Below, one piece after another: positions 1-64,000 of a stretch of DNA of 64,000 bases; position 1 is the first letter of the stretch; the number at the start of each line of letters is the position of its first letter. The notes beneath the pieces were generated by a model. The model was not told where the DNA came from and ran no database searches. It saw only the letters and a list, made by a program, of their open reading frames with translations. This DNA is from Hyphomonadaceae bacterium TMED5 (GTDB lineage: Bacteria; Pseudomonadota; Alphaproteobacteria; Caulobacterales; Hyphomonadaceae). The stretch spans positions 1 through 64,000 of the forward strand of contig NHBK01000011.1 of assembly GCA_002173095.1 (NCBI GenBank), given 5' to 3'. The position numbers and the translations under genes are program-made.

Positions 1-33
1 AATAATCTCTTCAGGCGTAGATCTCTTGCCCAT
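1..33 (-). CDS. Transposase OrfA, IS3-type, N-terminal 11 residues only
   Basis: The frame starting at the minus-strand ATG 33-31 reads MGKRSTPEEII and runs off the left edge. The basic start followed by TPEEII is the usual opening of IS3-family OrfA helix-turn-helix proteins, which bind the inverted repeats. Only eleven codons are visible, so intactness cannot be judged. The position just inside the putative inverted repeat supports the call. Confidence 0.6.
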   Translation of the reverse strand, partial: MGKRSTPEEII

Positions 34-99
34 GTCTCAGCTCCATATCTGAAGCCGGAACTAACTCAAATAATGGACCACTTTTCAGGGAGCAGACCA
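1..99 (-). mobile_element. Terminal fragment of an insertion sequence, probably IS3 family
   Basis: Read on the minus strand, the segment begins TGGTCTGCTCCCTGAAAAG, which has the TG start and purine/pyrimidine pattern of an IS3-type terminal inverted repeat. About 66 bases inside lies an ATG (31-33) opening a frame MGKRSTPEEII, typical of the first residues of IS3-family OrfA. The border is placed at base 99 because the plus strand there ends in CCA. The rest of the element, including its second inverted repeat and any target duplication, lies outside the window, so family and border are inferences. Confidence 0.65.
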
Positions 100-1011
100 G
101 AGACAGGATAAGTCCGGCAGGCCTGCATACGGATCGGGCCGTATGCCATAGCCGATATCTTCGAGTTTCGCAGACGCCAGATAGTGAAGCGTATTCACGT
201 CTTGCTGTTCCCCTCGGTCAAGCGCCGACGCCCAAAGCGCTTCCGGCGGGCAGAAATGTGCCAGCGGTGCAAAATTGAGCGGATTGGGGATTTGGTTCTC
301 ACCGCGCGCTGCAGCGCCATATTCGCGATGGGCCGTGCTCAGGGCAGGGGCCCTAGACACTCGCGCAGTCGGGTGTCCATGCCTTAAATCCTCCAGCGGG
401 CCATCTGAAAATTCAGAGGCGTAGATTCCCGTCTTCACGGCAATTGGCGGTTGAGGGACCACAACCCGCCGCGCCAGATTAAGCGCGAACCGGTCAGCGT
501 GTTCCAGCACATGGGAGAGAAGTTTCAGGCGGGCAAATAAATGCCCGGCGTCCACCAGCTGAAGACGATCCGGCAGAAAAGCGTAATGGCGCGCGCTGCG
601 GCGAATTTTACGTCCGCGCGCTTCAATGACAGGTGTCAGAACAGTGAAAGTGGGAAGGCGGGGCAGGTCGCGAAGCTGGTCGCGTAGGGCTTCATCCTCT
701 CGCTGGGCGAGGGATTTGTCGGCGGCGTTGCGGGCGGCGCGTGGCTTGTGAGGGGTGAACTGTCCCAGCGCAATGAGCTGCGCGGTGAGAAACAGGATGA
801 AACAGCGCAGCATATACTCCAGCCGTTTCACATGGTTGAGGCTTTCGGTCATGAAACGGCGCTGCATATGAGGGCGGATGGATTTGAGGCCCTCTGGCGG
901 GGCTTCGCAGTCGCCCTTTGCGCTATGATGCGTGCCCGCAATATAGCCCTTCAACCGGCGGGCAATTTCCAGCGGGTCATCAGAAGGCATATTGTCAGCG
1001 GCGTTCGACAT
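85..1011 (-). CDS. Unknown protein, C-terminus formed by the insertion sequence end
   Basis: This 308-residue frame starts at the ATG at 1011 and is not one I recognise. It has a single hydrophobic stretch near residues 68-84 and is otherwise rich in Arg, Ala and Pro, with no catalytic motif that I can name. The last residues, WSAP and the stop, are read from TGGTCTGCTCCCTGA, the terminal repeat of the adjoining insertion sequence. The original protein was therefore probably longer and has been truncated. There is no good ribosome binding site before the start. Whether the gene is still functional is unknown; it could be annotated as a pseudogene. Confidence 0.5.
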   Translation of the reverse strand: MSNAADNMPSDDPLEIARRLKGYIAGTHHSAKGDCEAPPEGLKSIRPHMQRRFMTESLNHVKRLEYMLRCFILFLTAQLIALGQFTPHKPRAARNAADKSLAQREDEALRDQLRDLPRLPTFTVLTPVIEARGRKIRRSARHYAFLPDRLQLVDAGHLFARLKLLSHVLEHADRFALNLARRVVVPQPPIAVKTGIYASEFSDGPLEDLRHGHPTARVSRAPALSTAHREYGAAARGENQIPNPLNFAPLAHFCPPEALWASALDRGEQQDVNTLHYLASAKLEDIGYGIRPDPYAGLPDLSCLWSAP

Positions 1012-1060
1012 GCCTTGAGTATGGGGTGGGAGAAACGGCGTTGGATTGTTTTTTGGAGTG

Positions 1061-1087
1061 AATATGTAATATTGTTATTTACATATT
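1061..1087. promoter_or_regulatory. Perfect 9-bp palindrome, putative operator
   Basis: AATATGTAA (1061-1069) and TTACATATT (1079-1087) are exact reverse complements separated by 9 bases in an AT-rich stretch, 41 bases before the start of the DUF7662/ribbon-helix-helix gene. The size and position fit a dimeric repressor site. Autoregulation by the downstream protein is an inference from its ribbon-helix-helix-like C-terminus. Confidence 0.45.
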
Positions 1088-1128
1088 AAATATGATTCGT
1101 AGTAATCCACTAAATCATGGAGTTACAT

Positions 1129-1569
1129 ATGTCCAAATACGCCCCTCTCGCAGAGTTCTTAGCTGACAAGCGCGGAAACGAGATTCCAGTGACCTTCGAA
1201 GAAATTGAACGTTTCCTCGGTTTTACGCTTCCGCCAAGTTGTCAGTACCCAGCCTGGTGGTCGAATAATCGGAGTAATTCGGTGATGACAAATGTCTGGA
1301 TGGATGCGGGCTGGAAAACCAAAAACGTCGACATTGAGGGGCGTAAGCTTACTTTCGTGCGCATGTCGGAAAGCGAGCGCCAGGCCGAAAACGCATCAAA
1401 GGCAAAAGAAAAAGTATATGAAAACTCGCTTCCGGAAGCCGATTTAATGTTAGACTTAGGCCGGCTGGATAGCGTCTCTTTAGGGGTTCTTCGTGTGCTC
1501 GCTCGTCGCAATAAGTGGTCAGTTCAGGATGAAGTTTTGTCTCTGATTAAAGAAGCTCTGGAGGAATAA
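1129..1569 (+). CDS. DUF7662-like domain fused to a ribbon-helix-helix-like C-terminus
   Basis: The product is 146 residues from the ATG at 1129, chosen over the ATG four codons upstream because GGAG lies 6 bases before it. Residues 1-75 match the DUF7662 pattern: YAPLAEFLADK, an acidic E-I-E-R-FLG segment, LPPS, AWWSNNRS, then a beta strand ending LTFVR. Residues 105-146 read like an Arc/FitA-type ribbon-helix-helix: a short strand (DLGRLD), a helix (LGVLRVLARR), NKWSV, and a second helix (DEVLSLIKEALEE). The function of DUF7662 is unknown to me. The following gene starts one base after the stop, so the two form an operon. The upstream palindrome suggests DNA binding and autoregulation, which is inference. 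Confidence 0.7.
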   Translation: MSKYAPLAEFLADKRGNEIPVTFEEIERFLGFTLPPSCQYPAWWSNNRSNSVMTNVWMDAGWKTKNVDIEGRKLTFVRMSESERQAENASKAKEKVYENSLPEADLMLDLGRLDSVSLGVLRVLARRNKWSVQDEVLSLIKEALEE

Positions 1570-1570
1570 A

Positions 1571-1783
1571 ATGACAGTTTTGGAGAGAGTTGAGCAGGTG
1601 CTTGCAAGTGTCCGCCCATCCGCAATCTGCGACGATTGTATGGTGCATAAAGTCAAGGTTGCGCGGCGTCAGCATACGAATAAAAAGTCCAGGACTTTAG
1701 CAGAACGCCCGGGATATTCTCGTGCTGTAGGGACCTGCGCCTCATGTCATTCGACGAATAAATTGGTCGTATGGAAAAAGTGA
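1571..1783 (+). CDS. Small zinc-ribbon-like protein
   Basis: This 70-residue protein starts one base after the stop of the upstream gene, so the two are translationally linked. It carries CDDC near residues 20-23 and CASC near residues 56-59. These pairs would form a four-cysteine zinc site with a basic linker (KVKVARRQHTNKKSR) between them. I do not recognise a family. Short helical N-terminus, zinc ribbon and basic charge are compatible with nucleic-acid or protein binding. Partnership with the DUF7662/RHH protein is inferred from the one-base spacing only. Confidence 0.6.
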   Translation: MTVLERVEQVLASVRPSAICDDCMVHKVKVARRQHTNKKSRTLAERPGYSRAVGTCASCHSTNKLVVWKK

Positions 1784-1824
1784 CTGCCGCTGGATTGAGT
1801 GAGGTAGTTCTGGTCAGGGGAAGC

Positions 1825-2223
1825 CTAGGTAATCGGCTGCTGGCTTTCTTCGCGGCGACTTAGCCAATATCCAAATAAACCACACGTCAGAATGCCGATA
1901 TTGCCTGCAAAATCGAGTACCATCCACTGCGTGAACATTTGGGACACATACACGAAATACCAGTTGAACGCGAAGAAGGGCAGAGACCCGACGAGCCCGA
2001 AAATTAGGAAGGTTCTGGGCGTGAATTGCGACAGAGCGATCACGAGCCCACCCAAAACGGCCTGAGCCCCAAAGCAGCCGAGCAGCAATGCCGATGTTGC
2101 GGAGAGATGTTGATATTCCGGTCTGAGGACCAGGCGTTCAACAGAGTGAGGCGCGATCAGGCACCACCCGCCGAGCCCCAGAAAAATCGCCGCCAATGCA
2201 TACTGAATGTGTTTCGACTTCAT
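1825..2223 (-). CDS. Small four-helix membrane protein, unknown function
   Basis: The 132-residue product has four hydrophobic stretches, near residues 8-26, 42-62, 70-90 and 98-118, with short charged ends, so it is an inner-membrane protein. The start is preceded on the minus strand by a GAGCC sequence, a weak ribosome binding site. It resembles the many small uncharacterised membrane proteins of alphaproteobacteria, and I cannot assign a function. It lies 99 bases downstream of uvrD on the same strand and could be read through from it. Confidence 0.65.
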   Translation of the reverse strand: MKSKHIQYALAAIFLGLGGWCLIAPHSVERLVLRPEYQHLSATSALLLGCFGAQAVLGGLVIALSQFTPRTFLIFGLVGSLPFFAFNWYFVYVSQMFTQWMVLDFAGNIGILTCGLFGYWLSRREESQQPIT

Positions 2224-2322
2224 CGTAGGCTCCTCAACGCAAGCATTTGCGCAGAGGCCATGCGCGACGTTTATTGTAGCGTCTGCGGTGCGTTACGACA
2301 TGCGTCTAATGCACCCTGCGGG

Positions 2323-4638
2323 CTAAGCCGCTTCCAAAAACGTCGCGATGACCTTTTTTGTGCCGGCTTTTTCAAAGTCGACCGTCATTTTCGCGCCTTC
2401 AATCTGTTCCACGCGGCCATAGCCGAATTTGAAGTGGAAGACGCGCTGACCAATGGAAAACGCAGATTTACCGGGCGCAGAGGAGGCGATGAGTTCAGCT
2501 TTGCCATCAATCACAGGTGGGGAGGAGCGCTTGCGATCAGTATTCTTCATGCGCTGCCAGCCGGGTGAGGAATAGGTGCTGCGCTCGCCCAGATCTTCGA
2601 ACGTGTCGCTGGTGGAGCCAAAGCCCGCTTCACCAAAGCCCTGACGCTGGCCATAGCCTGTCTCTGACACGGCCTCGACATTTTCATGCGGCAATTCATC
2701 AACGAAACGGGATGGGATAACCGACTGCCAGCGGCCATAAATCTGGCGATTGGCGACGAAGGAAATGCGGCAGCTTTGCCGTGCGCGGGTAATGCCCACA
2801 TAGGCAAGGCGGCGTTCTTCCTCGAGCCCTTTATTGCCGGTTTCATCGATGGAGCGTTTGGACGGAAAGACTTCCTCTTCCCAGCCCGGCAGGAAGACGA
2901 GCGGCCATTCAAGGCCCTTCGCCGCGTGCAGAGTGAGGATTTGAACTTCATCTTCATTGCCGCCATCGACCGTGGTGTCCATGACCAGCTGGACGTGTTC
3001 CAGAAAGGCCGCCAGGCTGTCGAACTGGCCCATGGCGCTGACAAGCTCTTTCAGGTTGTCGAGCCGGGTGGCCGCCTGTGGGCTGCGGTCTGCGCGCAGC
3101 ATGTCTGTATAGCCGGATTCTTCGAGGATTTGCTCGGCCAGTTCGGTATGGCTCTCGCCCGCATGATGTTTGTCACGCCACATATCCAGATGGTTCATGA
3201 AGCTGGTCAGGCCGCGTTTTGCCGGGCCTTTGACCTCATCCGTCTGGAGAACCATGCGGCAGATGGTAGAGAGCGAGCGGCCATCGCCGCGCGCAATCGC
3301 CTGCAGCTTTTGCAGTGTGGTTGCACCCACGCCGCGCTTGGGCTGGTTCACCACGCGCTCAAAGGCGAGGTCATCATCCTCAGAACGGATCAGGCGGAAA
3401 TAGGCCATGGCATCGCGGATTTCAGCGCGCTCGAAGAAGCGCGGGCCCCCAATCACGCGATAGGGAATGCCCAGCATGATGAAGCGTTCCTCAAAGGCCC
3501 GCATCTGCCATGAGGCGCGCACGAGCACGGCGCAATCAGCCAGCTGGCCACCGCCGCGCTGCCATTGTTCAATGTCATCACCGATCAGGCGGGCCTCGGC
3601 TTCGCCATCCCAAAGGCCACGCAGTTTGACCTTTTCGCCCTTGTCGTCTTCGGTCCAGAGCGTCTTGCCGAGCCGGCCCTGATTGGCCGTGATAAGGTGA
3701 GAGGCGGCGGCGAGAATATTGCCGGTGGAACGGTAATTGCGCTCAAGGCGAATGACTTCAGCGCCGTCGAAATCCTGTTCGAATTTCAGGATATTTGTGA
3801 CTTCCGCTCCGCGCCAGCCATAGATGGACTGGTCGTCATCGCCCACGCAGCAGATATTGCCCGTGCCGCGCGCCAGAAGGCGCAGCCAAAGATATTGGGC
3901 GATATTGGTATCCTGATACTCGTCCACGAGGATGTAGCGGAACTGGTTGAGGTAATCTTCCAGCACATCCGGGTTTTCCTGAAACAGACGGATGGTGAGC
4001 AGAAGAAGATCGCCAAAATCGCACGCATTCAGAACAGACAGACGGCGCTGATAAATATCGTATAGGCGAATGCCTTTGCCATCTGCGAATTGATAGGCCT
4101 CATCCTGAGGGACTTTTGCAGGCAGAAGCGCGCGGTTCTTCCAGCCATCAATCAGGCTGGCGAAATAGCGCGGCGTCCAGCGTTTCGGGTCGATGCCCTC
4201 GGCTTCGATAATCTGTTTGCAGAGGCGGATCTGGTCATCTGTATCGATGATGGTGAAGGTGGATTTCAGATCCACCAGCTCTGCATGGCGGCGCAGGATT
4301 TGCGCAGAAATTGAGTGGAATGTGCCGAGCCAGCGCAGGCCCTCACCTTCATTGCCGATGAGGTTCATGGCGCGCTCTCGCATTTCGCGGGCGGCCTTAT
4401 TCGTGAAGGTCACGCACAAGGTCTGCCAGGGTTTAGCCCGGCCAGTGCGAATGATGTGCGCAAGGCGTGTCGTCAGAACGCGTGTCTTACCCGTACCTGC
4501 GCCCGCCAGAACCAGAAGCGGGCCTTCTATGGTCTCTACGGCTTTGCGCTGTTCAGGGTTCAACCCTTCAAGATAATCAGCGGGACCAGCCGATGGGCGG
4601 GCCATAGCCATTTGGGAAAGCGGGATATTCTCTGACAT
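2323..4638 (-). CDS. uvrD: UvrD/PcrA-type 3'-5' DNA helicase
   Basis: This 771-residue protein is a complete superfamily 1A helicase. Walker A is AGAGTGKT (residues 45-52), motif II is DEYQDTN, and motif III is GDDDQSIYGWRGAE. Motif IV (LERNYRST), motif V (TLHAAKGLEWP) and motif VI (RRLAYVGITRAR) are present. The C-terminus has the Tudor-like segment (GQRVFHFKFGYGRV) seen in UvrD/PcrA/Rep relatives that contacts RNA polymerase or DNA. UvrD removes UvrC and oligonucleotides in nucleotide excision repair and acts in mismatch repair. Length is slightly above E. coli UvrD. The gene appears monocistronic on the minus strand. Rep and UvrD are hard to separate by eye, but the C-terminal segment favours UvrD/PcrA. 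Confidence 0.95.
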   Translation of the reverse strand: MSENIPLSQMAMARPSAGPADYLEGLNPEQRKAVETIEGPLLVLAGAGTGKTRVLTTRLAHIIRTGRAKPWQTLCVTFTNKAAREMRERAMNLIGNEGEGLRWLGTFHSISAQILRRHAELVDLKSTFTIIDTDDQIRLCKQIIEAEGIDPKRWTPRYFASLIDGWKNRALLPAKVPQDEAYQFADGKGIRLYDIYQRRLSVLNACDFGDLLLLTIRLFQENPDVLEDYLNQFRYILVDEYQDTNIAQYLWLRLLARGTGNICCVGDDDQSIYGWRGAEVTNILKFEQDFDGAEVIRLERNYRSTGNILAAASHLITANQGRLGKTLWTEDDKGEKVKLRGLWDGEAEARLIGDDIEQWQRGGGQLADCAVLVRASWQMRAFEERFIMLGIPYRVIGGPRFFERAEIRDAMAYFRLIRSEDDDLAFERVVNQPKRGVGATTLQKLQAIARGDGRSLSTICRMVLQTDEVKGPAKRGLTSFMNHLDMWRDKHHAGESHTELAEQILEESGYTDMLRADRSPQAATRLDNLKELVSAMGQFDSLAAFLEHVQLVMDTTVDGGNEDEVQILTLHAAKGLEWPLVFLPGWEEEVFPSKRSIDETGNKGLEEERRLAYVGITRARQSCRISFVANRQIYGRWQSVIPSRFVDELPHENVEAVSETGYGQRQGFGEAGFGSTSDTFEDLGERSTYSSPGWQRMKNTDRKRSSPPVIDGKAELIASSAPGKSAFSIGQRVFHFKFGYGRVEQIEGAKMTVDFEKAGTKKVIATFLEAA

Positions 4639-4724
4639 GCGTTAGGTACGATTTTCTTGGGGATGATTCGCGTTTCGTTCTACTCTAACATGGGGTGAGA
4701 ACGGGGAAAGTCACGCGCTGGATA

Positions 4725-5411
4725 TCAGCCGCCGATAAACCGGTCCTGAAGCCATAAAATGCTGGGATATGCCGCGATCCATGCGAGCACGAACCGGTTC
4801 AGCCCGAAGAAGATGGCATTGGACAGGTGAAAGCTCGCGGCCAGAATGAGAAACGGGATAAGCGTCCATTGTGAGGCGAGGCTGAGCGGGAATAACAGCT
4901 CGCAGATCATGACCAGCCAGCTGCCCGCCAGAAGCAGGGCTTTCTGATTGGCCAGTGCACGCAGGTTTTCCGCTACCGGATAGGCGGAAAAGGCGAACAC
5001 ATCGCGAAGCGCCCGGCCTGTGCGCCAGTCCGGATTTCTGATCTTCACCCAGCCTGAAATGAAATAGGAAAGCGTGAGCTGCAGCCCCAGATAGCCAAAG
5101 GCGAGCTCTTTCCAGCGTGGTTCTGGTAGGAAATGGGCGAGCGTCAGGCAGAAAAGAATGAGAAGACCCATCTTGTCGGACCCGCCATTATAGGGGCCCT
5201 CAAACCGGTGCAGGATGAGAATGGCAAGCCCACTCATGGCAAGGCACACCCATGGCGCATAAAATCCGGAAACGAGAGCCACACACAGCACTGCCCGTGC
5301 GCTAAACAGGAGGCGCTCTTTCCCGCCGGCCCAGACATGCTCCAGGCTTGGCAGGAATAGGGCGAGGCCGAGCAGGACTTCCGTCCAGCGCATAGCGAGG
5401 TCCAGCGTCAT
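4725..5411 (-). CDS. HTTM-domain membrane protein
   Basis: Starting at the ATG at 5411, which overlaps the upstream stop as ATGA, the product has 228 residues and about six hydrophobic helices. The pattern resembles the HTTM family (horizontally transferred transmembrane domain, related to the membrane part of vitamin K-dependent gamma-carboxylase), for example LSYFISGWVKIRNPDWRTG. Bacterial members are mostly uncharacterised, and the gamma-carboxylase lumenal domain is absent. The four-base overlap shows coupling to the 139-residue upstream protein. Longer starts would extend back inside that gene and are less likely. Confidence 0.7.
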   Translation of the reverse strand: MTLDLAMRWTEVLLGLALFLPSLEHVWAGGKERLLFSARAVLCVALVSGFYAPWVCLAMSGLAILILHRFEGPYNGGSDKMGLLILFCLTLAHFLPEPRWKELAFGYLGLQLTLSYFISGWVKIRNPDWRTGRALRDVFAFSAYPVAENLRALANQKALLLAGSWLVMICELLFPLSLASQWTLIPFLILAASFHLSNAIFFGLNRFVLAWIAAYPSILWLQDRFIGG

Positions 5412-5827
5412 GTCAGCGGCTCCGCTTCGGATACGCAGATGATCTCGTGCGTCAGCGTTTCGCCCTCGCGATGGATAAAGACCAGCCGAAAGCAAAAATG
5501 TGTGGCGCCCGCCGCGCCGCTGAGGTCGCGCTTCATGCGGGCGAAAATCTCACCGGCAGAATGCTCTGGCGTGATGCCTTGCGACAGCCGTTCGGCGCAG
5601 GAGACCAGAAACAGGCTTTCATTCCAGTGACGATTCCAGAATAGCCGCCTCACCATTGTTAAGACGGAGATTTTCTCTGGCCGGGGGCGGAAGGGTTGCC
5701 AGTCTGTGGGGGGCTCATCGCTGGCGCTTAGCAGCGCATATTCAATGCGCGGGGAGGGGGCTATTACGTCAAAGAAATTCCAGGACGGAATAAGCGCGGG
5801 CAGAATGAGCTGAACAGTGCGAAGCAT
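5408..5827 (-). CDS. Unknown protein coupled to the HTTM gene
   Basis: A 139-residue protein is read from the ATG at 5827, preceded by AAAAGG at 10 bases; an ATG pair at 5858-5860 would add 11 residues but has no ribosome binding site. The N-terminus LILPALIPSWNFFDVIAPSPRIEY is followed by a globular, arginine-rich region. I do not know a named family. The gene ends inside the start of the HTTM gene (ATGA overlap), so the two proteins are probably made together and may form a complex. Similar SWxFFD-type proteins are often found beside HTTM genes, but that is recollection, not a search result. Confidence 0.6.
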   Translation of the reverse strand: MLRTVQLILPALIPSWNFFDVIAPSPRIEYALLSASDEPPTDWQPFRPRPEKISVLTMVRRLFWNRHWNESLFLVSCAERLSQGITPEHSAGEIFARMKRDLSGAAGATHFCFRLVFIHREGETLTHEIICVSEAEPLT

Positions 5828-5905
5828 AAAGTGCAGGCCTTTTAAGGTCAGCGGCATCATGTTCTGCGCCGGTTAAGAGAAGCTTGTTGCTGGATTGGTC
5901 CTGCG

Positions 5906-6250
5906 TCAGTGGCCGCCAGATTTTGAGAACACATTGATGGTCACCACGCCAGCGATGATCAATGCGATGCCGATCAAGGCGGGAAGGTCGAGTGTCTGCT
6001 TGTAGAAAATGAGCCCGACCAGCGCGACGAGGATAATGCCAAGCCCGGCCCAGATCGCATAGGCAATGCCGAGCGGAATGCTGCGCAGCGCGACGGATAG
6101 GCAATAGAATGCTGCAATATAGCTTAGAATGGTGATGGCAGACGGGATGATCCGGGAGAACTGTTCGGAGCGTTGTAGAAAGGCTGTGCCCAGCACTTCA
6201 AACAGAATGGCCAGTCCAAGTGCGCCAAGTGAAAGCGTGCTAAACCCCAT
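5906..6250 (-). CDS. SMR-family small multidrug or guanidinium exporter
   Basis: The 114-residue protein has the four-helix layout of EmrE/Gdx-type small multidrug resistance proteins. The essential membrane glutamate lies in helix 1 (FEVLGT, Glu18, equal to EmrE Glu14), followed by AYAIWAGLG in helix 3, the dimer-contact and substrate region. These proteins work as antiparallel dimers in the inner membrane, exchanging protons for cationic drugs or guanidinium. The WAG rather than the Gdx signature favours an EmrE/QacE-like exporter, but the substrate cannot be read directly. The gene begins six bases after the ClC channel gene, so it is likely its operon partner. Confidence 0.88.
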   Translation of the reverse strand: MGFSTLSLGALGLAILFEVLGTAFLQRSEQFSRIIPSAITILSYIAAFYCLSVALRSIPLGIAYAIWAGLGIILVALVGLIFYKQTLDLPALIGIALIIAGVVTINVFSKSGGH

Positions 6251-6256
6251 TTTAGA

Positions 6257-7672
6257 TCAGAACCGGTCGACGCGGAGCTGTTTCTCGAACACGCCGCCGC
6301 CAAGCGTTGCCTGCACGATCACGGTCGCCATAGAGACCGAAATCAAAACGGCAGCTGAAGTTTCGTAAGAGCCTGTCAGCTCGAAGACGATCAGCGTGGT
6401 GGAAATCGGCGCGCCAAGCACAGCCCCTGAAATTGCGCCCATGCCGACCAGTGTGAAGAAGCTCTGCGCGAGGTCTCCATGACCGGTAAGGGCCGCCATG
6501 ACTGCACCGAACACGCCGCCAATCATCGCCCCCACAAAAATGGATGAGGAGAACACACCGCCGCCAAACCGCGCGCCAAGGCAAAGCGTGGTTGCCGCGA
6601 TTTTCGCAATGGCGAGGATCAGCATGAAAATGGCGCTATAGCCGGTCGCGATAGAGGTGGCCGTCGCTTCATATCCAACGCTCAGAACCTGCGGATAGGC
6701 GAGCGCAAAGACACCGATGATGAGACCGGCAATGGGCGGCAGCATCCAGTGTGGGATATTGATCTTGTCGGCAAACCGGCTGCCAACTGCCGGCGCAGCA
6801 ACCCATGCGCGGATCATGACAATGGCAAGGCCAGCGGCAATGAGGCCCATAAAGGGCGTGCCCAGCATGAAGATGATGGGTGGATTGTCGAAATTGGGCG
6901 GGTTGAATACCGCGTCATTGCCAAAGATGAGGCGGGTGACGAGCGAGCCGGACACGCTGGCCACGGCAATCGGCCCGATATCAGACGTGCGGTAGCGGCC
7001 CAGAACAACCTCGTGTGCAAAGAGGAGACCCGCAAGCGGTGCGTTGAACGAGCTGGCAACAGCTGCTGCCGCGCCACAGCCGAGCAGTGCGCGAATTTGA
7101 GCTGGCGTGAACTTCAGACGGTGGGCGAAAAAGCCAGACAGCACCGCGCCGATATGTACGGCAGGGCCCTCTCGGCCCGCACTCGCGCCAGAGCCAAGCG
7201 AGACAATTGCGAGGAGGAAGGTCTGAACACCATCTTTGAGGGACATGTGCATGGAATCGAGCGGGGTTGTGCGCCCCCGACGGTCCAAAACATGGCGACG
7301 CGCTTCGATCACATCGCGAATGCCACCAATGCGAGGGTCGCCCCGAATGCCAAGCTTCAAGCCAATATAAAGCAGCAGTGAGACAATAAACCCGCCAATA
7401 ACGGGAATTAGAAGTGCGCGCAGCGGGTGGAGCTGAGTGACGGCGCTGGTGATACGCTCGTTTTCTGCGCCGAAGCCGATAAATTCAATACCGACAATAC
7501 AGGCGCGAAGCCCGGCCATCGCCAGGCCGACCAGCAGTCCGCAAAACAGAGCCAGCGTCCAGACTTTTGCCTCAGATAACAGGTTACGACGGCTGTAACG
7601 CGTGACCATCGCTTTAGATTGCGAGGCGCGTTTCTTGATATCTTCCGTCAAAGAGCTGTTTGGAGAGTCCAT
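6257..7672 (-). CDS. ClC-family chloride channel or H+/Cl- antiporter
   Basis: The 471-residue protein contains the ClC selectivity segment LGSGASAGREGP (about residues 159-170), including the gating glutamate Glu168, and a second loop GARFGGGVFSSSIF near residue 360. About ten to twelve hydrophobic helices follow a 35-residue charged cytoplasmic N-terminus. ClC proteins are membrane dimers that move chloride, often exchanging it for protons in acid resistance. No CBS domains are present. The canonical Gly-x-Phe-x-Pro loop lacks its proline here, as in ClcB-like members, so transport stoichiometry cannot be predicted. The SMR exporter gene follows directly. Confidence 0.9.
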   Translation of the reverse strand: MDSPNSSLTEDIKKRASQSKAMVTRYSRRNLLSEAKVWTLALFCGLLVGLAMAGLRACIVGIEFIGFGAENERITSAVTQLHPLRALLIPVIGGFIVSLLLYIGLKLGIRGDPRIGGIRDVIEARRHVLDRRGRTTPLDSMHMSLKDGVQTFLLAIVSLGSGASAGREGPAVHIGAVLSGFFAHRLKFTPAQIRALLGCGAAAAVASSFNAPLAGLLFAHEVVLGRYRTSDIGPIAVASVSGSLVTRLIFGNDAVFNPPNFDNPPIIFMLGTPFMGLIAAGLAIVMIRAWVAAPAVGSRFADKINIPHWMLPPIAGLIIGVFALAYPQVLSVGYEATATSIATGYSAIFMLILAIAKIAATTLCLGARFGGGVFSSSIFVGAMIGGVFGAVMAALTGHGDLAQSFFTLVGMGAISGAVLGAPISTTLIVFELTGSYETSAAVLISVSMATVIVQATLGGGVFEKQLRVDRF

Positions 7673-7923
7673 GGCCCCAAAAACGCCTCTTACGCAGTAA
7701 AATCAAGGAGCCATCATCAGTAATTTTACAGTATGCCTCACAACTTGATGTGAGCGCTGCCTTTCCGGCAAAAATCACAGTTTTCAGAAGCAGTTCACCC
7801 GCGCCTGAAACATTCCCGTCAAGGGTTTGAACTGGGGAATATCATTCGCGCACTGAACGAACCCCATTGTGTCATCGCGATCGGGTCGCTAACTAAAGGC
7901 AAGGATACGGAGCATTTTAGCCC

Positions 7924-8445
7924 ATGACGGATGATATCGGATATCAGGCGCTTTTTCAGGCTGCCAAACGCGGAGTCATGAAAGAGGCGCTTAAGATAGC
8001 TGCCTCTGATAATGGCCTGCCGGGCAATCATCATTTTTACATTTCTTTCCGCACCCGCGCGCCGGGTGTGAAAATGGCTGAGCATTTACTGTCCCGTTTT
8101 CCGGAAGAAATGACCATTGTGGTTCAACACCAGTATTGGGATCTGGAAGTCGGCGACAATCATTTTGAAGTCGTGCTTCAGTTCTCAGGCGTGCCTCAGC
8201 ATCTGGAAATTCCATATGCAGCCGTGACCCGTTTCCTTGATCCGAGCGTTGAGTTCGTCATGGAAATCGAGCCGGGTACAGCCCGCACGGCCGAAACGCT
8301 TGATATTGCTGGCGAACGTGAAGCCATTGCGGCTGAAGCGCCGGTTGAGACCGCGCAGGCAGATGATGCAGAAGCTGAAGACCAGTCGTCTCTGCCAGCC
8401 AGCGACGGAACCGTCGTGAGCCTCGACCAGTTCCGCCGGAAATAA
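7924..8445 (+). CDS. sspB: ClpXP adaptor SspB, alphaproteobacterial type
   Basis: The 173-residue protein matches SspB-alpha: an N-terminal helix (YQALFQAAKRGVMKEAL), the substrate-binding beta core (HHFYISFRTRAPGVKM, MTIVVQHQYWDLEVGDNHFEVVLQFSG) and an acidic, disordered tail. SspB tethers ssrA-tagged and other substrates to ClpXP. The tail ends with VSLDQFRRK, and a short C-terminal hydrophobic/basic peptide of this sort is the ClpX-docking site of SspB proteins. Start at the ATG at 7924 with GGAG upstream at an unusually long distance. The thioesterase gene begins five bases after the stop. Confidence 0.92.
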   Translation: MTDDIGYQALFQAAKRGVMKEALKIAASDNGLPGNHHFYISFRTRAPGVKMAEHLLSRFPEEMTIVVQHQYWDLEVGDNHFEVVLQFSGVPQHLEIPYAAVTRFLDPSVEFVMEIEPGTARTAETLDIAGEREAIAAEAPVETAQADDAEAEDQSSLPASDGTVVSLDQFRRK

Positions 8446-8450
8446 GATCT

Positions 8451-8909
8451 GTGAGTGACGCGCCTGCAGAAAAGCCTCGCCTCAGTGATGAGGAGATGCT
8501 GGCGCGTTTTCGCAATTCCAAAAAACGCCCGCCGTGTTCCGATACGCTTGGAATGGAGCTGTTAGCTGTCGATCAGGATGCGATGACGATTCGCATGGGG
8601 TTTGATGTCAGCGCGTCTTTTTCCAATCCAACCGGTGCTATCCAGGGCGGGTTCCTGACCGCCATGCTGGATGAGGCCATGTCGACCTGCTGTATCATCG
8701 CGTCGAATGTGACCATGACTGCACCGACACTGGAGCTGAAAACCAGCTATATGCGCCCGCTTTTTCCGGGCCGGGCTGAAGCGGTGGCGCGTATTCTAAA
8801 ATTCGGAAAATCGACCGCCTTTATGGAAGCAGAGCTGTTGGACCCTGAAGGCCGAATGGTTGCCAAGGCGAGCGCGACGGCCGCGCCAAAGCCATTCAAA
8901 CGCTTCTGA
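8451..8909 (+). CDS. PaaI-type hotdog-fold thioesterase
   Basis: The 152-residue product, starting at GTG 8451 five bases after sspB, carries the PaaI/4HBT pattern: GMELLAVDQ..., the active-site motif NPTGAIQGGFLTAMLDEAMS with the Asn/Gly/Asp positions, and TLELKTSYMRPLFPG in the central strand. These enzymes are tetrameric hotdog thioesterases that hydrolyse acyl- or aryl-CoA. The substrate is unknown. No phenylacetate genes are nearby, so housekeeping CoA release is more likely than phenylacetate breakdown. A second, different PaaI-like gene lies at 34601-35017. Confidence 0.85.
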   Translation: MSDAPAEKPRLSDEEMLARFRNSKKRPPCSDTLGMELLAVDQDAMTIRMGFDVSASFSNPTGAIQGGFLTAMLDEAMSTCCIIASNVTMTAPTLELKTSYMRPLFPGRAEAVARILKFGKSTAFMEAELLDPEGRMVAKASATAAPKPFKRF

Positions 8910-8999
8910 TCTATAAAATCTCCTGAATTAGACCTCGTTTCTTTCTCTAAATCGCCTTAGAGGAAGGGCAATTGGGCTGAGACTGTTCAGGGGGATGTC

Positions 9000-9920
9000 A
9001 TGAGTTTCAGAATTTCACGTCGTTCATTTGTGATCGGCTCTGCGAGCCTGCCTTGGCTGGCGGCCTGTTCGTCTGATGATGAGCTCGATGCGGAGGCCGC
9101 AGCAGAGCGTGCGGCGCGCATTCAGGGCGCACATACGGCGATTGGCTATGCGGAATCTCAGAATGGCGGACGTTTTGGCGTGTCAGCGGTCAATCTGGCG
9201 ACGGGCGAGACCATCACTCATCGCGGTGATGAGCGTTTTGCCATGTGCTCCAGCTTTAAATGGCTGCTCGCCGCGCTTGTGCTTCAGCGCGTTCAGGCCG
9301 GTGATGAGGCGCTGGACCGTGTGATTGAGTTCACTGAAGCCGATATGGTGTCTCATGCGCCGGTGACGCAGTCGGCGCTGGCAGACGGTGGTCTCAGCGT
9401 AGAAGCGCTTTGCCGTGGCACGGTTCAGACAAGCGATAACCCGGCGGCCAATTTGCTCCTGCGTACGCTTGGCGGGCCGGAAGGCTTTACAGCCATGCTG
9501 CGCGCCGATGGCGAGACGACGACGCGTCTTGATCGCTGGGAGCCTGAACTCAATGAGAATGCGGAAGGTGATCCGCGCGACACGACCACACCCAACGCTA
9601 TGGTCAGCCTGATGGGCTTTTACCTCTTCGGTGCCGGGCTGAGCGCTGAATATCAGACGTTGTTAAAGGACTGGATGATTGGGGCGAGCACGGGGCTGAC
9701 CCGTTTGCGTGCTGGCATTGATGCGCCCTGGGCGAGCGGGGATAAAACCGGCACCAGCTCTAACAATCAGAGCAATGATGTCGCCTTTGCCTATAAAACC
9801 GCAGCGCCGAATGACCCGATCCTCATTTCCAGCTATCTGAATGTGGCTGACCCGATGAGTGAGGAAACAAATGCTCTGCACGCTACAATCGGGCGTCAGA
9901 TCATGTGGGCGTTAGGTTAG
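9000..9920 (+). CDS. Class A beta-lactamase, probably a Tat-exported lipoprotein
   Basis: The 306-residue protein has every class A hallmark: Ser84-x-x-Lys87 (CSSFK), the SDN loop at residues 145-147, an omega loop RWEPELN with the general-base Glu181, and KTG at 249-251. These serine enzymes hydrolyse penicillins and cephalosporins. The N-terminus RISRRSFVIG is twin-arginine-like and the segment ends in the lipobox LAAC (Cys23), so export by Tat and lipid anchoring are predicted. Cys83 precedes the nucleophile, as in many class A enzymes. No mobile element or ampR-type regulator is adjacent, so it is probably an intrinsic chromosomal gene. Spectrum cannot be predicted. Confidence 0.93.
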   Translation: MSFRISRRSFVIGSASLPWLAACSSDDELDAEAAAERAARIQGAHTAIGYAESQNGGRFGVSAVNLATGETITHRGDERFAMCSSFKWLLAALVLQRVQAGDEALDRVIEFTEADMVSHAPVTQSALADGGLSVEALCRGTVQTSDNPAANLLLRTLGGPEGFTAMLRADGETTTRLDRWEPELNENAEGDPRDTTTPNAMVSLMGFYLFGAGLSAEYQTLLKDWMIGASTGLTRLRAGIDAPWASGDKTGTSSNNQSNDVAFAYKTAAPNDPILISSYLNVADPMSEETNALHATIGRQIMWALG

Positions 9921-10301
9921 GCCCGGCGCGTCAAACTGGTTGAGCGCGCGACAGCGGACGATGATCCGCTCGCGCTCTCCCTCGCGGCGTTCTACGAGTA
10001 GACGCGCGACCTGGCTGTCATCATGGAAGGCAGCCCCTGTCAGGCTGTCGAGCAGGGCTTTGGCCAGATTGTCCAGATCCATAATGGGTGGATCGCCGGT
10101 AAATTCCATCACGATATGCACTTCGTAATCGCCATAGCCGGGACGCACACGATTGAAATCCTTGCGGAAAAATTCCTTGAACAGAGGCTTGTAGTATTTG
10201 GCCTGTGTGGTGATGCCATTGCATTTGGCTTCCAGCGTGCCGTCATCGAGAAGCCGCGCACGGACTTTGCCTTTGCCAATCCACTCTGGCTCAGTACTCA
10301 T
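9912..10301 (-). CDS. RusA-family Holliday junction resolvase-like protein
   Basis: A 129-residue protein starts at the ATG at 10301, with AGGAG 7 bases before it; a start seven codons earlier lacks one. The RusA signature MDLDNLAKALLDSLTG...FHDDSQV is clear, containing the acidic residues that bind magnesium in the dimeric endonuclease. RusA cuts Holliday junctions and is often phage-borne. No phage genes are visible around it here, so it may be a remnant or a domesticated gene. Its last nine bases overlap the end of the convergent beta-lactamase gene. Confidence 0.85.
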   Translation of the reverse strand: MSTEPEWIGKGKVRARLLDDGTLEAKCNGITTQAKYYKPLFKEFFRKDFNRVRPGYGDYEVHIVMEFTGDPPIMDLDNLAKALLDSLTGAAFHDDSQVARLLVERREGERERIIVRCRALNQFDAPGLT

Positions 10302-10418
10302 CGGGGCGTCTCCTGAAGTCATCTGAGCTGAATACAGGGCTTTTTACCGCAGTCAAAGCATCTCGACTTTGAATGAGCCTCCGCTTACGGGAATGCATCA
10401 GTTTAAGAGGATAGAGTG

Positions 10419-10754
10419 ATGAGCGAGCTTCCAGCCTGCCCAAAATGTGGTTGCGAATATACCTATGAAGATGGCGCGCTATTAGTCTGTCCGGAATGTG
10501 CGCACGAATGGTCGCTGGATGCGCCGGCTGCTGAAGAAGGCCCGGTCTGGCGCGATAGCGTGGGAAATATTCTGCAGGATGGGGATACGGTGACCGTCAT
10601 CAAAGACCTGAAGGTCAAAGGTGCGTCCAAACCCGTCAAAGTCGGTACGATCGTGAAGAATATCCGCCTTGTGGAAGGCGATCACGATATTGACTGCAAG
10701 ATTGATGGGTTTGGTGCGATGGGGTTGAAGTCTGAATTCGTGAAGAAAGCCTGA
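10419..10754 (+). CDS. yjdM: YjdM/PhnA zinc-ribbon protein
   Basis: The 111-residue product has an N-terminal zinc ribbon ([13 protein letters not shown]...CPECAHEW) and a C-terminal SH3-like fold with the conserved stretches [31 protein letters not shown] and LKSEFVKKA. This matches E. coli YjdM (once called PhnA) in length and sequence. The name PhnA is historical and the protein is not phosphonoacetate hydrolase; its role is unclear. The ATG at 10419 is used, with AGAGG upstream; a GTG one codon earlier is possible. Confidence 0.92.
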
Positions 10755-10982
10755 TCAGCTGTAATTCAGGTCCTCAGATTTGTAGTAGGGCAGAAGACCG
10801 ACCCGCTTGGTGCGGATGCGTGTCTTCTCGCCGATCTGCATCAGGGCGAGACCGGTCGAAACAACCATCCATTCCATCGCGAAAAAGGCGAAGCGCGCCG
10901 CATGCACGCCGCCGCGCACAAAAACGACCACTGCCGTCGCGAAGATGTGGAGTGGAGTAAGTTGTTGTTTTGTATTTTGCAT
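10755..10982 (-). CDS. Small membrane-associated unknown protein
   Basis: The 75-residue product is read from the ATG at 10982, where AAGGAAG lies about 10 bases upstream; a TTG ten codons earlier would lengthen it. One hydrophobic stretch (LHIFATAVVVFVRGGVHAARFAFFAMEWMVVSTGLALM) could form one or two membrane helices, followed by a basic tail KTRIRTKRVGLLPYYK. I do not recognise a family. It abuts the yjdM stop tail-to-tail and lies upstream of ferrochelatase's end on the same strand orientation. Confidence 0.5.
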   Translation of the reverse strand: MQNTKQQLTPLHIFATAVVVFVRGGVHAARFAFFAMEWMVVSTGLALMQIGEKTRIRTKRVGLLPYYKSEDLNYS

Positions 10983-11056
10983 TGTCCGTGAAACTTCCTT
11001 TCGAAAGTCCAACGCTTACAATGTAGAAAAAGTTCCAAGCCGTGTGCAGTTGGGTG

Positions 11057-12076
11057 TTAAATCCAGCCGCCCAGCTCGCGTTTGACCAGTGTTTCCAGAA
11101 GATCAATCGCAGGCGCGGAATCATTCAGGCAAGGCAGGCTGGCAAAGCTTTCACCACCCGCTTCAATGAAGCTGTCACGGCCCTGCATGGCGATCTCTTC
11201 CAGAGTTTCCAGACAATCAGAGATGAAGGCCGGTGCAGCGACGGCGACGTTCTTCACGCCCTCGCCAGGCAGGGCTTCGAGGGTTTTGTCGGTATAAGGC
11301 TGGAGCCATTCCTGAGGGCCAAACCGAGACTGGAAGGTCGTGCGGATAAAGTCCTCAGACCAGCCCATTTTCTCGCGCACCAGTCGCGTCGTTTTCTGGC
11401 AATGGCAGTGATACGGATCGCCCTTATCGAAATAGCTTTTCGGAATGCCATGATAGGACATGAGCAGCACATCTGGCGTGAAGTCGAGCTTTGAGAGGCT
11501 GTCCGACAGTGAAGTGCAAAGCGCGTCGATATAAGCCGGGTCGTCATGGAAGGCAGGTGCTGTGCGCAGTGCGGGCTGCCAGCGCAATTCCATCAGCGCT
11601 TTGAACGTGCGGTCATTCACACTGGCGGTCGTGGTCGCTGAATATTGCGGGTAGAGCGGCACGGTCAGAATGCGCGTGCAGCCTTGCGCTTTCAGCTCGT
11701 CGATTTTGCTCGCAATGCTCGGATTTCCGTAATTCATCGCATAATCAATGATGAGATCATCACCGCCCATACGCGCATTCAGTTTTTCGGCCTGAAGTTT
11801 GGTGAAATGGCGCAGCGGCGAGCCGTCTTCTGTCCAAACCTGCTTATAGGCATGGCCGGATTTGGATGGCCGGAAAGTAAGGATCGGTCCCTGTAGAATG
11901 AACTGCCAGATGAATTGCGGCACTTCGATCACGCGGGGGTCAGACAGAAACTCAGAGAGATATCGGCGCATGGACCAGTAATCTGTTCCATCCGGCGTTC
12001 CCAGATTGATGAGAAGCACACCGACTTTGCCTTGTCGGATCTGTGGGTGGCCTGCCGGAAGGATTTGTTCTGTCAT
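11057..12076 (-). CDS. hemH: Ferrochelatase
   Basis: The protein inserts ferrous iron into protoporphyrin IX, the last step of haem synthesis. From the ATG at 12076 it has 339 residues, the usual bacterial length. Signatures are VGVLLINLGTPD at the N-terminus, the FSD-like region, and LMSYHGIPKSYFDKGDPYHCHCQKT, which includes the metal-site histidine and a CHC pair seen in some [2Fe-2S] or related alphaproteobacterial forms. A C-terminal PAFISDCLETLEEI completes the pattern. A longer frame from 12139 lacks support. The gene is transcribed away from the MATE exporter gene, with a 110-base gap upstream. Confidence 0.95.
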   Translation of the reverse strand: MTEQILPAGHPQIRQGKVGVLLINLGTPDGTDYWSMRRYLSEFLSDPRVIEVPQFIWQFILQGPILTFRPSKSGHAYKQVWTEDGSPLRHFTKLQAEKLNARMGGDDLIIDYAMNYGNPSIASKIDELKAQGCTRILTVPLYPQYSATTTASVNDRTFKALMELRWQPALRTAPAFHDDPAYIDALCTSLSDSLSKLDFTPDVLLMSYHGIPKSYFDKGDPYHCHCQKTTRLVREKMGWSEDFIRTTFQSRFGPQEWLQPYTDKTLEALPGEGVKNVAVAAPAFISDCLETLEEIAMQGRDSFIEAGGESFASLPCLNDSAPAIDLLETLVKRELGGWI

Positions 12077-12186
12077 AGTTTTCAGCCCGATTGTTCCTGT
12101 CCTTGATTTAGGTTTCAGGGCGAATAGGCAAGACCCCATTCGATTGAAAATCAGAATGTCAGGAATAGAGCCGTTTTATAGCCCTC

Positions 12187-13491
12187 TCATAGGGGCTGTT
12201 TGTCGGCCTTTTTCAGAAGCGAGGGCAGATAGGCGCCAAGTGACACGGCGCGATAGACATACATGGAGAGGAAGGCGCACCAGACACCGGTATTGCCGAA
12301 CTGGCTGCGCAGTAAAAGGTCGGACGTGATGTAGAGAACCGTCGTGATGATGGCAGCATTGCGAAGCGCCTTGCCTTGTGTTGCGCCAAGGAAGAAGCCA
12401 TCCAGCTGCCAGCAGGGCACGCCAATCAACGGAATGATCGCGCAGAAAGGCAGAAAGCGCAGAGCAATGTCTCTGGCCTCTGCATCATTGACGAAATTGG
12501 AGATCAGCCAGCCGCCTGCAATATAATAGGTGAGCGCAATCAGCGCGCCGGATGCGAGCGCGAGTTCCGTGGTTATGCGCATGGCGCGCGTCAGGCGTTT
12601 GCGATCCTTCGCGCCATAGGCTTCACCGATTTCTTTTTCCGCCACGAAGGCATAGCCATCCAGAATGAAGGCAGAAACACTGACAAACTGGAGAAGTATT
12701 TCATTGCCCGCCAGAATGGCTGTGCCAAGGCCCGCACCGGAATTCACAAACCAGGCGAAGGTGAAAAGGAGCGCCAGCGTGCGGATGAGCACGTCGCGAT
12801 TGGCAGCAAACAGCGCGATCAGTTTTGCTTTGTCGAACAGGCTGGCGGAGCGTGACAGCCCGGCGCGCACAACGAAGAGGCCAAAGGCAAGGGCGACCCA
12901 TTCGGCAATCGCCGTGCCCGCGCCAATGCCTGCGGGACCCCAGTCGAGCCCGGCAACAAACCAGACATCCAGAATTCCGTTCGTGCCATTCATGACAATC
13001 TGAAAAGCGAGCAGCCAGCCCGTTCGCCCTGTGCCGAGCAGCCAGCCTGTAATGCCATAGCCCATCAGAACGGCCGGTGCGCCCCAAATGCGCGCATCCC
13101 AATAAGCCCGCGCCAGATGTTTGACATCATCACTGGCCGAGAAGGGCTGAAAGACAAACATTTTGAGGAGCGGGGAGAGGCATAAAATGGTCAGGCCCAA
13201 AGCCGCGCCTGTGAGCAAGGCGCGTTGCAGGAGTGCATTCACTTCCAGCCTGTCATCTGCGCCATTGGCCTGAGCGGTAAGGCCGGTTGTCGACATGCGC
13301 AGAAAGCCAAAGGCCCAATAGATGAAGTTCATCACCACGGCGGCAACGCCAACCGCGCCAAGCTCGGTGGCATTTCCCGTCAGTCCCATCACAGCCGTAT
13401 CCACGACGCCTGTGGAGGCGGTCGCGGCCTGAGCCAGCATAACCGGCACAGCAAGGGTCAGAACCTGTCGACGTGAGAGCTGAGACATCAT
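12187..13491 (-). CDS. MATE-family efflux transporter
   Basis: The 434-residue protein has twelve predicted membrane helices in two similar halves, with MATE features such as PVMLAQAATASTGVVDTAVMG in helix 1 and a second-half FILDGYAFVAEKEIGEAYGAKDRKRL. The latter resembles the DinF branch. MATE proteins export cationic drugs or metabolites using sodium or proton gradients. It is read in the same direction as hemH, which starts 111 bases further on; co-transcription is possible. The start is the first of two adjacent ATG codons at 13491. Confidence 0.9.
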   Translation of the reverse strand: MMSQLSRRQVLTLAVPVMLAQAATASTGVVDTAVMGLTGNATELGAVGVAAVVMNFIYWAFGFLRMSTTGLTAQANGADDRLEVNALLQRALLTGAALGLTILCLSPLLKMFVFQPFSASDDVKHLARAYWDARIWGAPAVLMGYGITGWLLGTGRTGWLLAFQIVMNGTNGILDVWFVAGLDWGPAGIGAGTAIAEWVALAFGLFVVRAGLSRSASLFDKAKLIALFAANRDVLIRTLALLFTFAWFVNSGAGLGTAILAGNEILLQFVSVSAFILDGYAFVAEKEIGEAYGAKDRKRLTRAMRITTELALASGALIALTYYIAGGWLISNFVNDAEARDIALRFLPFCAIIPLIGVPCWQLDGFFLGATQGKALRNAAIITTVLYITSDLLLRSQFGNTGVWCAFLSMYVYRAVSLGAYLPSLLKKADKQPL

Positions 13492-13551
13492 GCCTGCCGA
13501 TTAGGGGAGGCGGGGCAGAATGGCAATCAGTTCGGGGCTGATGGCTGGGCT

Positions 13552-14040
13552 TTATTCTGCGGGCGCTACGCTGGCGCCACCGCCAACGCCGCGTAAGGCG
13601 CTGACCAGACCATTGCCTGCATATTCGATCAGCTCGACCACCTGATTGAAGGTGCGCGTGTAATAAGGGTCCGGCATTTCGCGGACGGGTTGGTCCGGCG
13701 CATAATCCAGGAAGAGCTGGACTGGCGTGTCATCTCCGGCCGGGCGCTGTTTCTCAATTTGTTTGAGATTGTCGTTGTCCATCGCCAGAATGAGGTCAAA
13801 TTTTGAAAAATCTTCCGGCTTGAAGAGACGTGCCCGGAGGTTGCTGAGGTCATATCCCTTCTGCAAAGCGGCTGCCCGCATGGGCGCATAGGGCTGTTCG
13901 CCAGTGTGCCAGCCACTCGTTCCGGCGCTGTCGAAACTGAGAGAAAGTCCAGAGTTTTCAGAGAGCTTATGGACTATTCCTTCAGCGGCAGGCGAACGAC
14001 AAATATTGCCCAGACAGACGAACAGAACAGAATTGACCAT
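13552..14040 (-). CDS. Low-molecular-weight protein-tyrosine phosphatase
   Basis: The 162-residue protein opens with the phosphatase loop VCLGNICRS (Cys9, Arg15, the C-x5-R motif) and ends the core with the general-acid segment MPDPYYT. Such enzymes dephosphorylate phosphotyrosine, and in bacteria often act on exopolysaccharide kinases, although relatives reduce arsenate. Because no kinase or polysaccharide genes are adjacent, the target is unknown. Length and motif layout are typical. It lies 50 bases upstream of the MATE gene, in the same direction, so these may be co-transcribed. Confidence 0.92.
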   Translation of the reverse strand: MVNSVLFVCLGNICRSPAAEGIVHKLSENSGLSLSFDSAGTSGWHTGEQPYAPMRAAALQKGYDLSNLRARLFKPEDFSKFDLILAMDNDNLKQIEKQRPAGDDTPVQLFLDYAPDQPVREMPDPYYTRTFNQVVELIEYAGNGLVSALRGVGGGASVAPAE

Positions 14041-14172
14041 ATCTCACCCTACCGAAAATCTACCAACACACCATTGTGACAGAATGTTCGCAGAGCAATT
14101 GGGCAAAAATTTGCCGCATACCTTAATTTACTTCCTGCTTCTTGCCTGATAGATGCCGCGTTCCCCGCGTAA

Positions 14173-15282
<1,110 letters not shown>

Positions 15283-15308
15283 TCTGAGCCATCAGAAAAT
15301 GATTTGAG

Positions 15309-15338
15309 AGGGCGGTGCCGCAAAGCGCCGCCCTTTTT
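15309..15338 (+). terminator. Rho-independent terminator of asd
   Basis: A 9-bp GC-rich stem (15310-15318 with 15325-15333, one G-T pair) and a six-base loop are followed by TTTTT. It begins 27 bases after the asd stop. Confidence 0.88.
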
Positions 15339-15415
15339 CCATTAAATCGCCCGGCTTGGCGGAACAGTTGAGCTGTGCTTTCGTTCCGACCTCGAACGAG
15401 TCAGGAGTTTCCCGA

Positions 15416-16552
15416 ATGAAATATATGCGCACAGTCTCTGCGATCACACTTGCGCTTATGACGCTTGCCGCGTGCGGAAGCGGAGGAAACGACACAGTTA
15501 CAGAAGAGGTCAGCGTGGAAACATCCTCTGGTCCATCCACCGTGAAAGAGCGGTTTGCCCGCCTCGCGCTGGATTGTATTCACCGGCCTTATCCGAACAA
15601 AATCAGCCATGTTATGACATCGGATGACGATGTGGCCCCGCCGCGTGAGCTGACCCCGGCATTCTATGGCTGTTTTGACTGGCATTCTGCCGTGCATGGT
15701 CATTGGTTGCTGACCCGTATTCTGCGCACCCAGCCTGACACGGCGATGAATGAGGAAATCCGCGAAGCGCTGGCGCAGTCGTTCACCGTTGAGAACATTG
15801 GGGCTGAACTTGGCTATTATGCTCATGCAGACCGCGCCGGGTTTGAGCGCCCGTATGGCATTGCATGGTATCTGCAGCTGGTGGCTGAGCTGGAAGAAAG
15901 CGAAGATGCCCAGCTGTTAGAATGGCGCGATACATTGCGCCCGCTGGAAGCGGCGATTGTGGATCGGATTTCTGCCTGGATGCCAAATCTTGCTTATCCG
16001 GTACGGTCTGGCACGCATAACCAGTCTGCCTTCGCGTTTGGGCTCATGCTCGATTATGCGCGCACGGTTGAGAATTTCGCCTTTGAAGACCTCATCGTTT
16101 CGAAGTCTCTGGAATTCTATCAGAGCGACCGGAACTGCCCGATTGGCTATGAACCATCCGGCGAAGACTTTCTCTCGCCGTGCCTGATGGAAGCGGACCT
16201 GATGCGCCGCATTATGCCGCCAGCTCAGTTTGCGGCATGGCTTGGCAGTTTCCTGCCGGACATTCCTCTGGATGGATCAGGCGACTGGCTGGAGCCGGGC
16301 GTTGTGCTGGATGCGTCTGATGGGAAGCTTGTGCATCTGGATGGCGTGAACCTGTCCCGAGCATGGGCGCTGGAAGGCATTGCATCCGGCCTGCCGGAAG
16401 GTGATCCTCGTATCGAAGCGCTGCATGCGGCGGCTGCCATTCATAAAGATACAGGCGTCGCCTCAGTCTCTGACGAACATTATTCCGGCAGTCACTGGCT
16501 TGCCAGCTTTGCGACTTATCTGACAACGCAGCGCGGTATTGCCGAGGACTGA
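15416..16552 (+). CDS. DUF2891 lipoprotein
   Basis: The 378-residue protein starts at ATG 15416, where AGGAG lies 9 bases upstream. A signal peptide ends in lipobox LAAC (Cys20), so it is likely a lipoprotein of the periplasm. The body matches DUF2891: FYGCFDWHSAVHGHWLL, GAELGYYAHADRAGFERPYGIAW, and SDEHYSGSHWLASFATYLT, with conserved aromatic and His residues suggesting an alpha-alpha barrel. Function of DUF2891 is not established; a carbohydrate-related role is guesswork. The pseudouridine synthase gene starts inside its stop codon (TGATG). Confidence 0.85.
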   Translation: MKYMRTVSAITLALMTLAACGSGGNDTVTEEVSVETSSGPSTVKERFARLALDCIHRPYPNKISHVMTSDDDVAPPRELTPAFYGCFDWHSAVHGHWLLTRILRTQPDTAMNEEIREALAQSFTVENIGAELGYYAHADRAGFERPYGIAWYLQLVAELEESEDAQLLEWRDTLRPLEAAIVDRISAWMPNLAYPVRSGTHNQSAFAFGLMLDYARTVENFAFEDLIVSKSLEFYQSDRNCPIGYEPSGEDFLSPCLMEADLMRRIMPPAQFAAWLGSFLPDIPLDGSGDWLEPGVVLDASDGKLVHLDGVNLSRAWALEGIASGLPEGDPRIEALHAAAAIHKDTGVASVSDEHYSGSHWLASFATYLTTQRGIAED

Positions 16553-17259
16553 TGCCCGATCCGTGGAACAATCCGATAGACGATTATGTGCCGCCGGAAA
16601 ACCAGCGGCCGTTCAAATACAATCCGCCGGATGCGCCTTTGGATTATGTCTATCGCGATGATCATATTCTGGTGCTGAACAAGCCCTACGGTCTGCTCTC
16701 CGTACAGGGAAAGCCGCTGCACCATAAAGACTGTCTGGAATTTCGGGTAAAGGATCACTACCCCGAAGCCACGGCTGTTCACAGGCTGGACCATTCGACC
16801 TCAGGTCTCATTCTGTTTGCGCGGAATGAGGCGATCAAAGCCAAAATCTCAGAAGAGTTTCGCGAACGCCGCGTGGAGAAAACCTATATCGCACGCGTCT
16901 GGGGTGAAATGACCGAAGACGAGGGCGTGATCGATGTACCGCTCCGCAAAAACTGGGAAGACAGTCCGCGCCAGATGGTCTGCTATGAGCGCGGCAAGAA
17001 AGCGATTACGCGCTGGAAAGTCCTGAAACGGGGAGAAGGCTCAACGCTGGTCTATCTTTTCCCTGAAACCGGGCGGACCCATCAATTGCGCCTGCACACG
17101 CTGCATATCGGCCATCCCATTCTGGGCGATGAGCTTTATGCGCCAGACCCGGCCTATCACGCCGCGTCGCGGCTTTTGCTGCATGCCTGGGAGCTGGCGT
17201 TTCGCCATCCGGCTACGGACGAGATGGTTCATTTCAAAGCTGAACCGGACTTCGCATAA
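16552..17259 (+). CDS. rluA: RluA-family pseudouridine synthase
   Basis: The 235-residue product has the RluA motif HRLDHSTSG, with the catalytic aspartate, plus YRDDHILVLNKPYGLLSVQG and the C-terminal ETGRTHQLRLHTLHIGHPILGD. RluA makes pseudouridine at 23S rRNA position 746 and tRNA position 32. The small size and lack of an S4 domain favour RluA over RluC/RluD, whose specific target still should be treated as inferred. It overlaps the DUF2891 stop by one base (TGATG), so the two are co-transcribed. Confidence 0.88.
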   Translation: MPDPWNNPIDDYVPPENQRPFKYNPPDAPLDYVYRDDHILVLNKPYGLLSVQGKPLHHKDCLEFRVKDHYPEATAVHRLDHSTSGLILFARNEAIKAKISEEFRERRVEKTYIARVWGEMTEDEGVIDVPLRKNWEDSPRQMVCYERGKKAITRWKVLKRGEGSTLVYLFPETGRTHQLRLHTLHIGHPILGDELYAPDPAYHAASRLLLHAWELAFRHPATDEMVHFKAEPDFA

Positions 17260-17264
17260 GAAAA

Positions 17265-17290
17265 AGCCGGGGCGAACCCCGGCTCATTCT
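17265..17290. terminator. Bidirectional terminator between rluA and csbD
   Basis: An 8-bp stem AGCCGGGG / CCCCGGCT with a CGAA tetraloop occupies 17265-17284. On the minus strand it is followed by TTTTTCTT, ending csbD transcription; on the plus strand by CATTCTCTT, a weaker tract ending the rluA transcript. Confidence 0.85.
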
Positions 17291-17291
17291 C

Positions 17292-17471
17292 TTACTTGCT
17301 GGCGTGCTTCACAGCGTCTTTGAGGTCGCCGCCCACTTTGCGGGCTTTGCCTTCGACCTGATCGCCTTTGCCTTCGGTTTCCAGCTTCTCATTGCCGGTT
17401 GCCTTGCCTGCGGCTTCTTTCACATTGCCTTCAGCTTCTTTCAGGGCGCCTTTAGCGTGTTGCTTATCCAT
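17292..17471 (-). CDS. CsbD-like stress protein
   Basis: The 59-residue, very charged protein starts at ATG 17471 with AGGAG upstream. It has the CsbD/YjbJ pattern: KGALKEAEGNVKEAAGK, TEGKGDQVEGKARK, and GDLKDAVKHASK. CsbD proteins are small, hydrophilic and induced by general stress (sigma-B in Bacillus, RpoS or EcfG-type systems elsewhere). Their molecular role is unclear. The longer frame beginning at 17579 is not supported. Confidence 0.9.
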   Translation of the reverse strand: MDKQHAKGALKEAEGNVKEAAGKATGNEKLETEGKGDQVEGKARKVGGDLKDAVKHASK

Positions 17472-17618
17472 GGTGTGTCTCCTCATGATTGCACAATGGA
17501 TAAACGGGCGAGGCAGGGGGCTGGTTCCGCTTGTGAGACTAAATATCCACTGGCCAGTTCTCGCCTGTCGCGCTAACACGCTCGCAAACAGTTAAGGACA
17601 CGCAGAAGGAGCAAACCC

Positions 17619-19031
17619 ATGGGATTGTTTGGCGGCAAATCAGGTAAGATGCGCACAGAGACGGACAGCTTTGGTCCATTGGAAGTACCAGAGCAGAAAC
17701 TCTGGGGCGCGCAGACCGCACGCTCGCTGATCAACTTTCCGATTGGTGAAGAGAAAATGCCAGCGCCGGTTATCCGCGCACTTGGCGTGATCAAACGCTC
17801 TGCGGCACTCGCAAACAAGAAGCTCGACAATATCGAGCCTGAAATCGCAGATGCGATCGTGAAAGCTGCGTCTGAAGTGGCTGAGAACAAGCTGGACGAG
17901 CATTTCCCACTGTCTATCTGGCAGACGGGGTCTGGCACGCAGTCCAACATGAACTCTAACGAGGTTATCTCTAACCGCGCTATTCAGATCATGGGCGGCG
18001 AAGTCGGTTCTAAAGACCCGGTTCACCCGAATGATCACTGCAACCGTTCGCAGTCTTCCAACGATACTTTCCCGACAGCGATGCATATCTCTGCGGCTGA
18101 GGAAATTCATCACCGTCTGCTGCCTGCGCTTCAGTATCTGCGCAATGCGCTGAACGATAAGTCTCAGGCGTTCAAAGACATCATCAAAATCGGTCGTACA
18201 CACACTCAGGATGCGACACCTCTGACGCTTGGTCAGGAATTCTCTGGCTATGTGGCTCAGATGGATCTCGGCATTAAGCGCGTACAGGAAGGTCTGGAGC
18301 ACCTCTGGCCGCTGGCTCAGGGTGGTACGGCTGTTGGTACGGGTATCAACGCGAAAGTCGGCTTTGCTGAAGCCTTCGCTGATGAAGTTGCAGCTTACAC
18401 AGACCTGCCATTCGTCACCGCGCCGAACAAATTCGAAGCGCTGGCAGCCCATGACGCGTTTGTTTACGCGCACGGTTCTCTGAACACGGTTGCGGCATCT
18501 CTCTTCAAGATTGCCAATGACATTCGTCTTCTGGGCTCTGGTCCGCGTTCTGGTCTTGGTGAGCTGGCTCTGCCGGAAAACGAGCCGGGTTCTTCCATCA
18601 TGCCGGGTAAGGTCAACCCAACCCAGTGTGAAGCCATGACCATGGTTTGCACGCAGGTTATGGGCAATAACACGACCATGACGGTTGCTGGCAGCCAGGG
18701 CCATTTCGAGCTGAACGTTTATAAGCCGGTTATGGCTTACAACATGATCCAGTCCGTTCGTCTGCTTGCTGACGCGTGTAAGTCCTTCACCGACAAATGT
18801 GTGGTCGGCATTGAAGCGCGCGAAGACAATATCGCGGATCTGATGAACCGGTCACTCATGCTGGTTACGGCTCTGAACCCACATATCGGCTATGACAATG
18901 CGACGAAGATCGCGAAGAAAGCGCACAAGGAAGGCACAACGCTGAAAGAAGCTGCGCTGGCGCTCGATCTTCTGACCGCTGAACAATTCGATGAGTGGGT
19001 TATCCCTGCGAATATGATCAGCCCGAGCTAA
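17619..19031 (+). CDS. fumC: Fumarate hydratase class II
   Basis: The enzyme converts fumarate to malate in the citric acid cycle without an iron-sulfur cluster. The 470-residue protein has the superfamily signature [11 protein letters not shown] (324-334), the flexible-loop serine, [14 protein letters not shown], and [10 protein letters not shown] with catalytic His195. Length and residues are typical of the tetrameric FumC. AAGGAG precedes the ATG. Codon use is biased towards common codons, consistent with high expression. A strong terminator follows. Confidence 0.97.
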
Positions 19032-19054
19032 ACGCCCGGTCACGAGAATAAGAA

Positions 19055-19081
19055 AAGGCGGCTTCAGGGCCGCCTTTTTTG
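19055..19081 (+). terminator. Rho-independent terminator of fumC
   Basis: AAGGCGGC (19055-19062) pairs with GCCGCCTT (19069-19076) around a six-base loop, followed by a run of T residues. The VOC gene on the minus strand ends just beyond it. Confidence 0.88.
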
Positions 19082-19084
19082 TAT

Positions 19085-19555
19085 CTATTCGTCGGCGAAG
19101 TCCGGGCCATTGCCTGTATTGGGCGGGCGCTTGGTATAGGTGAGGCGGACCTTGTATCCATCCGGGTCCAGATAGTCAGAGAACATTTGAAACGGGTTGG
19201 AGGATTTCTCCGCAACGGGGGAAAGGCCAAGCTCGCCCAGCTTATCACGGCAGGCGCGCCATTCGTCTTCATCCCACATGCCAATATCCAGCGTGAAGTC
19301 TCGCTGGCCCGGCTCGCCAACCTCTTCTGGCGCTTCGTTCAAAGCCAGAGAGAATGACGGCATGCGCTTATGGTTCATGAAAATCTGGCGGCCAGCGGGA
19401 TTGCGCGTCAGCCCGACCACGTGAAAGCCAAGCGCATCGCAATAGAATTTCTCCGATGCTGCGCCATCTGCGCAATTGCGGTGGATGGTGAGAACGAACT
19501 CATTCCGGTCGCGCTTCAAACCCTGACTTTCATCACCGAACCAGACACGCACCAT
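19085..19555 (-). CDS. VOC-superfamily (glyoxalase-like) protein
   Basis: This 156-residue protein has two beta-alpha-beta-beta-beta units of the vicinal oxygen chelate fold: ASEKFYCDALGFHVVG... and a second ending MFSDYLDPDGYKVRLTYT. The family includes glyoxalases, dioxygenases and antibiotic-binding proteins, and specificity cannot be read from sequence. Candidate metal ligands are a histidine near the start and a glutamate-type position in the last strand, which is Lys/Val here, so metal binding is unsure. It stands alone, convergent with fumC. Confidence 0.8.
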   Translation of the reverse strand: MVRVWFGDESQGLKRDRNEFVLTIHRNCADGAASEKFYCDALGFHVVGLTRNPAGRQIFMNHKRMPSFSLALNEAPEEVGEPGQRDFTLDIGMWDEDEWRACRDKLGELGLSPVAEKSSNPFQMFSDYLDPDGYKVRLTYTKRPPNTGNGPDFADE

Positions 19556-19765
19556 GAATGAATCCTATTCTTCCATCCGAAACTCAACTGAGTCCTAGGA
19601 AAGAATGAGGGGGGAGTTCAACACCTGATTTTAAACGCCCGGGAAAATGCCCGTGATCGCGGAATACTTTTGAAACGTAAACGGATGCGCGCAAATTTGA
19701 GCGCCGAATTCGTCATCGGGAAACCATGCATGGATATGGTCGCCGGGAACATCCGGGGAAATTCC

Positions 19766-21985
19766 ATGTCAGCTGAGTCTCAGTCCGTGCCTTCTGTTGA
19801 AAACGTTCTGCCAAAGGCAAAACTCGATATAGGCGCGCTGCCATTCGTTCTGAGCGTATTCCTCGGCGCGATATTGATTTTCCTCGTTCAGCCCATGTTT
19901 GCGAAAATGGCGACCCCGCTGCTCGGTGGTTCGCCTTCTGTGTGGAATGTCTCGCTGGTCTGTTTTCAGGCGGCGCTTCTGGGCGGCTATGGCTATGCTC
20001 ACCTGCTGGCAAAGCTGAAATCTGTAAAGCTGCAGATTGGTATTCACGCAGTGCTTCTTCTGACGGGCGCGATTTGTTTGCCACTGGGTATTACTGATGC
20101 ATTCGGTGACCCGAGTGCGGATCAGCCTGCGCTCTGGCTGATGGGCGTGTTTGCGCTGTCGATTGCACTGCCTTTCGGTGCGATCTCTGCAACGGCGCCG
20201 CTCATTCAGAGCTGGTATGCTCGCACCAATCGCGCAGATGCCGGCGACCCATACCACCTCTATGCAGCCAGCAATATTGGCAGCCTGATCGGCCTTGCGG
20301 CTTATCCGCTTCTGCTGGAACCGTTCACGCGCGTTGCGACGCAAAGCAATGCCTGGACGGTCGGCTATGGCGTTTTGTTCTTCTGCCTGATGACGAGCGG
20401 CGTATTTGCGTTGCGTCAGCTCAATATCACTAACACTGGCACATCTGCGGCAGCTGAGCGCGCGAGCCTCAGCTGGAAAGAGCGCGGCATCTGGCTGGCG
20501 CTGTCTTTCATTCCGTCCAGTCTTCTGGTCGGCGCGACGACCCATATCACAACAGATGTAGCGGCCGCGCCATTCCTGTGGGTGCCGCCACTGACGCTTT
20601 ACCTCCTGACATTCGTCTTCGTCTTCTCCAAAAAGCCGGTCATTCCGCAATCCGTCATTCTGCGCTTTACGCCAGCGATCATCGCCTCTGTTGCGTTCAT
20701 GCTGCCGCGCGTTGTCGACCTTGGCTGGGTGCTGGAGCTGAGCTTCACGCTGATTGGCCTGTTCTGGGCGAGCATGGCGTGTCATGGCCTGCTGGCCGCG
20801 CGTCGTCCGCATGTTTCCCGCCTGACAGAGTTCTATTTGATCATGTCGCTTGGCGGCGTTCTGGGCGGGGCGTTCAACGCATTGCTCGCGCCTGTGATCT
20901 TTGAAAGCATTCTGGAATACCCGCTTATTCTTGCAGCGACGCTTCTGGTTCTGCCTGCGGTCAATACGGGCAAGATCGACCAGATGGGGCGTCTCGTCCT
21001 GATGATGGCGATTGGCGCTGTCGCAATTGCCTTCATCCTCAGCTCAACCGGTGTCTTCCCGGATCGACGCACCGTATCGCTTCTGGCGGCTGTGCCTGTG
21101 CTGGGTATCGTTCTGGCCCGCGGACGTCGCTGGATCATGGTGATCAGCTTTATCGCCATTGGCATTGTGACCAATGTGATGGACCCGGTCTCCGGTGGCC
21201 AGCGTGAGCGCGGTTTCTTCGGCATTGTGCGTGTGCTTGAGGGCGGTGGTCATCGTCTCATGATGCACGGCACGACCCTTCATGGCGCGCAGCTGACAAA
21301 TGAAGCGCGCGCACTTACGCCGCTCACCTATTATGCGCCTGCAACGCCAATCGGTCAGATCTTCCGTCAGTATAATGACGCACAGACTGTGGGTGTAGTT
21401 GGCCTGGGTGTGGGCAGCGTGGCCTGTTATTCTGAGCCCGGTCAGGACTGGGTGTTTTATGAGATCGACCCGATCGTTGTTGATATCGCGACCGATCCAT
21501 CCCGCTTCACCTTTATGTCGGAATGTCAGCCGGACGCACGTATCGAAGTGGGTGATGCCCGTATTCAGCTCGCCTATGAAGAACAGGGCTATTTTGACCT
21601 GCTTCTGCTGGATGCGTTCAGCTCAGATGCAATCCCGGTCCATCTGATCACGCGTGAAGCCATGGCGCTCTATATGGATAAACTGTCTGAGGATGGGGTC
21701 TTCATTGCGCATATCTCTAACCGTCACATGGCGCTGGAGCAGGTCTTTGCCCGCATTGCAGAAGAAGAGGGCATGGTCTCCTATGTTCAGATGTTCTCAC
21801 CTGATAAGGCGGCGCCTGAATTCGACGTGACACCAACCCATGCCATGCTGTTTGCGCGCAATCAGGACGCGCTCGATCGCGCTCTGGAAACGGGGCTGTG
21901 GCGTGAGGTTCATTCTGATGGCGGTCGCCCATGGACCGATGACTATTCCAACATTCTGGGCGCTATGCTGGGGACGGTTCGCTAA
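19766..21985 (+). CDS. Membrane protein fused to a spermidine synthase-like domain
   Basis: The 739-residue protein starts at ATG 19766; longer in-frame starts to 19670 are possible but have no better ribosome binding site. The first 470 residues form about twelve membrane helices. The C-terminal 250 residues contain a Rossmann-type SpeE region: VVGLGVGSVACY, YEIDPIVVDIA, GDARIQL, and LLLDAFSSDAIPVHLITREA. Such fused MFS/spermidine synthases are widespread in bacteria and their substrate is uncertain; polyamine synthesis is one proposal. The catalytic aspartate position is present. The gene stands alone, with a small membrane protein downstream. Confidence 0.82.
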   Translation: MSAESQSVPSVENVLPKAKLDIGALPFVLSVFLGAILIFLVQPMFAKMATPLLGGSPSVWNVSLVCFQAALLGGYGYAHLLAKLKSVKLQIGIHAVLLLTGAICLPLGITDAFGDPSADQPALWLMGVFALSIALPFGAISATAPLIQSWYARTNRADAGDPYHLYAASNIGSLIGLAAYPLLLEPFTRVATQSNAWTVGYGVLFFCLMTSGVFALRQLNITNTGTSAAAERASLSWKERGIWLALSFIPSSLLVGATTHITTDVAAAPFLWVPPLTLYLLTFVFVFSKKPVIPQSVILRFTPAIIASVAFMLPRVVDLGWVLELSFTLIGLFWASMACHGLLAARRPHVSRLTEFYLIMSLGGVLGGAFNALLAPVIFESILEYPLILAATLLVLPAVNTGKIDQMGRLVLMMAIGAVAIAFILSSTGVFPDRRTVSLLAAVPVLGIVLARGRRWIMVISFIAIGIVTNVMDPVSGGQRERGFFGIVRVLEGGGHRLMMHGTTLHGAQLTNEARALTPLTYYAPATPIGQIFRQYNDAQTVGVVGLGVGSVACYSEPGQDWVFYEIDPIVVDIATDPSRFTFMSECQPDARIEVGDARIQLAYEEQGYFDLLLLDAFSSDAIPVHLITREAMALYMDKLSEDGVFIAHISNRHMALEQVFARIAEEEGMVSYVQMFSPDKAAPEFDVTPTHAMLFARNQDALDRALETGLWREVHSDGGRPWTDDYSNILGAMLGTVR

Positions 21986-22037
21986 GCTACAGCCTGCGAC
22001 GCTTTGGCCTTATATTCGCACTTGCTTATCTATCCGA

Positions 22038-22066
22038 TTAAAACCATAAAGATATTATGGTTTTAA
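22038..22066. promoter_or_regulatory. Perfect 12-bp inverted repeat touching a ribosome binding site
   Basis: TTAAAACCATAA (22038-22049) and TTATGGTTTTAA (22055-22066) are exact reverse complements around the loop AGATA. The right arm runs into AAGGAGG (22065-22071) of the downstream small gene. It may be a DNA operator, or an RNA hairpin that hides or exposes the ribosome binding site. Neither reading has been tested. Confidence 0.55.
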
Positions 22067-22076
22067 GGAGGCTGAT

Positions 22077-22190
22077 ATGCCTAACGTCACCGTTGATCCG
22101 CTCGCAATTGCTGCACTGGTAGGTTTTGGATTGCTTATTGCCGTGTCTATCGGCGTGTCTGTCGTCTTCTGGCAGCTCTCGAAGAAGTAA
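22077..22190 (+). CDS. 37-residue single-helix membrane protein
   Basis: An ATG at 22077, preceded by AAGGAGG at 5 bases, opens a 37-codon frame ending in TAA at 22188-22190. Translation gives a short N-terminus (MPNVTVDPLAIAAL), one membrane helix of Val, Ile, Gly and Leu, and a basic end (WQLSKK). I do not recognise it. The strong ribosome binding site, clean helix and the adjoining perfect inverted repeat support a real gene. It resembles small subunits of membrane complexes in general, but no partner is evident next to it. Confidence 0.65.
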   Translation: MPNVTVDPLAIAALVGFGLLIAVSIGVSVVFWQLSKK

Positions 22191-22250
22191 TCACGATTTC
22201 CAAAATTCATGTAAGATGACAGCGTGCGTTGCAGGCGATAGTTTGCGCGG

Positions 22251-22673
22251 ATGATGTCATCTTCTGTTTTTCGATTCCTGTTCTCAGTGCCGTTGGCGGC
22301 TTTGGCTGTTGCGAGCTGCGCCACGACTTCAGACCCGTGTTCACAGTCGGCTGTGGAACGTCGTATCTCGTATTCTTTGTCTGATTTTGCCCGGTCCAAT
22401 CGGGCAGATTTGAACGAGGTGCGCCAGGCGGTGGGCTATTTCGAAGGTCAGACGGTTTGGGGCACAATGCGCATCGCGCAGGCCGTGAATGCCATGCGCC
22501 GCGTCGCGGACGGGTTCGAAGAAGAAGTCGTGCCAGACCTTGTTGAAATATCTGATCAGTGTGGCGGTGTGGCCCCTTTCCGGGAGGTCTTTGTCGACTT
22601 CCTGAAGGATGAAGGCTTCAACGATCAGGTCGTCGGATGGGTAGAAGATTTCAGGTTTGAGTTCGAATCCTGA
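22251..22673 (+). CDS. Unknown lipoprotein, 140 residues
   Basis: The N-terminus has a hydrophobic signal and a lipobox-like VASC (Cys23), so the protein is probably lipid-anchored in the envelope. The mature part is helical and acidic with two cysteines (CSQ and DQCGG) that could form a disulfide. No named family is recognised. There are two adjacent ATG codons, and the second, at 22254, is equally possible. It lies 77 bases before a VTT-type membrane protein on the same strand. Confidence 0.65.
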   Translation: MMSSSVFRFLFSVPLAALAVASCATTSDPCSQSAVERRISYSLSDFARSNRADLNEVRQAVGYFEGQTVWGTMRIAQAVNAMRRVADGFEEEVVPDLVEISDQCGGVAPFREVFVDFLKDEGFNDQVVGWVEDFRFEFES

Positions 22674-22749
22674 ATAATAGCTGCTCTCAACCGGCCAACT
22701 GACGCAATGTTTGGTTGACCTGATCGCGGCTTCGGCGCAATGGGCTGGC

Positions 22750-23508
22750 ATGAATCGTATTGTTAAATTTATCGGTCGTATGGACGCGTCTGCCTGGCGG
22801 GCGCTGATCATTACCGGTCTTTTGCTTACCAGTGTTGTTCTCATGCTGGTCGTCGGGAAGATGTTTCTCTTCGACGGCGAGGGTGATGGGCTGATGGCGC
22901 AATTGCAGACTTATCTGCATGAGCACCGGACTGCGCCTTACATGTTTCTGGTCGTTGCCGTTTTGTATTGCGTGCTGGCTTTTCTTGGCGCGCCGCAGTT
23001 TGGCCTGATCGGTATGACGGTTCTGGCCTTTGGCTCTGTGCTTGGATTTTTCTATGCCTGGGGCGCGACGCTTGTCTCTGCCAGCGTGGCCTTCTGGATT
23101 GGTCGCGGCTTTGGCATGTCTCTGGTCCAGCGTTATGGCGGCGATTCGATTTTGCGTCTGTCACGCTTTATGGGCCGGAATGTTTTTATCGCCAGCGCGA
23201 TCGTCCGTAATGTGCCAACTGCGCCAGCGATTGTCGTCAATATGGCCTTTGGGGCCAGTGATGCACGCTTTTCCGGTTTCCTTGCGGGAACGGGGCTTGG
23301 GATTATTCCAAAGACTTTGATGATCGCCCTGTTCGGACAAGCGGTGGCGCAGAGCCTGACGGGCAACCCATTGTTTGCTGCCGTTTCAGTTGTTGCCATG
23401 GCGCTTTTGTGGATCCCGCTCATGCTGTTTGCGCGATCAAATCTGGCTGAAAAGCGTGGCTTTACACCAGAAGAAAACGCGGAATCAGAGACGGAAAAAC
23501 CTCAATAG
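22750..23508 (+). CDS. VTT-domain (TVP38/TMEM64 family) membrane protein
   Basis: The 252-residue protein has about six hydrophobic segments and the VTT-type core: FLGAPQFGLIGMTVLAFGSVLGFFYAWGATLVSASVAFWIGRGFG, RLSRFMGRNVFIASAIVRNVPTAPAIVVNMAFGASDARFSGFLAGTGLG, and IPKTLMIALFGQAV. Bacterial DedA/VTT relatives are linked to undecaprenyl-phosphate or phospholipid transport and to membrane potential; this member is not assigned. The start at 22750 is uncertain, because no clear ribosome binding site was seen and an earlier TTG frame exists. Confidence 0.85.
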   Translation: MNRIVKFIGRMDASAWRALIITGLLLTSVVLMLVVGKMFLFDGEGDGLMAQLQTYLHEHRTAPYMFLVVAVLYCVLAFLGAPQFGLIGMTVLAFGSVLGFFYAWGATLVSASVAFWIGRGFGMSLVQRYGGDSILRLSRFMGRNVFIASAIVRNVPTAPAIVVNMAFGASDARFSGFLAGTGLGIIPKTLMIALFGQAVAQSLTGNPLFAAVSVVAMALLWIPLMLFARSNLAEKRGFTPEENAESETEKPQ

Positions 23509-23550
23509 GCGGTTTTCGCAGTAAAATTTGTGAGAGCCACGTCATTTATC

Positions 23551-23586
23551 TTGACTATATGGGCAATTCTTTGCGTTATGCGCGCA
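23551..23586 (+). promoter_or_regulatory. Promoter of the leucine leader-leuA transcript
   Basis: TTGACT (23551-23556) fits an alphaproteobacterial -35 box. A 17-base spacer leads to CGTTAT (23574-23579) as the -10 box. Transcription would then start near 23586, the A of the leader-peptide ATG, so the leader mRNA may be leaderless. The -10 match is imperfect. Confidence 0.5.
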
Positions 23587-23651
23587 TGAAACTGAATCTT
23601 GGTCTTCTCCTACTTCTGGGGCTTACAAGCCCCTGCCTGCGTCTGGTTTAG
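23586..23651 (+). CDS. leuL: Leucine-rich leader peptide of leuA (attenuator)
   Basis: The 21-codon ORF reads MKLNLGLLLLLGLTSPCLRLV; 10 of 21 residues are Leu, with five in a row (codons CTT CTC CTA CTT CTG). It ends 70 bases before leuA. It is the standard layout of an amino-acid biosynthetic attenuator, in which ribosome stalling at Leu codons sets mRNA folding. Beginning at or close to the predicted transcription start, it may be translated without a Shine-Dalgarno sequence, as known for some rhizobial trp leader peptides. No Shine-Dalgarno is visible before the ATG. Confidence 0.8.
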   Translation: MKLNLGLLLLLGLTSPCLRLV

Positions 23652-23682
23652 GGCTCTGAACGAGCCCGCGCGGTCAGGGGAG
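23618..23682 (+). promoter_or_regulatory. Leader RNA hairpins, putative leuA attenuator
   Basis: Two hairpins are visible: GGGGCT-TACA-AGCCCC (23618-23633) within the leader ORF, and GGGCTC-TGAAC-GAGCCC (23651-23667) after its stop. CCCCTG (23630-23635) can alternatively pair with CAGGGG (23675-23680), which is part of a Shine-Dalgarno-like AGGGGAG. There is no convincing T run after the second hairpin, so control at translation is as possible as transcription attenuation. The exact switch is inferred. Confidence 0.55.
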
Positions 23683-23691
23683 CGATTTCGT

Positions 23692-23712
23692 ATGCAACCA
23701 AGATCAGCGTGA
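23692..23712 (+). CDS. Six-codon minicistron before leuA (tentative)
   Basis: An ATG at 23692, placed 9 bases after AGGGGAG, is followed by MQPRSA and a TGA stop at 23710-23712. leuA begins nine bases later with only a weak binding site (GAGCTCAAAG). The best Shine-Dalgarno of the region therefore serves this minicistron, and leuA may be translated by reinitiation. It could also be chance. Confidence 0.3.
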   Translation: MQPRSA

Positions 23713-23721
23713 GCTCAAAGA

Positions 23722-25257
23722 ATGACTGACCAACCACATATTCGAATTTTTGATACGACCATGCGCGACGGAGAGCAGTCTCCCGGCGCGAGCATGACTA
23801 TGCGTGAAAAGCTCGATCTCGCAGAATTGCTGTGCGAGATGGGCACTGATGTAATTGAAGCCGGTTTCCCGGCGGCGTCCGCAGGCGATTTCGACTGCGT
23901 CCGTCAGATTGCTGAACAATCACAGAATGACACCATCATTTGCGGTCTGGCCCGATCCACACCGAATGATATTGATCGCTGTGCAGAGGCCGTGAAAGCG
24001 GCTGCCAACCCGCGCATCCATACGTTTATCGCCACCAGCCCGCTTCATATGGAGCATAAGCTGAAAATGGGCGAGAATGCCGTGCTGGAAGCGATTGGCC
24101 GTTCCGTTGCGCAGGCGCGCAATCATGTCGCTGACGTGGAATGGAGCGCAGAAGACGCGACCCGTTCTGATTTCGACTTCCTGTGCAAGGCGGTTGACGT
24201 GGCTATTCAGGCCGGTGCGACGACCATCAACCTGCCGGATACCGTGGGCTATGCGCACCCGGAAGAGTATGGCGCTTTGTTCCGCCGGATTATCGAGAAC
24301 GTGCCGGATTCAGATAAAGTCATCTGGTCTACACACTGCCATAACGATCTGGGTCTGGCTGTTGCGAACTCTCTGGCGGGTGTCACCAATGGTGCGCGTC
24401 AGGTCGAGTGCGCAATTAACGGTCTCGGTGAGCGTGCTGGTAACGCCGCGCTGGAAGAAATCGTCATGGCACTGAAAGTGCGTCGCGACACACTTCAGGC
24501 GATGACGCGGATCGATACGACCAAGCTGTCTCGCGCGTCTAAAATGGTCAGCCAGATCACGGGCTTCCCGGTTCAGTACAACAAAGCGATTGTTGGTAAG
24601 AACGCGTTCGCGCACGAAAGCGGCATCCACCAGGATGGCATGCTGAAGAATGCGCAGACCTATGAGATCATGAACCCTGAAGATGTCGGCGTGTCTGCAA
24701 CGTCACTCGTCATGGGTAAGCATTCTGGTCGTCACGCATTCCGCGATAAGCTGGCTGTGCTGGGCTATGATCTGGAAGACGATGCTTTGAACGATGCGTT
24801 TAAACGTTTCAAAGATCTCGCTGACCGCAAGAAGCACGTCTTTGATGACGACATCATGGCTCTGGTCGATGACCAATTGTCGAATGAAGGGGAACGGATC
24901 GTCTTTAAGCGACTGCGTGTCGTGGCTGGTTCTGAAGGTCCGCAAACTGCTGAGATCGATCTGGAAGTTGATGGCAACCATAAATGGACGACCGCTCGCG
25001 GTAATGGTCCTGTGGATGCAGTCTTCAATGCCATTCGTGAGATCGTTCCACACGAAGCTGTGCTTGAGCTCTATCAGGTGAGTGCGGTGACGCAGGGCAC
25101 CGATGCGCAGGCTGAAGTCAGCGTACGCCTGTCTGAGAATGGTATCGTCGCAACAGGGCGGTCTTTTGACCCGGATACACTTTGCGCGAGCGCTAAAGCG
25201 TATCTGCATGCTCTGAACAAGCTTGAGATCCGTCGTCAGAAGCGAATTGCCGCCTAG
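23722..25257 (+). CDS. leuA: 2-isopropylmalate synthase
   Basis: The enzyme condenses acetyl-CoA with 2-oxoisovalerate, the first step of leucine synthesis, and is leucine-inhibited. The 511-residue protein has the HMGL-like barrel signature (DTTMRDGEQSPG, residues 11-22) with metal ligands, the HCHNDLG motif, the EQIVNGLGERAGN-type loop (ECAINGLGERAGNAA), and a C-terminal regulatory domain. It matches the long LeuA type 1 form. Regulation by a leucine leader peptide and hairpins just upstream is supported by the sequence. A possible terminator follows at 25300. Confidence 0.96.
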   Translation: MTDQPHIRIFDTTMRDGEQSPGASMTMREKLDLAELLCEMGTDVIEAGFPAASAGDFDCVRQIAEQSQNDTIICGLARSTPNDIDRCAEAVKAAANPRIHTFIATSPLHMEHKLKMGENAVLEAIGRSVAQARNHVADVEWSAEDATRSDFDFLCKAVDVAIQAGATTINLPDTVGYAHPEEYGALFRRIIENVPDSDKVIWSTHCHNDLGLAVANSLAGVTNGARQVECAINGLGERAGNAALEEIVMALKVRRDTLQAMTRIDTTKLSRASKMVSQITGFPVQYNKAIVGKNAFAHESGIHQDGMLKNAQTYEIMNPEDVGVSATSLVMGKHSGRHAFRDKLAVLGYDLEDDALNDAFKRFKDLADRKKHVFDDDIMALVDDQLSNEGERIVFKRLRVVAGSEGPQTAEIDLEVDGNHKWTTARGNGPVDAVFNAIREIVPHEAVLELYQVSAVTQGTDAQAEVSVRLSENGIVATGRSFDPDTLCASAKAYLHALNKLEIRRQKRIAA

Positions 25258-25299
25258 GCCCTCGTTTCGACACAAAGTCCAGCATTCATGGGAAGATAT

Positions 25300-25336
25300 A
25301 CAGGCGGAACGGTTCGTTCCGTCTGTAGTAATTTTC
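25300..25336 (+). terminator. Hairpin after leuA, possible terminator
   Basis: ACAGGCGGAAC (25300-25310) pairs with GTTCCGTCTGT (25316-25326), with one G-T pair and a five-base loop. The tract after it, AGTAATTTT, is a poor T run, so it may be a weak terminator or processing structure rather than a strong end. Confidence 0.45.
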
Positions 25337-25355
25337 TGTACAATACCCCCCTTGC

Positions 25356-25370
25356 TTTACAGATTGTAAA
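25356..25370. promoter_or_regulatory. Palindrome TTTACA-N3-TGTAAA before mreB
   Basis: An exact 6-bp inverted repeat with a three-base centre lies 80 bases before the mreB start, in the leuA-mreB gap. Its position fits an operator in the promoter of the rod-shape operon; no regulator can be named. Confidence 0.35.
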
Positions 25371-25419
25371 CCGGCACAAGCAAAAAGGGGTTGAGTAGTG
25401 ATTGAAGCGCAGGGCTTGA

Positions 25420-26490
<1,071 letters not shown>

Positions 26491-26531
26491 GTTTCAGCGC
26501 CCTTTGGGCGTAGAACAGAAGGACATGTTGA

Positions 26532-27413
26532 ATGGCATCGCTGGGGCGTGACCGCAGGGCAAAGCGCCGTGTCGTACGAACGGTGGTTGTCGTTTCGATT
26601 GTCGTCGCACTTGCTGTCGTTCTGGCTCAGACCGCGCCCGTTATTCGAGGTACGGCAACGCCAGTTCGCGCAGGCATGGACGATATCGTCGTGCATTCGG
26701 CTAATGCCGTTCAGAACGGATCGCTGTTCGATTTTGGCGGCGATGAGGAATTGCTGCAGGAAATCGAACGCCTGCGTGTAGAGAACCGCCAGCTCGCCAT
26801 CTGGCGCGATGCGGCAACCTCTATGACAGAACGCCTTCACCGCTATGAAGATCTGCTCGACCTGGTGGGCGAACCTATCCCTCAGGGTGTGTCTGCGCGC
26901 GTAGTGACTGAAACCGATGGTCCTTTTGCGGAAACGCGTCTTGCAAATGCAGGCGGGCTTCATGGCGTGGAAGAGGGCGATGTCGCTGTGAATACGCAGG
27001 GCGTGATCGGGCGTGTCATCCGCGTTGGTAATCGCTCATCCCGTATCCTGCTGGTGACCGACTTTAACAGCCGCGTACCTGTTATGGGTGAGATTAGCGG
27101 TGTGCGCGCCATTCTCGGCGGGGGCAGTGGCTCTCAATATGGCGAGCTGATCGACAAGCCTGAGCAAGCGCCTTTCATTGAAGGTGAGAGCATTGTGACC
27201 TCTGGCGAAGGCAATGCCTTTCCGCGCGGGCTGCGCGTTGGAAGGGCGGTGATCGCCAATGACCGTTGGGTGGCTCAGTTATCTCTGTCTGAAGCGCCAG
27301 TCGACTTTGTACGTCTTCTTCCGACCCAGACTATTGAGGCCCCGGAGGATGATCCGATCATTCCAGTGCCCGAAGACGGTGTCGTGACGGCGCCCGGTGC
27401 GGAGGCGCAGTAA
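26532..27413 (+). CDS. mreC: Rod-shape-determining protein MreC
   Basis: The 293-residue bitopic protein has a cytoplasmic N-terminus rich in Arg, one membrane helix (TVVVVSIVVALAVVLAQ), a coiled-coil segment (EELLQEIERLRVENRQLAIWRDA), and the periplasmic beta-rich domain with RVIRVGNRSSRILLVTDFNSRVPV. MreC links MreB to PBP2 in the elongasome and activates it. The tail (DDPIIPVPEDG...) is acidic and probably disordered. It lies 41 bases after mreB and overlaps mreD by one base. Confidence 0.95.
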   Translation: MASLGRDRRAKRRVVRTVVVVSIVVALAVVLAQTAPVIRGTATPVRAGMDDIVVHSANAVQNGSLFDFGGDEELLQEIERLRVENRQLAIWRDAATSMTERLHRYEDLLDLVGEPIPQGVSARVVTETDGPFAETRLANAGGLHGVEEGDVAVNTQGVIGRVIRVGNRSSRILLVTDFNSRVPVMGEISGVRAILGGGSGSQYGELIDKPEQAPFIEGESIVTSGEGNAFPRGLRVGRAVIANDRWVAQLSLSEAPVDFVRLLPTQTIEAPEDDPIIPVPEDGVVTAPGAEAQ

Positions 27414-27940
27414 TGGCTTTTTCGTCCGGTAAACCGTCTGCATGGAGCCGGACAGGGCGATTGGCGCGCATCATTATTGGCGCAGCCATCGTGCTGGCTG
27501 TCGGGTATATCGGTGTGATCTGGATCGCGCCGACAGGACTGATCATCTTCTGGCCCTATGCTGCGCTTTGGGCTGCGGTCGGCTGGGGTGCGAGCCGGTT
27601 ATCCTTCCGGCCCGTTATTGTGCTGATCGGCCTTGGGCTGGCCATGGACCTTATCGTGGACGCGCCGCTTGGATGCTGGTCGTCCATCCTCTTGCTGGCT
27701 TTCGTTATCTCCTCGCTCTTCCGACAGCGCGCTCTGACTGACCAGACCGGTGTGATCCGGTTTGCTGGGGATGCAACTGCTTTTGTCGTGAGTTTCCTCT
27801 TTGCGAGATGGATAATGGGGGCATATCTTGGGAGCGTTGAGACCCGCGTCATCATTGGCGGGTTTCTGACAGCAGCGATTTTATACTATCCGCTGCGATC
27901 CCTGTTTCGTCTCACCAGTGATGCTCGGGTAGATACATGA
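27413..27940 (+). CDS. mreD: Rod-shape-determining protein MreD
   Basis: The 175-residue protein has about five membrane helices and sits in the usual position between mreC and PBP2. Conserved features include WPYAALWAAVGWGASR and GLGLAMDLIVDAPLGCWSSILLLAF. MreD is a membrane partner of MreC in elongation. Its start shares one base with the mreC stop (TAATG), and its stop overlaps the PBP2 start (ATGA), so translation is coupled. Confidence 0.9.
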   Translation: MAFSSGKPSAWSRTGRLARIIIGAAIVLAVGYIGVIWIAPTGLIIFWPYAALWAAVGWGASRLSFRPVIVLIGLGLAMDLIVDAPLGCWSSILLLAFVISSLFRQRALTDQTGVIRFAGDATAFVVSFLFARWIMGAYLGSVETRVIIGGFLTAAILYYPLRSLFRLTSDARVDT

Positions 27941-29862
27941 AGCGTAGATCTGATTCCGGCGAACTTGATGTGACGCGCCGCCTTATAATCGCAGGTGCGG
28001 CGGGTGGTCTGGTCGCGGGCGGCCTGCTGGCGCGCCTTGTGAATTTGCAGCTGATGAATCAGGAAGAGTTCGAGGCGCGGGCGCTGGATAACCAGATCAG
28101 CCTTGTGCCGGGTGTTCCTCGTCGTGGTCTCATCTATGACCGCTTCGGCGAACCGCTAGCGACGCACCGGACAAGCTGGAATGTGTATGCTGCGCGCGAG
28201 GACCTGGCGAACCTCGAAGCGACCCTCGACCGGATTTCGGACATTGTTGAAATTTCCGATGAGAGGAAGCGCCGGCTTCTGGAAAACTTCCGCCGGGAGT
28301 ATTCCTTCATTCCAGTCTCCATTCTCAGCGATCTGACCTATGAACAGTTCACTCAGCTGAGTGTGCGTCGTCCTGAATTGCCGGGCGTGACGATTGAAGC
28401 TTCTCAGGCGCGGTCCTATCCGCGAGGCCGGGACTTTGCTCACGTTGTTGGTTATGTCGCGCGTGCGAACCAGTCAGAGATTGATGCAGCGCTGGACGGG
28501 CTGGACCCGGAAACTGATCGCGCGCGCATTTCGCGTATTCAGGGCGTGCTGAAACACCCGAATATGCGGGTTGGGCGTCTGGGCGTGGAGCGCGAGCTGG
28601 ATGACTGGCTTGGTGGAACGCCGGGCAATTATCGCTATGTGCGAAACGCGCAAGGGCGTACGATTCAGCGTCTGGATGATGATGAGAACGCGCCAAAGCC
28701 GGGCCGCGATGTTCATCTGACCATTGATGCAGATCTTCAGCGGGCGGCGATTGAGCTGTTTGGTGACCAGACAGGCGCGGCTGTCGTTATGGATGTCGAA
28801 ACGGGTGACATTCTCACCCTGGCATCCAACCCGACCTATGACCCGAATGATTTTGTGAACGGTATTTCCAGCGCTGACTATAGCGCGCTGCGTGAGGATG
28901 AACGGTCACCGCTCTATCACAAGGCTTATGACGGGCTTTACCCGCCGGGATCGACCTTCAAGATGATCGTTGGCGGCGCGGCTCTGCGGGCTGGCCTCAC
29001 AACACCGAACGAAACTGTCTACTGCCCGGGTCATTATGATTTCGGCAATCGCCGCTTCCACTGCTGGCAGCGGCGCGGCCATGGCAATGTGAATCTTCAC
29101 GAGGCTATTCAGAAATCCTGCGACGTCTATTTCTATGAGATCGCGCGTCGGTTGGGACCAGAACGTATCGCTGAAGAAGCCAAAGCCTATGGTCTTGGTG
29201 TCAGCTATGAATTGGGCATGACGGGCGGCGCGGCTGGTGTCGTGCCAAATGACAATTGGAAGCGGGGACGCTTTAACGAGCCCTGGTATGACGGCGAGAC
29301 GCTGAACTATGGCATTGGTCAGGGGTATCTGACGGTTTCGCCGCTGCAACTGGCAGTCATGACCTCTCGTCTGGCTATTGGTGATGGCTCTCAGGTCATG
29401 CCGCGCATGGTCGGCTCTGGGCCAATTATCCCGCCAAGCCCTGTCTATGGGTCTCTGCCGGGACACAATATTCTCGACCATTTACGCTCTGGCATGTTTG
29501 CCGTGACCTCGGAGACGGGCGGAACGGCTCTGCGTGCGGGTGATATCGGGTTTGAAGGCATTCGCATGTCGGGGAAAACCGGTACGGCGCAGGTGCGAGT
29601 GATTTCCGCCGCCGAGCGTGCCACCGGGGTTATTGATAACGCTGATCTGCCGCGACGACTGCGAGACCATGGCTTGTTTGTGGGCTTCGCGCCGTATGAC
29701 AATCCGAAATATGCGGTTTCTGTTGTCGTGGAACACGGCGGCGGTTCCAGCTCGGCCTATCCGATCGCGCGTGATCTGATGCGCGAGGCCTTTGTTCGCA
29801 ATTCGGGCCGTGCCGGTAGTTATGAGATTGCCGCGGTCGACCGCGATGGAGAATCCATCTGA
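27937..29862 (+). CDS. mrdA: Penicillin-binding protein 2
   Basis: This is the elongasome-specific transpeptidase that crosslinks peptidoglycan during side-wall growth. The 641-residue protein has a short cytoplasmic start, one membrane helix (IIAGAAGGLVAGGLLARLV), a pedestal domain, and the transpeptidase domain with Ser339-x-x-Lys342 (PPGSTFK), the second motif SCD (KSCDVYFYE), and KTGTAQ. It follows mreD with a four-base overlap and its stop shares a base with rodA, so translation of PBP2 and RodA is coupled, matching their one-to-one complex. Confidence 0.97.
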   Translation: MKRRSDSGELDVTRRLIIAGAAGGLVAGGLLARLVNLQLMNQEEFEARALDNQISLVPGVPRRGLIYDRFGEPLATHRTSWNVYAAREDLANLEATLDRISDIVEISDERKRRLLENFRREYSFIPVSILSDLTYEQFTQLSVRRPELPGVTIEASQARSYPRGRDFAHVVGYVARANQSEIDAALDGLDPETDRARISRIQGVLKHPNMRVGRLGVERELDDWLGGTPGNYRYVRNAQGRTIQRLDDDENAPKPGRDVHLTIDADLQRAAIELFGDQTGAAVVMDVETGDILTLASNPTYDPNDFVNGISSADYSALREDERSPLYHKAYDGLYPPGSTFKMIVGGAALRAGLTTPNETVYCPGHYDFGNRRFHCWQRRGHGNVNLHEAIQKSCDVYFYEIARRLGPERIAEEAKAYGLGVSYELGMTGGAAGVVPNDNWKRGRFNEPWYDGETLNYGIGQGYLTVSPLQLAVMTSRLAIGDGSQVMPRMVGSGPIIPPSPVYGSLPGHNILDHLRSGMFAVTSETGGTALRAGDIGFEGIRMSGKTGTAQVRVISAAERATGVIDNADLPRRLRDHGLFVGFAPYDNPKYAVSVVVEHGGGSSSAYPIARDLMREAFVRNSGRAGSYEIAAVDRDGESI

Positions 29863-31007
29863 TGGCCAATTCTTTCGCGCAGACCAATGACGATGTGCTG
29901 TCTCGCATTTTCCGTCTGCCATGGATCATGATCCTCATCATTCTGGGGCTCGGCATTTTTGGCGTCGCGGTTCTCTATTCAGCCACCATTACGAATACTC
30001 AGGAAGCCGGCTTGCCAGCGCAACACGCGGTTCGACTGGGCATTGCCTTCGTCTTTCTGTTTGTATTGGCCATGACGCCGCTCGGCTTCTGGTCGGCGAT
30101 TTCTTACACGCTCTATTTTGGCGCCTTATTGCTGCTGGTTGGCGTTGAATTCTTCGGCGCGACGGGCGGCGGCGCACAGCGTTGGCTGGATATCGGGCCG
30201 ATCCGGGTTCAGCCCTCAGAGTTCATGAAGCTCGCCTTATTGCTGGCGCTCGCACGGTTTTATCACCAGCAGCGCGCGCACGGGGATATCAAATTTTATC
30301 CCCATCTGATCGCCATTGTCATGATCGCTGCACCGGTTGGCCTGGTCTTCCGTCAGCCAGACCTTGGGACCTCTCTCATGTTGGCCGCGACGGGGACGGC
30401 GGTGATGTTCTTTGCAGGACTTCGCTATTGGATCATCATTCTGGGTATTGTTTCCGTCGTGCTGACGGCGCCGGTCGCATATTTTTATGTGCTTCAGGAT
30501 TATCAGCGCGAACGTGTTCTGACCGCGATTGACCCAAGCCGTGACCCGCTGGGCGCGGGGTATCAGATCCAACAGGCTGAAATCGCGATTGGGTCTGGCG
30601 GCTATGAGGGCAGGGGCTATCTGCAAGGCACACAGAGCCAGCTCGATTACATTCCCGAGCAACACACGGACTTCATCTTCACCGTTATCGCTGAAGAGTT
30701 CGGATTTGTCGGCTCTCTGGGGCTTCTGGCTGCGTGGATGTCTGTCTTTGCGCTAGGGCTGATCATCGCCTCGCGCAGTCGATCTCACTTTGGATATCTG
30801 GCGGCCAGCGGAGCTGTTGTGACGGTAGCCTTCTATGTGTTCGTGAATATTGGCATGGTCAGCGGAATGTTGCCTGTGGTGGGTGTACCAATGCCGCTGA
30901 TTTCCTATGGCGGCACAGCCATGTTGACCGTGATGGCAGCCTTCGCTGTCATATGCGCAGTCAATCTGGATAGGGATCGCCATCTTTCTGTCAGCGGCCT
31001 CTTCTAG
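29862..31007 (+). CDS. mrdB: Peptidoglycan glycosyltransferase RodA
   Basis: RodA is the SEDS-family polymerase that pairs with PBP2. The 381-residue protein has about ten helices, with family features IRVQPSEFMKLALLLALARF, QPDLGTSLML, and GGYEGRGYLQGTQSQLDYIPEQHTDFIFTVIAEEFGFVGSLG near the catalytic region. VPMPLISYGGTAMLTVM ends the core. It starts on the last base of mrdA and is the last gene of the rod-shape operon. Confidence 0.96.
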   Translation: MANSFAQTNDDVLSRIFRLPWIMILIILGLGIFGVAVLYSATITNTQEAGLPAQHAVRLGIAFVFLFVLAMTPLGFWSAISYTLYFGALLLLVGVEFFGATGGGAQRWLDIGPIRVQPSEFMKLALLLALARFYHQQRAHGDIKFYPHLIAIVMIAAPVGLVFRQPDLGTSLMLAATGTAVMFFAGLRYWIIILGIVSVVLTAPVAYFYVLQDYQRERVLTAIDPSRDPLGAGYQIQQAEIAIGSGGYEGRGYLQGTQSQLDYIPEQHTDFIFTVIAEEFGFVGSLGLLAAWMSVFALGLIIASRSRSHFGYLAASGAVVTVAFYVFVNIGMVSGMLPVVGVPMPLISYGGTAMLTVMAAFAVICAVNLDRDRHLSVSGLF

Positions 31008-31112
31008 CAGCGCTCACGCACGGTTCCGATTGACCTTTTTCATGGTCGCTGCAAGGTATTGCGCGGGAGAGTGCGAAAGATTCATTCGCAACATTAGCTT
31101 CGGAGTAGTGTG

Positions 31113-32450
31113 ATGGCGGGTCCGGTTACGGTCGGAAAGTCGGACCATTGGGGGTCCAGGTTCGGGTTTATTATGGCGGCCGTTGGCTCGTCTGTTGGCC
31201 TAGGAAACCTTTGGCGTTTTCCATACATTGCAGGTGAAATGGGCGGCTCGGCCTTCATCCTGATTTATCTGGGATGTATTCTGCTGTTCGGTTTTCCTGT
31301 GCTTATGGCTGAGTACGCTCTGGGCCGTCATGGCCAGCGTTCATCCATTGCCAGCATTCGTAAAATTGTGACGGAAAACAAAAAGCCGATTGCTTGGGTG
31401 GGCATGGGCTGGCTCGGTGCGATCGCATCCCTGCTTCTGTTTTCATTCTACATCGTGATTTCAGCATGGGTGTTCGACTTCGTTCCACAGGCCTTCCTTG
31501 GTGGGTTCTCTGGTTTTGATGCTGCTGCCTCCGGCGAGAACTTCGGTGAGACGACGAGCAATAAACTCGAGATTTTCTTCTATATGTGCGCGTTTCTCGC
31601 GCTGAACGTCTTTATTGTGGCGCGCGGTGTACATGGTGGAATTGAAAAAGCGGCTGAGATTCTCATGCCGCTCTTTTTTGTCATGCTGATTGGCATGGTG
31701 ATTTTTGCAGTCATCACCGGTGACGCGGCCCGCACCGTCGAATTTCTCTTCACGCCGGACTTCTCAAAAATCACATTCGACACCTTTATGGCGGCGCTCG
31801 GTCAGGCCTTCTTCTCGCTGAGTGTTGGTAGCTGCGTGATGTTCACCTATGGCGCTTATCTGACGCGCGATACGAATATCCCGAAGAACGCTGGTCTGGT
31901 CGCTTCGGCCGATACGCTGGTTGCTCTGGTCGCGGGCTTCGCCATCTTCCCGATCGTCTTCAGCGCGGGGCTGAACCCTGAGCAGGGTCCGGGTCTTTTC
32001 TTCGTGACTATGCCCGTCGCGTTTGGCGGACTGCCAAGCTTTGTAGGCGGTATCTTCTTCACGTTGGCGCTGTTCGCAGCCTTCACCTCGTCCATTTCCC
32101 TTCTGGAAACAGGTGTCTCCTGGCTTGAAGATCAGAAGTCTATCGGCCGGGTAAAGGGCGCGATTGGTCTTGGTGTCATCATGTTCTTCATGGGCATTGG
32201 CTATATCTGGATGCCGGAGATGATTGACCATGCCAGCTTCCTGTCAGGCGATGTCATGCTGCCGCTGGGCGGCGTGCTGATCGGTATTTTTGCCGGTTGG
32301 GTCGTGCCGAAATCCATTCTTGAGAATGAGCTTGGCAAAGGTATTCACCTTGAGATCGCGCTTGTCCTGCTGCGCTTTGTTGTTCCGATCTTTATCTCGA
32401 TCATTTTGATCCTTGGAATGATCGGCAAATTCTTTCCTGACGGCGGTTAA
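31113..32450 (+). CDS. Sodium-dependent transporter, NSS/SNF family
   Basis: The 445-residue protein has the LeuT-fold signature GSSVGLGNLWRFPYIAGE at the N-terminus, which forms the sodium and substrate site, and about eleven helices. NSS transporters take up amino acids or similar compounds with sodium. The substrate is not predictable. GGAG lies five bases before the ATG at 31113, so that start is preferred over GTG at 31110. A terminator at 32463-32491 ends the transcript. Confidence 0.92.
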   Translation: MAGPVTVGKSDHWGSRFGFIMAAVGSSVGLGNLWRFPYIAGEMGGSAFILIYLGCILLFGFPVLMAEYALGRHGQRSSIASIRKIVTENKKPIAWVGMGWLGAIASLLLFSFYIVISAWVFDFVPQAFLGGFSGFDAAASGENFGETTSNKLEIFFYMCAFLALNVFIVARGVHGGIEKAAEILMPLFFVMLIGMVIFAVITGDAARTVEFLFTPDFSKITFDTFMAALGQAFFSLSVGSCVMFTYGAYLTRDTNIPKNAGLVASADTLVALVAGFAIFPIVFSAGLNPEQGPGLFFVTMPVAFGGLPSFVGGIFFTLALFAAFTSSISLLETGVSWLEDQKSIGRVKGAIGLGVIMFFMGIGYIWMPEMIDHASFLSGDVMLPLGGVLIGIFAGWVVPKSILENELGKGIHLEIALVLLRFVVPIFISIILILGMIGKFFPDGG

Positions 32451-32462
32451 AGCCTATAAAAG

Positions 32463-32492
32463 AAAAGGGAGGCTCTGCGGCCTCCCTTTTTG
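32463..32492. terminator. Bidirectional terminator after the NSS gene
   Basis: AAAAGGGAGGC (32463-32473) pairs with GCCTCCCTTTT (32480-32490) around a six-base loop. The T run on the plus strand and the A run on the minus strand can end both this gene and the convergent peptidase gene. Confidence 0.9.
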
Positions 32493-32516
32493 TATCTGGT
32501 ATCTGGTTTCGCGGAC

Positions 32517-33491
32517 CTATCGAAGAATGTCCACGAACTCTTCCGTCGCATTGATCAGCGCATTTACAATGCCGGGCTCAAGGCTGGAATGGCCCGCATC
32601 CGGGATGATTTCCAGACGTGATTTCGGCCAGGCTTTATGCAATGCCCAGGCAGAAGACAGCGGCGTAACCACGTCATAGCGTCCATGGACGATAACGCCT
32701 GGTATATTTTTGAGCACGTGTGCCTGATCAAGCAGCCAGCCGTCTTTTTCGAAGAAGCCGCCATTGTAGAAATAATGGCACTCAATGCGTGCAAAAGCGT
32801 CGACAAACGCGCTGTCGTCGAAGCGCGGTGGGCGCACAGACGGGCCGCGAATAGAGAGGGTTTCACCCTCCCAGCATGCCCATGCCCGCGCTGCCTCAAG
32901 GCGTGCTTCAACATCGTCAGACATCAGACGCTTATGGAAAGCTTCGAGAAGATTGCCGCGTTCTTCTTCCGGAATTGGAGCGATATAGCGATCGTATGCA
33001 TCCGGGAAGAGATTGCTCGCGCCTTCCTGATAGAACCAGCGCAGCTCGCGTTCCATGAGCAGGAAGATGCCGCGCAGGAGAAGGCCACTGGTGCGCTCTG
33101 GATGGGTGACGCCATAAGCCAGCGCCAGTGTGGACCCCCATGATCCCCCGAAAACAAGCCATTTTTCGATGTCGAGCGCTTCGCGAAGCTTCTCAATATC
33201 CGCGATCAGATCCCAGGTCGTATTCTCTTCCAAAGAAGAATAAGGCGTTGAACGACCACAGCCGCGCTGGTCAAAAAGGATGACGCGATAGACGCGCGGA
33301 TCAAAGAACCGGCGCATCTCAGGGCTGGCACCGCCACCCGGTCCGCCATGCAGTCCGATGACAGGAATTCCGTCTATTGGGCCTGTATCTTCCCAATAAA
33401 TTTCATGGAGGTCTGAAACCTTCAGACGGCCTACGCGTCTAGGTTCTGTGTGCGGAAATAGTTTTCGACGCGAAACGGGTTTAGTATTCAT
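32517..33491 (-). CDS. pip: Prolyl aminopeptidase (proline iminopeptidase)
   Basis: The enzyme removes N-terminal proline from peptides in the cytosol. The 324-residue protein has the oxyanion segment HGGPGGG (49-55), FDQRGCGRS, the nucleophile elbow GGSWGS with Ser117, and the later catalytic Asp (GRYDVVTP) and His (DAGHSS). Length matches the S33 family. It is convergent with the NSS transporter and divergent from a lipoprotein gene. Confidence 0.95.
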   Translation of the reverse strand: MNTKPVSRRKLFPHTEPRRVGRLKVSDLHEIYWEDTGPIDGIPVIGLHGGPGGGASPEMRRFFDPRVYRVILFDQRGCGRSTPYSSLEENTTWDLIADIEKLREALDIEKWLVFGGSWGSTLALAYGVTHPERTSGLLLRGIFLLMERELRWFYQEGASNLFPDAYDRYIAPIPEEERGNLLEAFHKRLMSDDVEARLEAARAWACWEGETLSIRGPSVRPPRFDDSAFVDAFARIECHYFYNGGFFEKDGWLLDQAHVLKNIPGVIVHGRYDVVTPLSSAWALHKAWPKSRLEIIPDAGHSSLEPGIVNALINATEEFVDILR

Positions 33492-33596
33492 GCATGTTTC
33501 ACCTATAGGAGGTCATAGTCGAGATAAAGACTGGACGTGCGTGAAAAATTCCAGTTTTGTATTTTGAGATAAAATATATTGAGAGTTTAGGGCGAT

Positions 33597-34202
33597 ATGG
33601 TTTTGCGAATAGTGAGCTTGGCAGCTCTCGCTGTTCTCTGTTCCGGGTGTGCGACAGTGTCCATGCAACCGGCGAGCACCACTGCATCAATTATCCGACC
33701 AAAATCAGATCTTCAGCGCATGGCTGAAGGCTATTCTGATCAGGCGCGCGAAGCAGGTTGGGTTGAGGGCAATGACCCTATGGCCTTTCTGACGCGCTCT
33801 CTCTTCCCGGATGCGCAATCCGGTATCGCATCACACGAATACCATGAGCGGATTGATGCTGACACGGCATCCATTCCTCAGGTTCAGCTTCAACTTCAAA
33901 ACGATGTTTCCAGCGCGCTGACAGGCCTCACAGCGCTGAATGCGGCGGCGAGCGACTTCCTATCAGACGGATCTGAAATCGTTCGTTCAGATGTCGCAAG
34001 CTTCGAAGATGCTCTGATTACGGCCCGCAATGCGCGCCGGTCTTTCATCGAAGCGAGCGAAGTTCTGGCTGAGCGCGACGCAACCGTATCTGTTGAAACG
34101 GCAAACGATCTGGACAGCCTTGAAAGCGAAATCGAACATACACGTCAGCTGGCAGACCAGCTTGTGAATGCGTGGCGCGATGAAAGCGTTGCGACCTCTT
34201 AA
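33597..34202 (+). CDS. Unknown lipoprotein, 201 residues
   Basis: A hydrophobic N-terminus ends in CSGC (Cys18), a slightly imperfect lipobox. The mature part is largely helical and acidic, with long stretches of Gln, Ser and Asp (for example PQVQLQLQNDVSSALTGL and a late ANDLDSLESEIEHTRQLADQL) that look like an antiparallel helical bundle. I do not recognise the family. Periplasmic coiled-coil lipoproteins of this kind are common and uncharacterised. It is divergently transcribed from pip. Confidence 0.65.
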   Translation: MVLRIVSLAALAVLCSGCATVSMQPASTTASIIRPKSDLQRMAEGYSDQAREAGWVEGNDPMAFLTRSLFPDAQSGIASHEYHERIDADTASIPQVQLQLQNDVSSALTGLTALNAAASDFLSDGSEIVRSDVASFEDALITARNARRSFIEASEVLAERDATVSVETANDLDSLESEIEHTRQLADQLVNAWRDESVATS

Positions 34203-34219
34203 GGTTCAACGCTCTCCCT

Positions 34220-34582
34220 TTAAAATTCCGAACGAAATCCCGCAAAGGCTAGCCATGCCCAGCCTACAAGAAGGCTGGTGCCGCCAATCGGCGTAATTGC
34301 GCCGAACCAGCGCGGCGCGCCGAGCGCCATGGCGTAAAGACTGCCCGCGAAGATCAACAGCCCGATAAAAATCGCAATAGTCGGCCCGAAAAGGTCTGCT
34401 GCGCGGGCTTTGTTGAGACCAATCGCCACCAGAACAATGGCATGGGCGAGGGCGTAAAGCGTTGCCGTTTCCCACCAGCCCATGCCTTCTTCGGTCAGGT
34501 GCCCTTTCAGGCCATGAGCGCCAAAAGCGCCGAGCGCGACGGTCAGAAAGCCGCAAATGGCTCCAAGTGTGAGTACAGGCAT
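34220..34582 (-). CDS. DUF423 membrane protein
   Basis: The 120-residue protein has four membrane helices and the DUF423 pattern: GAICGFLTVALGAFGAHGL at the start, ETATLYALAHAIVL, and TPIGGTSLLVGWAWLAF at the end. The family is widespread (YgdD/YwdK) with no established function. It lies 18 bases after the thioesterase gene on the minus strand, so the two form an operon. Confidence 0.92.
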   Translation of the reverse strand: MPVLTLGAICGFLTVALGAFGAHGLKGHLTEEGMGWWETATLYALAHAIVLVAIGLNKARAADLFGPTIAIFIGLLIFAGSLYAMALGAPRWFGAITPIGGTSLLVGWAWLAFAGFRSEF

Positions 34583-34600
34583 CTCGCGCTCCTTTTCAGT

Positions 34601-35017
34601 TCATCTGCTCGGTAGAGCATATGTGACAATGGCGTGGCTGGCGGGATGCGTCATATTGGCTTCGCGAATGTCGACTTCAGCCACTGCGAGGCGTTTGCCA
34701 ATCTTCAGAATGTTTGCGGTGGCAATCACATCACCCGCAATACATGGGTTCAGAAAGTTCATGTTCAGATTAGACGTCACCGCGAATGGGGTGATGCCGA
34801 TTTTGGTGAAAATGGCGATATAGGTGGCGCTGTCCGCAATCGACATTTGCGTCGGGCCGGAGATCACCCCGCCTGGCCGCAACTGTGCCGGATTATAGGC
34901 CAGTTTCATCTTCGCCGTGCCATCGGACACTTCGATAGCTTCCAGCGCGCCGCCATTGGCCTCAAAGGCTTCGCGCAAAAATGTGTTGATCTCTTCGACT
35001 GTCACCTGTGACGTCAT
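34601..35017 (-). CDS. PaaI-type hotdog thioesterase
   Basis: The 138-residue protein has the hotdog pattern: LAYNPAQLRPGGVISGPTQMSIADSATYIAIF for the active-site turn, TSNLNMNFLNPCIAGDVIATANILKIGKRLAVAEVDI, and a C-terminal strand. It differs from the thioesterase at 8451, with RPGGVISGPT in place of the NPTGAIQGG motif. Substrate is unknown. Its promoter region is shared with the Mla operon, which runs the other way, and contains repeated palindromic half-sites. Confidence 0.82.
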   Translation of the reverse strand: MTSQVTVEEINTFLREAFEANGGALEAIEVSDGTAKMKLAYNPAQLRPGGVISGPTQMSIADSATYIAIFTKIGITPFAVTSNLNMNFLNPCIAGDVIATANILKIGKRLAVAEVDIREANMTHPASHAIVTYALPSR

Positions 35018-35087
35018 CTGTTTCTCCTCCCATTGTATTTTTATGGGCCAACAATGTCAGTTCACGGGGCAGGGTCAATCGCAGGAT

Positions 35088-35147
35088 TTGACATATTTAC
35101 CACGAAAGTGAGCAGAAACTCACTTATCCAGAGTGAAACTCATTCAC
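35088..35147. promoter_or_regulatory. Promoter and paired palindromes before the Mla operon
   Basis: TTGACA (35088-35093) is a good -35 box. AAGTGAG-N6-CTCACTT (35106-35125) is an exact 7-bp inverted repeat covering the predicted -10 position. GTGAA-N5-TTCAC (35133-35147) follows, and the shared GAAACTCA appears at 35115 and 35135, spaced 20 bases. This looks like a tandem operator (two helical turns apart) for a dimeric regulator such as a TetR-family protein, which is not visible nearby. Confidence 0.45.
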
Positions 35148-36338
35148 CCACTAGTGTGCAGTGTATGTTTCCGATACCGTCTGTTTCTGGAAACTCTTGC
35201 AGGTGTTCAGGATTTGAGTGCGTTTAGCCTTGAAAATAGAGACGGTGAAACCGTCCTGTGCATAGAAGGGGACTGGACTGTCGCAACGATTGCGCCGCTT
35301 GAGCGCGATCTATTACGGTCTGTCGCCAGACAATCTGCGAATTCCGTTGATGTCAGCGCATTGCAGGCATTTGACACTGCCGGTGCGCTGTTAGTCCATA
35401 AAGCCCTCACGACGACCTCAGAGACCGATGCAGCACCTTATGGCATTCAGGGTGAACATGCCGGTGCAGAGGCGCTGCTCGAGATTGTGGCGCGCCGAGA
35501 GTTGTCTCCAGAGACCCAGCCGCATCGCCCAAAGAATTTTATCGACGTACTTGCGCGGATTGGCGAAGGCGCGGTCGAATTTTGCAGTGAGACGATCGAA
35601 ACGCTCAGCTTTATCGGTGAGGCGCTTCTCACAACGCTGAAACTGGTGGTGCAGCCCCATAAAATCCGCTGGACCAGCGTGGTCGCGATTATGGAGGAGG
35701 CGGGGCTGGAGGCGCTGCCTATCGTGTCTTTCCTGTCTTTTTTCGTGGGTATGGTGATCGCCTTTATTGGCGCGACCATGCTGCAGCAAACGCTCGGGGC
35801 AACGGTGTTCACTGTTGAGCTTGTCGGCTGGGCGATGATGCGTGAGTTCGGTGTGGTGCTGACCGGTATTCTGCTGGCAGGGCGCACCAATTCATCGTTT
35901 ACAGCACAGATCGGCTCCATGAAAATGCGTCAGGAAGTCGATGCCATGCAGACGCTGGGGATTGACCCGATTGAGGCTCTGGTGACGCCGCGTATCCTTG
36001 CCATGATGGTGATGACGCCGCTTCTGACCTTTGCGGCGACGCTGTCCGGCATGCTGGGCGGACTGATGATCTCATGGGTCGCGCTCGATATTTCGCCCAT
36101 TCTCTTCATTACCCGTATTCAGGACATTGTGGTGATCCAGAATTTCTGGGTCGGCCTCTCCAAAGCGCCAATCTTTGCGATGATTGTTGCCCTGATTGCC
36201 TGTCGTCAGGGGCTTCAGGTACGCGGCGATGTGCAATCGCTTGGCCGGGCGACAACGGCCTCTGTGGTCCATGCCATCTTCCTGATCATTGTCGCAGATG
36301 CGCTCTTCGCCATGATGTATATGGAGCTGGGCATATGA
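35133..36338 (+). CDS. mlaE: Mla-type ABC permease (MlaE family) with STAS-like N-terminus
   Basis: The protein has a STAS-like first domain (LENRDGETVLCIEGDWTVATIAPLE ... VDVSALQAFDTAGALLV) and then an MlaE permease domain with about five helices: LPIVSFLSFFVGMVIAFIGATMLQQ, GILLAGRTNSSFTAQIGSMKMRQEVDAMQTLGIDPIE. It is the membrane core of a retrograde phospholipid (or related lipid) transporter in the inner membrane. The start is uncertain: GTG 35133 gives 401 residues but covers operator-like repeats, and TTG 35214 would give 374. The next gene overlaps by ATGA. Confidence 0.85.
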   Translation: MKLIHPLVCSVCFRYRLFLETLAGVQDLSAFSLENRDGETVLCIEGDWTVATIAPLERDLLRSVARQSANSVDVSALQAFDTAGALLVHKALTTTSETDAAPYGIQGEHAGAEALLEIVARRELSPETQPHRPKNFIDVLARIGEGAVEFCSETIETLSFIGEALLTTLKLVVQPHKIRWTSVVAIMEEAGLEALPIVSFLSFFVGMVIAFIGATMLQQTLGATVFTVELVGWAMMREFGVVLTGILLAGRTNSSFTAQIGSMKMRQEVDAMQTLGIDPIEALVTPRILAMMVMTPLLTFAATLSGMLGGLMISWVALDISPILFITRIQDIVVIQNFWVGLSKAPIFAMIVALIACRQGLQVRGDVQSLGRATTASVVHAIFLIIVADALFAMMYMELGI

Positions 36339-37093
36339 GCGAAACCATCGTTGAAGTGCGCGGGCTCAAAACCCAGTTCGGCAACCATGTGGTCCATGAG
36401 AACCTCGATTTCAACCTCATCAAAGGCGAAACGGTTGGGGTGATTGGTCCGTCGGGGTGCGGTAAATCCGTACTCCTGTCGGAGATTGTCGGTTTGCTCA
36501 CGCCCGCCAAGGGCAAAATCAAAGTCTTCGGCGAGACCTTGTCTGAGCTGTCGTCTGGCGAACGTCAGGCGATTGAGCGGCGCTGGTCTGTCATGTTTCA
36601 GGATGGCGCGCTCTTCTCTAACCTCACGGTTCGGGAAAATGTGCTCGTGCCACTGAAAGAACACACGAATCTGTCAGCTGGGTTTATGCACGAACTGGCG
36701 GACCTGAAAATCAGTCTGGCGGGGCTTCCGCTGTCTGCAGCAGACAAGCGGCCATCGGAGCTATCGGGCGGTATGCGCAAGCGCGCGGCCATGGCGCGCT
36801 CTCTGGCGCTCGACCCGGAGCTGCTCTTTCTGGATGAGCCAACTGCAGGCCTGGACCCGATTACAGCAGGTCGGTTCGATGCGCTGGTGAGGGATCTTAG
36901 TCGCCTGCTTGGGCTGACCGTTTTTCTGGTGACTCACGACCTTGATACGCTCAAGGCGACATGTGACCGAATTGCAGTTTTGGGCGATAAACGCGTAAAG
37001 TATATCGGCCCGTTGGAAGAGATCGCGCGGATTGATGATCCGTGGATTGAGGAATATTTCGGAGGCCCGCGCGGCCGGTCAGTGGTGGATTAG
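36335..37093 (+). CDS. mlaF: Mla-type ABC ATPase
   Basis: The 252-residue protein has Walker A GPSGCGKS (38-45), the ABC signature LSGGMRKRAAMARSLA, Walker B LLFLDEPTAGLD, and the H-loop LVTHD. The family position (MlaF, related to Ttg2A) is supported by location between the permease and the MCE gene. It starts four bases inside the permease stop (ATGA overlap). It energises lipid movement between inner membrane and the periplasmic MCE protein. Confidence 0.92.
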   Translation: MSETIVEVRGLKTQFGNHVVHENLDFNLIKGETVGVIGPSGCGKSVLLSEIVGLLTPAKGKIKVFGETLSELSSGERQAIERRWSVMFQDGALFSNLTVRENVLVPLKEHTNLSAGFMHELADLKISLAGLPLSAADKRPSELSGGMRKRAAMARSLALDPELLFLDEPTAGLDPITAGRFDALVRDLSRLLGLTVFLVTHDLDTLKATCDRIAVLGDKRVKYIGPLEEIARIDDPWIEEYFGGPRGRSVVD

Positions 37094-37096
37094 AAG

Positions 37097-38053
37097 ATGG
37101 AAACACGTGCCAGTTATGCCCTGATCGGAGCAGCAGTTCTTGCTGCGCTCGTTGCGCTGTTCGCCTTCGTCGTCTGGCTGGGCAAAGTCGAGTTCAACCG
37201 GGAATTCTCAGTCTATAACGTCGTGTTTGAGGGGGCTGTGAACGGCCTCTCAGAAGGCGGGCAGGTGCGCTATCTCGGCATCAGCGTCGGCGAAGTGACG
37301 GAGCTCACGCTGGATCCGGAAAGCAATGACAATGTCATCGCGCGCATTCGAATTGATGCGAACACCCCGGTGCGAACCGACTCCAAAGCCTATCTCGACT
37401 TTGCTGGCCTGACGGGCGTGACCTTTATTCAGATCCGTCCGGGCACGCCAACCGCGTCACTCATGCCGGGTAATGCATCCAATCCACCCGTATTAGAAAC
37501 AGAGCAGACCCAGCTTCAGGAAATCTTTCAGGGCGGTCAGGACCTTCTGGCCAATGCACAGGTCACGCTGGCGCGCCTGAATGCGGTTCTGGACCCGGAA
37601 AATGTTCAAAGCTTCCGTCAGACCCTCAACAATGTGGAGCGTCTCACAGGTGCGCTCGCCGATGACGAACAATTACTGACGGATGTAAAAGGCGCGCTGG
37701 AATCACTGGCCGAAGCGGGTGTAGCTGTCGCCGAAGCGGCTGAGATTTTTGGTTCGCTCGGCGGAGATGTTCAGACTGCGATTTCAGACATCTCAACCGG
37801 CGCGAATGATCTGATCTCTGATGCCCGCCAATTGCTGGGAACGGCGGAAACGGCGGTCTCAGAGACGCAGGCGAGCCTCGACAGTACTCGTGTGGCGCTC
37901 GAAGAGCCAACCGCGCAGACCATTCTTGAAATCCAGCGCCTGACCACGGATCTGCGCGGCCTTGTACGCCGACTGGACCGCGTGGCGCGGGAAGTCGAAC
38001 AAAACCCTCAGGCCTTTATTCAGGGCCAGCCTCGTCCATATCTGGAGGACTGA
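37097..38053 (+). CDS. mlaD: MlaD-type MCE protein
   Basis: The 318-residue protein has one N-terminal membrane helix, then the MCE domain (about 38-120: YNVVFEGAVNGLSEGGQVRYLGISVGEVTELTLDPE...), and a long helical C-terminal region of about 180 residues. MCE proteins form hexameric rings that channel lipids in the periplasm. The extended C-terminal helix is longer than in E. coli MlaD and suggests a longer, needle-like or tethered assembly. It starts three bases after the ATPase gene. Confidence 0.9.
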   Translation: METRASYALIGAAVLAALVALFAFVVWLGKVEFNREFSVYNVVFEGAVNGLSEGGQVRYLGISVGEVTELTLDPESNDNVIARIRIDANTPVRTDSKAYLDFAGLTGVTFIQIRPGTPTASLMPGNASNPPVLETEQTQLQEIFQGGQDLLANAQVTLARLNAVLDPENVQSFRQTLNNVERLTGALADDEQLLTDVKGALESLAEAGVAVAEAAEIFGSLGGDVQTAISDISTGANDLISDARQLLGTAETAVSETQASLDSTRVALEEPTAQTILEIQRLTTDLRGLVRRLDRVAREVEQNPQAFIQGQPRPYLED

Positions 38054-38652
38054 TGATGAAACGCACTGCTGCCTTTTCGCTGCTGGCATTGTCTCTGGCC
38101 GGATGTGTGTCTGTCCTGCCTGAACCTGTTGTGCCGGATGCGCTCTATCGCTTTTCCAGCACGGCGCGGCCAGTGGAGGGCGCGCCTGTCTTGCTGACAG
38201 CGGATGTTGCTGTGTTCGAACCGGAAGGCTCTAACCTGCTTCTGGGGCGGGACATTGTCTTTGAGGGACCAGGCGGAGAGCTGAATGTGCTCGCCAGGTC
38301 TGAATGGAGCGAACCTGCGTCGCGTCTGCTTCAGGCTGCATTGCTGGACCGTTTATCTGTGCTGGATCCTGAGAGTACAGGCGTTGCCGTCGATGAGCGG
38401 TTTTCCGTTACTTCAGCCTATGAGCTGCGCTGGACGATCCGCGATCTGGTCATCGGCCCGGAGAGCGCTGTGATTACGGCTCGCGTGACTTTACTGGAAG
38501 GCAGCTCAGGCCATGTATCTGGCCAGACCTTGATTGTGATGCGTGAGCCTTACACCGGGCGCCCGGATGTAGAAGGCACTCAGGCACTGATCAGCGCTGC
38601 GCGCACTGCCGTTGATTCAATTGCGGTCCAGTTACCCGATCTGATGAACTGA
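38053..38652 (+). CDS. ABC transport auxiliary lipoprotein (PqiC/LptE-like)
   Basis: The 199-residue lipoprotein has lipobox LAGC (Cys18). The body matches the ABC-type transport auxiliary component family (YmbA/PqiC-like): DALYRFSSTARP, VAVFEPEGSNLLLGRDIVFEG, and a C-terminal LISAARTAVDSIAVQL. Such proteins sit in the outer membrane and receive lipids from the MCE partner. It shares one base with the stop of mlaD (TGATG), completing a four-gene operon with no MlaC or MlaA gene. Confidence 0.82.
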   Translation: MMKRTAAFSLLALSLAGCVSVLPEPVVPDALYRFSSTARPVEGAPVLLTADVAVFEPEGSNLLLGRDIVFEGPGGELNVLARSEWSEPASRLLQAALLDRLSVLDPESTGVAVDERFSVTSAYELRWTIRDLVIGPESAVITARVTLLEGSSGHVSGQTLIVMREPYTGRPDVEGTQALISAARTAVDSIAVQLPDLMN

Positions 38653-38673
38653 TCAGCCCACCCCGAAAGGCGC

Positions 38674-40668
38674 TTAGCGCTCGTGCAGGGCGGAGTACGC
38701 CGTATCAAGAAGCAGGAATGCAGCAAGCCTGGAGGAGGCTGCAGTGCGGCTACGATCGGCTTCAGTCAGAAGCCGTGTGGCATCGCTGGACTCATTGGTG
38801 AGAAAACGCTCAACAGAGCTATTGAACTGAGGCTCATCTTCCAGACGATACCGTAATCCCTGTACCGTGGAGCCTGCATATTCGCGTACGGCACGGCGGC
38901 GTTGGCGTTCGCCCTTGCGGGATGCCCCGGCAATTTTACGCGTTTCGCGCATAGAGAAGGCTTCATCCAGCTCAATATTGCCGGTTTCCTCGATCTCTTT
39001 GAGAATATTGCGCGCAGCCTGATCGCGCTCTGCGGGTTCCTCAGGGTTCAGACCGGCCAGAAGGTCTTTCCAGGAAATGCCCATTTCCTTTTGAGACGCA
39101 TTGTCGAAGGCAATGTCGAACAGAGAGTTTTCGGCTGCATCCGGCGCTTCACGTTCCTGCACGTCTACGCTTGTTTCCGTCGCGGCCTCAGAGGCGGCGC
39201 CATTCAGATTATAGCGCTGGGCAGGCGGTTCGACGGGATCAAACAAGGGATCAACAACGTCATCAGCCTGAGGCGTTCGTGCGACAGGGCGTTGCGGTGC
39301 AGGTGCAGGAGGTGGGCTGAACGGTTCAGGAGCGGTTGGCGCAGCTGGTTGGTCCTGACGCGGACGCAGCTGAACACTCGGGGGTTCTGGTTGCGGAGCT
39401 GGTGCAGGGCGTGGAGTTGGTTGCGGGCGCGGTGGAGCGGAATAGTCCTCGTCGCCCCAGCCATTATTGAGAAGTGCAGAGGCGCGTTCAATACGCTGGC
39501 GTGCACGTTCAAGGCCGGCTTCGGCTGTTGAGGTCGCACGGGTCGCGGCTTCATAAAGAAGCTGGTTCAGTTCGGTGATGCGCTGCTCAGTCTCGTTCGC
39601 CTGTTCGCGGGCGGCCAGAGCGGCAGCACGTGTCGCGACTTCAGCCTGTTCGCCAGCGGCTTTAAGCTCGGCAATGGATTTCTGGGCCTCTTCAACCGCA
39701 TCACGCGACTGACGGCGAATGAATTCTGACGCTTCTCGCGTGCCATCAAGCGCATTGGCGACGGCTGCGTTCAATGCATCGCCGGTTTCGGTCGCTGCTG
39801 TGGATGCAATCTCGCTGGCCTGAAGCGCAGAATGTACGGTCTGAGCTGACTGGCGCAGTTTCTGTTCCATATCCACAATGGACTGGGAGATACGTGCAGA
39901 GCGCGCTTCGGCCTCTTCAGACATATCGTTGAGCTTGGCGAGTTTCTCGCCGAGCTTGCGTCCTGATTCATCCAGAGAGATCAGGCGCTCATCGACCGCC
40001 ATATCAGCTTTAGCGACTTCCTGTTGAGCAAGGCGCGCCGCCTCGGCCATGACGCGGGCCTGACGAGGGATCGCTTCTGAAATCGCCGCAGTCTGAGCTT
40101 CAACCGCGCTGGACAGTTCAGCAAGCGCCATGCGTTCTTCGGCCAGCTTTTTCATCATGTCTGAAATGCTGGTGGTGTTCTGATCGACAAACCTCGCAAT
40201 CTGTTCGCGCTCGCTGCCAAGTGTCTCGCGCATAGTCGCAAGTGAGGCGTGCGCGGTCTCGATCAGCTCGTCTACTTTTCCGGTTTCGTCACGGACTTTG
40301 CCTGCAATCGTATCAATGCGCTGGCTTGCTGTGTCTGCCGGCATGAGCAGCATTTGTGAGGCCCGCAGGATGAGCATGTTCGCGCGCGCGGAGCGCATGG
40401 ATTGTCGTCCAAGATAGCCCGCAAGAATGGCGGCCATGGCCGGACCAGACAGCACGAAAAACGCCGCTGCATACCAGGTCGGGTTCAGAGCCAGAACCTG
40501 ATCAGCGCCGAGTGCCGCGATGGCGATAAGGGCAGCGCCGATAAAAATGAAAGCGGCTGCGCTGAAGCCAGCCGTAACAAGCCAATCCCCAGAAGTTTTA
40601 ATCTGGGAGAGCTCTGACTGGGTTTCCTTCAGAGCAGTGAGATATGATTCATCGCGCAATTCAGACAT
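38674..40668 (-). CDS. TipN-like polar coiled-coil membrane protein
   Basis: The 664-residue protein has two N-terminal membrane helices (about 30-85), a long coiled coil rich in Ala, Glu and Gln (about 110-390), a proline-rich linker (about 400-460) and an acidic/basic C-terminal domain with conserved patches (EMGISWKDLLAGLNPEEP, RYRLEDEPQFNSSVERFLTNE). This layout is that of Caulobacter TipN, a new-pole marker for division-plane memory and flagellum and pilus placement. Identity is suggested, not proven. The start at 40668 was chosen over an in-frame ATG 21 bases earlier. The gene has no operon partner. Confidence 0.65.
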   Translation of the reverse strand: MSELRDESYLTALKETQSELSQIKTSGDWLVTAGFSAAAFIFIGAALIAIAALGADQVLALNPTWYAAAFFVLSGPAMAAILAGYLGRQSMRSARANMLILRASQMLLMPADTASQRIDTIAGKVRDETGKVDELIETAHASLATMRETLGSEREQIARFVDQNTTSISDMMKKLAEERMALAELSSAVEAQTAAISEAIPRQARVMAEAARLAQQEVAKADMAVDERLISLDESGRKLGEKLAKLNDMSEEAEARSARISQSIVDMEQKLRQSAQTVHSALQASEIASTAATETGDALNAAVANALDGTREASEFIRRQSRDAVEEAQKSIAELKAAGEQAEVATRAAALAAREQANETEQRITELNQLLYEAATRATSTAEAGLERARQRIERASALLNNGWGDEDYSAPPRPQPTPRPAPAPQPEPPSVQLRPRQDQPAAPTAPEPFSPPPAPAPQRPVARTPQADDVVDPLFDPVEPPAQRYNLNGAASEAATETSVDVQEREAPDAAENSLFDIAFDNASQKEMGISWKDLLAGLNPEEPAERDQAARNILKEIEETGNIELDEAFSMRETRKIAGASRKGERQRRRAVREYAGSTVQGLRYRLEDEPQFNSSVERFLTNESSDATRLLTEADRSRTAASSRLAAFLLLDTAYSALHER

Positions 40669-40793
40669 GGGATGTCGATCATGCAACAATTCGTAGAATC
40701 ATGCGACCCGCTGAAATCGTAAATTTACAGTTAAATGTGAAGAAGTTCCGCTTATCTTGCAAAAGCGGTCAAATACAGATCAGCCGAAGCGGT

Positions 40794-40991
40794 TTACGCT
40801 TCGGTGCCGATGAAGAAAATGTCGCCAGACTGACCAGAGAGCAGCACCGTTGCGGTCTGCTGTTCCTGATTGAATTTCATGGCGTGCTGATTTTCAGCTG
40901 GTTCCGTGCGTGGCGCTTCATAGTCCACACCGATCCAGCTCAGAACTGTGGCGAGAATAGCATCCCGCAGAATAACTAAGACTTCGACCAT
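40794..40991 (-). CDS. Small unknown protein, 65 residues
   Basis: The frame from the ATG at 40991, with GGAGG upstream, gives a hydrophobic-then-polar protein (MVEVLVILRDAILATVLSWIG followed by a polar tail QQTATVLLSGQSGDIFFIGTEA). The first half could be an amphipathic or membrane helix. No family is recognised. It is divergent from the Hpt gene and lies before the TipN-like gene on the same strand. Confidence 0.5.
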   Translation of the reverse strand: MVEVLVILRDAILATVLSWIGVDYEAPRTEPAENQHAMKFNQEQQTATVLLSGQSGDIFFIGTEA

Positions 40992-41133
40992 TACAGCCTC
41001 CGAACCCCTAAACACCGTAAGATTATCGCCGAAATTAACATGTACAACAAGATCGGCTCGCCCATTATTTAATGAAACCTCGTTAATGTCTTCCTGCTAT
41101 TGGGGATAGTAAGACAAAAACAGGGGGCTTGCC

Positions 41134-41514
41134 GTGTCCGAAGAGATTAAGTGGATTGATCGCACACAGCTTTCAGCCAATACAGCCGGTGATGCTGAGC
41201 TTGCGCGCGAAGTGCTGGAAATCTTTAAAGGTCAGGTCGAAACCTGGGGGCAAATGCTCAATGCTGCTGATGATCCGGCGCGCTGGGCAGATGCGGCTCA
41301 CACCATTAAGGGCGCGGCGCTCGGCATTGGGGCATTGCCTCTGGCTGATGTTTGCAAGGCAGCTGAAACTGTCGGACGGTCAGAAGACATTGTCACGCGC
41401 ACGCAGGCCGCAGTTCTTCTGAACGATATTCGCGACGCATTGCTTCCGACGCTGGAAGCGGTCGCGAAAATTGATCACGAATTGCTGGTGTCAGGCTCTT
41501 TCCGCGCGTCATAG
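41134..41514 (+). CDS. Histidine phosphotransfer (Hpt) protein
   Basis: The 126-residue protein is a single Hpt domain: phospho-accepting His56 lies in AAHTIKGAALGIGAL. It relays phosphate between response-regulator receivers in a phosphorelay. No kinase or response regulator is adjacent, so the pathway is unknown; it is not the DHp-like ChpT. Start is GTG 41134, preceded by AGGGGG. Its last 40 bases overlap the convergent chorismate mutase gene. Confidence 0.88.
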   Translation: MSEEIKWIDRTQLSANTAGDAELAREVLEIFKGQVETWGQMLNAADDPARWADAAHTIKGAALGIGALPLADVCKAAETVGRSEDIVTRTQAAVLLNDIRDALLPTLEAVAKIDHELLVSGSFRAS

Positions 41515-41819
41515 GACGCATATTCATACTCAATGCACTGGTCGATCAAAAGGCGCCAGACTGGCTCTGCGATTGAAGGCGAGAGGCCTTCTTTCTCGCA
41601 CTCTGCGAGGACTTTCTCGACTACATCTTCAATACGGGCTTTGTCATAGACAGCTGCGCGCTCTGGCTTGATACGGGCAGCCGCATCCATGAAGGATACG
41701 CGTTCTGCCAGTATATGGACGAGTACGCGGTCGATCCGATCAATTTCATAGCGCACATCAGCCATGGTCTCCGCCGTTTCGGAAGTGTGCTTTCTCGGAT
41801 CTGAGGCGTAGGACGTCAT
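41475..41819 (-). CDS. Chorismate mutase, AroQ type
   Basis: The 114-residue product, from the ATG at 41819 with GGAG upstream, has the AroQ pattern: ADVRYEIDRIDRVLVHILAERVSFMDAAARIK, then ARIEDVVEKVLAECEKEGLSPSIAEPVWRLLIDQCIEYEY. It converts chorismate to prephenate for phenylalanine and tyrosine, or acts as isochorismate-pyruvate lyase. The helical all-alpha layout is typical. The gene's end overlaps the Hpt gene's end by 40 bases on the opposite strand, which is an unusual convergent overlap. Confidence 0.88.
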   Translation of the reverse strand: MTSYASDPRKHTSETAETMADVRYEIDRIDRVLVHILAERVSFMDAAARIKPERAAVYDKARIEDVVEKVLAECEKEGLSPSIAEPVWRLLIDQCIEYEYASYDARKEPDTSNS

Positions 41820-41941
41820 AAGATGCGGCTCCATCGGGAATTCTCTTGGTCTGGCGCTCATTTGGTATGTTTTGCTGGATGCGTCCAGCGTGCCAGAGAG
41901 AAATCTGCGTGAGGCGGGCTAATTTGCCTCACGCATTTCCT

Positions 41942-44038
41942 TTATGCCGCATCAGATGACGAGTTCTGGTCTTCCCCGTCTTTATGATCTTCTGGTTTGA
42001 TGCTCTGAATGCGCAGGCTGCCAGCCCCGGCCTTTTCGAGAACATCTTTGAGTGTTTCCGGGCGTCCCAGATAGAAACCCTGAATTTCGTCACAGCCTTC
42101 GGCCTTCAGGATAGAAAGCTGATTTTCGTTTTCTACGCCTTCAGCAAGGATCGGAATCTGCAGGCTTTTACCCAGTGAGAGAACGGACCTGACAAGCGCT
42201 GTGGATTCTGCGCTGCTTTCAATTTCAGACATGAAGAAGCGGTCGAGCTTGATCTTATCGAATGGGAAAGAGCGCAGGATTTCCAGCGATGAATACCCTG
42301 TACCGAAGTCATCCAGCGCGACGCGGACGCCCAGCGCTTTGATCTGACGCAGCACGTGCAGTGAGCGGTCTCTGTCTTCAAGAATGGCGGTCTCTGTCAG
42401 CTCGACTTCGAGGCGCTTAGGTGGAAGCCCGGTTTCCAGAAGAATACGATGAATAATGGAAGGCAGCTCAACCTGTGTCAGCTGGAGCGCAGACATGTTG
42501 ACGGCGATTTTATCGCCATTTTCCCAGGTGACAGCTTCTTCGCATGCGCGGCGCAACACCCATTCGCCAAGGCGGATAATCAGGCCGCTTTCTTCTGCGA
42601 TTGGAATAAACACGCCCGGAGAAATCGGACCGAGTTTTGGATGGGTCCAGCGCAGTAGTGCTTCCATACCACTGATTTTGCCGGAGTCGACGGAGGCCTG
42701 GAGCTGGTAATGAAGCTCCAGTTCGTCATTGTCGAGCGCGCGTGCAAGCGCCGCTGCGAGTTCGCGCTTCTGACGGACTTCCTCATCCATGGATGCTTCA
42801 TAGAAGCAGACCTTGCTCGCAGGATTGATCTTGGCGCGATACATGGCGAGGTCGGCATTATTGCGCAGCGTGTCGCTGTTTTCGCCGTCATCAGGATAGA
42901 TCGCGACGCCAATACTGCCACCAAGTTTCAGGTTCGAGCCTTCATGTTCGACCGGTGTTTGAAGCGCCCATTCCAGCTTTTTCAGATAGGCATTCAGAAC
43001 CGTGCGGGATTCGAAGACTTTTGTCGCCGCAAACTCATCGCCGCCGAGACGCGCAACGGTTTCTGTGACCTTCAGATTGCGCGACATGGCTTTCGCGATT
43101 GTGATGAGCGCCAGGTCGCCTGCGCGGTGGCCATAAGAGTCGTTAATGTCTTTGAAGCGGTCAAGGTCGACGCCAATCACTGCAAGCTGTTTGCCGCGAG
43201 CTTTCACCTCTTCAATACGTGCGTCCAGATCTTCCATATAGGCATTGCGGTTTGGCAGGCCGGTCAGCGTGTCCGTCATCGCCATTTTCAGGAGCTGGTT
43301 ATAGCCTTCCTGACGCTGATCAGCATCGAGGAAGAAACAGATCGCACCGATCGCGATCACCAGAGCACCCGCCAGAGCTGTGGCGATGGAGAGGGCGGTG
43401 AAGGTCGCCGTATCCATAGGTGTGCTGGATAATGAAAGCGGCGTGATGACCATGGCTTCCATACCCGTGAAGTGCAGGCTGACAACGGCGAGGGCAAACA
43501 GGCCAACGGAATATACCGCATATTTGGTGTCGTAGAATTTCTTGTAGAACAGGCCCGATGCGACGCTGAGGCCGCAGGCCAGAACGATAGATGCAATGAC
43601 GTATTCGCTTTTCCACTCAACAATCCCGTCTACGCGATAGGCCATCATTCCGAGATAGTGCAGGCCGGCAATACATCCGCCGATCAGCAAATTACCGAGA
43701 ATATTGGACGCGATATTGCGGCCATAGATCACTGCTGCGATGCCAAAGAAGAAACCTGCAACCGGCAGAACCAGAGAAAGCAGGGTCAGAACTGGGTCCA
43801 GAACGACCGGTACCTGCGCATGGAAAGCCAGCATTGCGATGAAGTGTGTGCACCAGACCGTTGTGCAAAGTGCGACGGACCCGATGCCCAGCCACCCAAT
43901 CCGCGCTTTGCCCTCGGCGTGAATGGCGCGCTTGAGAAGTTGCTCGAACGTCGCGGCGCCTGCGATACATATGAACGCGGCGAGCAGAACCAGCCGCAAA
44001 TCGTGTTCAAGAGTGATGCAGGAAAGAACGTTAATCAT
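41942..44038 (-). CDS. MHYT-GGDEF-EAL cyclic-di-GMP signalling protein
   Basis: The 698-residue protein has an N-terminal MHYT sensor with seven helices and three motif copies (CTHFIAM, LHYLGM, LHFTGM) that may bind a metal or gas ligand. A GGDEF domain has RLGGDEFAA (332-336 intact), so it can in principle make cyclic-di-GMP; the EAL domain starts EALLRW (459-464) and contains DDFGTGYSS. Both activities may exist. The family is dual-function in several species. It is a single gene on the minus strand. Confidence 0.92.
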   Translation of the reverse strand: MINVLSCITLEHDLRLVLLAAFICIAGAATFEQLLKRAIHAEGKARIGWLGIGSVALCTTVWCTHFIAMLAFHAQVPVVLDPVLTLLSLVLPVAGFFFGIAAVIYGRNIASNILGNLLIGGCIAGLHYLGMMAYRVDGIVEWKSEYVIASIVLACGLSVASGLFYKKFYDTKYAVYSVGLFALAVVSLHFTGMEAMVITPLSLSSTPMDTATFTALSIATALAGALVIAIGAICFFLDADQRQEGYNQLLKMAMTDTLTGLPNRNAYMEDLDARIEEVKARGKQLAVIGVDLDRFKDINDSYGHRAGDLALITIAKAMSRNLKVTETVARLGGDEFAATKVFESRTVLNAYLKKLEWALQTPVEHEGSNLKLGGSIGVAIYPDDGENSDTLRNNADLAMYRAKINPASKVCFYEASMDEEVRQKRELAAALARALDNDELELHYQLQASVDSGKISGMEALLRWTHPKLGPISPGVFIPIAEESGLIIRLGEWVLRRACEEAVTWENGDKIAVNMSALQLTQVELPSIIHRILLETGLPPKRLEVELTETAILEDRDRSLHVLRQIKALGVRVALDDFGTGYSSLEILRSFPFDKIKLDRFFMSEIESSAESTALVRSVLSLGKSLQIPILAEGVENENQLSILKAEGCDEIQGFYLGRPETLKDVLEKAGAGSLRIQSIKPEDHKDGEDQNSSSDAA

Positions 44039-44074
44039 AGTGTCAGTACTCAGTTGCCTGAATATCTGACTAAA

Positions 44075-44087
44075 TTAATCAGATTAA
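44075..44087. promoter_or_regulatory. Palindrome TTAATC-A-GATTAA upstream of the MHYT gene
   Basis: A 6-bp inverted repeat with a one-base centre sits 37 bases upstream of the MHYT-GGDEF-EAL start. It could be an operator. No regulator can be named from sequence. Confidence 0.3.
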
Positions 44088-44144
44088 AGCTGGGTGTCCT
44101 TTAACCGATAATCTGACGTTTCAAGTCTAGAATGTATTATGAAA

Positions 44145-44178
44145 TAAAAAGGCCTCCGATTACTGTAACCAGAGGCCT
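44145..44178 (-). terminator. Terminator of the ferredoxin reductase gene
   Basis: On the minus strand AGGCCTC (44178-44172) pairs with GAGGCCT (44156-44150), followed by TTTTTATTT. It lies 29 bases past the fpr stop. Confidence 0.8.
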
Positions 44179-44206
44179 GAAAAATAAGGTATTTATAGTT
44201 GCAGGA

Positions 44207-45019
44207 TCAGCCTGCGAAGGCCTTCTCGATGACGAAGTCTGCAGGCGTTGCATTTGAGCCTTCAACGAGGCCAGCAGCTTCACAAAGGTCTTTTGTGTCC
44301 TGAATCATCTGCATGGACCCGCAAATCATAACGCGATCTGTTTCCGGGTTCAGAGGCGGGACGCCCAGATCCTCAAACAGTTTACCGCTTTTGATCAGGT
44401 CCGTGATGCGGCCCATGCGCGGGAAGTCTTCGCGCGTGACTGAGTTATACAGCCGGAATTTATGCGCGTGCTCATCACAAAGCGGGTCTTCTGACAGACC
44501 AGCGGCCAGTTCTTCGCCATAAGCGAGCTCTGAAATTTCGCGGCAGGTATGAGTCAGAATGACATCGTCAAACTTTTGATAGGTTTCTGGGTCTCGCATC
44601 AGGCTTGCGAATGGTGCAATGCCTGTGCCCGTGGAGAACATGTAAAGACGTTTGGCCGGAGTGAGCGCGTCATGCACCAGCGTGCCGGTCGGCTTTTTGC
44701 CCAGAAGGACTTTGTCACCCGGTTTGATCTGCTGAAGGCGCGAGGTCAGAGGGCCGTCCTGTACCTTGATTGAGAAAAACTCAAGTTCCTCATCCCAGGC
44801 CGGGCTCGCAATGGAGTAGGCGCGCAGGAGCGGCTTGCCGTCTTCTTTCGGGAGGCCGATCATCACGAACTCACCGGAACGGAAGCGGAAGCTAGGTGGG
44901 CGGGCCAGTCTGAATTTGAACAGACGGTCCGTATAATGATGTACGGAAAGCACCGTTTCTTCGGTAGGTGCGTTCGGATTGACCTTTTTAACCGGGCTGG
45001 CTGCTTGCGTCTCGCTCAA
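44207..45019 (-). CDS. fpr: Ferredoxin--NADP reductase
   Basis: The 270-residue flavoprotein has the FAD-binding RAYSIAS, the diphosphate region, GTGIAPFASLMRDPE for NADP binding, and a C-terminal VMICGSMQMIQDTKDLCE segment. It exchanges electrons between NADPH and ferredoxin or flavodoxin. The N-terminal 20 residues are poorly conserved. Since CysI lies in an operon without CysJ 1.2 kb on, ferredoxin reduced by this enzyme is a plausible sulfite-reductase donor (inference). Confidence 0.92.
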   Translation of the reverse strand: MSETQAASPVKKVNPNAPTEETVLSVHHYTDRLFKFRLARPPSFRFRSGEFVMIGLPKEDGKPLLRAYSIASPAWDEELEFFSIKVQDGPLTSRLQQIKPGDKVLLGKKPTGTLVHDALTPAKRLYMFSTGTGIAPFASLMRDPETYQKFDDVILTHTCREISELAYGEELAAGLSEDPLCDEHAHKFRLYNSVTREDFPRMGRITDLIKSGKLFEDLGVPPLNPETDRVMICGSMQMIQDTKDLCEAAGLVEGSNATPADFVIEKAFAG

Positions 45020-45140
45020 CGGCCTGTCCTCTTTCTAGTGTTACGAAGTTCTGTGTGTGTCTTAGTCAGCTTTAGGAGTGGATTTACACAGGCTCAATCA
45101 GGCAACAAGTCGCGCCCGTCTAACAGAGGCGTGAGAATCT

Positions 45141-46073
45141 CTAAACTCCCACGATTTCATCCCTCAATGCCTCAGCTTTGAGCCATTTTATAAAGGTCCG
45201 GGACTCGATCGACTGAGTTCGCCCCTTTGGCCAGACGATGAAATACGCAAAATCGATCAGTGTGGACCCATCGGGGAAGGGCGCAACGAGACGGCCACTT
45301 GCAAGATCAGCCGCTGCGATCGCCTTTTTAGCCAATGCAATGCCACGACCGGATGCCGCTGCTTCAATTACCAGCATGGACTGGTTGAAACGTGGACCGC
45401 GTTTGCCATCCACATTGTCTGCATTGCGCGCGGTCAGCCAGCTGGACCAGTCCGGACAGGATGGGTCGCGTTCACTGCTTTCATCATGAAGTAGTGTGTG
45501 GCGTGCCAGATCTTCCGGACGCTGAATAGCGTCCGGGCCTTCCATGAGGCGCGGGGAGCAAACCGGCAAAACCGTCTCTTCCATCAGTTTTTCTGATTTC
45601 AGGCCCTCATACACGCCCCGGCCATAGCGAATGGCGAGGTCGGTATCTGCTGTCGTGAAGTCGGTGAGCCCCATATCGGCAGAGACCCAGGCTTCGATTT
45701 CCGGATGCTCGGAATGGAAACGGTCGAGCTTGGGCGCAAGCCATTTCGCTGCAAAGCTCGGCGCGCAGGAAATCATGACTTTGCCCTTACGCGCAGGCGC
45801 ACGCATGATGCGGCCAGCCTCGGTAAGTTTGTCAAAGGCATCCCGTACCAATGGAAGGGCGGCCTGTGCTGAATCTGTCAGTAAAACCTGCCGTCCCGTA
45901 CGACGAAATAGCGGGACATTGGTATATTCTTCCATCAGGCGGATCTGCTGGCTGATCGCGCCAGGCGTCACATCCAGCTCATCTGCAGCCTTGGTGAAGG
46001 ACAGATGTCGTGCGGCGGCCTCAAACGCTTTCAGTGCATTCAACGGCGGTAAACGGTCTTTGTTTTCAGGCAT
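45141..46073 (-). CDS. LysR-family regulator, GcvA-like
   Basis: The 310-residue protein has an N-terminal winged helix-turn-helix (LPPLNALKAFEAAARHLSFTKAADELDVTPGAISQQIRLMEE) and an effector-binding domain starting MISCAPSFAAKWLAPKLDRFHSEHPEIE, which matches GcvA-like members. It sits divergent from the sulfite-reduction operon, with 192 bases between starts. Control of that operon or of its own gene is likely by position, but the effector is unknown. Confidence 0.88.
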   Translation of the reverse strand: MPENKDRLPPLNALKAFEAAARHLSFTKAADELDVTPGAISQQIRLMEEYTNVPLFRRTGRQVLLTDSAQAALPLVRDAFDKLTEAGRIMRAPARKGKVMISCAPSFAAKWLAPKLDRFHSEHPEIEAWVSADMGLTDFTTADTDLAIRYGRGVYEGLKSEKLMEETVLPVCSPRLMEGPDAIQRPEDLARHTLLHDESSERDPSCPDWSSWLTARNADNVDGKRGPRFNQSMLVIEAAASGRGIALAKKAIAAADLASGRLVAPFPDGSTLIDFAYFIVWPKGRTQSIESRTFIKWLKAEALRDEIVGV

Positions 46074-46131
46074 GGTATTTCATGCTCCCCCTGCGCAGTT
46101 GAAGAAGAAAGATTTTCCGTCTTCGATGGAC

Positions 46132-46147
46132 ATACATAAAACTGTAT
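46132..46147. promoter_or_regulatory. Palindrome ATACA-N6-TGTAT, LysR-box-like
   Basis: The 16-base repeat lies between the divergent LysR gene and cysG, 59 bases from the LysR start. Its size fits a LysR half-site pair, though the usual T-N11-A spacing is one base shorter. The binding protein is presumed to be the adjacent regulator. Confidence 0.35.
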
Positions 46148-46265
46148 ACACAAAATGTAAGATAAGAATATCTAAAGGGTCGGCTTAGGGTGTCCGCCTT
46201 GTTGCAATTGTGCGAAACGTCATTTTGCAAGCAGATGTGATATAACTCTCCTGCAGGGGTTTAAT

Positions 46266-47666
46266 TTGGAACTTTTCCCGGTCTTCTTCGGCTCACGAAA
46301 GCTGAACGTTGCTGTCTTTGGCGGCGGCGAGACTGCGCGTCGAAAAGTTCGTTTGCTGGCGAAGACCCACGCGCGGATTTTCGTGATTTCTGACGCGTTT
46401 GATCCTGCGCTGGAAGATGAGTTTTCCGGACGTGTTGAGTTTACCGCTTCTGATCAGTCGTCTGTTGCGCTGGACGTTTCCAAATTCGCGATCATTGCCG
46501 AAGATGACAAGGCAAAGCTTCAGGCTTATCTGGCCGAGGTGCGGGCGGCTCGTCTGCCTGTAAATGTCGTCGACCGGCCAGACCTTTGTGATTTCACCGT
46601 GCCGAGCATTCTGGACCGTGGCAGCGTGGTTGCGGGCATTGCGACGGGCGGCGCGGCTCCTGTGCTTGCCCGAAACATTCGTGCGCGTCTGGAAGCCTTA
46701 ATGCCGGAGCGTATGGGTGAGCTTGCAGATTTCGCCCGGTCATTCCGCGGCGCTGTGAAAGCGAAGTTTTCCGAAGAGAAAGACCGCAAAGCCTTTTGGG
46801 AAAAAATGCTGAGCGGCCCGGTCGCAGAAAAAGTCCTGAACGGACACGCAGATGAAGCGCGTGCTGATTTCGAAACCGCGCTGAATACTAGCGACACAGG
46901 CAAGACCGGCGTTGTGCACATTGTCGGCGCCGGCCCAGGCGACCCGGAACTTCTGACACTGAAGGCGCTACGTCTTTTGCAGGAAGCCGACATCGTTTTT
47001 TACGACAATCTGGTGGGCGCGGGCGTTCTGGACCTGATCCGCCGCGATGCGGACCGTGTGTCCGTCGGAAAGTCCAAAGGCTATCATTCTGTACCTCAGG
47101 AAGACATTCACGAGCTTCTGATCACCGCAGCGAAGGCTGGCCGCCGTGTTGTGCGCCTGAAGGGCGGTGACCCGTTCATCTTCGGACGCGGTGGTGAAGA
47201 GCTTCAGGCGCTGCAAGCTGAAGGTATTGAGGCGCATGTTGTGCCCGGCATTTCTTCTGCTCTCGGCTGTGCGGCGAGCGCGGGTCTGCCGCTGACCCAT
47301 CGTGATCATGCACAGTCTGTGACTTTCGTGACCGGCCATGCCCGAAAGGGTGGTGTGCCGGACCTTGACTGGGCCTCTCTGGCCAGTGCCACCCAGACCG
47401 TGGTTGTCTATATGGGCGTCGGTACATCTGAACAGATTTCAGATCATCTGATCACAGCAGGTCGTGCAGGTGACACACCCGTCGCCGTGATCGAAAATGG
47501 TACCCGTGAGAACGAAATTCGCGCCTATGGCCGGCTTCGTGATCTCGGACAAATTATTCAAGACAAAGGCATTAAAGGCCCGGCATTGCTGATCATTGGC
47601 GATGTGGCAGCCTTGCCTGAAGACGCAAAGCTTCAACTTCAAGCTCAGCTGGAGATGCTATCATGA
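46266..47666 (+). CDS. cysG: Siroheme synthase CysG
   Basis: The trifunctional enzyme makes siroheme from uroporphyrinogen III. The 466-residue protein has an N-terminal dehydrogenase/ferrochelatase domain (VAVFGGGETARRKVRLL) and a C-terminal methyltransferase domain (VHIVGAGPGDPELLTLKALRLLQEADIVFYDNLV, RVVRLKGGDPFIFGRGGEE). Start is TTG 46266, preceded by AGGGG. It heads the sulfite-reduction operon and its stop overlaps the next gene (ATGA). Confidence 0.95.
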   Translation: MELFPVFFGSRKLNVAVFGGGETARRKVRLLAKTHARIFVISDAFDPALEDEFSGRVEFTASDQSSVALDVSKFAIIAEDDKAKLQAYLAEVRAARLPVNVVDRPDLCDFTVPSILDRGSVVAGIATGGAAPVLARNIRARLEALMPERMGELADFARSFRGAVKAKFSEEKDRKAFWEKMLSGPVAEKVLNGHADEARADFETALNTSDTGKTGVVHIVGAGPGDPELLTLKALRLLQEADIVFYDNLVGAGVLDLIRRDADRVSVGKSKGYHSVPQEDIHELLITAAKAGRRVVRLKGGDPFIFGRGGEELQALQAEGIEAHVVPGISSALGCAASAGLPLTHRDHAQSVTFVTGHARKGGVPDLDWASLASATQTVVVYMGVGTSEQISDHLITAGRAGDTPVAVIENGTRENEIRAYGRLRDLGQIIQDKGIKGPALLIIGDVAALPEDAKLQLQAQLEMLS

Positions 47667-47992
47667 GTTCAGTTCGTCCTAAGCTTGGCCCAGACGTGCC
47701 AAAAGTCATTACTGCCTGGGACGTTGCGACGGGCGCTACCGTCTATCGCACTCAGTCTGGCGACTGGTCTCAGGACCTTTCAGACGCTGAAACCGTAACG
47801 GGTGAGGCCGCTGATAAGGCGTTGAGCGCGGCCGTGACTGATGAGACCCGCATTCTGGATCCATATGTGATGGAAGTCAGCGATGAGGGCGGCGTTGCTG
47901 GTCGCGAAACACTGCGCGAGACAATCCGCGCAACTGGTCCGACAACGCATCCTGATTTTCACAAGGCCGAACGGGGCGTGATCAATGCCTAA
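47663..47992 (+). CDS. DUF2849 protein
   Basis: The 109-residue protein starts ATG 47663 inside the cysG stop. It matches DUF2849, a small family usually found with siroheme synthase and sulfite reductase genes in alphaproteobacteria, with features PKVITAWDVATGATVYRTQSGDWSQDLSDAE. Function is not known. It overlaps the GST gene by eight bases. Confidence 0.88.
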   Translation: MSSVRPKLGPDVPKVITAWDVATGATVYRTQSGDWSQDLSDAETVTGEAADKALSAAVTDETRILDPYVMEVSDEGGVAGRETLRETIRATGPTTHPDFHKAERGVINA

Positions 47993-48626
47993 CCGCGAAA
48001 TCACACGCCTGACCCTGTACGGCGACTCCATTTCCGGCAATTGCATGAAGCCGAAATGGACCGCAGACCGCCTCGGCATTGCGTATGATTGGGTGGAAGT
48101 CGATATTCTCGCGGGCGGAACGCAGTCCGGCGAGTTTCTGTCGCTAAACCCTGTTGGTCAGGTGCCGCTGGCACGCTGGCCGGATGGCCGCGTTCTGCCG
48201 CAATCGAACGCGATTATGCTGTATCTCGCGGAAAGCGAAAATAGCGACCTCATCCCTGGGGATGCTTTCCAGAAGGCGCAAATGATGAGCTGGTTGTTCT
48301 GGGAACAATACAGCCATGAAACAGCGATCGCTGTGCGCCGCTTCCAGAAGCATTATCTCAAAAAGTCAGACGATGAGATTGATCCGGCGCTCATGGCGAA
48401 AGGTCGCCGTGCCCTCGGCGTGATGGAACTTCAGCTCACATATACCGACTGGATGGTTGGAAATGACATGACGCTCGCAGACATTGCGCTGCTGGCCTAT
48501 ACCCGCCTTGCCCATGAAGGTGGGTTTGATCTCAGCGAATTCCCGGCGGTTGAACGTTGGGTGAGTCGAGCTGAAGCAGAACTCGGCATTCCGCATGCCA
48601 TGCCGAAAGAAGGGGCTGCGCTATGA
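47985..48626 (+). CDS. Glutathione S-transferase family protein
   Basis: The 213-residue protein has a thioredoxin-like N-terminal domain (TLYGDSISGNCMKPKWTADRLGIAYDWVEVDI, NPVGQVPLARW, LPQSNAIMLYLAE) and a helical C-terminal domain with MVGNDMTLADIALLAYTR. The catalytic residue is likely Ser near the N-terminus. A GST inside a cysteine operon, overlapping both neighbours, may protect sulfur intermediates or make a conjugate; that is inference. Confidence 0.9.
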   Translation: MPNREITRLTLYGDSISGNCMKPKWTADRLGIAYDWVEVDILAGGTQSGEFLSLNPVGQVPLARWPDGRVLPQSNAIMLYLAESENSDLIPGDAFQKAQMMSWLFWEQYSHETAIAVRRFQKHYLKKSDDEIDPALMAKGRRALGVMELQLTYTDWMVGNDMTLADIALLAYTRLAHEGGFDLSEFPAVERWVSRAEAELGIPHAMPKEGAAL

Positions 48627-48979
48627 GCAATGTCGAGAACTCCATCAATTACATCGAATTTCCGATGACCGACCCAGAGCCGATTATCGTGTTCTATGAA
48701 ACGGTCTTCGGATGGGAGTTTCAGCGCTGGGGTGAGGATTATCTCAGCTTTAGCGGCGCGGAAGTCGAAGGCGGATTTAACCGCCAGACTGAGGTGAATG
48801 AGGGTCGGAATGGCGTTCTGGTCATTCTCTATGCCAATGACCTCGAAAAGAAACTTGAACAGATCAAAGCCGCAGGCGGCAAAATCGTGGAAGACATTTA
48901 TGCCTTCCCGGGCGGCCGACGGTTTCACTTCGCAGATCCATCAGGCAACGAACTCGCTGTCTGGTCGGAAAAAGGATAA
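48623..48979 (+). CDS. VOC-superfamily protein in the cys operon
   Basis: The 118-residue protein has a single VOC unit pair: NYIEFPMTDPEPIIVFYETVFGWEFQRWG and a C-terminal HFADPSGNELAVWSEK, close to the lyase/dioxygenase-like VOC proteins. Potential metal ligands include His and Glu in HFADPSGNE. It overlaps the GST gene by four bases (ATGA) and precedes cysI by three bases. Specificity is unknown. Confidence 0.85.
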   Translation: MSNVENSINYIEFPMTDPEPIIVFYETVFGWEFQRWGEDYLSFSGAEVEGGFNRQTEVNEGRNGVLVILYANDLEKKLEQIKAAGGKIVEDIYAFPGGRRFHFADPSGNELAVWSEKG

Positions 48980-48982
48980 TCC

Positions 48983-50644
48983 ATGTATCGCTATGACGAA
49001 TTCGACGCCGCGATCGTAAAGGAACGCGCAGAGCAGTTCCGCGGTCAGGTCGAACGACGCCTGAAGGGCGAAATTACTGAAGACCAGTTTAAGCCGCTGC
49101 GCCTGATGAATGGCGTTTATCTGCAGCTGCACGCTTACATGCTGCGGATTGCCATTCCTTACGGCACACTGCGCGCGGATCAGATGCGCACTTTTGCGCA
49201 CATCGCCCGCAAGTATGACAAAGGCTATGGCCACTGGACGACACGTCAGAACATTCAGTTCAACTGGGTGGCGCTGAAAGACATTCCGGACGTTCTGGAC
49301 GAGCTGGCTGGCGTGGAAATGCATGCGATCCAGACCTCAGGTAACTGTATTCGGAATACGACGTCCGACCAGTTCGCTGGTGCGACGGCTGAAGAGATTG
49401 CCGACCCGCGTCCATGGTGTGAGATCATCCGTCAATGGTCGACCTTCCACCCGGAATTCTCTTTCCTGCCGCGTAAGTTCAAGATCGCTGTAACAGCGGC
49501 GGAGCATGACCGCGCTGCGATCCGTGTGCATGACATCGGCCTGCACATGCGTAAGAACGCTGAAGGTGAGACCGGCTTTGAAGTGATTGTTGGTGGTGGC
49601 CAGGGCCGCACGCCGCATGTTGGCGTCACCATTCGTGACTTTGTCGGCGAAGATCAGCTGCTCGATTATCTGGAAGCGGTGATGCGGGTTTATAACCGCT
49701 TTGGTCGCCGCGATAACAAGTATAAGGCGCGCATCAAAATCCTGGTCAATGAGACCGGTGCGGACGAATTTGCAAAGCTCGTCGAAGCTGAGTTTGAAGC
49801 TCAGAAAGATGCTGAGAAGATTGTTCTGCCGCAGGCAGAGATCGACCGGATCAGCGCTTACTTCGCTGCACCAGACTTTGAAACCCTGCCTGAGGCATCT
49901 TCTGCTTTTGAAGAGGCCAAAGCCAAGGATGCTGCATTTGCGCGTTGGGCGCGTGTGAACACACGGGCGCACAAACAGGCCGGATACAGCATTGTCACTA
50001 TTAGCTGTAAGCCAATCGGAGCGCCTCCGGGCGATGTGTCCCACAAGCAGATGGAAGTGACAGCCGACCTCGCTGAAAAGTTCAGCTTTGAGGAAATCCG
50101 CATCACGCATGAGCAGAATATGGTTCTGCCACATGTGAAGCTGGATGACCTGTATGAGGTGTATCAGACGCTTGAGGCTGCAGGTCTGGCGACGGCGAAC
50201 TATGAGCTGATTTCAGACATTATCTGCTGTCCGGGCCTCGACTATTGTAACCTCGCAAATGCGCGCTCTATCCCTGTTGCTCAGGAGCTGCAGAACACAT
50301 TCGCAGACATTGAGCGCCAGGATGATATTGGTGAGCTGAAGATCAAAATCTCTGGCTGTATCAATGCGTGTGGTCACCACCATGTCGGCCATATCGGCAT
50401 TCTGGGCGTCGACCGTAAAGGCGAGGAATTCTACCAGATCACATTTGGTGGCCGGTCTGATGAGAAAGCTGCGATTGGCCAGATTGCTGGTCCGGGGCTT
50501 CGCGCGGAAGACGTACCGCCAGCGCTGGAACGCGTAATCGAAAAATACCGGGAAGTCCGGTCTGAACCGTCCGAACGCTTTATCGATGCGCTCGAACGTC
50601 TGGGACATGACCCGTTCAAGGAGGCTCTCTATGCCGCTGATTAA
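48983..50644 (+). CDS. cysI: Sulfite reductase hemoprotein (or nitrite/sulfite reductase)
   Basis: The 553-residue protein has the siroheme/[4Fe-4S] signature: Cys415, Cys416 and Cys421 (CCPGLDYC) and Cys459 and Cys463 (GCINACG). These hold the cluster-siroheme pair that reduces sulfite to sulfide. The N-terminal ferredoxin-like half-domain (LRLMNGVYLQLHAYMLRIAIPYG) is also present. Position after cysG supports the assimilatory sulfite role rather than nitrite. No cysJ flavoprotein is adjacent, so ferredoxin is the likely donor. Confidence 0.93.
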   Translation: MYRYDEFDAAIVKERAEQFRGQVERRLKGEITEDQFKPLRLMNGVYLQLHAYMLRIAIPYGTLRADQMRTFAHIARKYDKGYGHWTTRQNIQFNWVALKDIPDVLDELAGVEMHAIQTSGNCIRNTTSDQFAGATAEEIADPRPWCEIIRQWSTFHPEFSFLPRKFKIAVTAAEHDRAAIRVHDIGLHMRKNAEGETGFEVIVGGGQGRTPHVGVTIRDFVGEDQLLDYLEAVMRVYNRFGRRDNKYKARIKILVNETGADEFAKLVEAEFEAQKDAEKIVLPQAEIDRISAYFAAPDFETLPEASSAFEEAKAKDAAFARWARVNTRAHKQAGYSIVTISCKPIGAPPGDVSHKQMEVTADLAEKFSFEEIRITHEQNMVLPHVKLDDLYEVYQTLEAAGLATANYELISDIICCPGLDYCNLANARSIPVAQELQNTFADIERQDDIGELKIKISGCINACGHHHVGHIGILGVDRKGEEFYQITFGGRSDEKAAIGQIAGPGLRAEDVPPALERVIEKYREVRSEPSERFIDALERLGHDPFKEALYAAD

Positions 50645-51074
50645 GAAGGGCGAAATCGTCGCCGCGCCGCAGGGCGAAGTGAATACGCTCGACTCCTTTC
50701 TGGAGATCGCAGCGGCGGATCCGAAAGATGCCATCATGGTGCGTCTGATGCCGGATGATGATCCGCTGAAGCTGGAGCCTTATCTGGATCAGCTGGAAGT
50801 GGTTGAAATCAGCTTCCCGCGCTATGCAGATGGCCGTGGTTATAGTCAGGCACAGCTTCTGCGTCGTCGTCTGGGCTTTAAGGGCGAAATTCGTGCGGTT
50901 GGCGATGTGTTGCGCGACCAGCTTCTTTTCATGCTTCGCTCTGGTTTTGACGCGTTTGAAATTGAGAAGTCCGATGCGGCAGAAGCGTTTGCTGCGGCAA
51001 GTCAGGAATACTCACAGTTCTATCAGCCTGCGGCTGATGGTGAGGTTGGCGTATTTGCGCGTCGCCATAGCTGA
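50631..51074 (+). CDS. DUF934 protein of the sulfite-reduction operon
   Basis: The 147-residue protein starts at ATG 50631 with AAGGAGG before it, and overlaps the last 14 bases of cysI. The sequence (IMVRLMPDDDPLKLEPYLDQLEVVEISFPRYADGRGYSQAQLLRRRLGFKGEIRAVGDVLRDQLLFMLRSGFDAFEI) is the DUF934 family, always beside sulfite reductase or siroheme genes. Its function is unsettled; a role in electron transfer or assembly has been suggested from context only. Confidence 0.92.
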   Translation: MPLIKKGEIVAAPQGEVNTLDSFLEIAAADPKDAIMVRLMPDDDPLKLEPYLDQLEVVEISFPRYADGRGYSQAQLLRRRLGFKGEIRAVGDVLRDQLLFMLRSGFDAFEIEKSDAAEAFAAASQEYSQFYQPAADGEVGVFARRHS

Positions 51075-51097
51075 TCATTGAAACCATTCTGTTTTTC

Positions 51098-51132
51098 AAA
51101 AGGGCGCTCCGGTCACGGAAGCGCCCTTTTTT
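51098..51132 (+). terminator. Terminator of the cys operon
   Basis: AAAAGGGCGCT (51098-51108) pairs with AGCGCCCTTTT (51120-51130), with a smaller inner CCG/CGG pairing and a T run. It lies 24 bases after the DUF934 stop. Confidence 0.9.
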
Positions 51133-51158
51133 GTGATGTAAAGTCAGGTCTCAATTGC

Positions 51159-51173
51159 GTGAGTGAAGCTCAC
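51159..51173. promoter_or_regulatory. Palindrome GTGAG-N5-CTCAC before the barrel gene
   Basis: A 5-bp inverted repeat is located 110 bases before the OMP gene. It resembles the GTGAG-N6-CTCAC operator-like repeat at the Mla promoter, except for one base of spacing. A shared regulator is possible but unproven. Confidence 0.3.
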
Positions 51174-51283
51174 GAAATGCTCAAAAATAACAAGTAAAAA
51201 CAGACAGATACGTGTTTTGTAAGTGATTGTTTTTTCTGTCTTTCTGGTTTTGCGCCGAGGCGCTGAAACTAAGGGAAAGACAG

Positions 51284-51958
51284 ATGAGACAGACATATAT
51301 CAAAACCATCTTGCTTGGGGCTTCCGTTCTGGCAATCGCGGGTACGGCGCAGGCAGATACAGGTTTTTTCGTAAGCGGTGGTCTGAATTCCACCACGCTT
51401 GAACAATCCACTAGCCGCAATACAGGAACCAATGAACCGAATACTGGTCCTGCGGGCGGTGCGAGCGCAACAGTGACGGATCAGGACACTGGCGTCAGCG
51501 TGTTCGTATCCGGCGGATATGAATATGATCTCGGCAATAATTTCTATGTGTCGGGTGAGCTGTTTTATGCAGATGAAGCCGCTGAAACCCAGACCCTCAA
51601 CAATGTGAAGGTCACGGATATTGAACTCACTTCATCTTATGGTCTGGATGTGAAGTTCGGCCATCAGGTGACAGACCAGTTCGCCGTTTACGGCCTTATC
51701 GGTGTGTCTCAATTCGAGTTTGATGGTCTTGCATCCTACACATTCGCAGATCCGACAGATGACCTCTCCGATGAGGAGGCAGCATTTGTCTATGGCGGAG
51801 GTGTGGAAATTGATTTCGATGATCGCTGGTCCACATTCGCGGAAGTGCGCCTTGTAAATGATCTGGAATTCGACACGCCAGTCGATCGCGGCGGCATTCA
51901 GGCTCAGGATGAGCTGGAGCTCACCATTATTCGTACGGGTCTGAAATATCGTTTCTGA
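51284..51958 (+). CDS. Outer-membrane beta-barrel protein, porin-like
   Basis: The 224-residue protein starts ATG 51284 with AGGGAAAG upstream. A 24-residue signal peptide (MRQTYIKTILLGASVLAIAG...AQA) is predicted. Alternating hydrophobic residues give about eight beta strands, and the final residue is Phe (LKYRF), the assembly signal for the BAM complex. It resembles Omp25/OmpW-like small barrels that are often surface exposed in alphaproteobacteria. No precise function is assigned. Confidence 0.85.
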   Translation: MRQTYIKTILLGASVLAIAGTAQADTGFFVSGGLNSTTLEQSTSRNTGTNEPNTGPAGGASATVTDQDTGVSVFVSGGYEYDLGNNFYVSGELFYADEAAETQTLNNVKVTDIELTSSYGLDVKFGHQVTDQFAVYGLIGVSQFEFDGLASYTFADPTDDLSDEEAAFVYGGGVEIDFDDRWSTFAEVRLVNDLEFDTPVDRGGIQAQDELELTIIRTGLKYRF

Positions 51959-52048
51959 TCAAGGGATCAGTCTGCAGCTTGCCTCTGTCTTCTCTGCCAT
52001 GAGCTGATATACTCAGCTTAAGAGGTAGTGACGACAGGGGTATGCGGC

Positions 52049-52723
52049 ATGATCTGGTGGATTGTACCAGTTGCTGTTGGATTTTTTGGTCTCGTTGTGA
52101 CGTTGACCGGGCTTTCCCGCATTGGCAAACGCAAAATGAGTTCCGGAACGGCTCGCGTGCTGGGTGGGGGCATTGTGCTTTCAGCCGCGGGACTTCTGGC
52201 GATGATGGGGATGAATCTTCAGACCTATTCGCGCCTGACACTGGAGCGAACGGTCGCCATTGTTGATCTGCAGCGGATTGAGCCGCAGCATTTTTCCGCT
52301 CAGGTTAAACTCGCGCAAGACGATATGCCGGTGACTTATGATGTGCGCGGCGATGAAATTTCACTCCAGGCCCGCGTCATCAAATGGTCCTCCTGGCGCA
52401 ATGTCATCGGGTATGACTCGATCTACCGACTCGACCGTTTGTCCGGCCAGTACGCTTCGGTGGAGGAAGAGCTGGAAGCGCCCCGTACCGTCTATTCCAT
52501 GCATTCAGACCCGGGCGTGGACGTGTTCGACATGATCCGTAGGCGCGGTGGCTGGCTGAATGCTGTTGATGCGTATTACGGCTCTGGCACCTATGTCCCC
52601 ATGGTGGATGGTGCGAGCTATGAGATCATCATGACCCAGAATGGCCTGATCACGCGTGCGCTGAATGAACCGGCAAGCCGCGGACTTCGCGACTGGGCAA
52701 GGCCGGAAGGTCAGTCCTTATAA
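52049..52723 (+). CDS. Unknown membrane protein, 224 residues
   Basis: From ATG 52049, with AGGGG upstream, the product has two N-terminal membrane helices and a soluble, mostly beta C-terminal domain (ERTVAIVDLQRIEPQHFSAQVKLAQDDMPVTYDVRGDEISLQARVIKW). I do not recognise the family. It begins a five-gene unit that includes a methyltransferase and a HODM-like protein; the methyltransferase starts 10 bases after its stop. Confidence 0.7.
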   Translation: MIWWIVPVAVGFFGLVVTLTGLSRIGKRKMSSGTARVLGGGIVLSAAGLLAMMGMNLQTYSRLTLERTVAIVDLQRIEPQHFSAQVKLAQDDMPVTYDVRGDEISLQARVIKWSSWRNVIGYDSIYRLDRLSGQYASVEEELEAPRTVYSMHSDPGVDVFDMIRRRGGWLNAVDAYYGSGTYVPMVDGASYEIIMTQNGLITRALNEPASRGLRDWARPEGQSL

Positions 52724-52733
52724 GGCGTCGAAT

Positions 52734-53357
52734 ATGGGCTTTTACAGTCGTTACATCCTGCCTCCGCTTATTCAGTGCGCCTGTTCCTCCCGACCAATCA
52801 TGAAACAGAGGGAGAAGATCGTTCCTCTGGCTGAAGGACGCGTGTTGGAAGTCGGCTGTGGGGCAGGAGCGAATTTTCGTCTCTATGATACCTCGCGCGT
52901 GTCACAGGTGTTTGCGCTTGAACCTGACAGCGCGATGATTTCCCGAGCGCGCAAAGCCTCAGACGCCACAGACGGCTTGAATGTCGAGTTTCTGGAAGCG
53001 GGCGGCGAAGCCGTGCCGCTGGAGGATAACTCCGTCGATACGGTCGTTTTCACCTTCACTCTTTGTACGATCCCACCATGGGAAGCCGCGCTGAGCGAAG
53101 CGCGCCGTGTGCTGAAGCCGGGCGGAAAGCTAATCTATTCTGAACATGGTGGCTCACCTGACCCGAACGTCGCGAAGTGGCAGCGCAGGCTGGAGCCTGT
53201 TCAGCAGGCGCTGGGCGGGGGATGTCATCTGACCCGTATTCCGACCCAAATGCTGGCAGAGACCGGTTTCTCCGTCACAGATGGTCAGACCATGTATCTG
53301 CCAAAGACGCCGAAAATTCTGGGCTATGCGTATTGGGGGCAGGCGCAGGTCCGGTGA
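52734..53357 (+). CDS. METTL7-like class I SAM methyltransferase
   Basis: The 207-residue protein starts ATG 52734 and has the SAM-binding motif VLEVGCGAGANFRLYD, VFALEPDSAM, the post-motif TFTLCTIPPWEAALSEARRVLKPGGKLIYSEHGG and the late CHLTRIPTQMLAETGFSV. This arrangement is that of METTL7-type methyltransferases, which act on thiols or small molecules. The target is unknown. It overlaps the DUF3445 gene by one base (TGATG), so they are coupled. Confidence 0.85.
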   Translation: MGFYSRYILPPLIQCACSSRPIMKQREKIVPLAEGRVLEVGCGAGANFRLYDTSRVSQVFALEPDSAMISRARKASDATDGLNVEFLEAGGEAVPLEDNSVDTVVFTFTLCTIPPWEAALSEARRVLKPGGKLIYSEHGGSPDPNVAKWQRRLEPVQQALGGGCHLTRIPTQMLAETGFSVTDGQTMYLPKTPKILGYAYWGQAQVR

Positions 53358-54181
53358 TGCGCAAACCGCCTTATCTGCCGTTTCTCGACGGGCCCGCGCG
53401 AATGGCGCCGCAGCTCAAACCCATTTTTGAAACGGGATGGTTGAGCCCGGACACCGAAGCAGATGTCTGGCTGGAGGAAAAACGCGCGCTGATGCGAGAA
53501 AAGCGCGATCAGGTCTATGCCGAGACTGACGGGAGTCATCTCGCGGTTGAAGAGGCCGCCAGTTTGATCCGTGCAAACCTCGGGTTTGAAACCCCTTCGA
53601 CCGGGACGTATCACACAGCGCTGGAGAGGGCTGCGGCTTTGGTCAGCGATGATGTGTGTGTCATGGTCGAACGCGATGGTGCATATTGTCTGGGGGCTGC
53701 CAGCCTGTGCGCGCCGACCTTCTGGTCGCTTCAGGTGAATATCGGGAAGCCTTTGGGAGGCCTGCACCATGCTTTGCCTGGTGAGGGAGTTGACCTTTCT
53801 AGCCGAATAAACCGTATTTTTTCAGGGCTTCAGCCGGATATTATTCTGGAACGGTTCAATTGGACAGTTCAGTATGGAGCGGAGCGGTTTACGCCGTCAT
53901 CAGCCTCGATGAAGGCTAGGCTCGCCTCGCTTACAGCCTCAGAGGCCGCCAATCAGCTTCATTTGAGGGTGGAGCGCCAGACGGTCAGAAAGCTACCTGA
54001 AACGGGCGCGGTCCTTTTCACCATACGTATCTGTGTTGACCCATTGCCTGCGATTTTGGCGAATGCCACCCACAAAACCGCATTTGCAGAAAGCTGGCGC
54101 GAGACAGCGTCTGATGTCGCCGGGTATAAAGGCTGGCCGCATTATCAACCGGCTATTGATTGGCTGCTCAGCCAGGCATAG
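53357..54181 (+). CDS. DUF3445, heme-dependent oxidative N-demethylase-like protein
   Basis: The 274-residue protein, from ATG 53357 one base inside the methyltransferase stop, has the DUF3445 pattern: YLPFLDGPARMAPQLKPI, VMVERDGAYCLGAASLCAPTFWSLQVNIGKPLGGLHHALPGE, ERFNWTVQYGAERFTPS, and LHLRVERQTVRKLPETGAVLFTIRICVDPL. The family includes the alpha subunit of HODM, a heme-dependent oxidative N-demethylase from Pseudomonas mendocina that demethylates dimethylamine. Full HODM needs several subunits that are not visible here, so the substrate and activity are open. A conserved histidine (GLHH) could bind heme. Confidence 0.85.
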   Translation: MRKPPYLPFLDGPARMAPQLKPIFETGWLSPDTEADVWLEEKRALMREKRDQVYAETDGSHLAVEEAASLIRANLGFETPSTGTYHTALERAAALVSDDVCVMVERDGAYCLGAASLCAPTFWSLQVNIGKPLGGLHHALPGEGVDLSSRINRIFSGLQPDIILERFNWTVQYGAERFTPSSASMKARLASLTASEAANQLHLRVERQTVRKLPETGAVLFTIRICVDPLPAILANATHKTAFAESWRETASDVAGYKGWPHYQPAIDWLLSQA

Positions 54182-54206
54182 TTTTTCTCCAGTATAGGAG
54201 AATGAG

Positions 54207-54620
54207 ATGGCCTATTGGCTTTTCAAATCTGAACCCGATGCCTGGAGCTGGGACCAGCAGGTCGCAAAGGGTGATGAAGGCGAAGAATGGGGCGGCGTTC
54301 GCAATTATCAGGCGCGCAATAATATGCGGCTGATGAAACTGGGCGATCAGGGCTTTTTCTACCATTCACGGCAAGGGCTGGAGATTGTCGGCATTGTTGA
54401 AGTTTGCGCAGAAGCGCACTCTGACTCGACCACTGACGATGAGCGTTGGGAGTGCGTAGACATCAAAGCCGTTAAATCCGTGCCTAATCCGGTGTCGATG
54501 AAAGCGATTAAGGCTAATCCCGAACTGGAAGAGATGGTGCTGGTGAAGAATTCCAGGTTATCAGTTCAGCCGGTGACTGAGGCAGAGTGGAAAGAAATCT
54601 GCAGAATGGGTGGACTGTAA
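54207..54620 (+). CDS. EVE-domain protein
   Basis: The 137-residue protein is one EVE domain: YWLFKSEPDAWSWDQQ, WGGVRNYQARNNMRLMKLGDQGFFYHSRQGLEIVGIVEV, and MVLVKNSRLSVQPVTEAEWKEI. EVE domains bind modified bases in DNA or RNA and often appear in restriction or RNA-modification settings. GGAG lies upstream. A partner enzyme is not evident here. It resembles thymocyte nuclear protein 1. Confidence 0.92.
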   Translation: MAYWLFKSEPDAWSWDQQVAKGDEGEEWGGVRNYQARNNMRLMKLGDQGFFYHSRQGLEIVGIVEVCAEAHSDSTTDDERWECVDIKAVKSVPNPVSMKAIKANPELEEMVLVKNSRLSVQPVTEAEWKEICRMGGL

Positions 54621-54649
54621 ATATCGCTTTTGAAGCCTGGGAGGACAGA

Positions 54650-54856
54650 ATGTCTGAAGGTAAGAAGGTTTACACTGCGCAGCAGGCCGCTGCGCTGGTT
54701 CTGGTTATCGTAGCCATTTTTAACATGATCTATGGTGCCTATCTGGGGGGCGGACCAGTCGCGATTACGCTGGCTTTTATGGGCTTTGGCATGGCGATTA
54801 TTGTCTGGAAGGTGAAGCCAAAGCGTAAGGCTGACGAGATCGCCGATGAAGATTAA
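54650..54856 (+). CDS. Small two-helix membrane protein
   Basis: The 68-residue product starts ATG 54650 with GAGGA upstream, 29 bases after the EVE gene. It has two membrane helices (AAALVLVIVAIFNMIYGAYL and VAITLAFMGFGMAIIVWKV) and a charged tail. No family recognised. Its stop overlaps the end of the convergent phosphatase gene by four bases. Confidence 0.6.
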   Translation: MSEGKKVYTAQQAAALVLVIVAIFNMIYGAYLGGGPVAITLAFMGFGMAIIVWKVKPKRKADEIADED

Positions 54857-55380
54857 CGTGAGCCTTCATTGAAGCTTGCCAGGGCCCATTCGGCGAACTT
54901 GTGAACATTTCCACCTTTGAACAGGAAGCCGCCGACACCGGCGGCATGGGCTGCATCGAGGTCTGTCTGTTTGTCGCCGATCAGAAAGCTCATCTCACGG
55001 TTTACGGGGAAGTCCCCCATGGCAGAGAGTAACATGCCGGGTTTTGGCTTTCGGTCGAAACTGTCTTTGCGATAGCGCTCAATTTCGCCGTCTTCATGGA
55101 AGGGGCTGAAATAGAAATGGTCGATTTTCGCGCCTACCGCCGCCAGCTCTTCTGCCATATGAGCGTGAAGGGTTTGCATGTCGTCTTCGGTGTAATAGCC
55201 GCGCGCAATGCCGGACTGGTTCGTTACGACGAACACCCACCAGCCACGATCATTGAAGGCCTTCACGCAGTCTTTTGCACCGTCTACCCATTCAAATTCT
55301 TCAACGCGGCTGACATAGCCCTTGTCCAGATTAAGGACGCCATCGCGGTCTAGAAACAGAGCAGGGCGGGGTGAAGTCAT
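54853..55380 (-). CDS. gmhB: GmhB/HisB-type HAD phosphatase
   Basis: The 175-residue protein starts at ATG 55380. It has HAD motif I FLDRDGVLN (Asp11, Asp13), VVTNQSGIARGYY, the KPKPGMLL stretch and motif III/IV GDKQTDLDAAHAAG. GmhB dephosphorylates D-glycero-D-manno-heptose 1,7-bisphosphate for lipopolysaccharide heptose. The usual zinc-binding cysteines (CxH...CDC) are missing here: the loop reads FHEDGEIERYRKDSFDRKPKPG. It is therefore a zinc-less variant or a relative with different specificity. Confidence 0.82.
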   Translation of the reverse strand: MTSPRPALFLDRDGVLNLDKGYVSRVEEFEWVDGAKDCVKAFNDRGWWVFVVTNQSGIARGYYTEDDMQTLHAHMAEELAAVGAKIDHFYFSPFHEDGEIERYRKDSFDRKPKPGMLLSAMGDFPVNREMSFLIGDKQTDLDAAHAAGVGGFLFKGGNVHKFAEWALASFNEGSR

Positions 55381-55423
55381 AACGCCGTGTATCTCGATTT
55401 GCGGCAGGCGAACAGGTGTCTGA

Positions 55424-56731
55424 TCAAGTGCGCGCGTCCTGCGAAACCTCTTCTGTGGTCTCGCCTTCGGTTTCATCAGAGTGGACGGCTTCTTCATCAA
55501 TATGGGCAACGGTTTCGCGGTTGGCGCGAACGCCTAGCATGAAAGGCACCATGGCGATGAGCGCCAGCGTTCCGGCAAGGAAGAAGTTTGCGCCTTTGAA
55601 GTGGATGACCGCATCTGGCTGAGCGAAATAGCTCAGCACCTGCGTCATGAGGAAGGGGCCTATAATGAGGCCAGCAATGGAGTTTACGCTGGCCAGCGCG
55701 CCCTGAAGCTCGCCCTGTGCATTGCGCGGTGTAACGCCCGTCATAAGCGATTGCATGGCCGGTTGCGCCACGCCGCCAAAGGACGAGAAGACGATCACAC
55801 AGTAGGCCATCCATCCATAGACAGAGGCTGAGAATAAGAACATGGCCGCCGTGCTGATGGAGAGGCCGATAAGCGCTGTCTTGCTGGGGCCGAGCGCTTT
55901 GGTCATCCGACCGGAAAGTCCCGCCTGAACCACAGCCGCGCCAATGCCTACCAAGGCAAGCGCCAGCGCAATTTCAGCTTCGCCCCAATTATAGCGGATC
56001 GCGCCGTAATAGTTGAACGAGCCCGGGAATACGGCATGTGCGAGGGCGAAAATGCCCATGCTGACAATGAACCATGAGACCTTCGGCAGATGCGCGAAAT
56101 GCTTGAACGCACCGAATGGGTTGGCGCGCCTCAGTTCAAATGGGCGACGATCTTCCTTGGCGAGAGATTCTGGCAAAACGAACACGCCATAGAGGAAGTT
56201 ACAGGCCGCAATGCCCGCCGAGACGAAAAAGGGTAGGCGGATATGAATTTCGCCGAGGAAGCCGCCAATGACAGGCCCCAGAATAAAACCAATGCCGAAA
56301 GCAGCGCCGATCATGCCAAAGGCGCGTCCGCGTTCTTCAGGCTCTGTCACGTCGGCAATGTAGGAATTGGCCGTGGAATAGGTCGCGCTGGTTAAGCCCG
56401 CCAGCGCCCGGCCGATAAATAGCATGAACAGTGAGTTGGCGAACGCCATGATCAGAAAGTCGATGCACAGCCCGGCGACCGACACCAGCAGAACCGGGCG
56501 TCTGCCAAACCTGTCGGACAGATTGCCAATGGTCGGCATTGTGATGAAATTCACCAGACCAAAGGTCACCATCAGAAAGCCGGCAATCCGCACCGCGTCT
56601 TCTGCGCCAAGGTGCGTCAGCTCTTCCATATAAGCGGGCATGACCGGGATGAAGATGCCGAATGCCAGCATGTCGAGCGCAACCGTCACGATGACGAACG
56701 CGAATGCATTTTTGCCGTGTGGTCTGGTCAC
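55424..56731 (-). CDS. MFS drug exporter, TetA/TCR-like
   Basis: The 435-residue transporter has twelve helices and MFS signatures: [14 protein letters not shown] between helices 2 and 3, and [32 protein letters not shown] in helices 4-5, the motif typical of TCR/Tet-type proton antiporters. The C-terminal tail is acidic ([22 protein letters not shown]). The substrate cannot be told. It starts 1 base region away from the divergent hydrolase's long frame and has the phosphatase gene 43 bases downstream. Confidence 0.88.
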
Positions 56732-56936
56732 CCGAATTCCCCGTTCAGTCAGTCCGTCATCACACCTATTGGGTTTTATCCGGGGTGTCTATCAACTTGG
56801 CATTCAGTTGGTACGGCGCATGCATCAACGCCAATTAAACAGTGTGACGGAACGATTTTGGGGCAGTGGATGTTTCCTTTGCATCGTTTCGGACGGCATA
56901 CCTTCACGGGCGCCGGAGACAGAAAGCGAGGATCAC

Positions 56937-58670
56937 GTGTCAGGTGGTTTACAGCAGGACATTCAGCGCGCACTCGCATTCGCGGCAGACCAGCGTTTTC
57001 ACGAAGCTTTTGGAGCGCTGACGGACATCGATGCGAGTTATATGAAAAGCTGGGAGACGGAGCTTTGCCGCGCTCGCGTCTTTAAAGCGTTTTCTCAATT
57101 CTGTCTTGAAAGTGCTGTGAACAACGGTGCGCCATTGCCAGAGATTTATGATGAAATACTGGCTCAGAATGTCGACCTGCTGGATGAGTTTCAGGATGGC
57201 GGAGCTAAGCGGCGGGAACGTGCCTATGGGCAAGAGGACGTTCAGTTTCAGTTTGCGCTTTCATCCTGGAAGGCCGGATTTACCGGCAATGCGCTGACGG
57301 CACTGAAACGAGCCATCTCGCTGTTGGCATCCACGGAGAAAGCCAATGGCCGTCTGAGCAAATATCTCGATCTTCCGCTTCCCATGGTCCGGGCGTGGAG
57401 TAAATCTTCTGAAGGCGATGAATTGCGGCATCCGTTGCAGCAAGAACTTTGCTTCGGGTTCAATCTTCTTCTGGGGCGCTATGCCGATGCCGTGCAGGCT
57501 TTTATAAACTCGAAAGCCGAAGATGCTGAGCGCAGTTTTCCTGTCCGCTTCAAGCAATCCATTGAAGAGCTGGAACTCGATTGGATTGGCATTCTGGCGG
57601 AAGCGGAAAAAGCGATTGAAGCCAAAGGCGCCGTTCACGAGCTGGCCTGGTGGATGATGCAGGTGCTCTCTAAATCCGGCGAAGCTGACATTGTGAAGTC
57701 TTTCTTCGAGAAGCACCGCGACTTTCTGATGGCGAATAAAATGCCGGATTTTATCGGTGAACGCCTTCTCGCAGATGTAGGGCTGACGGAATTGATAAGC
57801 TCCGCCAGCAAAAGGCTCGATAGTCAACTGAGCGACGCTTTACGCGCGCAAGACTGGGATACCGTCGTTGAACTCTTCGATGCGCCGGAGCGTCGGCATT
57901 TTGCGCAGCAGGCAGCGGCCATAGCCTCAGAGCTAAGCGTGCCCACCTATGTGCCGACGTCCGAAAGAAATACGGTGGCCATTGTGGGCCGTGATCGACC
58001 GCATGGCACGGTTGTTGTGTTCGCAGGGCTCGCCGATGGTGGCGAGTTCCGCTTCAGTCTTCTGGATGCATTTTTTGCAAAGCTCGGCCTGACAGCAATC
58101 TATCTCTATGACGCAAAGCGCGCGGTTTATTGCCTTGGCATTGATGAACTGGGCAATGGTCTTGAGGAGACGCTAAAGGGCCTGAGGAAGATCATTGATG
58201 AGATCCACCCGGACAAGCCGGTCTATACGTTTGGGAACTCAGCCGGTGGCTTTGCTGCGGTGCTGTATGCGCATGGCCTCAAAGCCGATGCGACGATCTC
58301 ATTCTCGCCGCCGGTCACGCTGAACCCTGAGGAAGGCGAAGAGCGATTTGGAGACCGCCGAGCTCGGCTCACGGCGCGCCGTCTTGCGCGCAATGTCGAT
58401 TTCTCACGGTTTGATCTGAAAACGCTTATGCCGCAGATGAAGGATACTTATCAGCTGGTTGTATACGGGCCGGGCGATGACTGCATGGACCATCTCCATT
58501 CTGCAGACTACCAACCCTTTGAGAATGCAGACGTGCGCTGGGTGGATGGCGTAAGCACGCACAACACGCTTGGCGCACTGGCTATGCGCGAAAGTCTGAT
58601 TGATGTGTTTGGAGCGGTCTTTAAACCGCCTCTGGCTGACGAAGAGGCGCTGGTGGCCCATCGGGCGTAA
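56937..58670 (+). CDS. Helical domain fused to alpha/beta hydrolase, unknown
   Basis: The 577-residue product is read from GTG 56937, with GAGGA just before it; in-frame codons further upstream lie in the intergenic region and under the MFS gene and are unlikely. The first 350 residues are helical, possibly TPR-like. The C-terminal part has an alpha/beta-hydrolase layout: GTVVVFAGLADG, then FGNSAGGFAAVLYA with nucleophile Ser435, and late His (VSTHNTLG). Similar nucleophile regions occur in esterase-like proteins of polysaccharide and glycosylation loci. No function can be assigned. Its last 50 bases overlap the end of the radical SAM gene on the opposite strand. Confidence 0.75.
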   Translation: MSGGLQQDIQRALAFAADQRFHEAFGALTDIDASYMKSWETELCRARVFKAFSQFCLESAVNNGAPLPEIYDEILAQNVDLLDEFQDGGAKRRERAYGQEDVQFQFALSSWKAGFTGNALTALKRAISLLASTEKANGRLSKYLDLPLPMVRAWSKSSEGDELRHPLQQELCFGFNLLLGRYADAVQAFINSKAEDAERSFPVRFKQSIEELELDWIGILAEAEKAIEAKGAVHELAWWMMQVLSKSGEADIVKSFFEKHRDFLMANKMPDFIGERLLADVGLTELISSASKRLDSQLSDALRAQDWDTVVELFDAPERRHFAQQAAAIASELSVPTYVPTSERNTVAIVGRDRPHGTVVVFAGLADGGEFRFSLLDAFFAKLGLTAIYLYDAKRAVYCLGIDELGNGLEETLKGLRKIIDEIHPDKPVYTFGNSAGGFAAVLYAHGLKADATISFSPPVTLNPEEGEERFGDRRARLTARRLARNVDFSRFDLKTLMPQMKDTYQLVVYGPGDDCMDHLHSADYQPFENADVRWVDGVSTHNTLGALAMRESLIDVFGAVFKPPLADEEALVAHRA

Positions 58671-59763
58671 GCTCATGTTCGAACATCATCAGCTTGCCCC
58701 ATGTCTCGCAGTATTCGATCCAGTCTATGAAGGCCTGCTCTGATTGAACGGCTTCTTCGACGCGGAACATCAGCGTGGCGATACCTGGCGCCCATAATCG
58801 ACATGTGCTGCAATCCACATTCGGGGTGCAGCACTTGTTACGGTTCGGTGAGCCATCCGTCGCATAGAGTTGGTAATAGGGGTTCGCATTCGATCCGGCG
58901 CAATTGGTGGCTATCCCATTTCCATCAAGTTGATATATCAGCTCTGAGCCAAGAGCGCGCTTGTTGTAGGCTTTGGTGGGGAAGACCTGACCGGGATAAA
59001 GGTCGATCATTTCATCCATTTTACCCCGGACCTGTTCCAGGTCTTCTGCCGTCAGCATCATGTTCCGGTCTTCCGTAGAGAAGCGGAAAAAGCGGTTATC
59101 GTTTCCGGCGCCGGCTTTGATCTTCTTCGTATAGCTTTCAGTCGGACTGAAAATATTGAAGATGACGCGGAGACCGTCTCCCGTCAGCTGCTTCGTGACC
59201 TCTTCTACAGAGGTCAGGTTTTGTTTTGAAACGGTGAAGACGAACGAGGCACGCGGGTCATCGCGATAAAGGCGAATAGACTTTGCAAGGTGATTGCCGC
59301 CGCGAAGTTCTGCTGTCTGGGCTTCATTTCCCCAGACTGAAATCAGAATAGCGTAGGGTATGTGGCGTGGGATCTGGATCGTGCCGTTTGTGTAAACCAG
59401 ACCATGCGGAATATGCCGGGCCGCTGCTTCAATCCGTGCCGTCTGAAGTGCCGGTTCTGCCCCCGCTAAATTTGCATGCTTAATGCCGCTGGCTGCGAGG
59501 CGTTTGAACAAATCTTCCCATTTGCGCAAATCCTCTTCTTCTCTTTCCAGAGCGGACTTATCGCCTTCGAAAAAGAAGCATCCTTCACAGAAGAGATTAC
59601 ACTTATTGGTCAGCTCAATGCTGGCATTGTGCAGAGCGATTTTCTGCAACCGGCGTGCATTGGAATAGCGCGCCCGAAGATCGGGTCTCGCTCGAAGAAG
59701 CTTTTTGAGCTTTTCGCTGAATATTTGAACTTGTTCTGTACTAAAGCCAGCGTCTGTTTGCAT
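58621..59763 (-). CDS. Radical SAM protein with SPASM-like C-terminus
   Basis: The 380-residue protein has the radical SAM cluster motif C-x3-C-x2-C at Cys55, Cys59 and Cys62 (NKCNLFCEGCFF), GAEP for the SAM-contact strand, and a C-terminal group of cysteines (Cys288, Cys311, Cys312, Cys318, Cys321) that could hold an auxiliary iron-sulfur cluster, as in SPASM proteins. GGGGAAG precedes the ATG. The substrate is unknown; no short precursor-peptide gene was found beside it. It overlaps the convergent hydrolase gene by 50 bases, so the two are neighbours by transcription end only. Confidence 0.8.
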   Translation of the reverse strand: MQTDAGFSTEQVQIFSEKLKKLLRARPDLRARYSNARRLQKIALHNASIELTNKCNLFCEGCFFFEGDKSALEREEEDLRKWEDLFKRLAASGIKHANLAGAEPALQTARIEAAARHIPHGLVYTNGTIQIPRHIPYAILISVWGNEAQTAELRGGNHLAKSIRLYRDDPRASFVFTVSKQNLTSVEEVTKQLTGDGLRVIFNIFSPTESYTKKIKAGAGNDNRFFRFSTEDRNMMLTAEDLEQVRGKMDEMIDLYPGQVFPTKAYNKRALGSELIYQLDGNGIATNCAGSNANPYYQLYATDGSPNRNKCCTPNVDCSTCRLWAPGIATLMFRVEEAVQSEQAFIDWIEYCETWGKLMMFEHELTPDGPPAPLRQPEAV

Positions 59764-59880
59764 GTGTTCTTCCCCAGAGGGGCTTATACATGCTTTGAGT
59801 TGAGCTATAAAGTTAATGCGTATTAAATATTGTTACGCTTTGCAGCGGTATTTTTAAGTGTGTTGGTCAAAACTGGGAAA

Positions 59881-59925
59881 CAGTCCGCCGACCTTAAGTG
59901 CGGACTGCTGGATACCCAGTCTGAG
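59881..59925 (-). terminator. Hairpin after the VWA gene, possible terminator
   Basis: CAGTCCGC (59881-59888) and GCGGACTG (59900-59907) form an 8-bp stem with an 11-base loop. On the minus strand the following tract is TTTCCCAGTTTT, so termination efficiency is uncertain. Confidence 0.45.
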
Positions 59926-59930
59926 CTTTT

Positions 59931-61112
59931 TTACTTCGACAATTCTTTCATCGCGTCCTCGAGGCCCGCAAGGGTCATCTGGAACATGCGGTGTGGGCCG
60001 ATCAGCTCCTGAATGAGCTTCACAGAGGCTGTGTACTGCCAGGAATTTTCCGGCGATGGGTTCAGCCAGACAAGGTCCGGGAATTGCTGGACCAGACGCT
60101 GAAGCCATACGCCGCCAGCTTCTTCATTCCAGTGCTCGACAGCGCCGCCCGCATAGGTGATCTCATACGGGCTCATCGTGGCATCGCCGACGACAATGAC
60201 TTTATAGTCGGATGAGAATTTATGCAGCACATCCCATGTCGGGATGCGGTTATTGTGGCGGCGGCGATTGTCTTTCCATACGCCTTCATAAAGGCAGTTG
60301 TGGAAATAATAATATTCCAGATTCTTGAATTCAGACCTCGCGGCAGAGAACAATTCCTCGCAGACGCGAATATGTGGATCCATCGATCCACCGACATCCA
60401 GAAACAATAGCAGATTGACTGAATTGCGCCGTTCCGGGCGCATGACGAGGTCCAGATAGCCCTGTTTCGCCGTCGCGCGGATCGTGTTGTCGAGGTCCAG
60501 CTCGTCGGGCGCGCCGGTGCGAGCCCATTTGCGAAGGCGGCGCATGGCCACTTTGATGTTACGCGTGCCGATTTCGATGGAATCGTCGAGGTTTTTGAAC
60601 TCGCGCTTATCCCAGACCTTCACCGCGCGGCGGTGGCGGGATTTGTTCTGACCGATCCGGATACCTTCCGGATTATAGCCATTCGCGCCGAAGGGTGACG
60701 TGCCGCCCGTACCAATCCACTTATTGCCGCCCTCATGGCGTTTCTTTTGCTCTTCCAGACGCTCTTTCAGAGTGTCCATCAGCTTTTCCCAGCCGCCGAG
60801 CGCTTCGATCTTTTCCATTTCCTCAGGGGTGAGGAATTTTTCAGAGACCTTTCGCAGCCATTCTTCCGGCAAATCCTGCGCTTCAACCGCGTCGCCAACG
60901 GACTCAAGGCCTTTGAAAACATGTCCAAAGACTTTGTCGAACTTGTCGATATTGCGCTCATCTTTCACAAGCGCCGTGCGGGCAAGATAATAGAACTGGT
61001 CGATCTCCATATCGATGACGCCTTTATCCATGGCGTCCATCAGAGCGAGATATTCTTTCAGCGTAACCGGGACTTTTGCGTCTCTCAGTTCAGAAAAGAA
61101 GTTCAGAAACAT
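59931..61112 (-). CDS. VWA-domain protein, CoxE-like
   Basis: The 393-residue protein starts ATG 61112 with AGGAG upstream. It has an N-terminal helical domain (FFSELRDAKVPVTLKEYLALMDAMDKGV) typical of CoxE-like proteins and a C-terminal VWA domain with a MIDAS-type DVGGSMDPH. CoxE-like proteins usually work with a MoxR-type AAA ATPase to insert metals or remodel proteins. No AAA gene is adjacent in the window. GTGGTSPFGANGYNPEG is a characteristic linker of the family. Confidence 0.88.
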   Translation of the reverse strand: MFLNFFSELRDAKVPVTLKEYLALMDAMDKGVIDMEIDQFYYLARTALVKDERNIDKFDKVFGHVFKGLESVGDAVEAQDLPEEWLRKVSEKFLTPEEMEKIEALGGWEKLMDTLKERLEEQKKRHEGGNKWIGTGGTSPFGANGYNPEGIRIGQNKSRHRRAVKVWDKREFKNLDDSIEIGTRNIKVAMRRLRKWARTGAPDELDLDNTIRATAKQGYLDLVMRPERRNSVNLLLFLDVGGSMDPHIRVCEELFSAARSEFKNLEYYYFHNCLYEGVWKDNRRRHNNRIPTWDVLHKFSSDYKVIVVGDATMSPYEITYAGGAVEHWNEEAGGVWLQRLVQQFPDLVWLNPSPENSWQYTASVKLIQELIGPHRMFQMTLAGLEDAMKELSK

Positions 61113-61247
61113 CGGGCGTTTTCTCCTGTAGACAGGAAGGTAGCGCGACTTGAGGCATCTGTCCAAGGCTCAAGGGAAGTTCTGAAAATTCAGGGGGTGG
61201 CCAGCCCTGAGCAGACTTTGCTAACCAATGTGTGAGAGGCTGACCTT

Positions 61248-61958
61248 ATGAGTGAAAGCGAGACGCAGACAGCGGACGAACCGTTCAAAGCCGGGTCAAA
61301 GGAAATTGGCGCGATAGCCCACCTTTACCGCGCTGAAGCCTATCGCTCGACCATCTGGCGCCAACGTCTGGATATGACGACCAATTGGGCGGTGGTGACG
61401 ACGGGCATTGCGTTGTCTCTTACCTTTTCCAGTAAGGAAGCGTCTGCTCTGCCGCTGGTCTTGGTGGGGCTGTTGGTGGCCATGTTCCTGCACCTGGAAG
61501 CGCGTCGCTATCGGTATTTCGATGTCTGGCGATTCCGCGCCCGCATTCTGGAGATCGGCTTTTATGTTCCAATCCTGCGCGGGCAGGAGGCCACCATTCC
61601 GCAGGATAAGGGCCATCCCCTGTCTGAGGACTATATGCGCCCCCGCTTTCGCGTTGGGTATTGGCGCGCTGTCGGAAAGCGGCTGCGCCGGAACTATGCG
61701 TTTATTTTTGTGATTCAGGTCATGGCGTATCTCGGCAAGATTGAGATCCATCCGACAGACCTTCAGACCTATCAGCAATTTATTGACCGCGCGGCGATTG
61801 GTCCGATTGATGGTCATATCGCGCTGGCGTGTGGCGCTGTGTTTCACGGCGGCTGGATATTCATTGCCATTTACACGCTCATTCAGGAACGTGCAGACAA
61901 GTCAGAAACGAAAGACGTGCTGGACTGGGATGAGCACCAGGAAGAACCGCCGCCCTGA
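61248..61958 (+). CDS. DUF2270 membrane protein
   Basis: The 236-residue protein has two to three membrane helices and the DUF2270 pattern: GAIAHLYRAEAYRSTIWRQRLDMTTNWAVVTTGIALS, LEARRYRYFDVWRFRARILEIGFYVPIL, and LSEDYMRPRFRVGYWRAVGKRLRRNY. Function unknown. It is divergent from the VWA gene, with 135 bases between starts. Confidence 0.9.
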   Translation: MSESETQTADEPFKAGSKEIGAIAHLYRAEAYRSTIWRQRLDMTTNWAVVTTGIALSLTFSSKEASALPLVLVGLLVAMFLHLEARRYRYFDVWRFRARILEIGFYVPILRGQEATIPQDKGHPLSEDYMRPRFRVGYWRAVGKRLRRNYAFIFVIQVMAYLGKIEIHPTDLQTYQQFIDRAAIGPIDGHIALACGAVFHGGWIFIAIYTLIQERADKSETKDVLDWDEHQEEPPP

Positions 61959-61963
61959 GCGTG

Positions 61964-62260
61964 TTATTTCTGGGCGTATGACTGTAAAAGCGCGTCCACA
62001 ATGCTGAGCGCTTTTTTGCGGTCAATCACATCCACCCATAAATCGTCACCGTCTGTCTGAACGGCAATCGCACCAGACTTTTCGATTTCGCGCAGAATTG
62101 ACGCCGTGCGGCCGTCCATTCCGCGAGATGTCATGGGTTCCAGTGCCTGGTCAGTCTCTTCCAGAATACGGAATAGCGCGTCCATATGGGCTGCTGGAGC
62201 CTCAGTTCGCAGTGCTGGTTGCTCTGCGGGTTTTGCGCCGTTTCGGGTTGGAAAAGTCAT
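61964..62260 (-). CDS. Small unknown protein, 98 residues
   Basis: From ATG 62260, with GAGG upstream, the product has a disordered, Ala/Pro/Arg-rich start and a helical C-terminal part: MDALFRILEETDQALEPMTSRGMDGRTASILREIEKSGAIAVQTDGDDLWVDVIDRKKALSIVDALLQSYAQK. No family recognised. It is tail-to-tail with DUF2270, five bases between stops. Longer starts are possible but have no support. Confidence 0.55.
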   Translation of the reverse strand: MTFPTRNGAKPAEQPALRTEAPAAHMDALFRILEETDQALEPMTSRGMDGRTASILREIEKSGAIAVQTDGDDLWVDVIDRKKALSIVDALLQSYAQK

Positions 62261-62440
62261 GGGACCTGCCTCGCTCTGGACCGCTATCTGACATGATATA
62301 TCAACAGGCGACAAGCTTCTCGCGCCGGAATGAGGCTGGGGAAACGTGACAAGGAGTTGAACAGGCGGCGCACTGCACGGCAATATTGACCGGAGCAACG
62401 CATTGGCGTCTCTGACCGGAAAATGAATTGGAGCGTGCAG

Positions 62441-63217
62441 ATGAAATACCTAATGATAGCCGGACTAACAATCTGTGCGGCGCAGTCCGCTTCAGCCCAG
62501 TCGGCGCAGGATATTTTCAACAATATCTTTGGCAGTCGGTCGAACTCCAGTTCTGAAGACACGACAACCACGACCTCTAACACGTCAAATACGACTGGAA
62601 ATATTGCCTCAGCGCTCAGCTCCAGTGAGATTGATTCTGGCCTGCGTCAGGCGCTGACAATCGGCGCTCAGGCGGTGGGCGAGCAGCTGTCTGTACGCAA
62701 TGGCTATTTCGGCGACGATGCGATTCGCATTCCTCTGCCGGGGCGTCTGGGTGAGCTGCAAAGCCAGATGTCGCGTTTTGGCCTGTCTGGTCCGCTGGAT
62801 GAGTTGCAGGAAAGCCTGAACCATGCAGCAGAAGATGCCGCGCCGCAGGCGGCTGATCTTGTGGTTGATGCCGTCCAGTCCATCACTATTCAGGATGCCG
62901 TTCAGTTGTTGAATGGCGGAGATACCGCCGCCACGGATTATCTGCGAGGCCGCACCGAGGGTGATCTGGCTCTGCTCGTAGAGCCTTATATGCGCTCGGC
63001 ATTGGAATCTTCCGGGGCTTTTTCAACGCTTGATTCAGTCACATCGCGCTATGGTCTGAGCGCGCTGAGCGCCGATCTGCAAGAGCAGCTAATCGCCAGT
63101 GCCGTAGAGGAAGGACTTGACGGATTGTTCTTTTATCTTGCCAAGGAAGAGCAGGATATCAGGAACAACCCGGTTGAACGGACAACAGATCTGCTTCGAC
63201 GGGTATTTGGGGGTTAA
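62441..63217 (+). CDS. DUF4197 protein, exported
   Basis: The 258-residue protein starts ATG 62441 with GGAG upstream. A signal peptide ends near Ala19 (ASA). A Ser/Thr-rich linker follows (SEDTTTTTSNTSNTT), then the DUF4197 core: EIDSGLRQALTIGAQAVGEQLSVRNGYFGDDAIRIPLPGRL... and EGLDGLFFYLAKEEQDIRNNPVERTTDLLRRVFG. The family is periplasmic or secreted with unknown function. An alpha/beta hydrolase gene starts five bases downstream. Confidence 0.88.
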   Translation: MKYLMIAGLTICAAQSASAQSAQDIFNNIFGSRSNSSSEDTTTTTSNTSNTTGNIASALSSSEIDSGLRQALTIGAQAVGEQLSVRNGYFGDDAIRIPLPGRLGELQSQMSRFGLSGPLDELQESLNHAAEDAAPQAADLVVDAVQSITIQDAVQLLNGGDTAATDYLRGRTEGDLALLVEPYMRSALESSGAFSTLDSVTSRYGLSALSADLQEQLIASAVEEGLDGLFFYLAKEEQDIRNNPVERTTDLLRRVFGG

Positions 63218-63222
63218 AGTAT

Positions 63223-64000
63223 ATGCGTCGTTTCCACGTTGAAATTGACGACGGTCGTCTGGCAGGGATCGCGTTTGGTGATCCTGTGCGCCCGGTCGAC
63301 AGTCTTTTTCTCCATGCAAACGGCTTCAATGCGATGACCTACCAGTCCATCCTGGCACCGCTGGGCCTGCGGGCACATGTGGCGGCTCTGGATATGCGCG
63401 GACATGGTCGCTCTACCGTTCCGGCAAACCCGGCAAAGCATGTGGGCTGGAATGTCTATCGCGACGACATTATCCAGGCGCTGGAAAAGCTGGCGCCGGA
63501 GGGCACTGTGCTGGCGGGCCATTCCATGGGCGCGGCCGTTGCCATCCTTGTCGCCGGTGCGCGCCCTGATCTGGTGACAGGTCTCGTGCTGGCAGACCCG
63601 GTTCTGATGACGCCGAGCTTCTATCGCAATATGCATTTGCCGCTGGTGCCGACCATGACCAAGCATGGCTCGCCTATGTCGAAACAGGCACGCAAGCGTC
63701 GGAACAGCTTTGAAAGCCAGCAACAGGCCGAAGAAGCGCTGACCGGGCGGGGCGCGTTCAAGAGCTGGCGAGAGCCTTTCCTTCATGACTATGTGACGGA
63801 TGGCGTAGTGCCAGCTGAAGATGGTGATGACTGGGAGCTGGCCTGCTCACCTGAATGGGAGGCGGCCAATTTCGGCGCGCTGCGTCATCGTCCATGGACT
63901 GCGATCAAGAATATTGAGGCACCGATTGTGCTCATCCGTGCGGAAAAGAATTCAACTTTCCTCAAGCCTTCTGTCCACCGGTTCATGAAGCTTCAGCCTT
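63223..64000 (+). CDS. Alpha/beta hydrolase, partial at the window end
   Basis: The frame opens at ATG 63223, five bases after the DUF4197 stop, and runs off the right edge after 259 codons. It has DMRGHGRS and the nucleophile elbow GHSMGA, typical of alpha/beta hydrolase esterases or lipases; the catalytic Asp/His lie beyond the part seen or in the late APIVLIRAEKNS region. Close spacing suggests co-transcription with the DUF4197 gene. Substrate unknown. Confidence 0.85.
   Translation, partial: MRRFHVEIDDGRLAGIAFGDPVRPVDSLFLHANGFNAMTYQSILAPLGLRAHVAALDMRGHGRSTVPANPAKHVGWNVYRDDIIQALEKLAPEGTVLAGHSMGAAVAILVAGARPDLVTGLVLADPVLMTPSFYRNMHLPLVPTMTKHGSPMSKQARKRRNSFESQQQAEEALTGRGAFKSWREPFLHDYVTDGVVPAEDGDDWELACSPEWEAANFGALRHRPWTAIKNIEAPIVLIRAEKNSTFLKPSVHRFMKLQP

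What the first reader, a model, noticed from the sequence alone, without database searches (positions are those of the whole stretch)
1061..1783. Palindrome-controlled DUF7662/ribbon-helix-helix fusion plus zinc-ribbon partner
A two-gene unit with one-base spacing sits behind a perfect 9-bp palindrome. The first protein joins a DUF7662-like domain to an Arc/FitA-like C-terminus, and the second is a tiny four-cysteine protein. Autoregulated small two-gene units next to mobile DNA are often toxin-antitoxin or defence modules. This combination is not one I know to be described, which makes it the best candidate for a new system in this window.
Basis: partly seen in the sequence, partly recalled or inferred. 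Interest (0 to 1): 0.62.

Follow-up and report, generated by a model that had tools for sequence, protein, structure and literature searches.

The report
Antitoxin-like regulator that lacks a toxin
A bacterium carries a small, probably acquired gene whose nearest relatives look like the antidote halves of toxin-antitoxin pairs, but here no recognisable toxin follows and an unrelated small predicted DNA-binding protein sits in its place, so it is more likely a self-controlled regulator than a new toxin or defence system.

Summary
In detail: a 9+9 bp inverted repeat (1061-1087), ORF1 (1129-1569, DUF7662 plus a tail) and ORF2 (1571-1783, four cysteines), one base apart. (1) ORF1's nearest relatives look like antitoxins: its eight best matches in 200 genomes all have a PIN-domain toxin frame directly behind them, as do 21 of 59 other DUF7662 rows, and a tree puts ORF1 among them with modest support. 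No PIN match was found in window 1-6000. (2) The ribbon-helix-helix tail is a sub-threshold match, unlike five relatives' tails. (3) ORF2 is predicted to be a small winged helix with two CxxC motifs, not a zinc ribbon. (4) The pairing is not conserved: 0 of 82 ORF2-family loci hold DUF7662, and of 66 DUF7662 loci only the two copies of the window hold ORF2. (5) The pair lies in a slot whose content differs in three sister genomes. Most likely it is an acquired, autoregulated, toxin-less antitoxin relative with a winged-helix companion. The broader lead, DUF7662 as a DNA-binding part of PIN-toxin antitoxins, is inferred, not shown.

The parts
1061..1087 (.). Inverted repeat AATATGTAA-N9-TTACATATT, candidate operator, ending 41 bases before ORF1's ATG
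   Evidence: In one search, 4 of 21 PIN-paired rows also had an upstream perfect inverted repeat that at most 2 of 200 shuffles reached (L002, L008, L009, L015); the other 17 had none that stood out
1129..1569 (+). ORF1, 146 aa: DUF7662 domain (residues 4-79), linker, and a C-terminus weakly like the FitA ribbon-helix-helix
   Evidence: start chosen because homologues begin M[SA]KY; single-sequence model
1571..1783 (+). ORF2, 70 aa: CDDC family, predicted winged helix with two CxxC motifs
   Evidence: 77 loci in genome contigs and 5 in viral contigs
1059..2280 (.). Variable slot between two conserved blocks (about 100-1058 and from about 2281, uvrD from 2323); G+C 46-48% over ORF1-ORF2
85..1011 (-). 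Conserved left neighbour (308 aa, no Pfam match, many related pieces in the genus)
2323..4638 (-). Conserved right neighbour, UvrD-type helicase ORF (name recalled from its sequence, not scanned)

Best explanation
ORF1 is a horizontally acquired, toxin-less relative of DUF7662 proteins that stand where antitoxins stand, directly before PIN-domain (VapC-like) toxins. It probably acts as a dimeric DNA-binding autorepressor: the DUF7662 domain (winged-helix-like in a low-confidence model) and perhaps the RHH-like tail bind the inverted repeat at 1061-1087 and limit transcription of ORF1-ORF2. ORF2, with a start one base downstream, is a small, probably zinc-stapled winged-helix DNA-binding protein; part of its family lies beside plasmid or conjugation genes. 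Here it sits where the toxin gene lies in the relatives of ORF1. Shown: the domain, the gene layout, the PIN frames behind the relatives, no PIN match here, no recurring ORF1-ORF2 pairing in the loci searched, the variable slot. Inferred: that the relatives are antitoxins, DNA binding, operator, autorepression, dimerisation, zinc, acquisition, and loss of a toxin.
For: The eight best tblastn relatives of ORF1 in 200 genomes (L002-L009) all have a PIN frame on the same strand directly behind or overlapping the DUF7662 frame; so do 21 of 59 non-window DUF7662 rows (20 of 58 distinct genes, as L040 and L047 hold one and the same). One toxin of each of three types (L002, L008, L045) scores over the cut-off of PF01850 PIN, as do those of L002 and L009 by reference. 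Background: 0 PIN frames in 634,272 bases around 82 ORF2-family loci by the same profiles. Tree of 60 DUF7662 domains: window inside a fork of 12 rows, the 11 others all PIN-paired (support 84/92), itself in one of 13 (89/37); PIN label needs 8 changes against 17.5 in shuffles, 0 of 500 as low. No PIN match in six frames of window 1-6000, best E=0.24. Inverted repeat. ORF2 model pLDDT 84.7 with 30 sequences, Z up to 9.8 to winged helices. In three of six sister genomes the two flanking blocks enclose other genes, among them an IS200-like transposase ORF.
Against: The tree has 81 columns, 29 of 56 inner branches are open and the window's place is not starred. 38 of 59 DUF7662 rows have no PIN neighbour, nor have 12 further plasmid loci, so the domain alone does not imply an antitoxin. 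ORF1's C-terminus scored no better than shuffled copies against a profile of five PIN-paired relatives' tails that looked RHH-like to me (1.5 bits; best shuffle 9.4; 500 shuffles). ORF1 was folded from one sequence (mean pLDDT 68.3; 10-residue means 43-56 over residues 91-146) and its best Z is 5.4, which that tool treats as possibly meaningless. A notable upstream inverted repeat was seen in only 4 of 21 PIN rows. No sigma-70-like promoter or terminator was found at 950-1900.
Confidence: 0.58

Rival explanations
1. Toxin swap: ORF2 has replaced the PIN toxin and works as the toxin or effector of a rare new toxin-antitoxin pair with ORF1 as antitoxin.
For: ORF2 starts one base after ORF1, in the position the toxin has in relatives. 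Both domains also occur in one protein with related GIY-YIG-like parts (ORF2 family in L031, DUF7662 in L035; both GIY-YIG matches below the Pfam cut-off; E=1e-12 between the two parts).
Against: 82 of 82 ORF2-family loci lack DUF7662, and a toxin would usually need a constant antitoxin; I found no constant partner, though one unidentified cluster lies directly upstream in most of 12 of 81 loci. The predicted fold is that of DNA-binding proteins.
Confidence: 0.12
2. Chance neighbours: two independently acquired small regulator genes in a variable slot, co-transcribed but with no joint function.
For: No conserved pairing; variable slot. Among 398 genomes DUF7662 is in 22 and the ORF2 family in 6 (own included); besides the own genome both are in G620, on different contigs, and in G679, where the ORF2 match is weak (E=8e-4, a stop inside).
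Against: One-base spacing with a ribosome-site-like GGAGG at ORF1's end suggests translational coupling (read). Without the own genome, 2 of 21 genomes with DUF7662 and 3 of 376 without it have an ORF2 match (one-sided Fisher p=0.024), a faint sign of co-occurrence that rests on the weak G679 match and ignores kinship.
Confidence: 0.23
3. Decayed remnant: the unit is a degenerating VapBC-like module with no present function.
For: No PIN match and no recognised toxin-binding tail in ORF1.
Against: Both frames are intact with ribosome-site-like sequences, and the invariant cysteines and conserved domain residues are kept.
Confidence: 0.07

Closest known systems
VapBC / FitAB type II toxin-antitoxin systems (PIN-domain toxin, PF01850)
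   Same: Relatives of ORF1 lie directly before PIN frames with short overlaps or gaps; an inverted repeat lies upstream here and in some relatives
   Different: No PIN match here; the N-terminal domain is DUF7662, and the FitA-like match is sub-threshold and C-terminal
PF24698 DUF7662
   Same: ORF1 residues 4-79 match over the curated cut-off
   Different: A module of several settings: short proteins without PIN neighbour, proteins before PIN frames, and one protein with HNH_2 or DUF4268, or with a sub-threshold GIY-YIG part
Winged-helix DNA-binding domains (Z-alpha, SelB, MarR and others)
   Same: ORF2's predicted fold
   Different: 70 aa with two CxxC motifs; conserved stretch RQHANHKTREL on the predicted third helix, partly changed in the window; no sequence match in the PDB at E up to 1

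Membership tests
PF24698 DUF7662 | Score over the curated cut-off | tested here: met
   53.3 against 26 bits
VapBC / FitAB | PIN-domain toxin gene in the operon | tested here: not met
   no PIN match in six frames of window 1-6000 with three home-made profiles, best E=0.24; ORF2 has no PIN match in Pfam
VapBC / FitAB | Antitoxin with an RHH or other known DNA-binding domain | tested here: inconclusive
   PF22513 FitA-like RHH 15.5 and 18.5 bits against 27; low-confidence helix-helix in the model
VapBC / FitAB | C-terminal toxin-binding tail of the antitoxin | tested here: inconclusive
   the window tail scored below several shuffles against a profile of five relatives' tails; the other tail types were compared by eye only
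VapBC / FitAB | Toxicity neutralised by the antitoxin; operator binding | not testable with these tools
   needs the bench
   the model is a winged helix and the listed matches are mostly winged helices; a family that is not listed is not excluded, and cysteine geometry could not be measured
Conserved two-gene system DUF7662 + ORF2 | Recurrent neighbourhood | tested here: not met
   0 of 82 ORF2-family loci hold DUF7662; of 66 DUF7662 loci (some of one and the same place) only L001 and L039, both the window, hold ORF2; 0 of 12 further plasmid loci
PADLOC defence models | Match to a defence protein model | tested here: not met
   0 families for ORF1 and ORF2 at E up to 1

The most novel reading that the evidence does not exclude
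DUF7662 is an undescribed winged-helix-like operator-binding domain that defines a widespread class of modular antitoxins with interchangeable toxin-binding tails, and the window shows a module in which the PIN toxin has been exchanged for a zinc winged-helix protein, turning a toxin-antitoxin system into a two-protein regulator.
Probability: 0.15. Interest if true: 0.6.

Novelty: new variant of a known kind. Interest (0 to 1): 0.36.

Why it matters
If right, a domain of unknown function gets a testable role (a DNA-binding part of PIN-toxin antitoxins), and a toxin-less member shows how an antitoxin can become a plain regulator. The two-gene unit by itself is not a recurring system in what was searched.

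Tried and rejected
Conserved pair: rejected. Homology of ORF1's tail with the RHH-looking tails of L006, L007, L008, L015 and L131: not supported; whole proteins of all five and tails of four of them show no RHH family in Pfam. ORF1's domain and ORF2 as sister domains: no alignment by sequence or profile. A PIN of the L002 type elsewhere in the window's genome: none, but that answer had no positive control. Viral DUF7662 relatives: none confirmed in viral contigs with three queries, none in phages. A shared operator word of the PIN-paired loci: some 6-mers are enriched (AATAGT in 6 of 20 against 1.1 expected, AGTTAC in 5 of 20 against 1.0), but many words were compared and loci without PIN show the like (AGTTA in 12 of 38 against 2.8), so I claim no motif. 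A constant partner of the ORF2 family: the commonest ORF clusters reach 16 of 81 loci and look like shadow ORFs; one cluster of 12 loci lies mostly directly upstream on the same strand and stays unidentified. ParB-, DUF736- and S26-like stretches lie in 26, 26 and 25 of 82 loci, but only 3 of 82 have the ParB-like end within 600 bases upstream. PDB by sequence: no relatives of either family at E up to 1; one weak match of the tail, E=0.81. Literature: 'DUF7662' in 0 papers of the held library; five more searches, of which I saw listings only, showed nothing on this; no paper was opened.

Full report
Observation. The inverted repeat, the two ORFs and the one-base gap are as described. ORF1 matches DUF7662 well over the cut-off; the FitA-like RHH match is below its cut-off. 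ORF2 has no match over a cut-off in Pfam or NCBIfam, and in PHROGs, which has no cut-offs, one at E=0.22. Neither ORF matches PADLOC at E up to 1.

Relatives of ORF1. In 200 related genomes, 24 (own included) have a match. Reading the DNA behind each, I found that many DUF7662 ORFs are followed at once by a PIN ORF. A count over the DUF7662 loci then held (searches of relatives, class, phylum and family, plus two plasmid loci; 60 rows after removing identical or contained ones, window included) gave 21 of 59 non-window rows with a PIN frame next to them, or 20 of 58 distinct genes. The loci are not an even sample of the domain. The eight best relatives of the window ORF are all in that set; the next one, L025, is not. 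One toxin of each of three types matches PF01850 over its cut-off. With the same profiles, 634 kb around ORF2-family loci gave no PIN frame. Many rows without PIN are short. In 12 further plasmid loci no PIN frame was found; in some of those DUF7662 lies in one protein with HNH_2 or DUF4268. A GIY-YIG-like part follows DUF7662 in L035 (16.7 bits against 22.6), and a Haloplanus protein with DUF7662 is annotated as GIY-YIG, though my scan showed only DUF7662. NCBIfam named none of the five DUF7662 proteins that I gave it.

Tree. Sixty domains, 81 columns: the window falls in a fork of 12 rows whose other 11 are all PIN-paired (84/92), itself in one of 13 (89/37). These forks are not starred, so this is support, not proof. 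No PIN match is visible in window 1-6000, and the genome has one DUF7662 copy.

The tail. To my eye five PIN-paired relatives have RHH-like tails. A profile of these tails gave the window tail 1.5 bits, less than several of 500 shuffles (best 9.4). So ORF1's tail is not shown to be related to them, and the RHH label rests on the weak Pfam match and a low-confidence model.

ORF2. Its family has 77 loci in genome contigs, by my reading of the titles all alphaproteobacterial but two (L071, L073), and 5 in viral contigs, two of which repeat genome loci. A second copy lies elsewhere in the window's genome. In the 30 rows aligned (29 of the 82 loci and the window) the cysteines are invariant and most of RQHANHKTREL is conserved; 80 of 82 loci keep both CxxC motifs. 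The model is a winged helix, with Z up to 9.8 to Z-alpha, SelB and similar domains; Foldseek's best match, a MarR regulator, has E=0.026 and none reaches 0.001. In 26 of 82 loci a ParB-like stretch lies within the 4 kb flanks. In L031 the family is fused to a GIY-YIG-like part (21.1 against 22.6 bits), which resembles the one in L035 (E=1e-12): a hint that both domains can serve similar enzymes, not that they pair.

Pairing. None of 82 ORF2-family loci holds DUF7662, and of 66 DUF7662 loci only the two copies of the window hold ORF2. In 398 genomes the families occur in 22 and 6, together in 3 with the window's own, and not as neighbours in the other two. Without the own genome, 2 of 21 against 3 of 376 is a faint excess (p=0.024) that rests on one weak match. 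The pair is not a recurring unit in what was searched.

Setting. The left neighbour and the uvrD-like gene are conserved in order in three of six sister genomes (G001, G004, G006), with different genes between them, among them an IS200-like transposase ORF in each by eye (PF01797 tested on the G001 copy). Within the genus one of six other genomes has DUF7662 (G002, before a PIN frame) and none has ORF2. G+C is 46-48% over the pair against 54-63% in the windows clear of it.

Verdict. A probably acquired and autoregulated, toxin-less antitoxin relative with a winged-helix companion. The more useful result is the DUF7662-PIN association, which I did not find in the held literature (one search on the name) and which can be tested.

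Noticed in passing
window 85-1011: A 308-aa protein without Pfam match has relatives in every genome of the genus searched, own included (7 of 7; 5 to 10 matching pieces a genome, some genes giving two pieces).
   Followed up: no
window 1-100: The first 100 bases, at a contig end, recur at 97-100% identity in several places of sister genome G006, some of them contig ends, and at lower identity in G003, as an insertion sequence would.
   Followed up: no
L189 1082-1567, and similar ORFs in L190 and L191: An IS200-like transposase ORF (PF01797, tested on L189) lies in the slot that holds ORF1-ORF2 in the window.
   Followed up: partly
L031 979-1686: An ORF2-family domain fused to a GIY-YIG-like part (21.1 bits against a cut-off of 22.6).
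   Followed up: partly
L195 1207-2457: An archaeal plasmid protein (Thermococcus barophilus) carries DUF7662 inside 416 aa, directly after a gene annotated as ribonuclease J.
   Followed up: no
L099 2650-3894 and similar ORFs in 11 other ORF2-family loci: An unidentified ORF cluster, possibly a shadow frame, lies mostly directly upstream of ORF2-family genes on the same strand.
   Followed up: no
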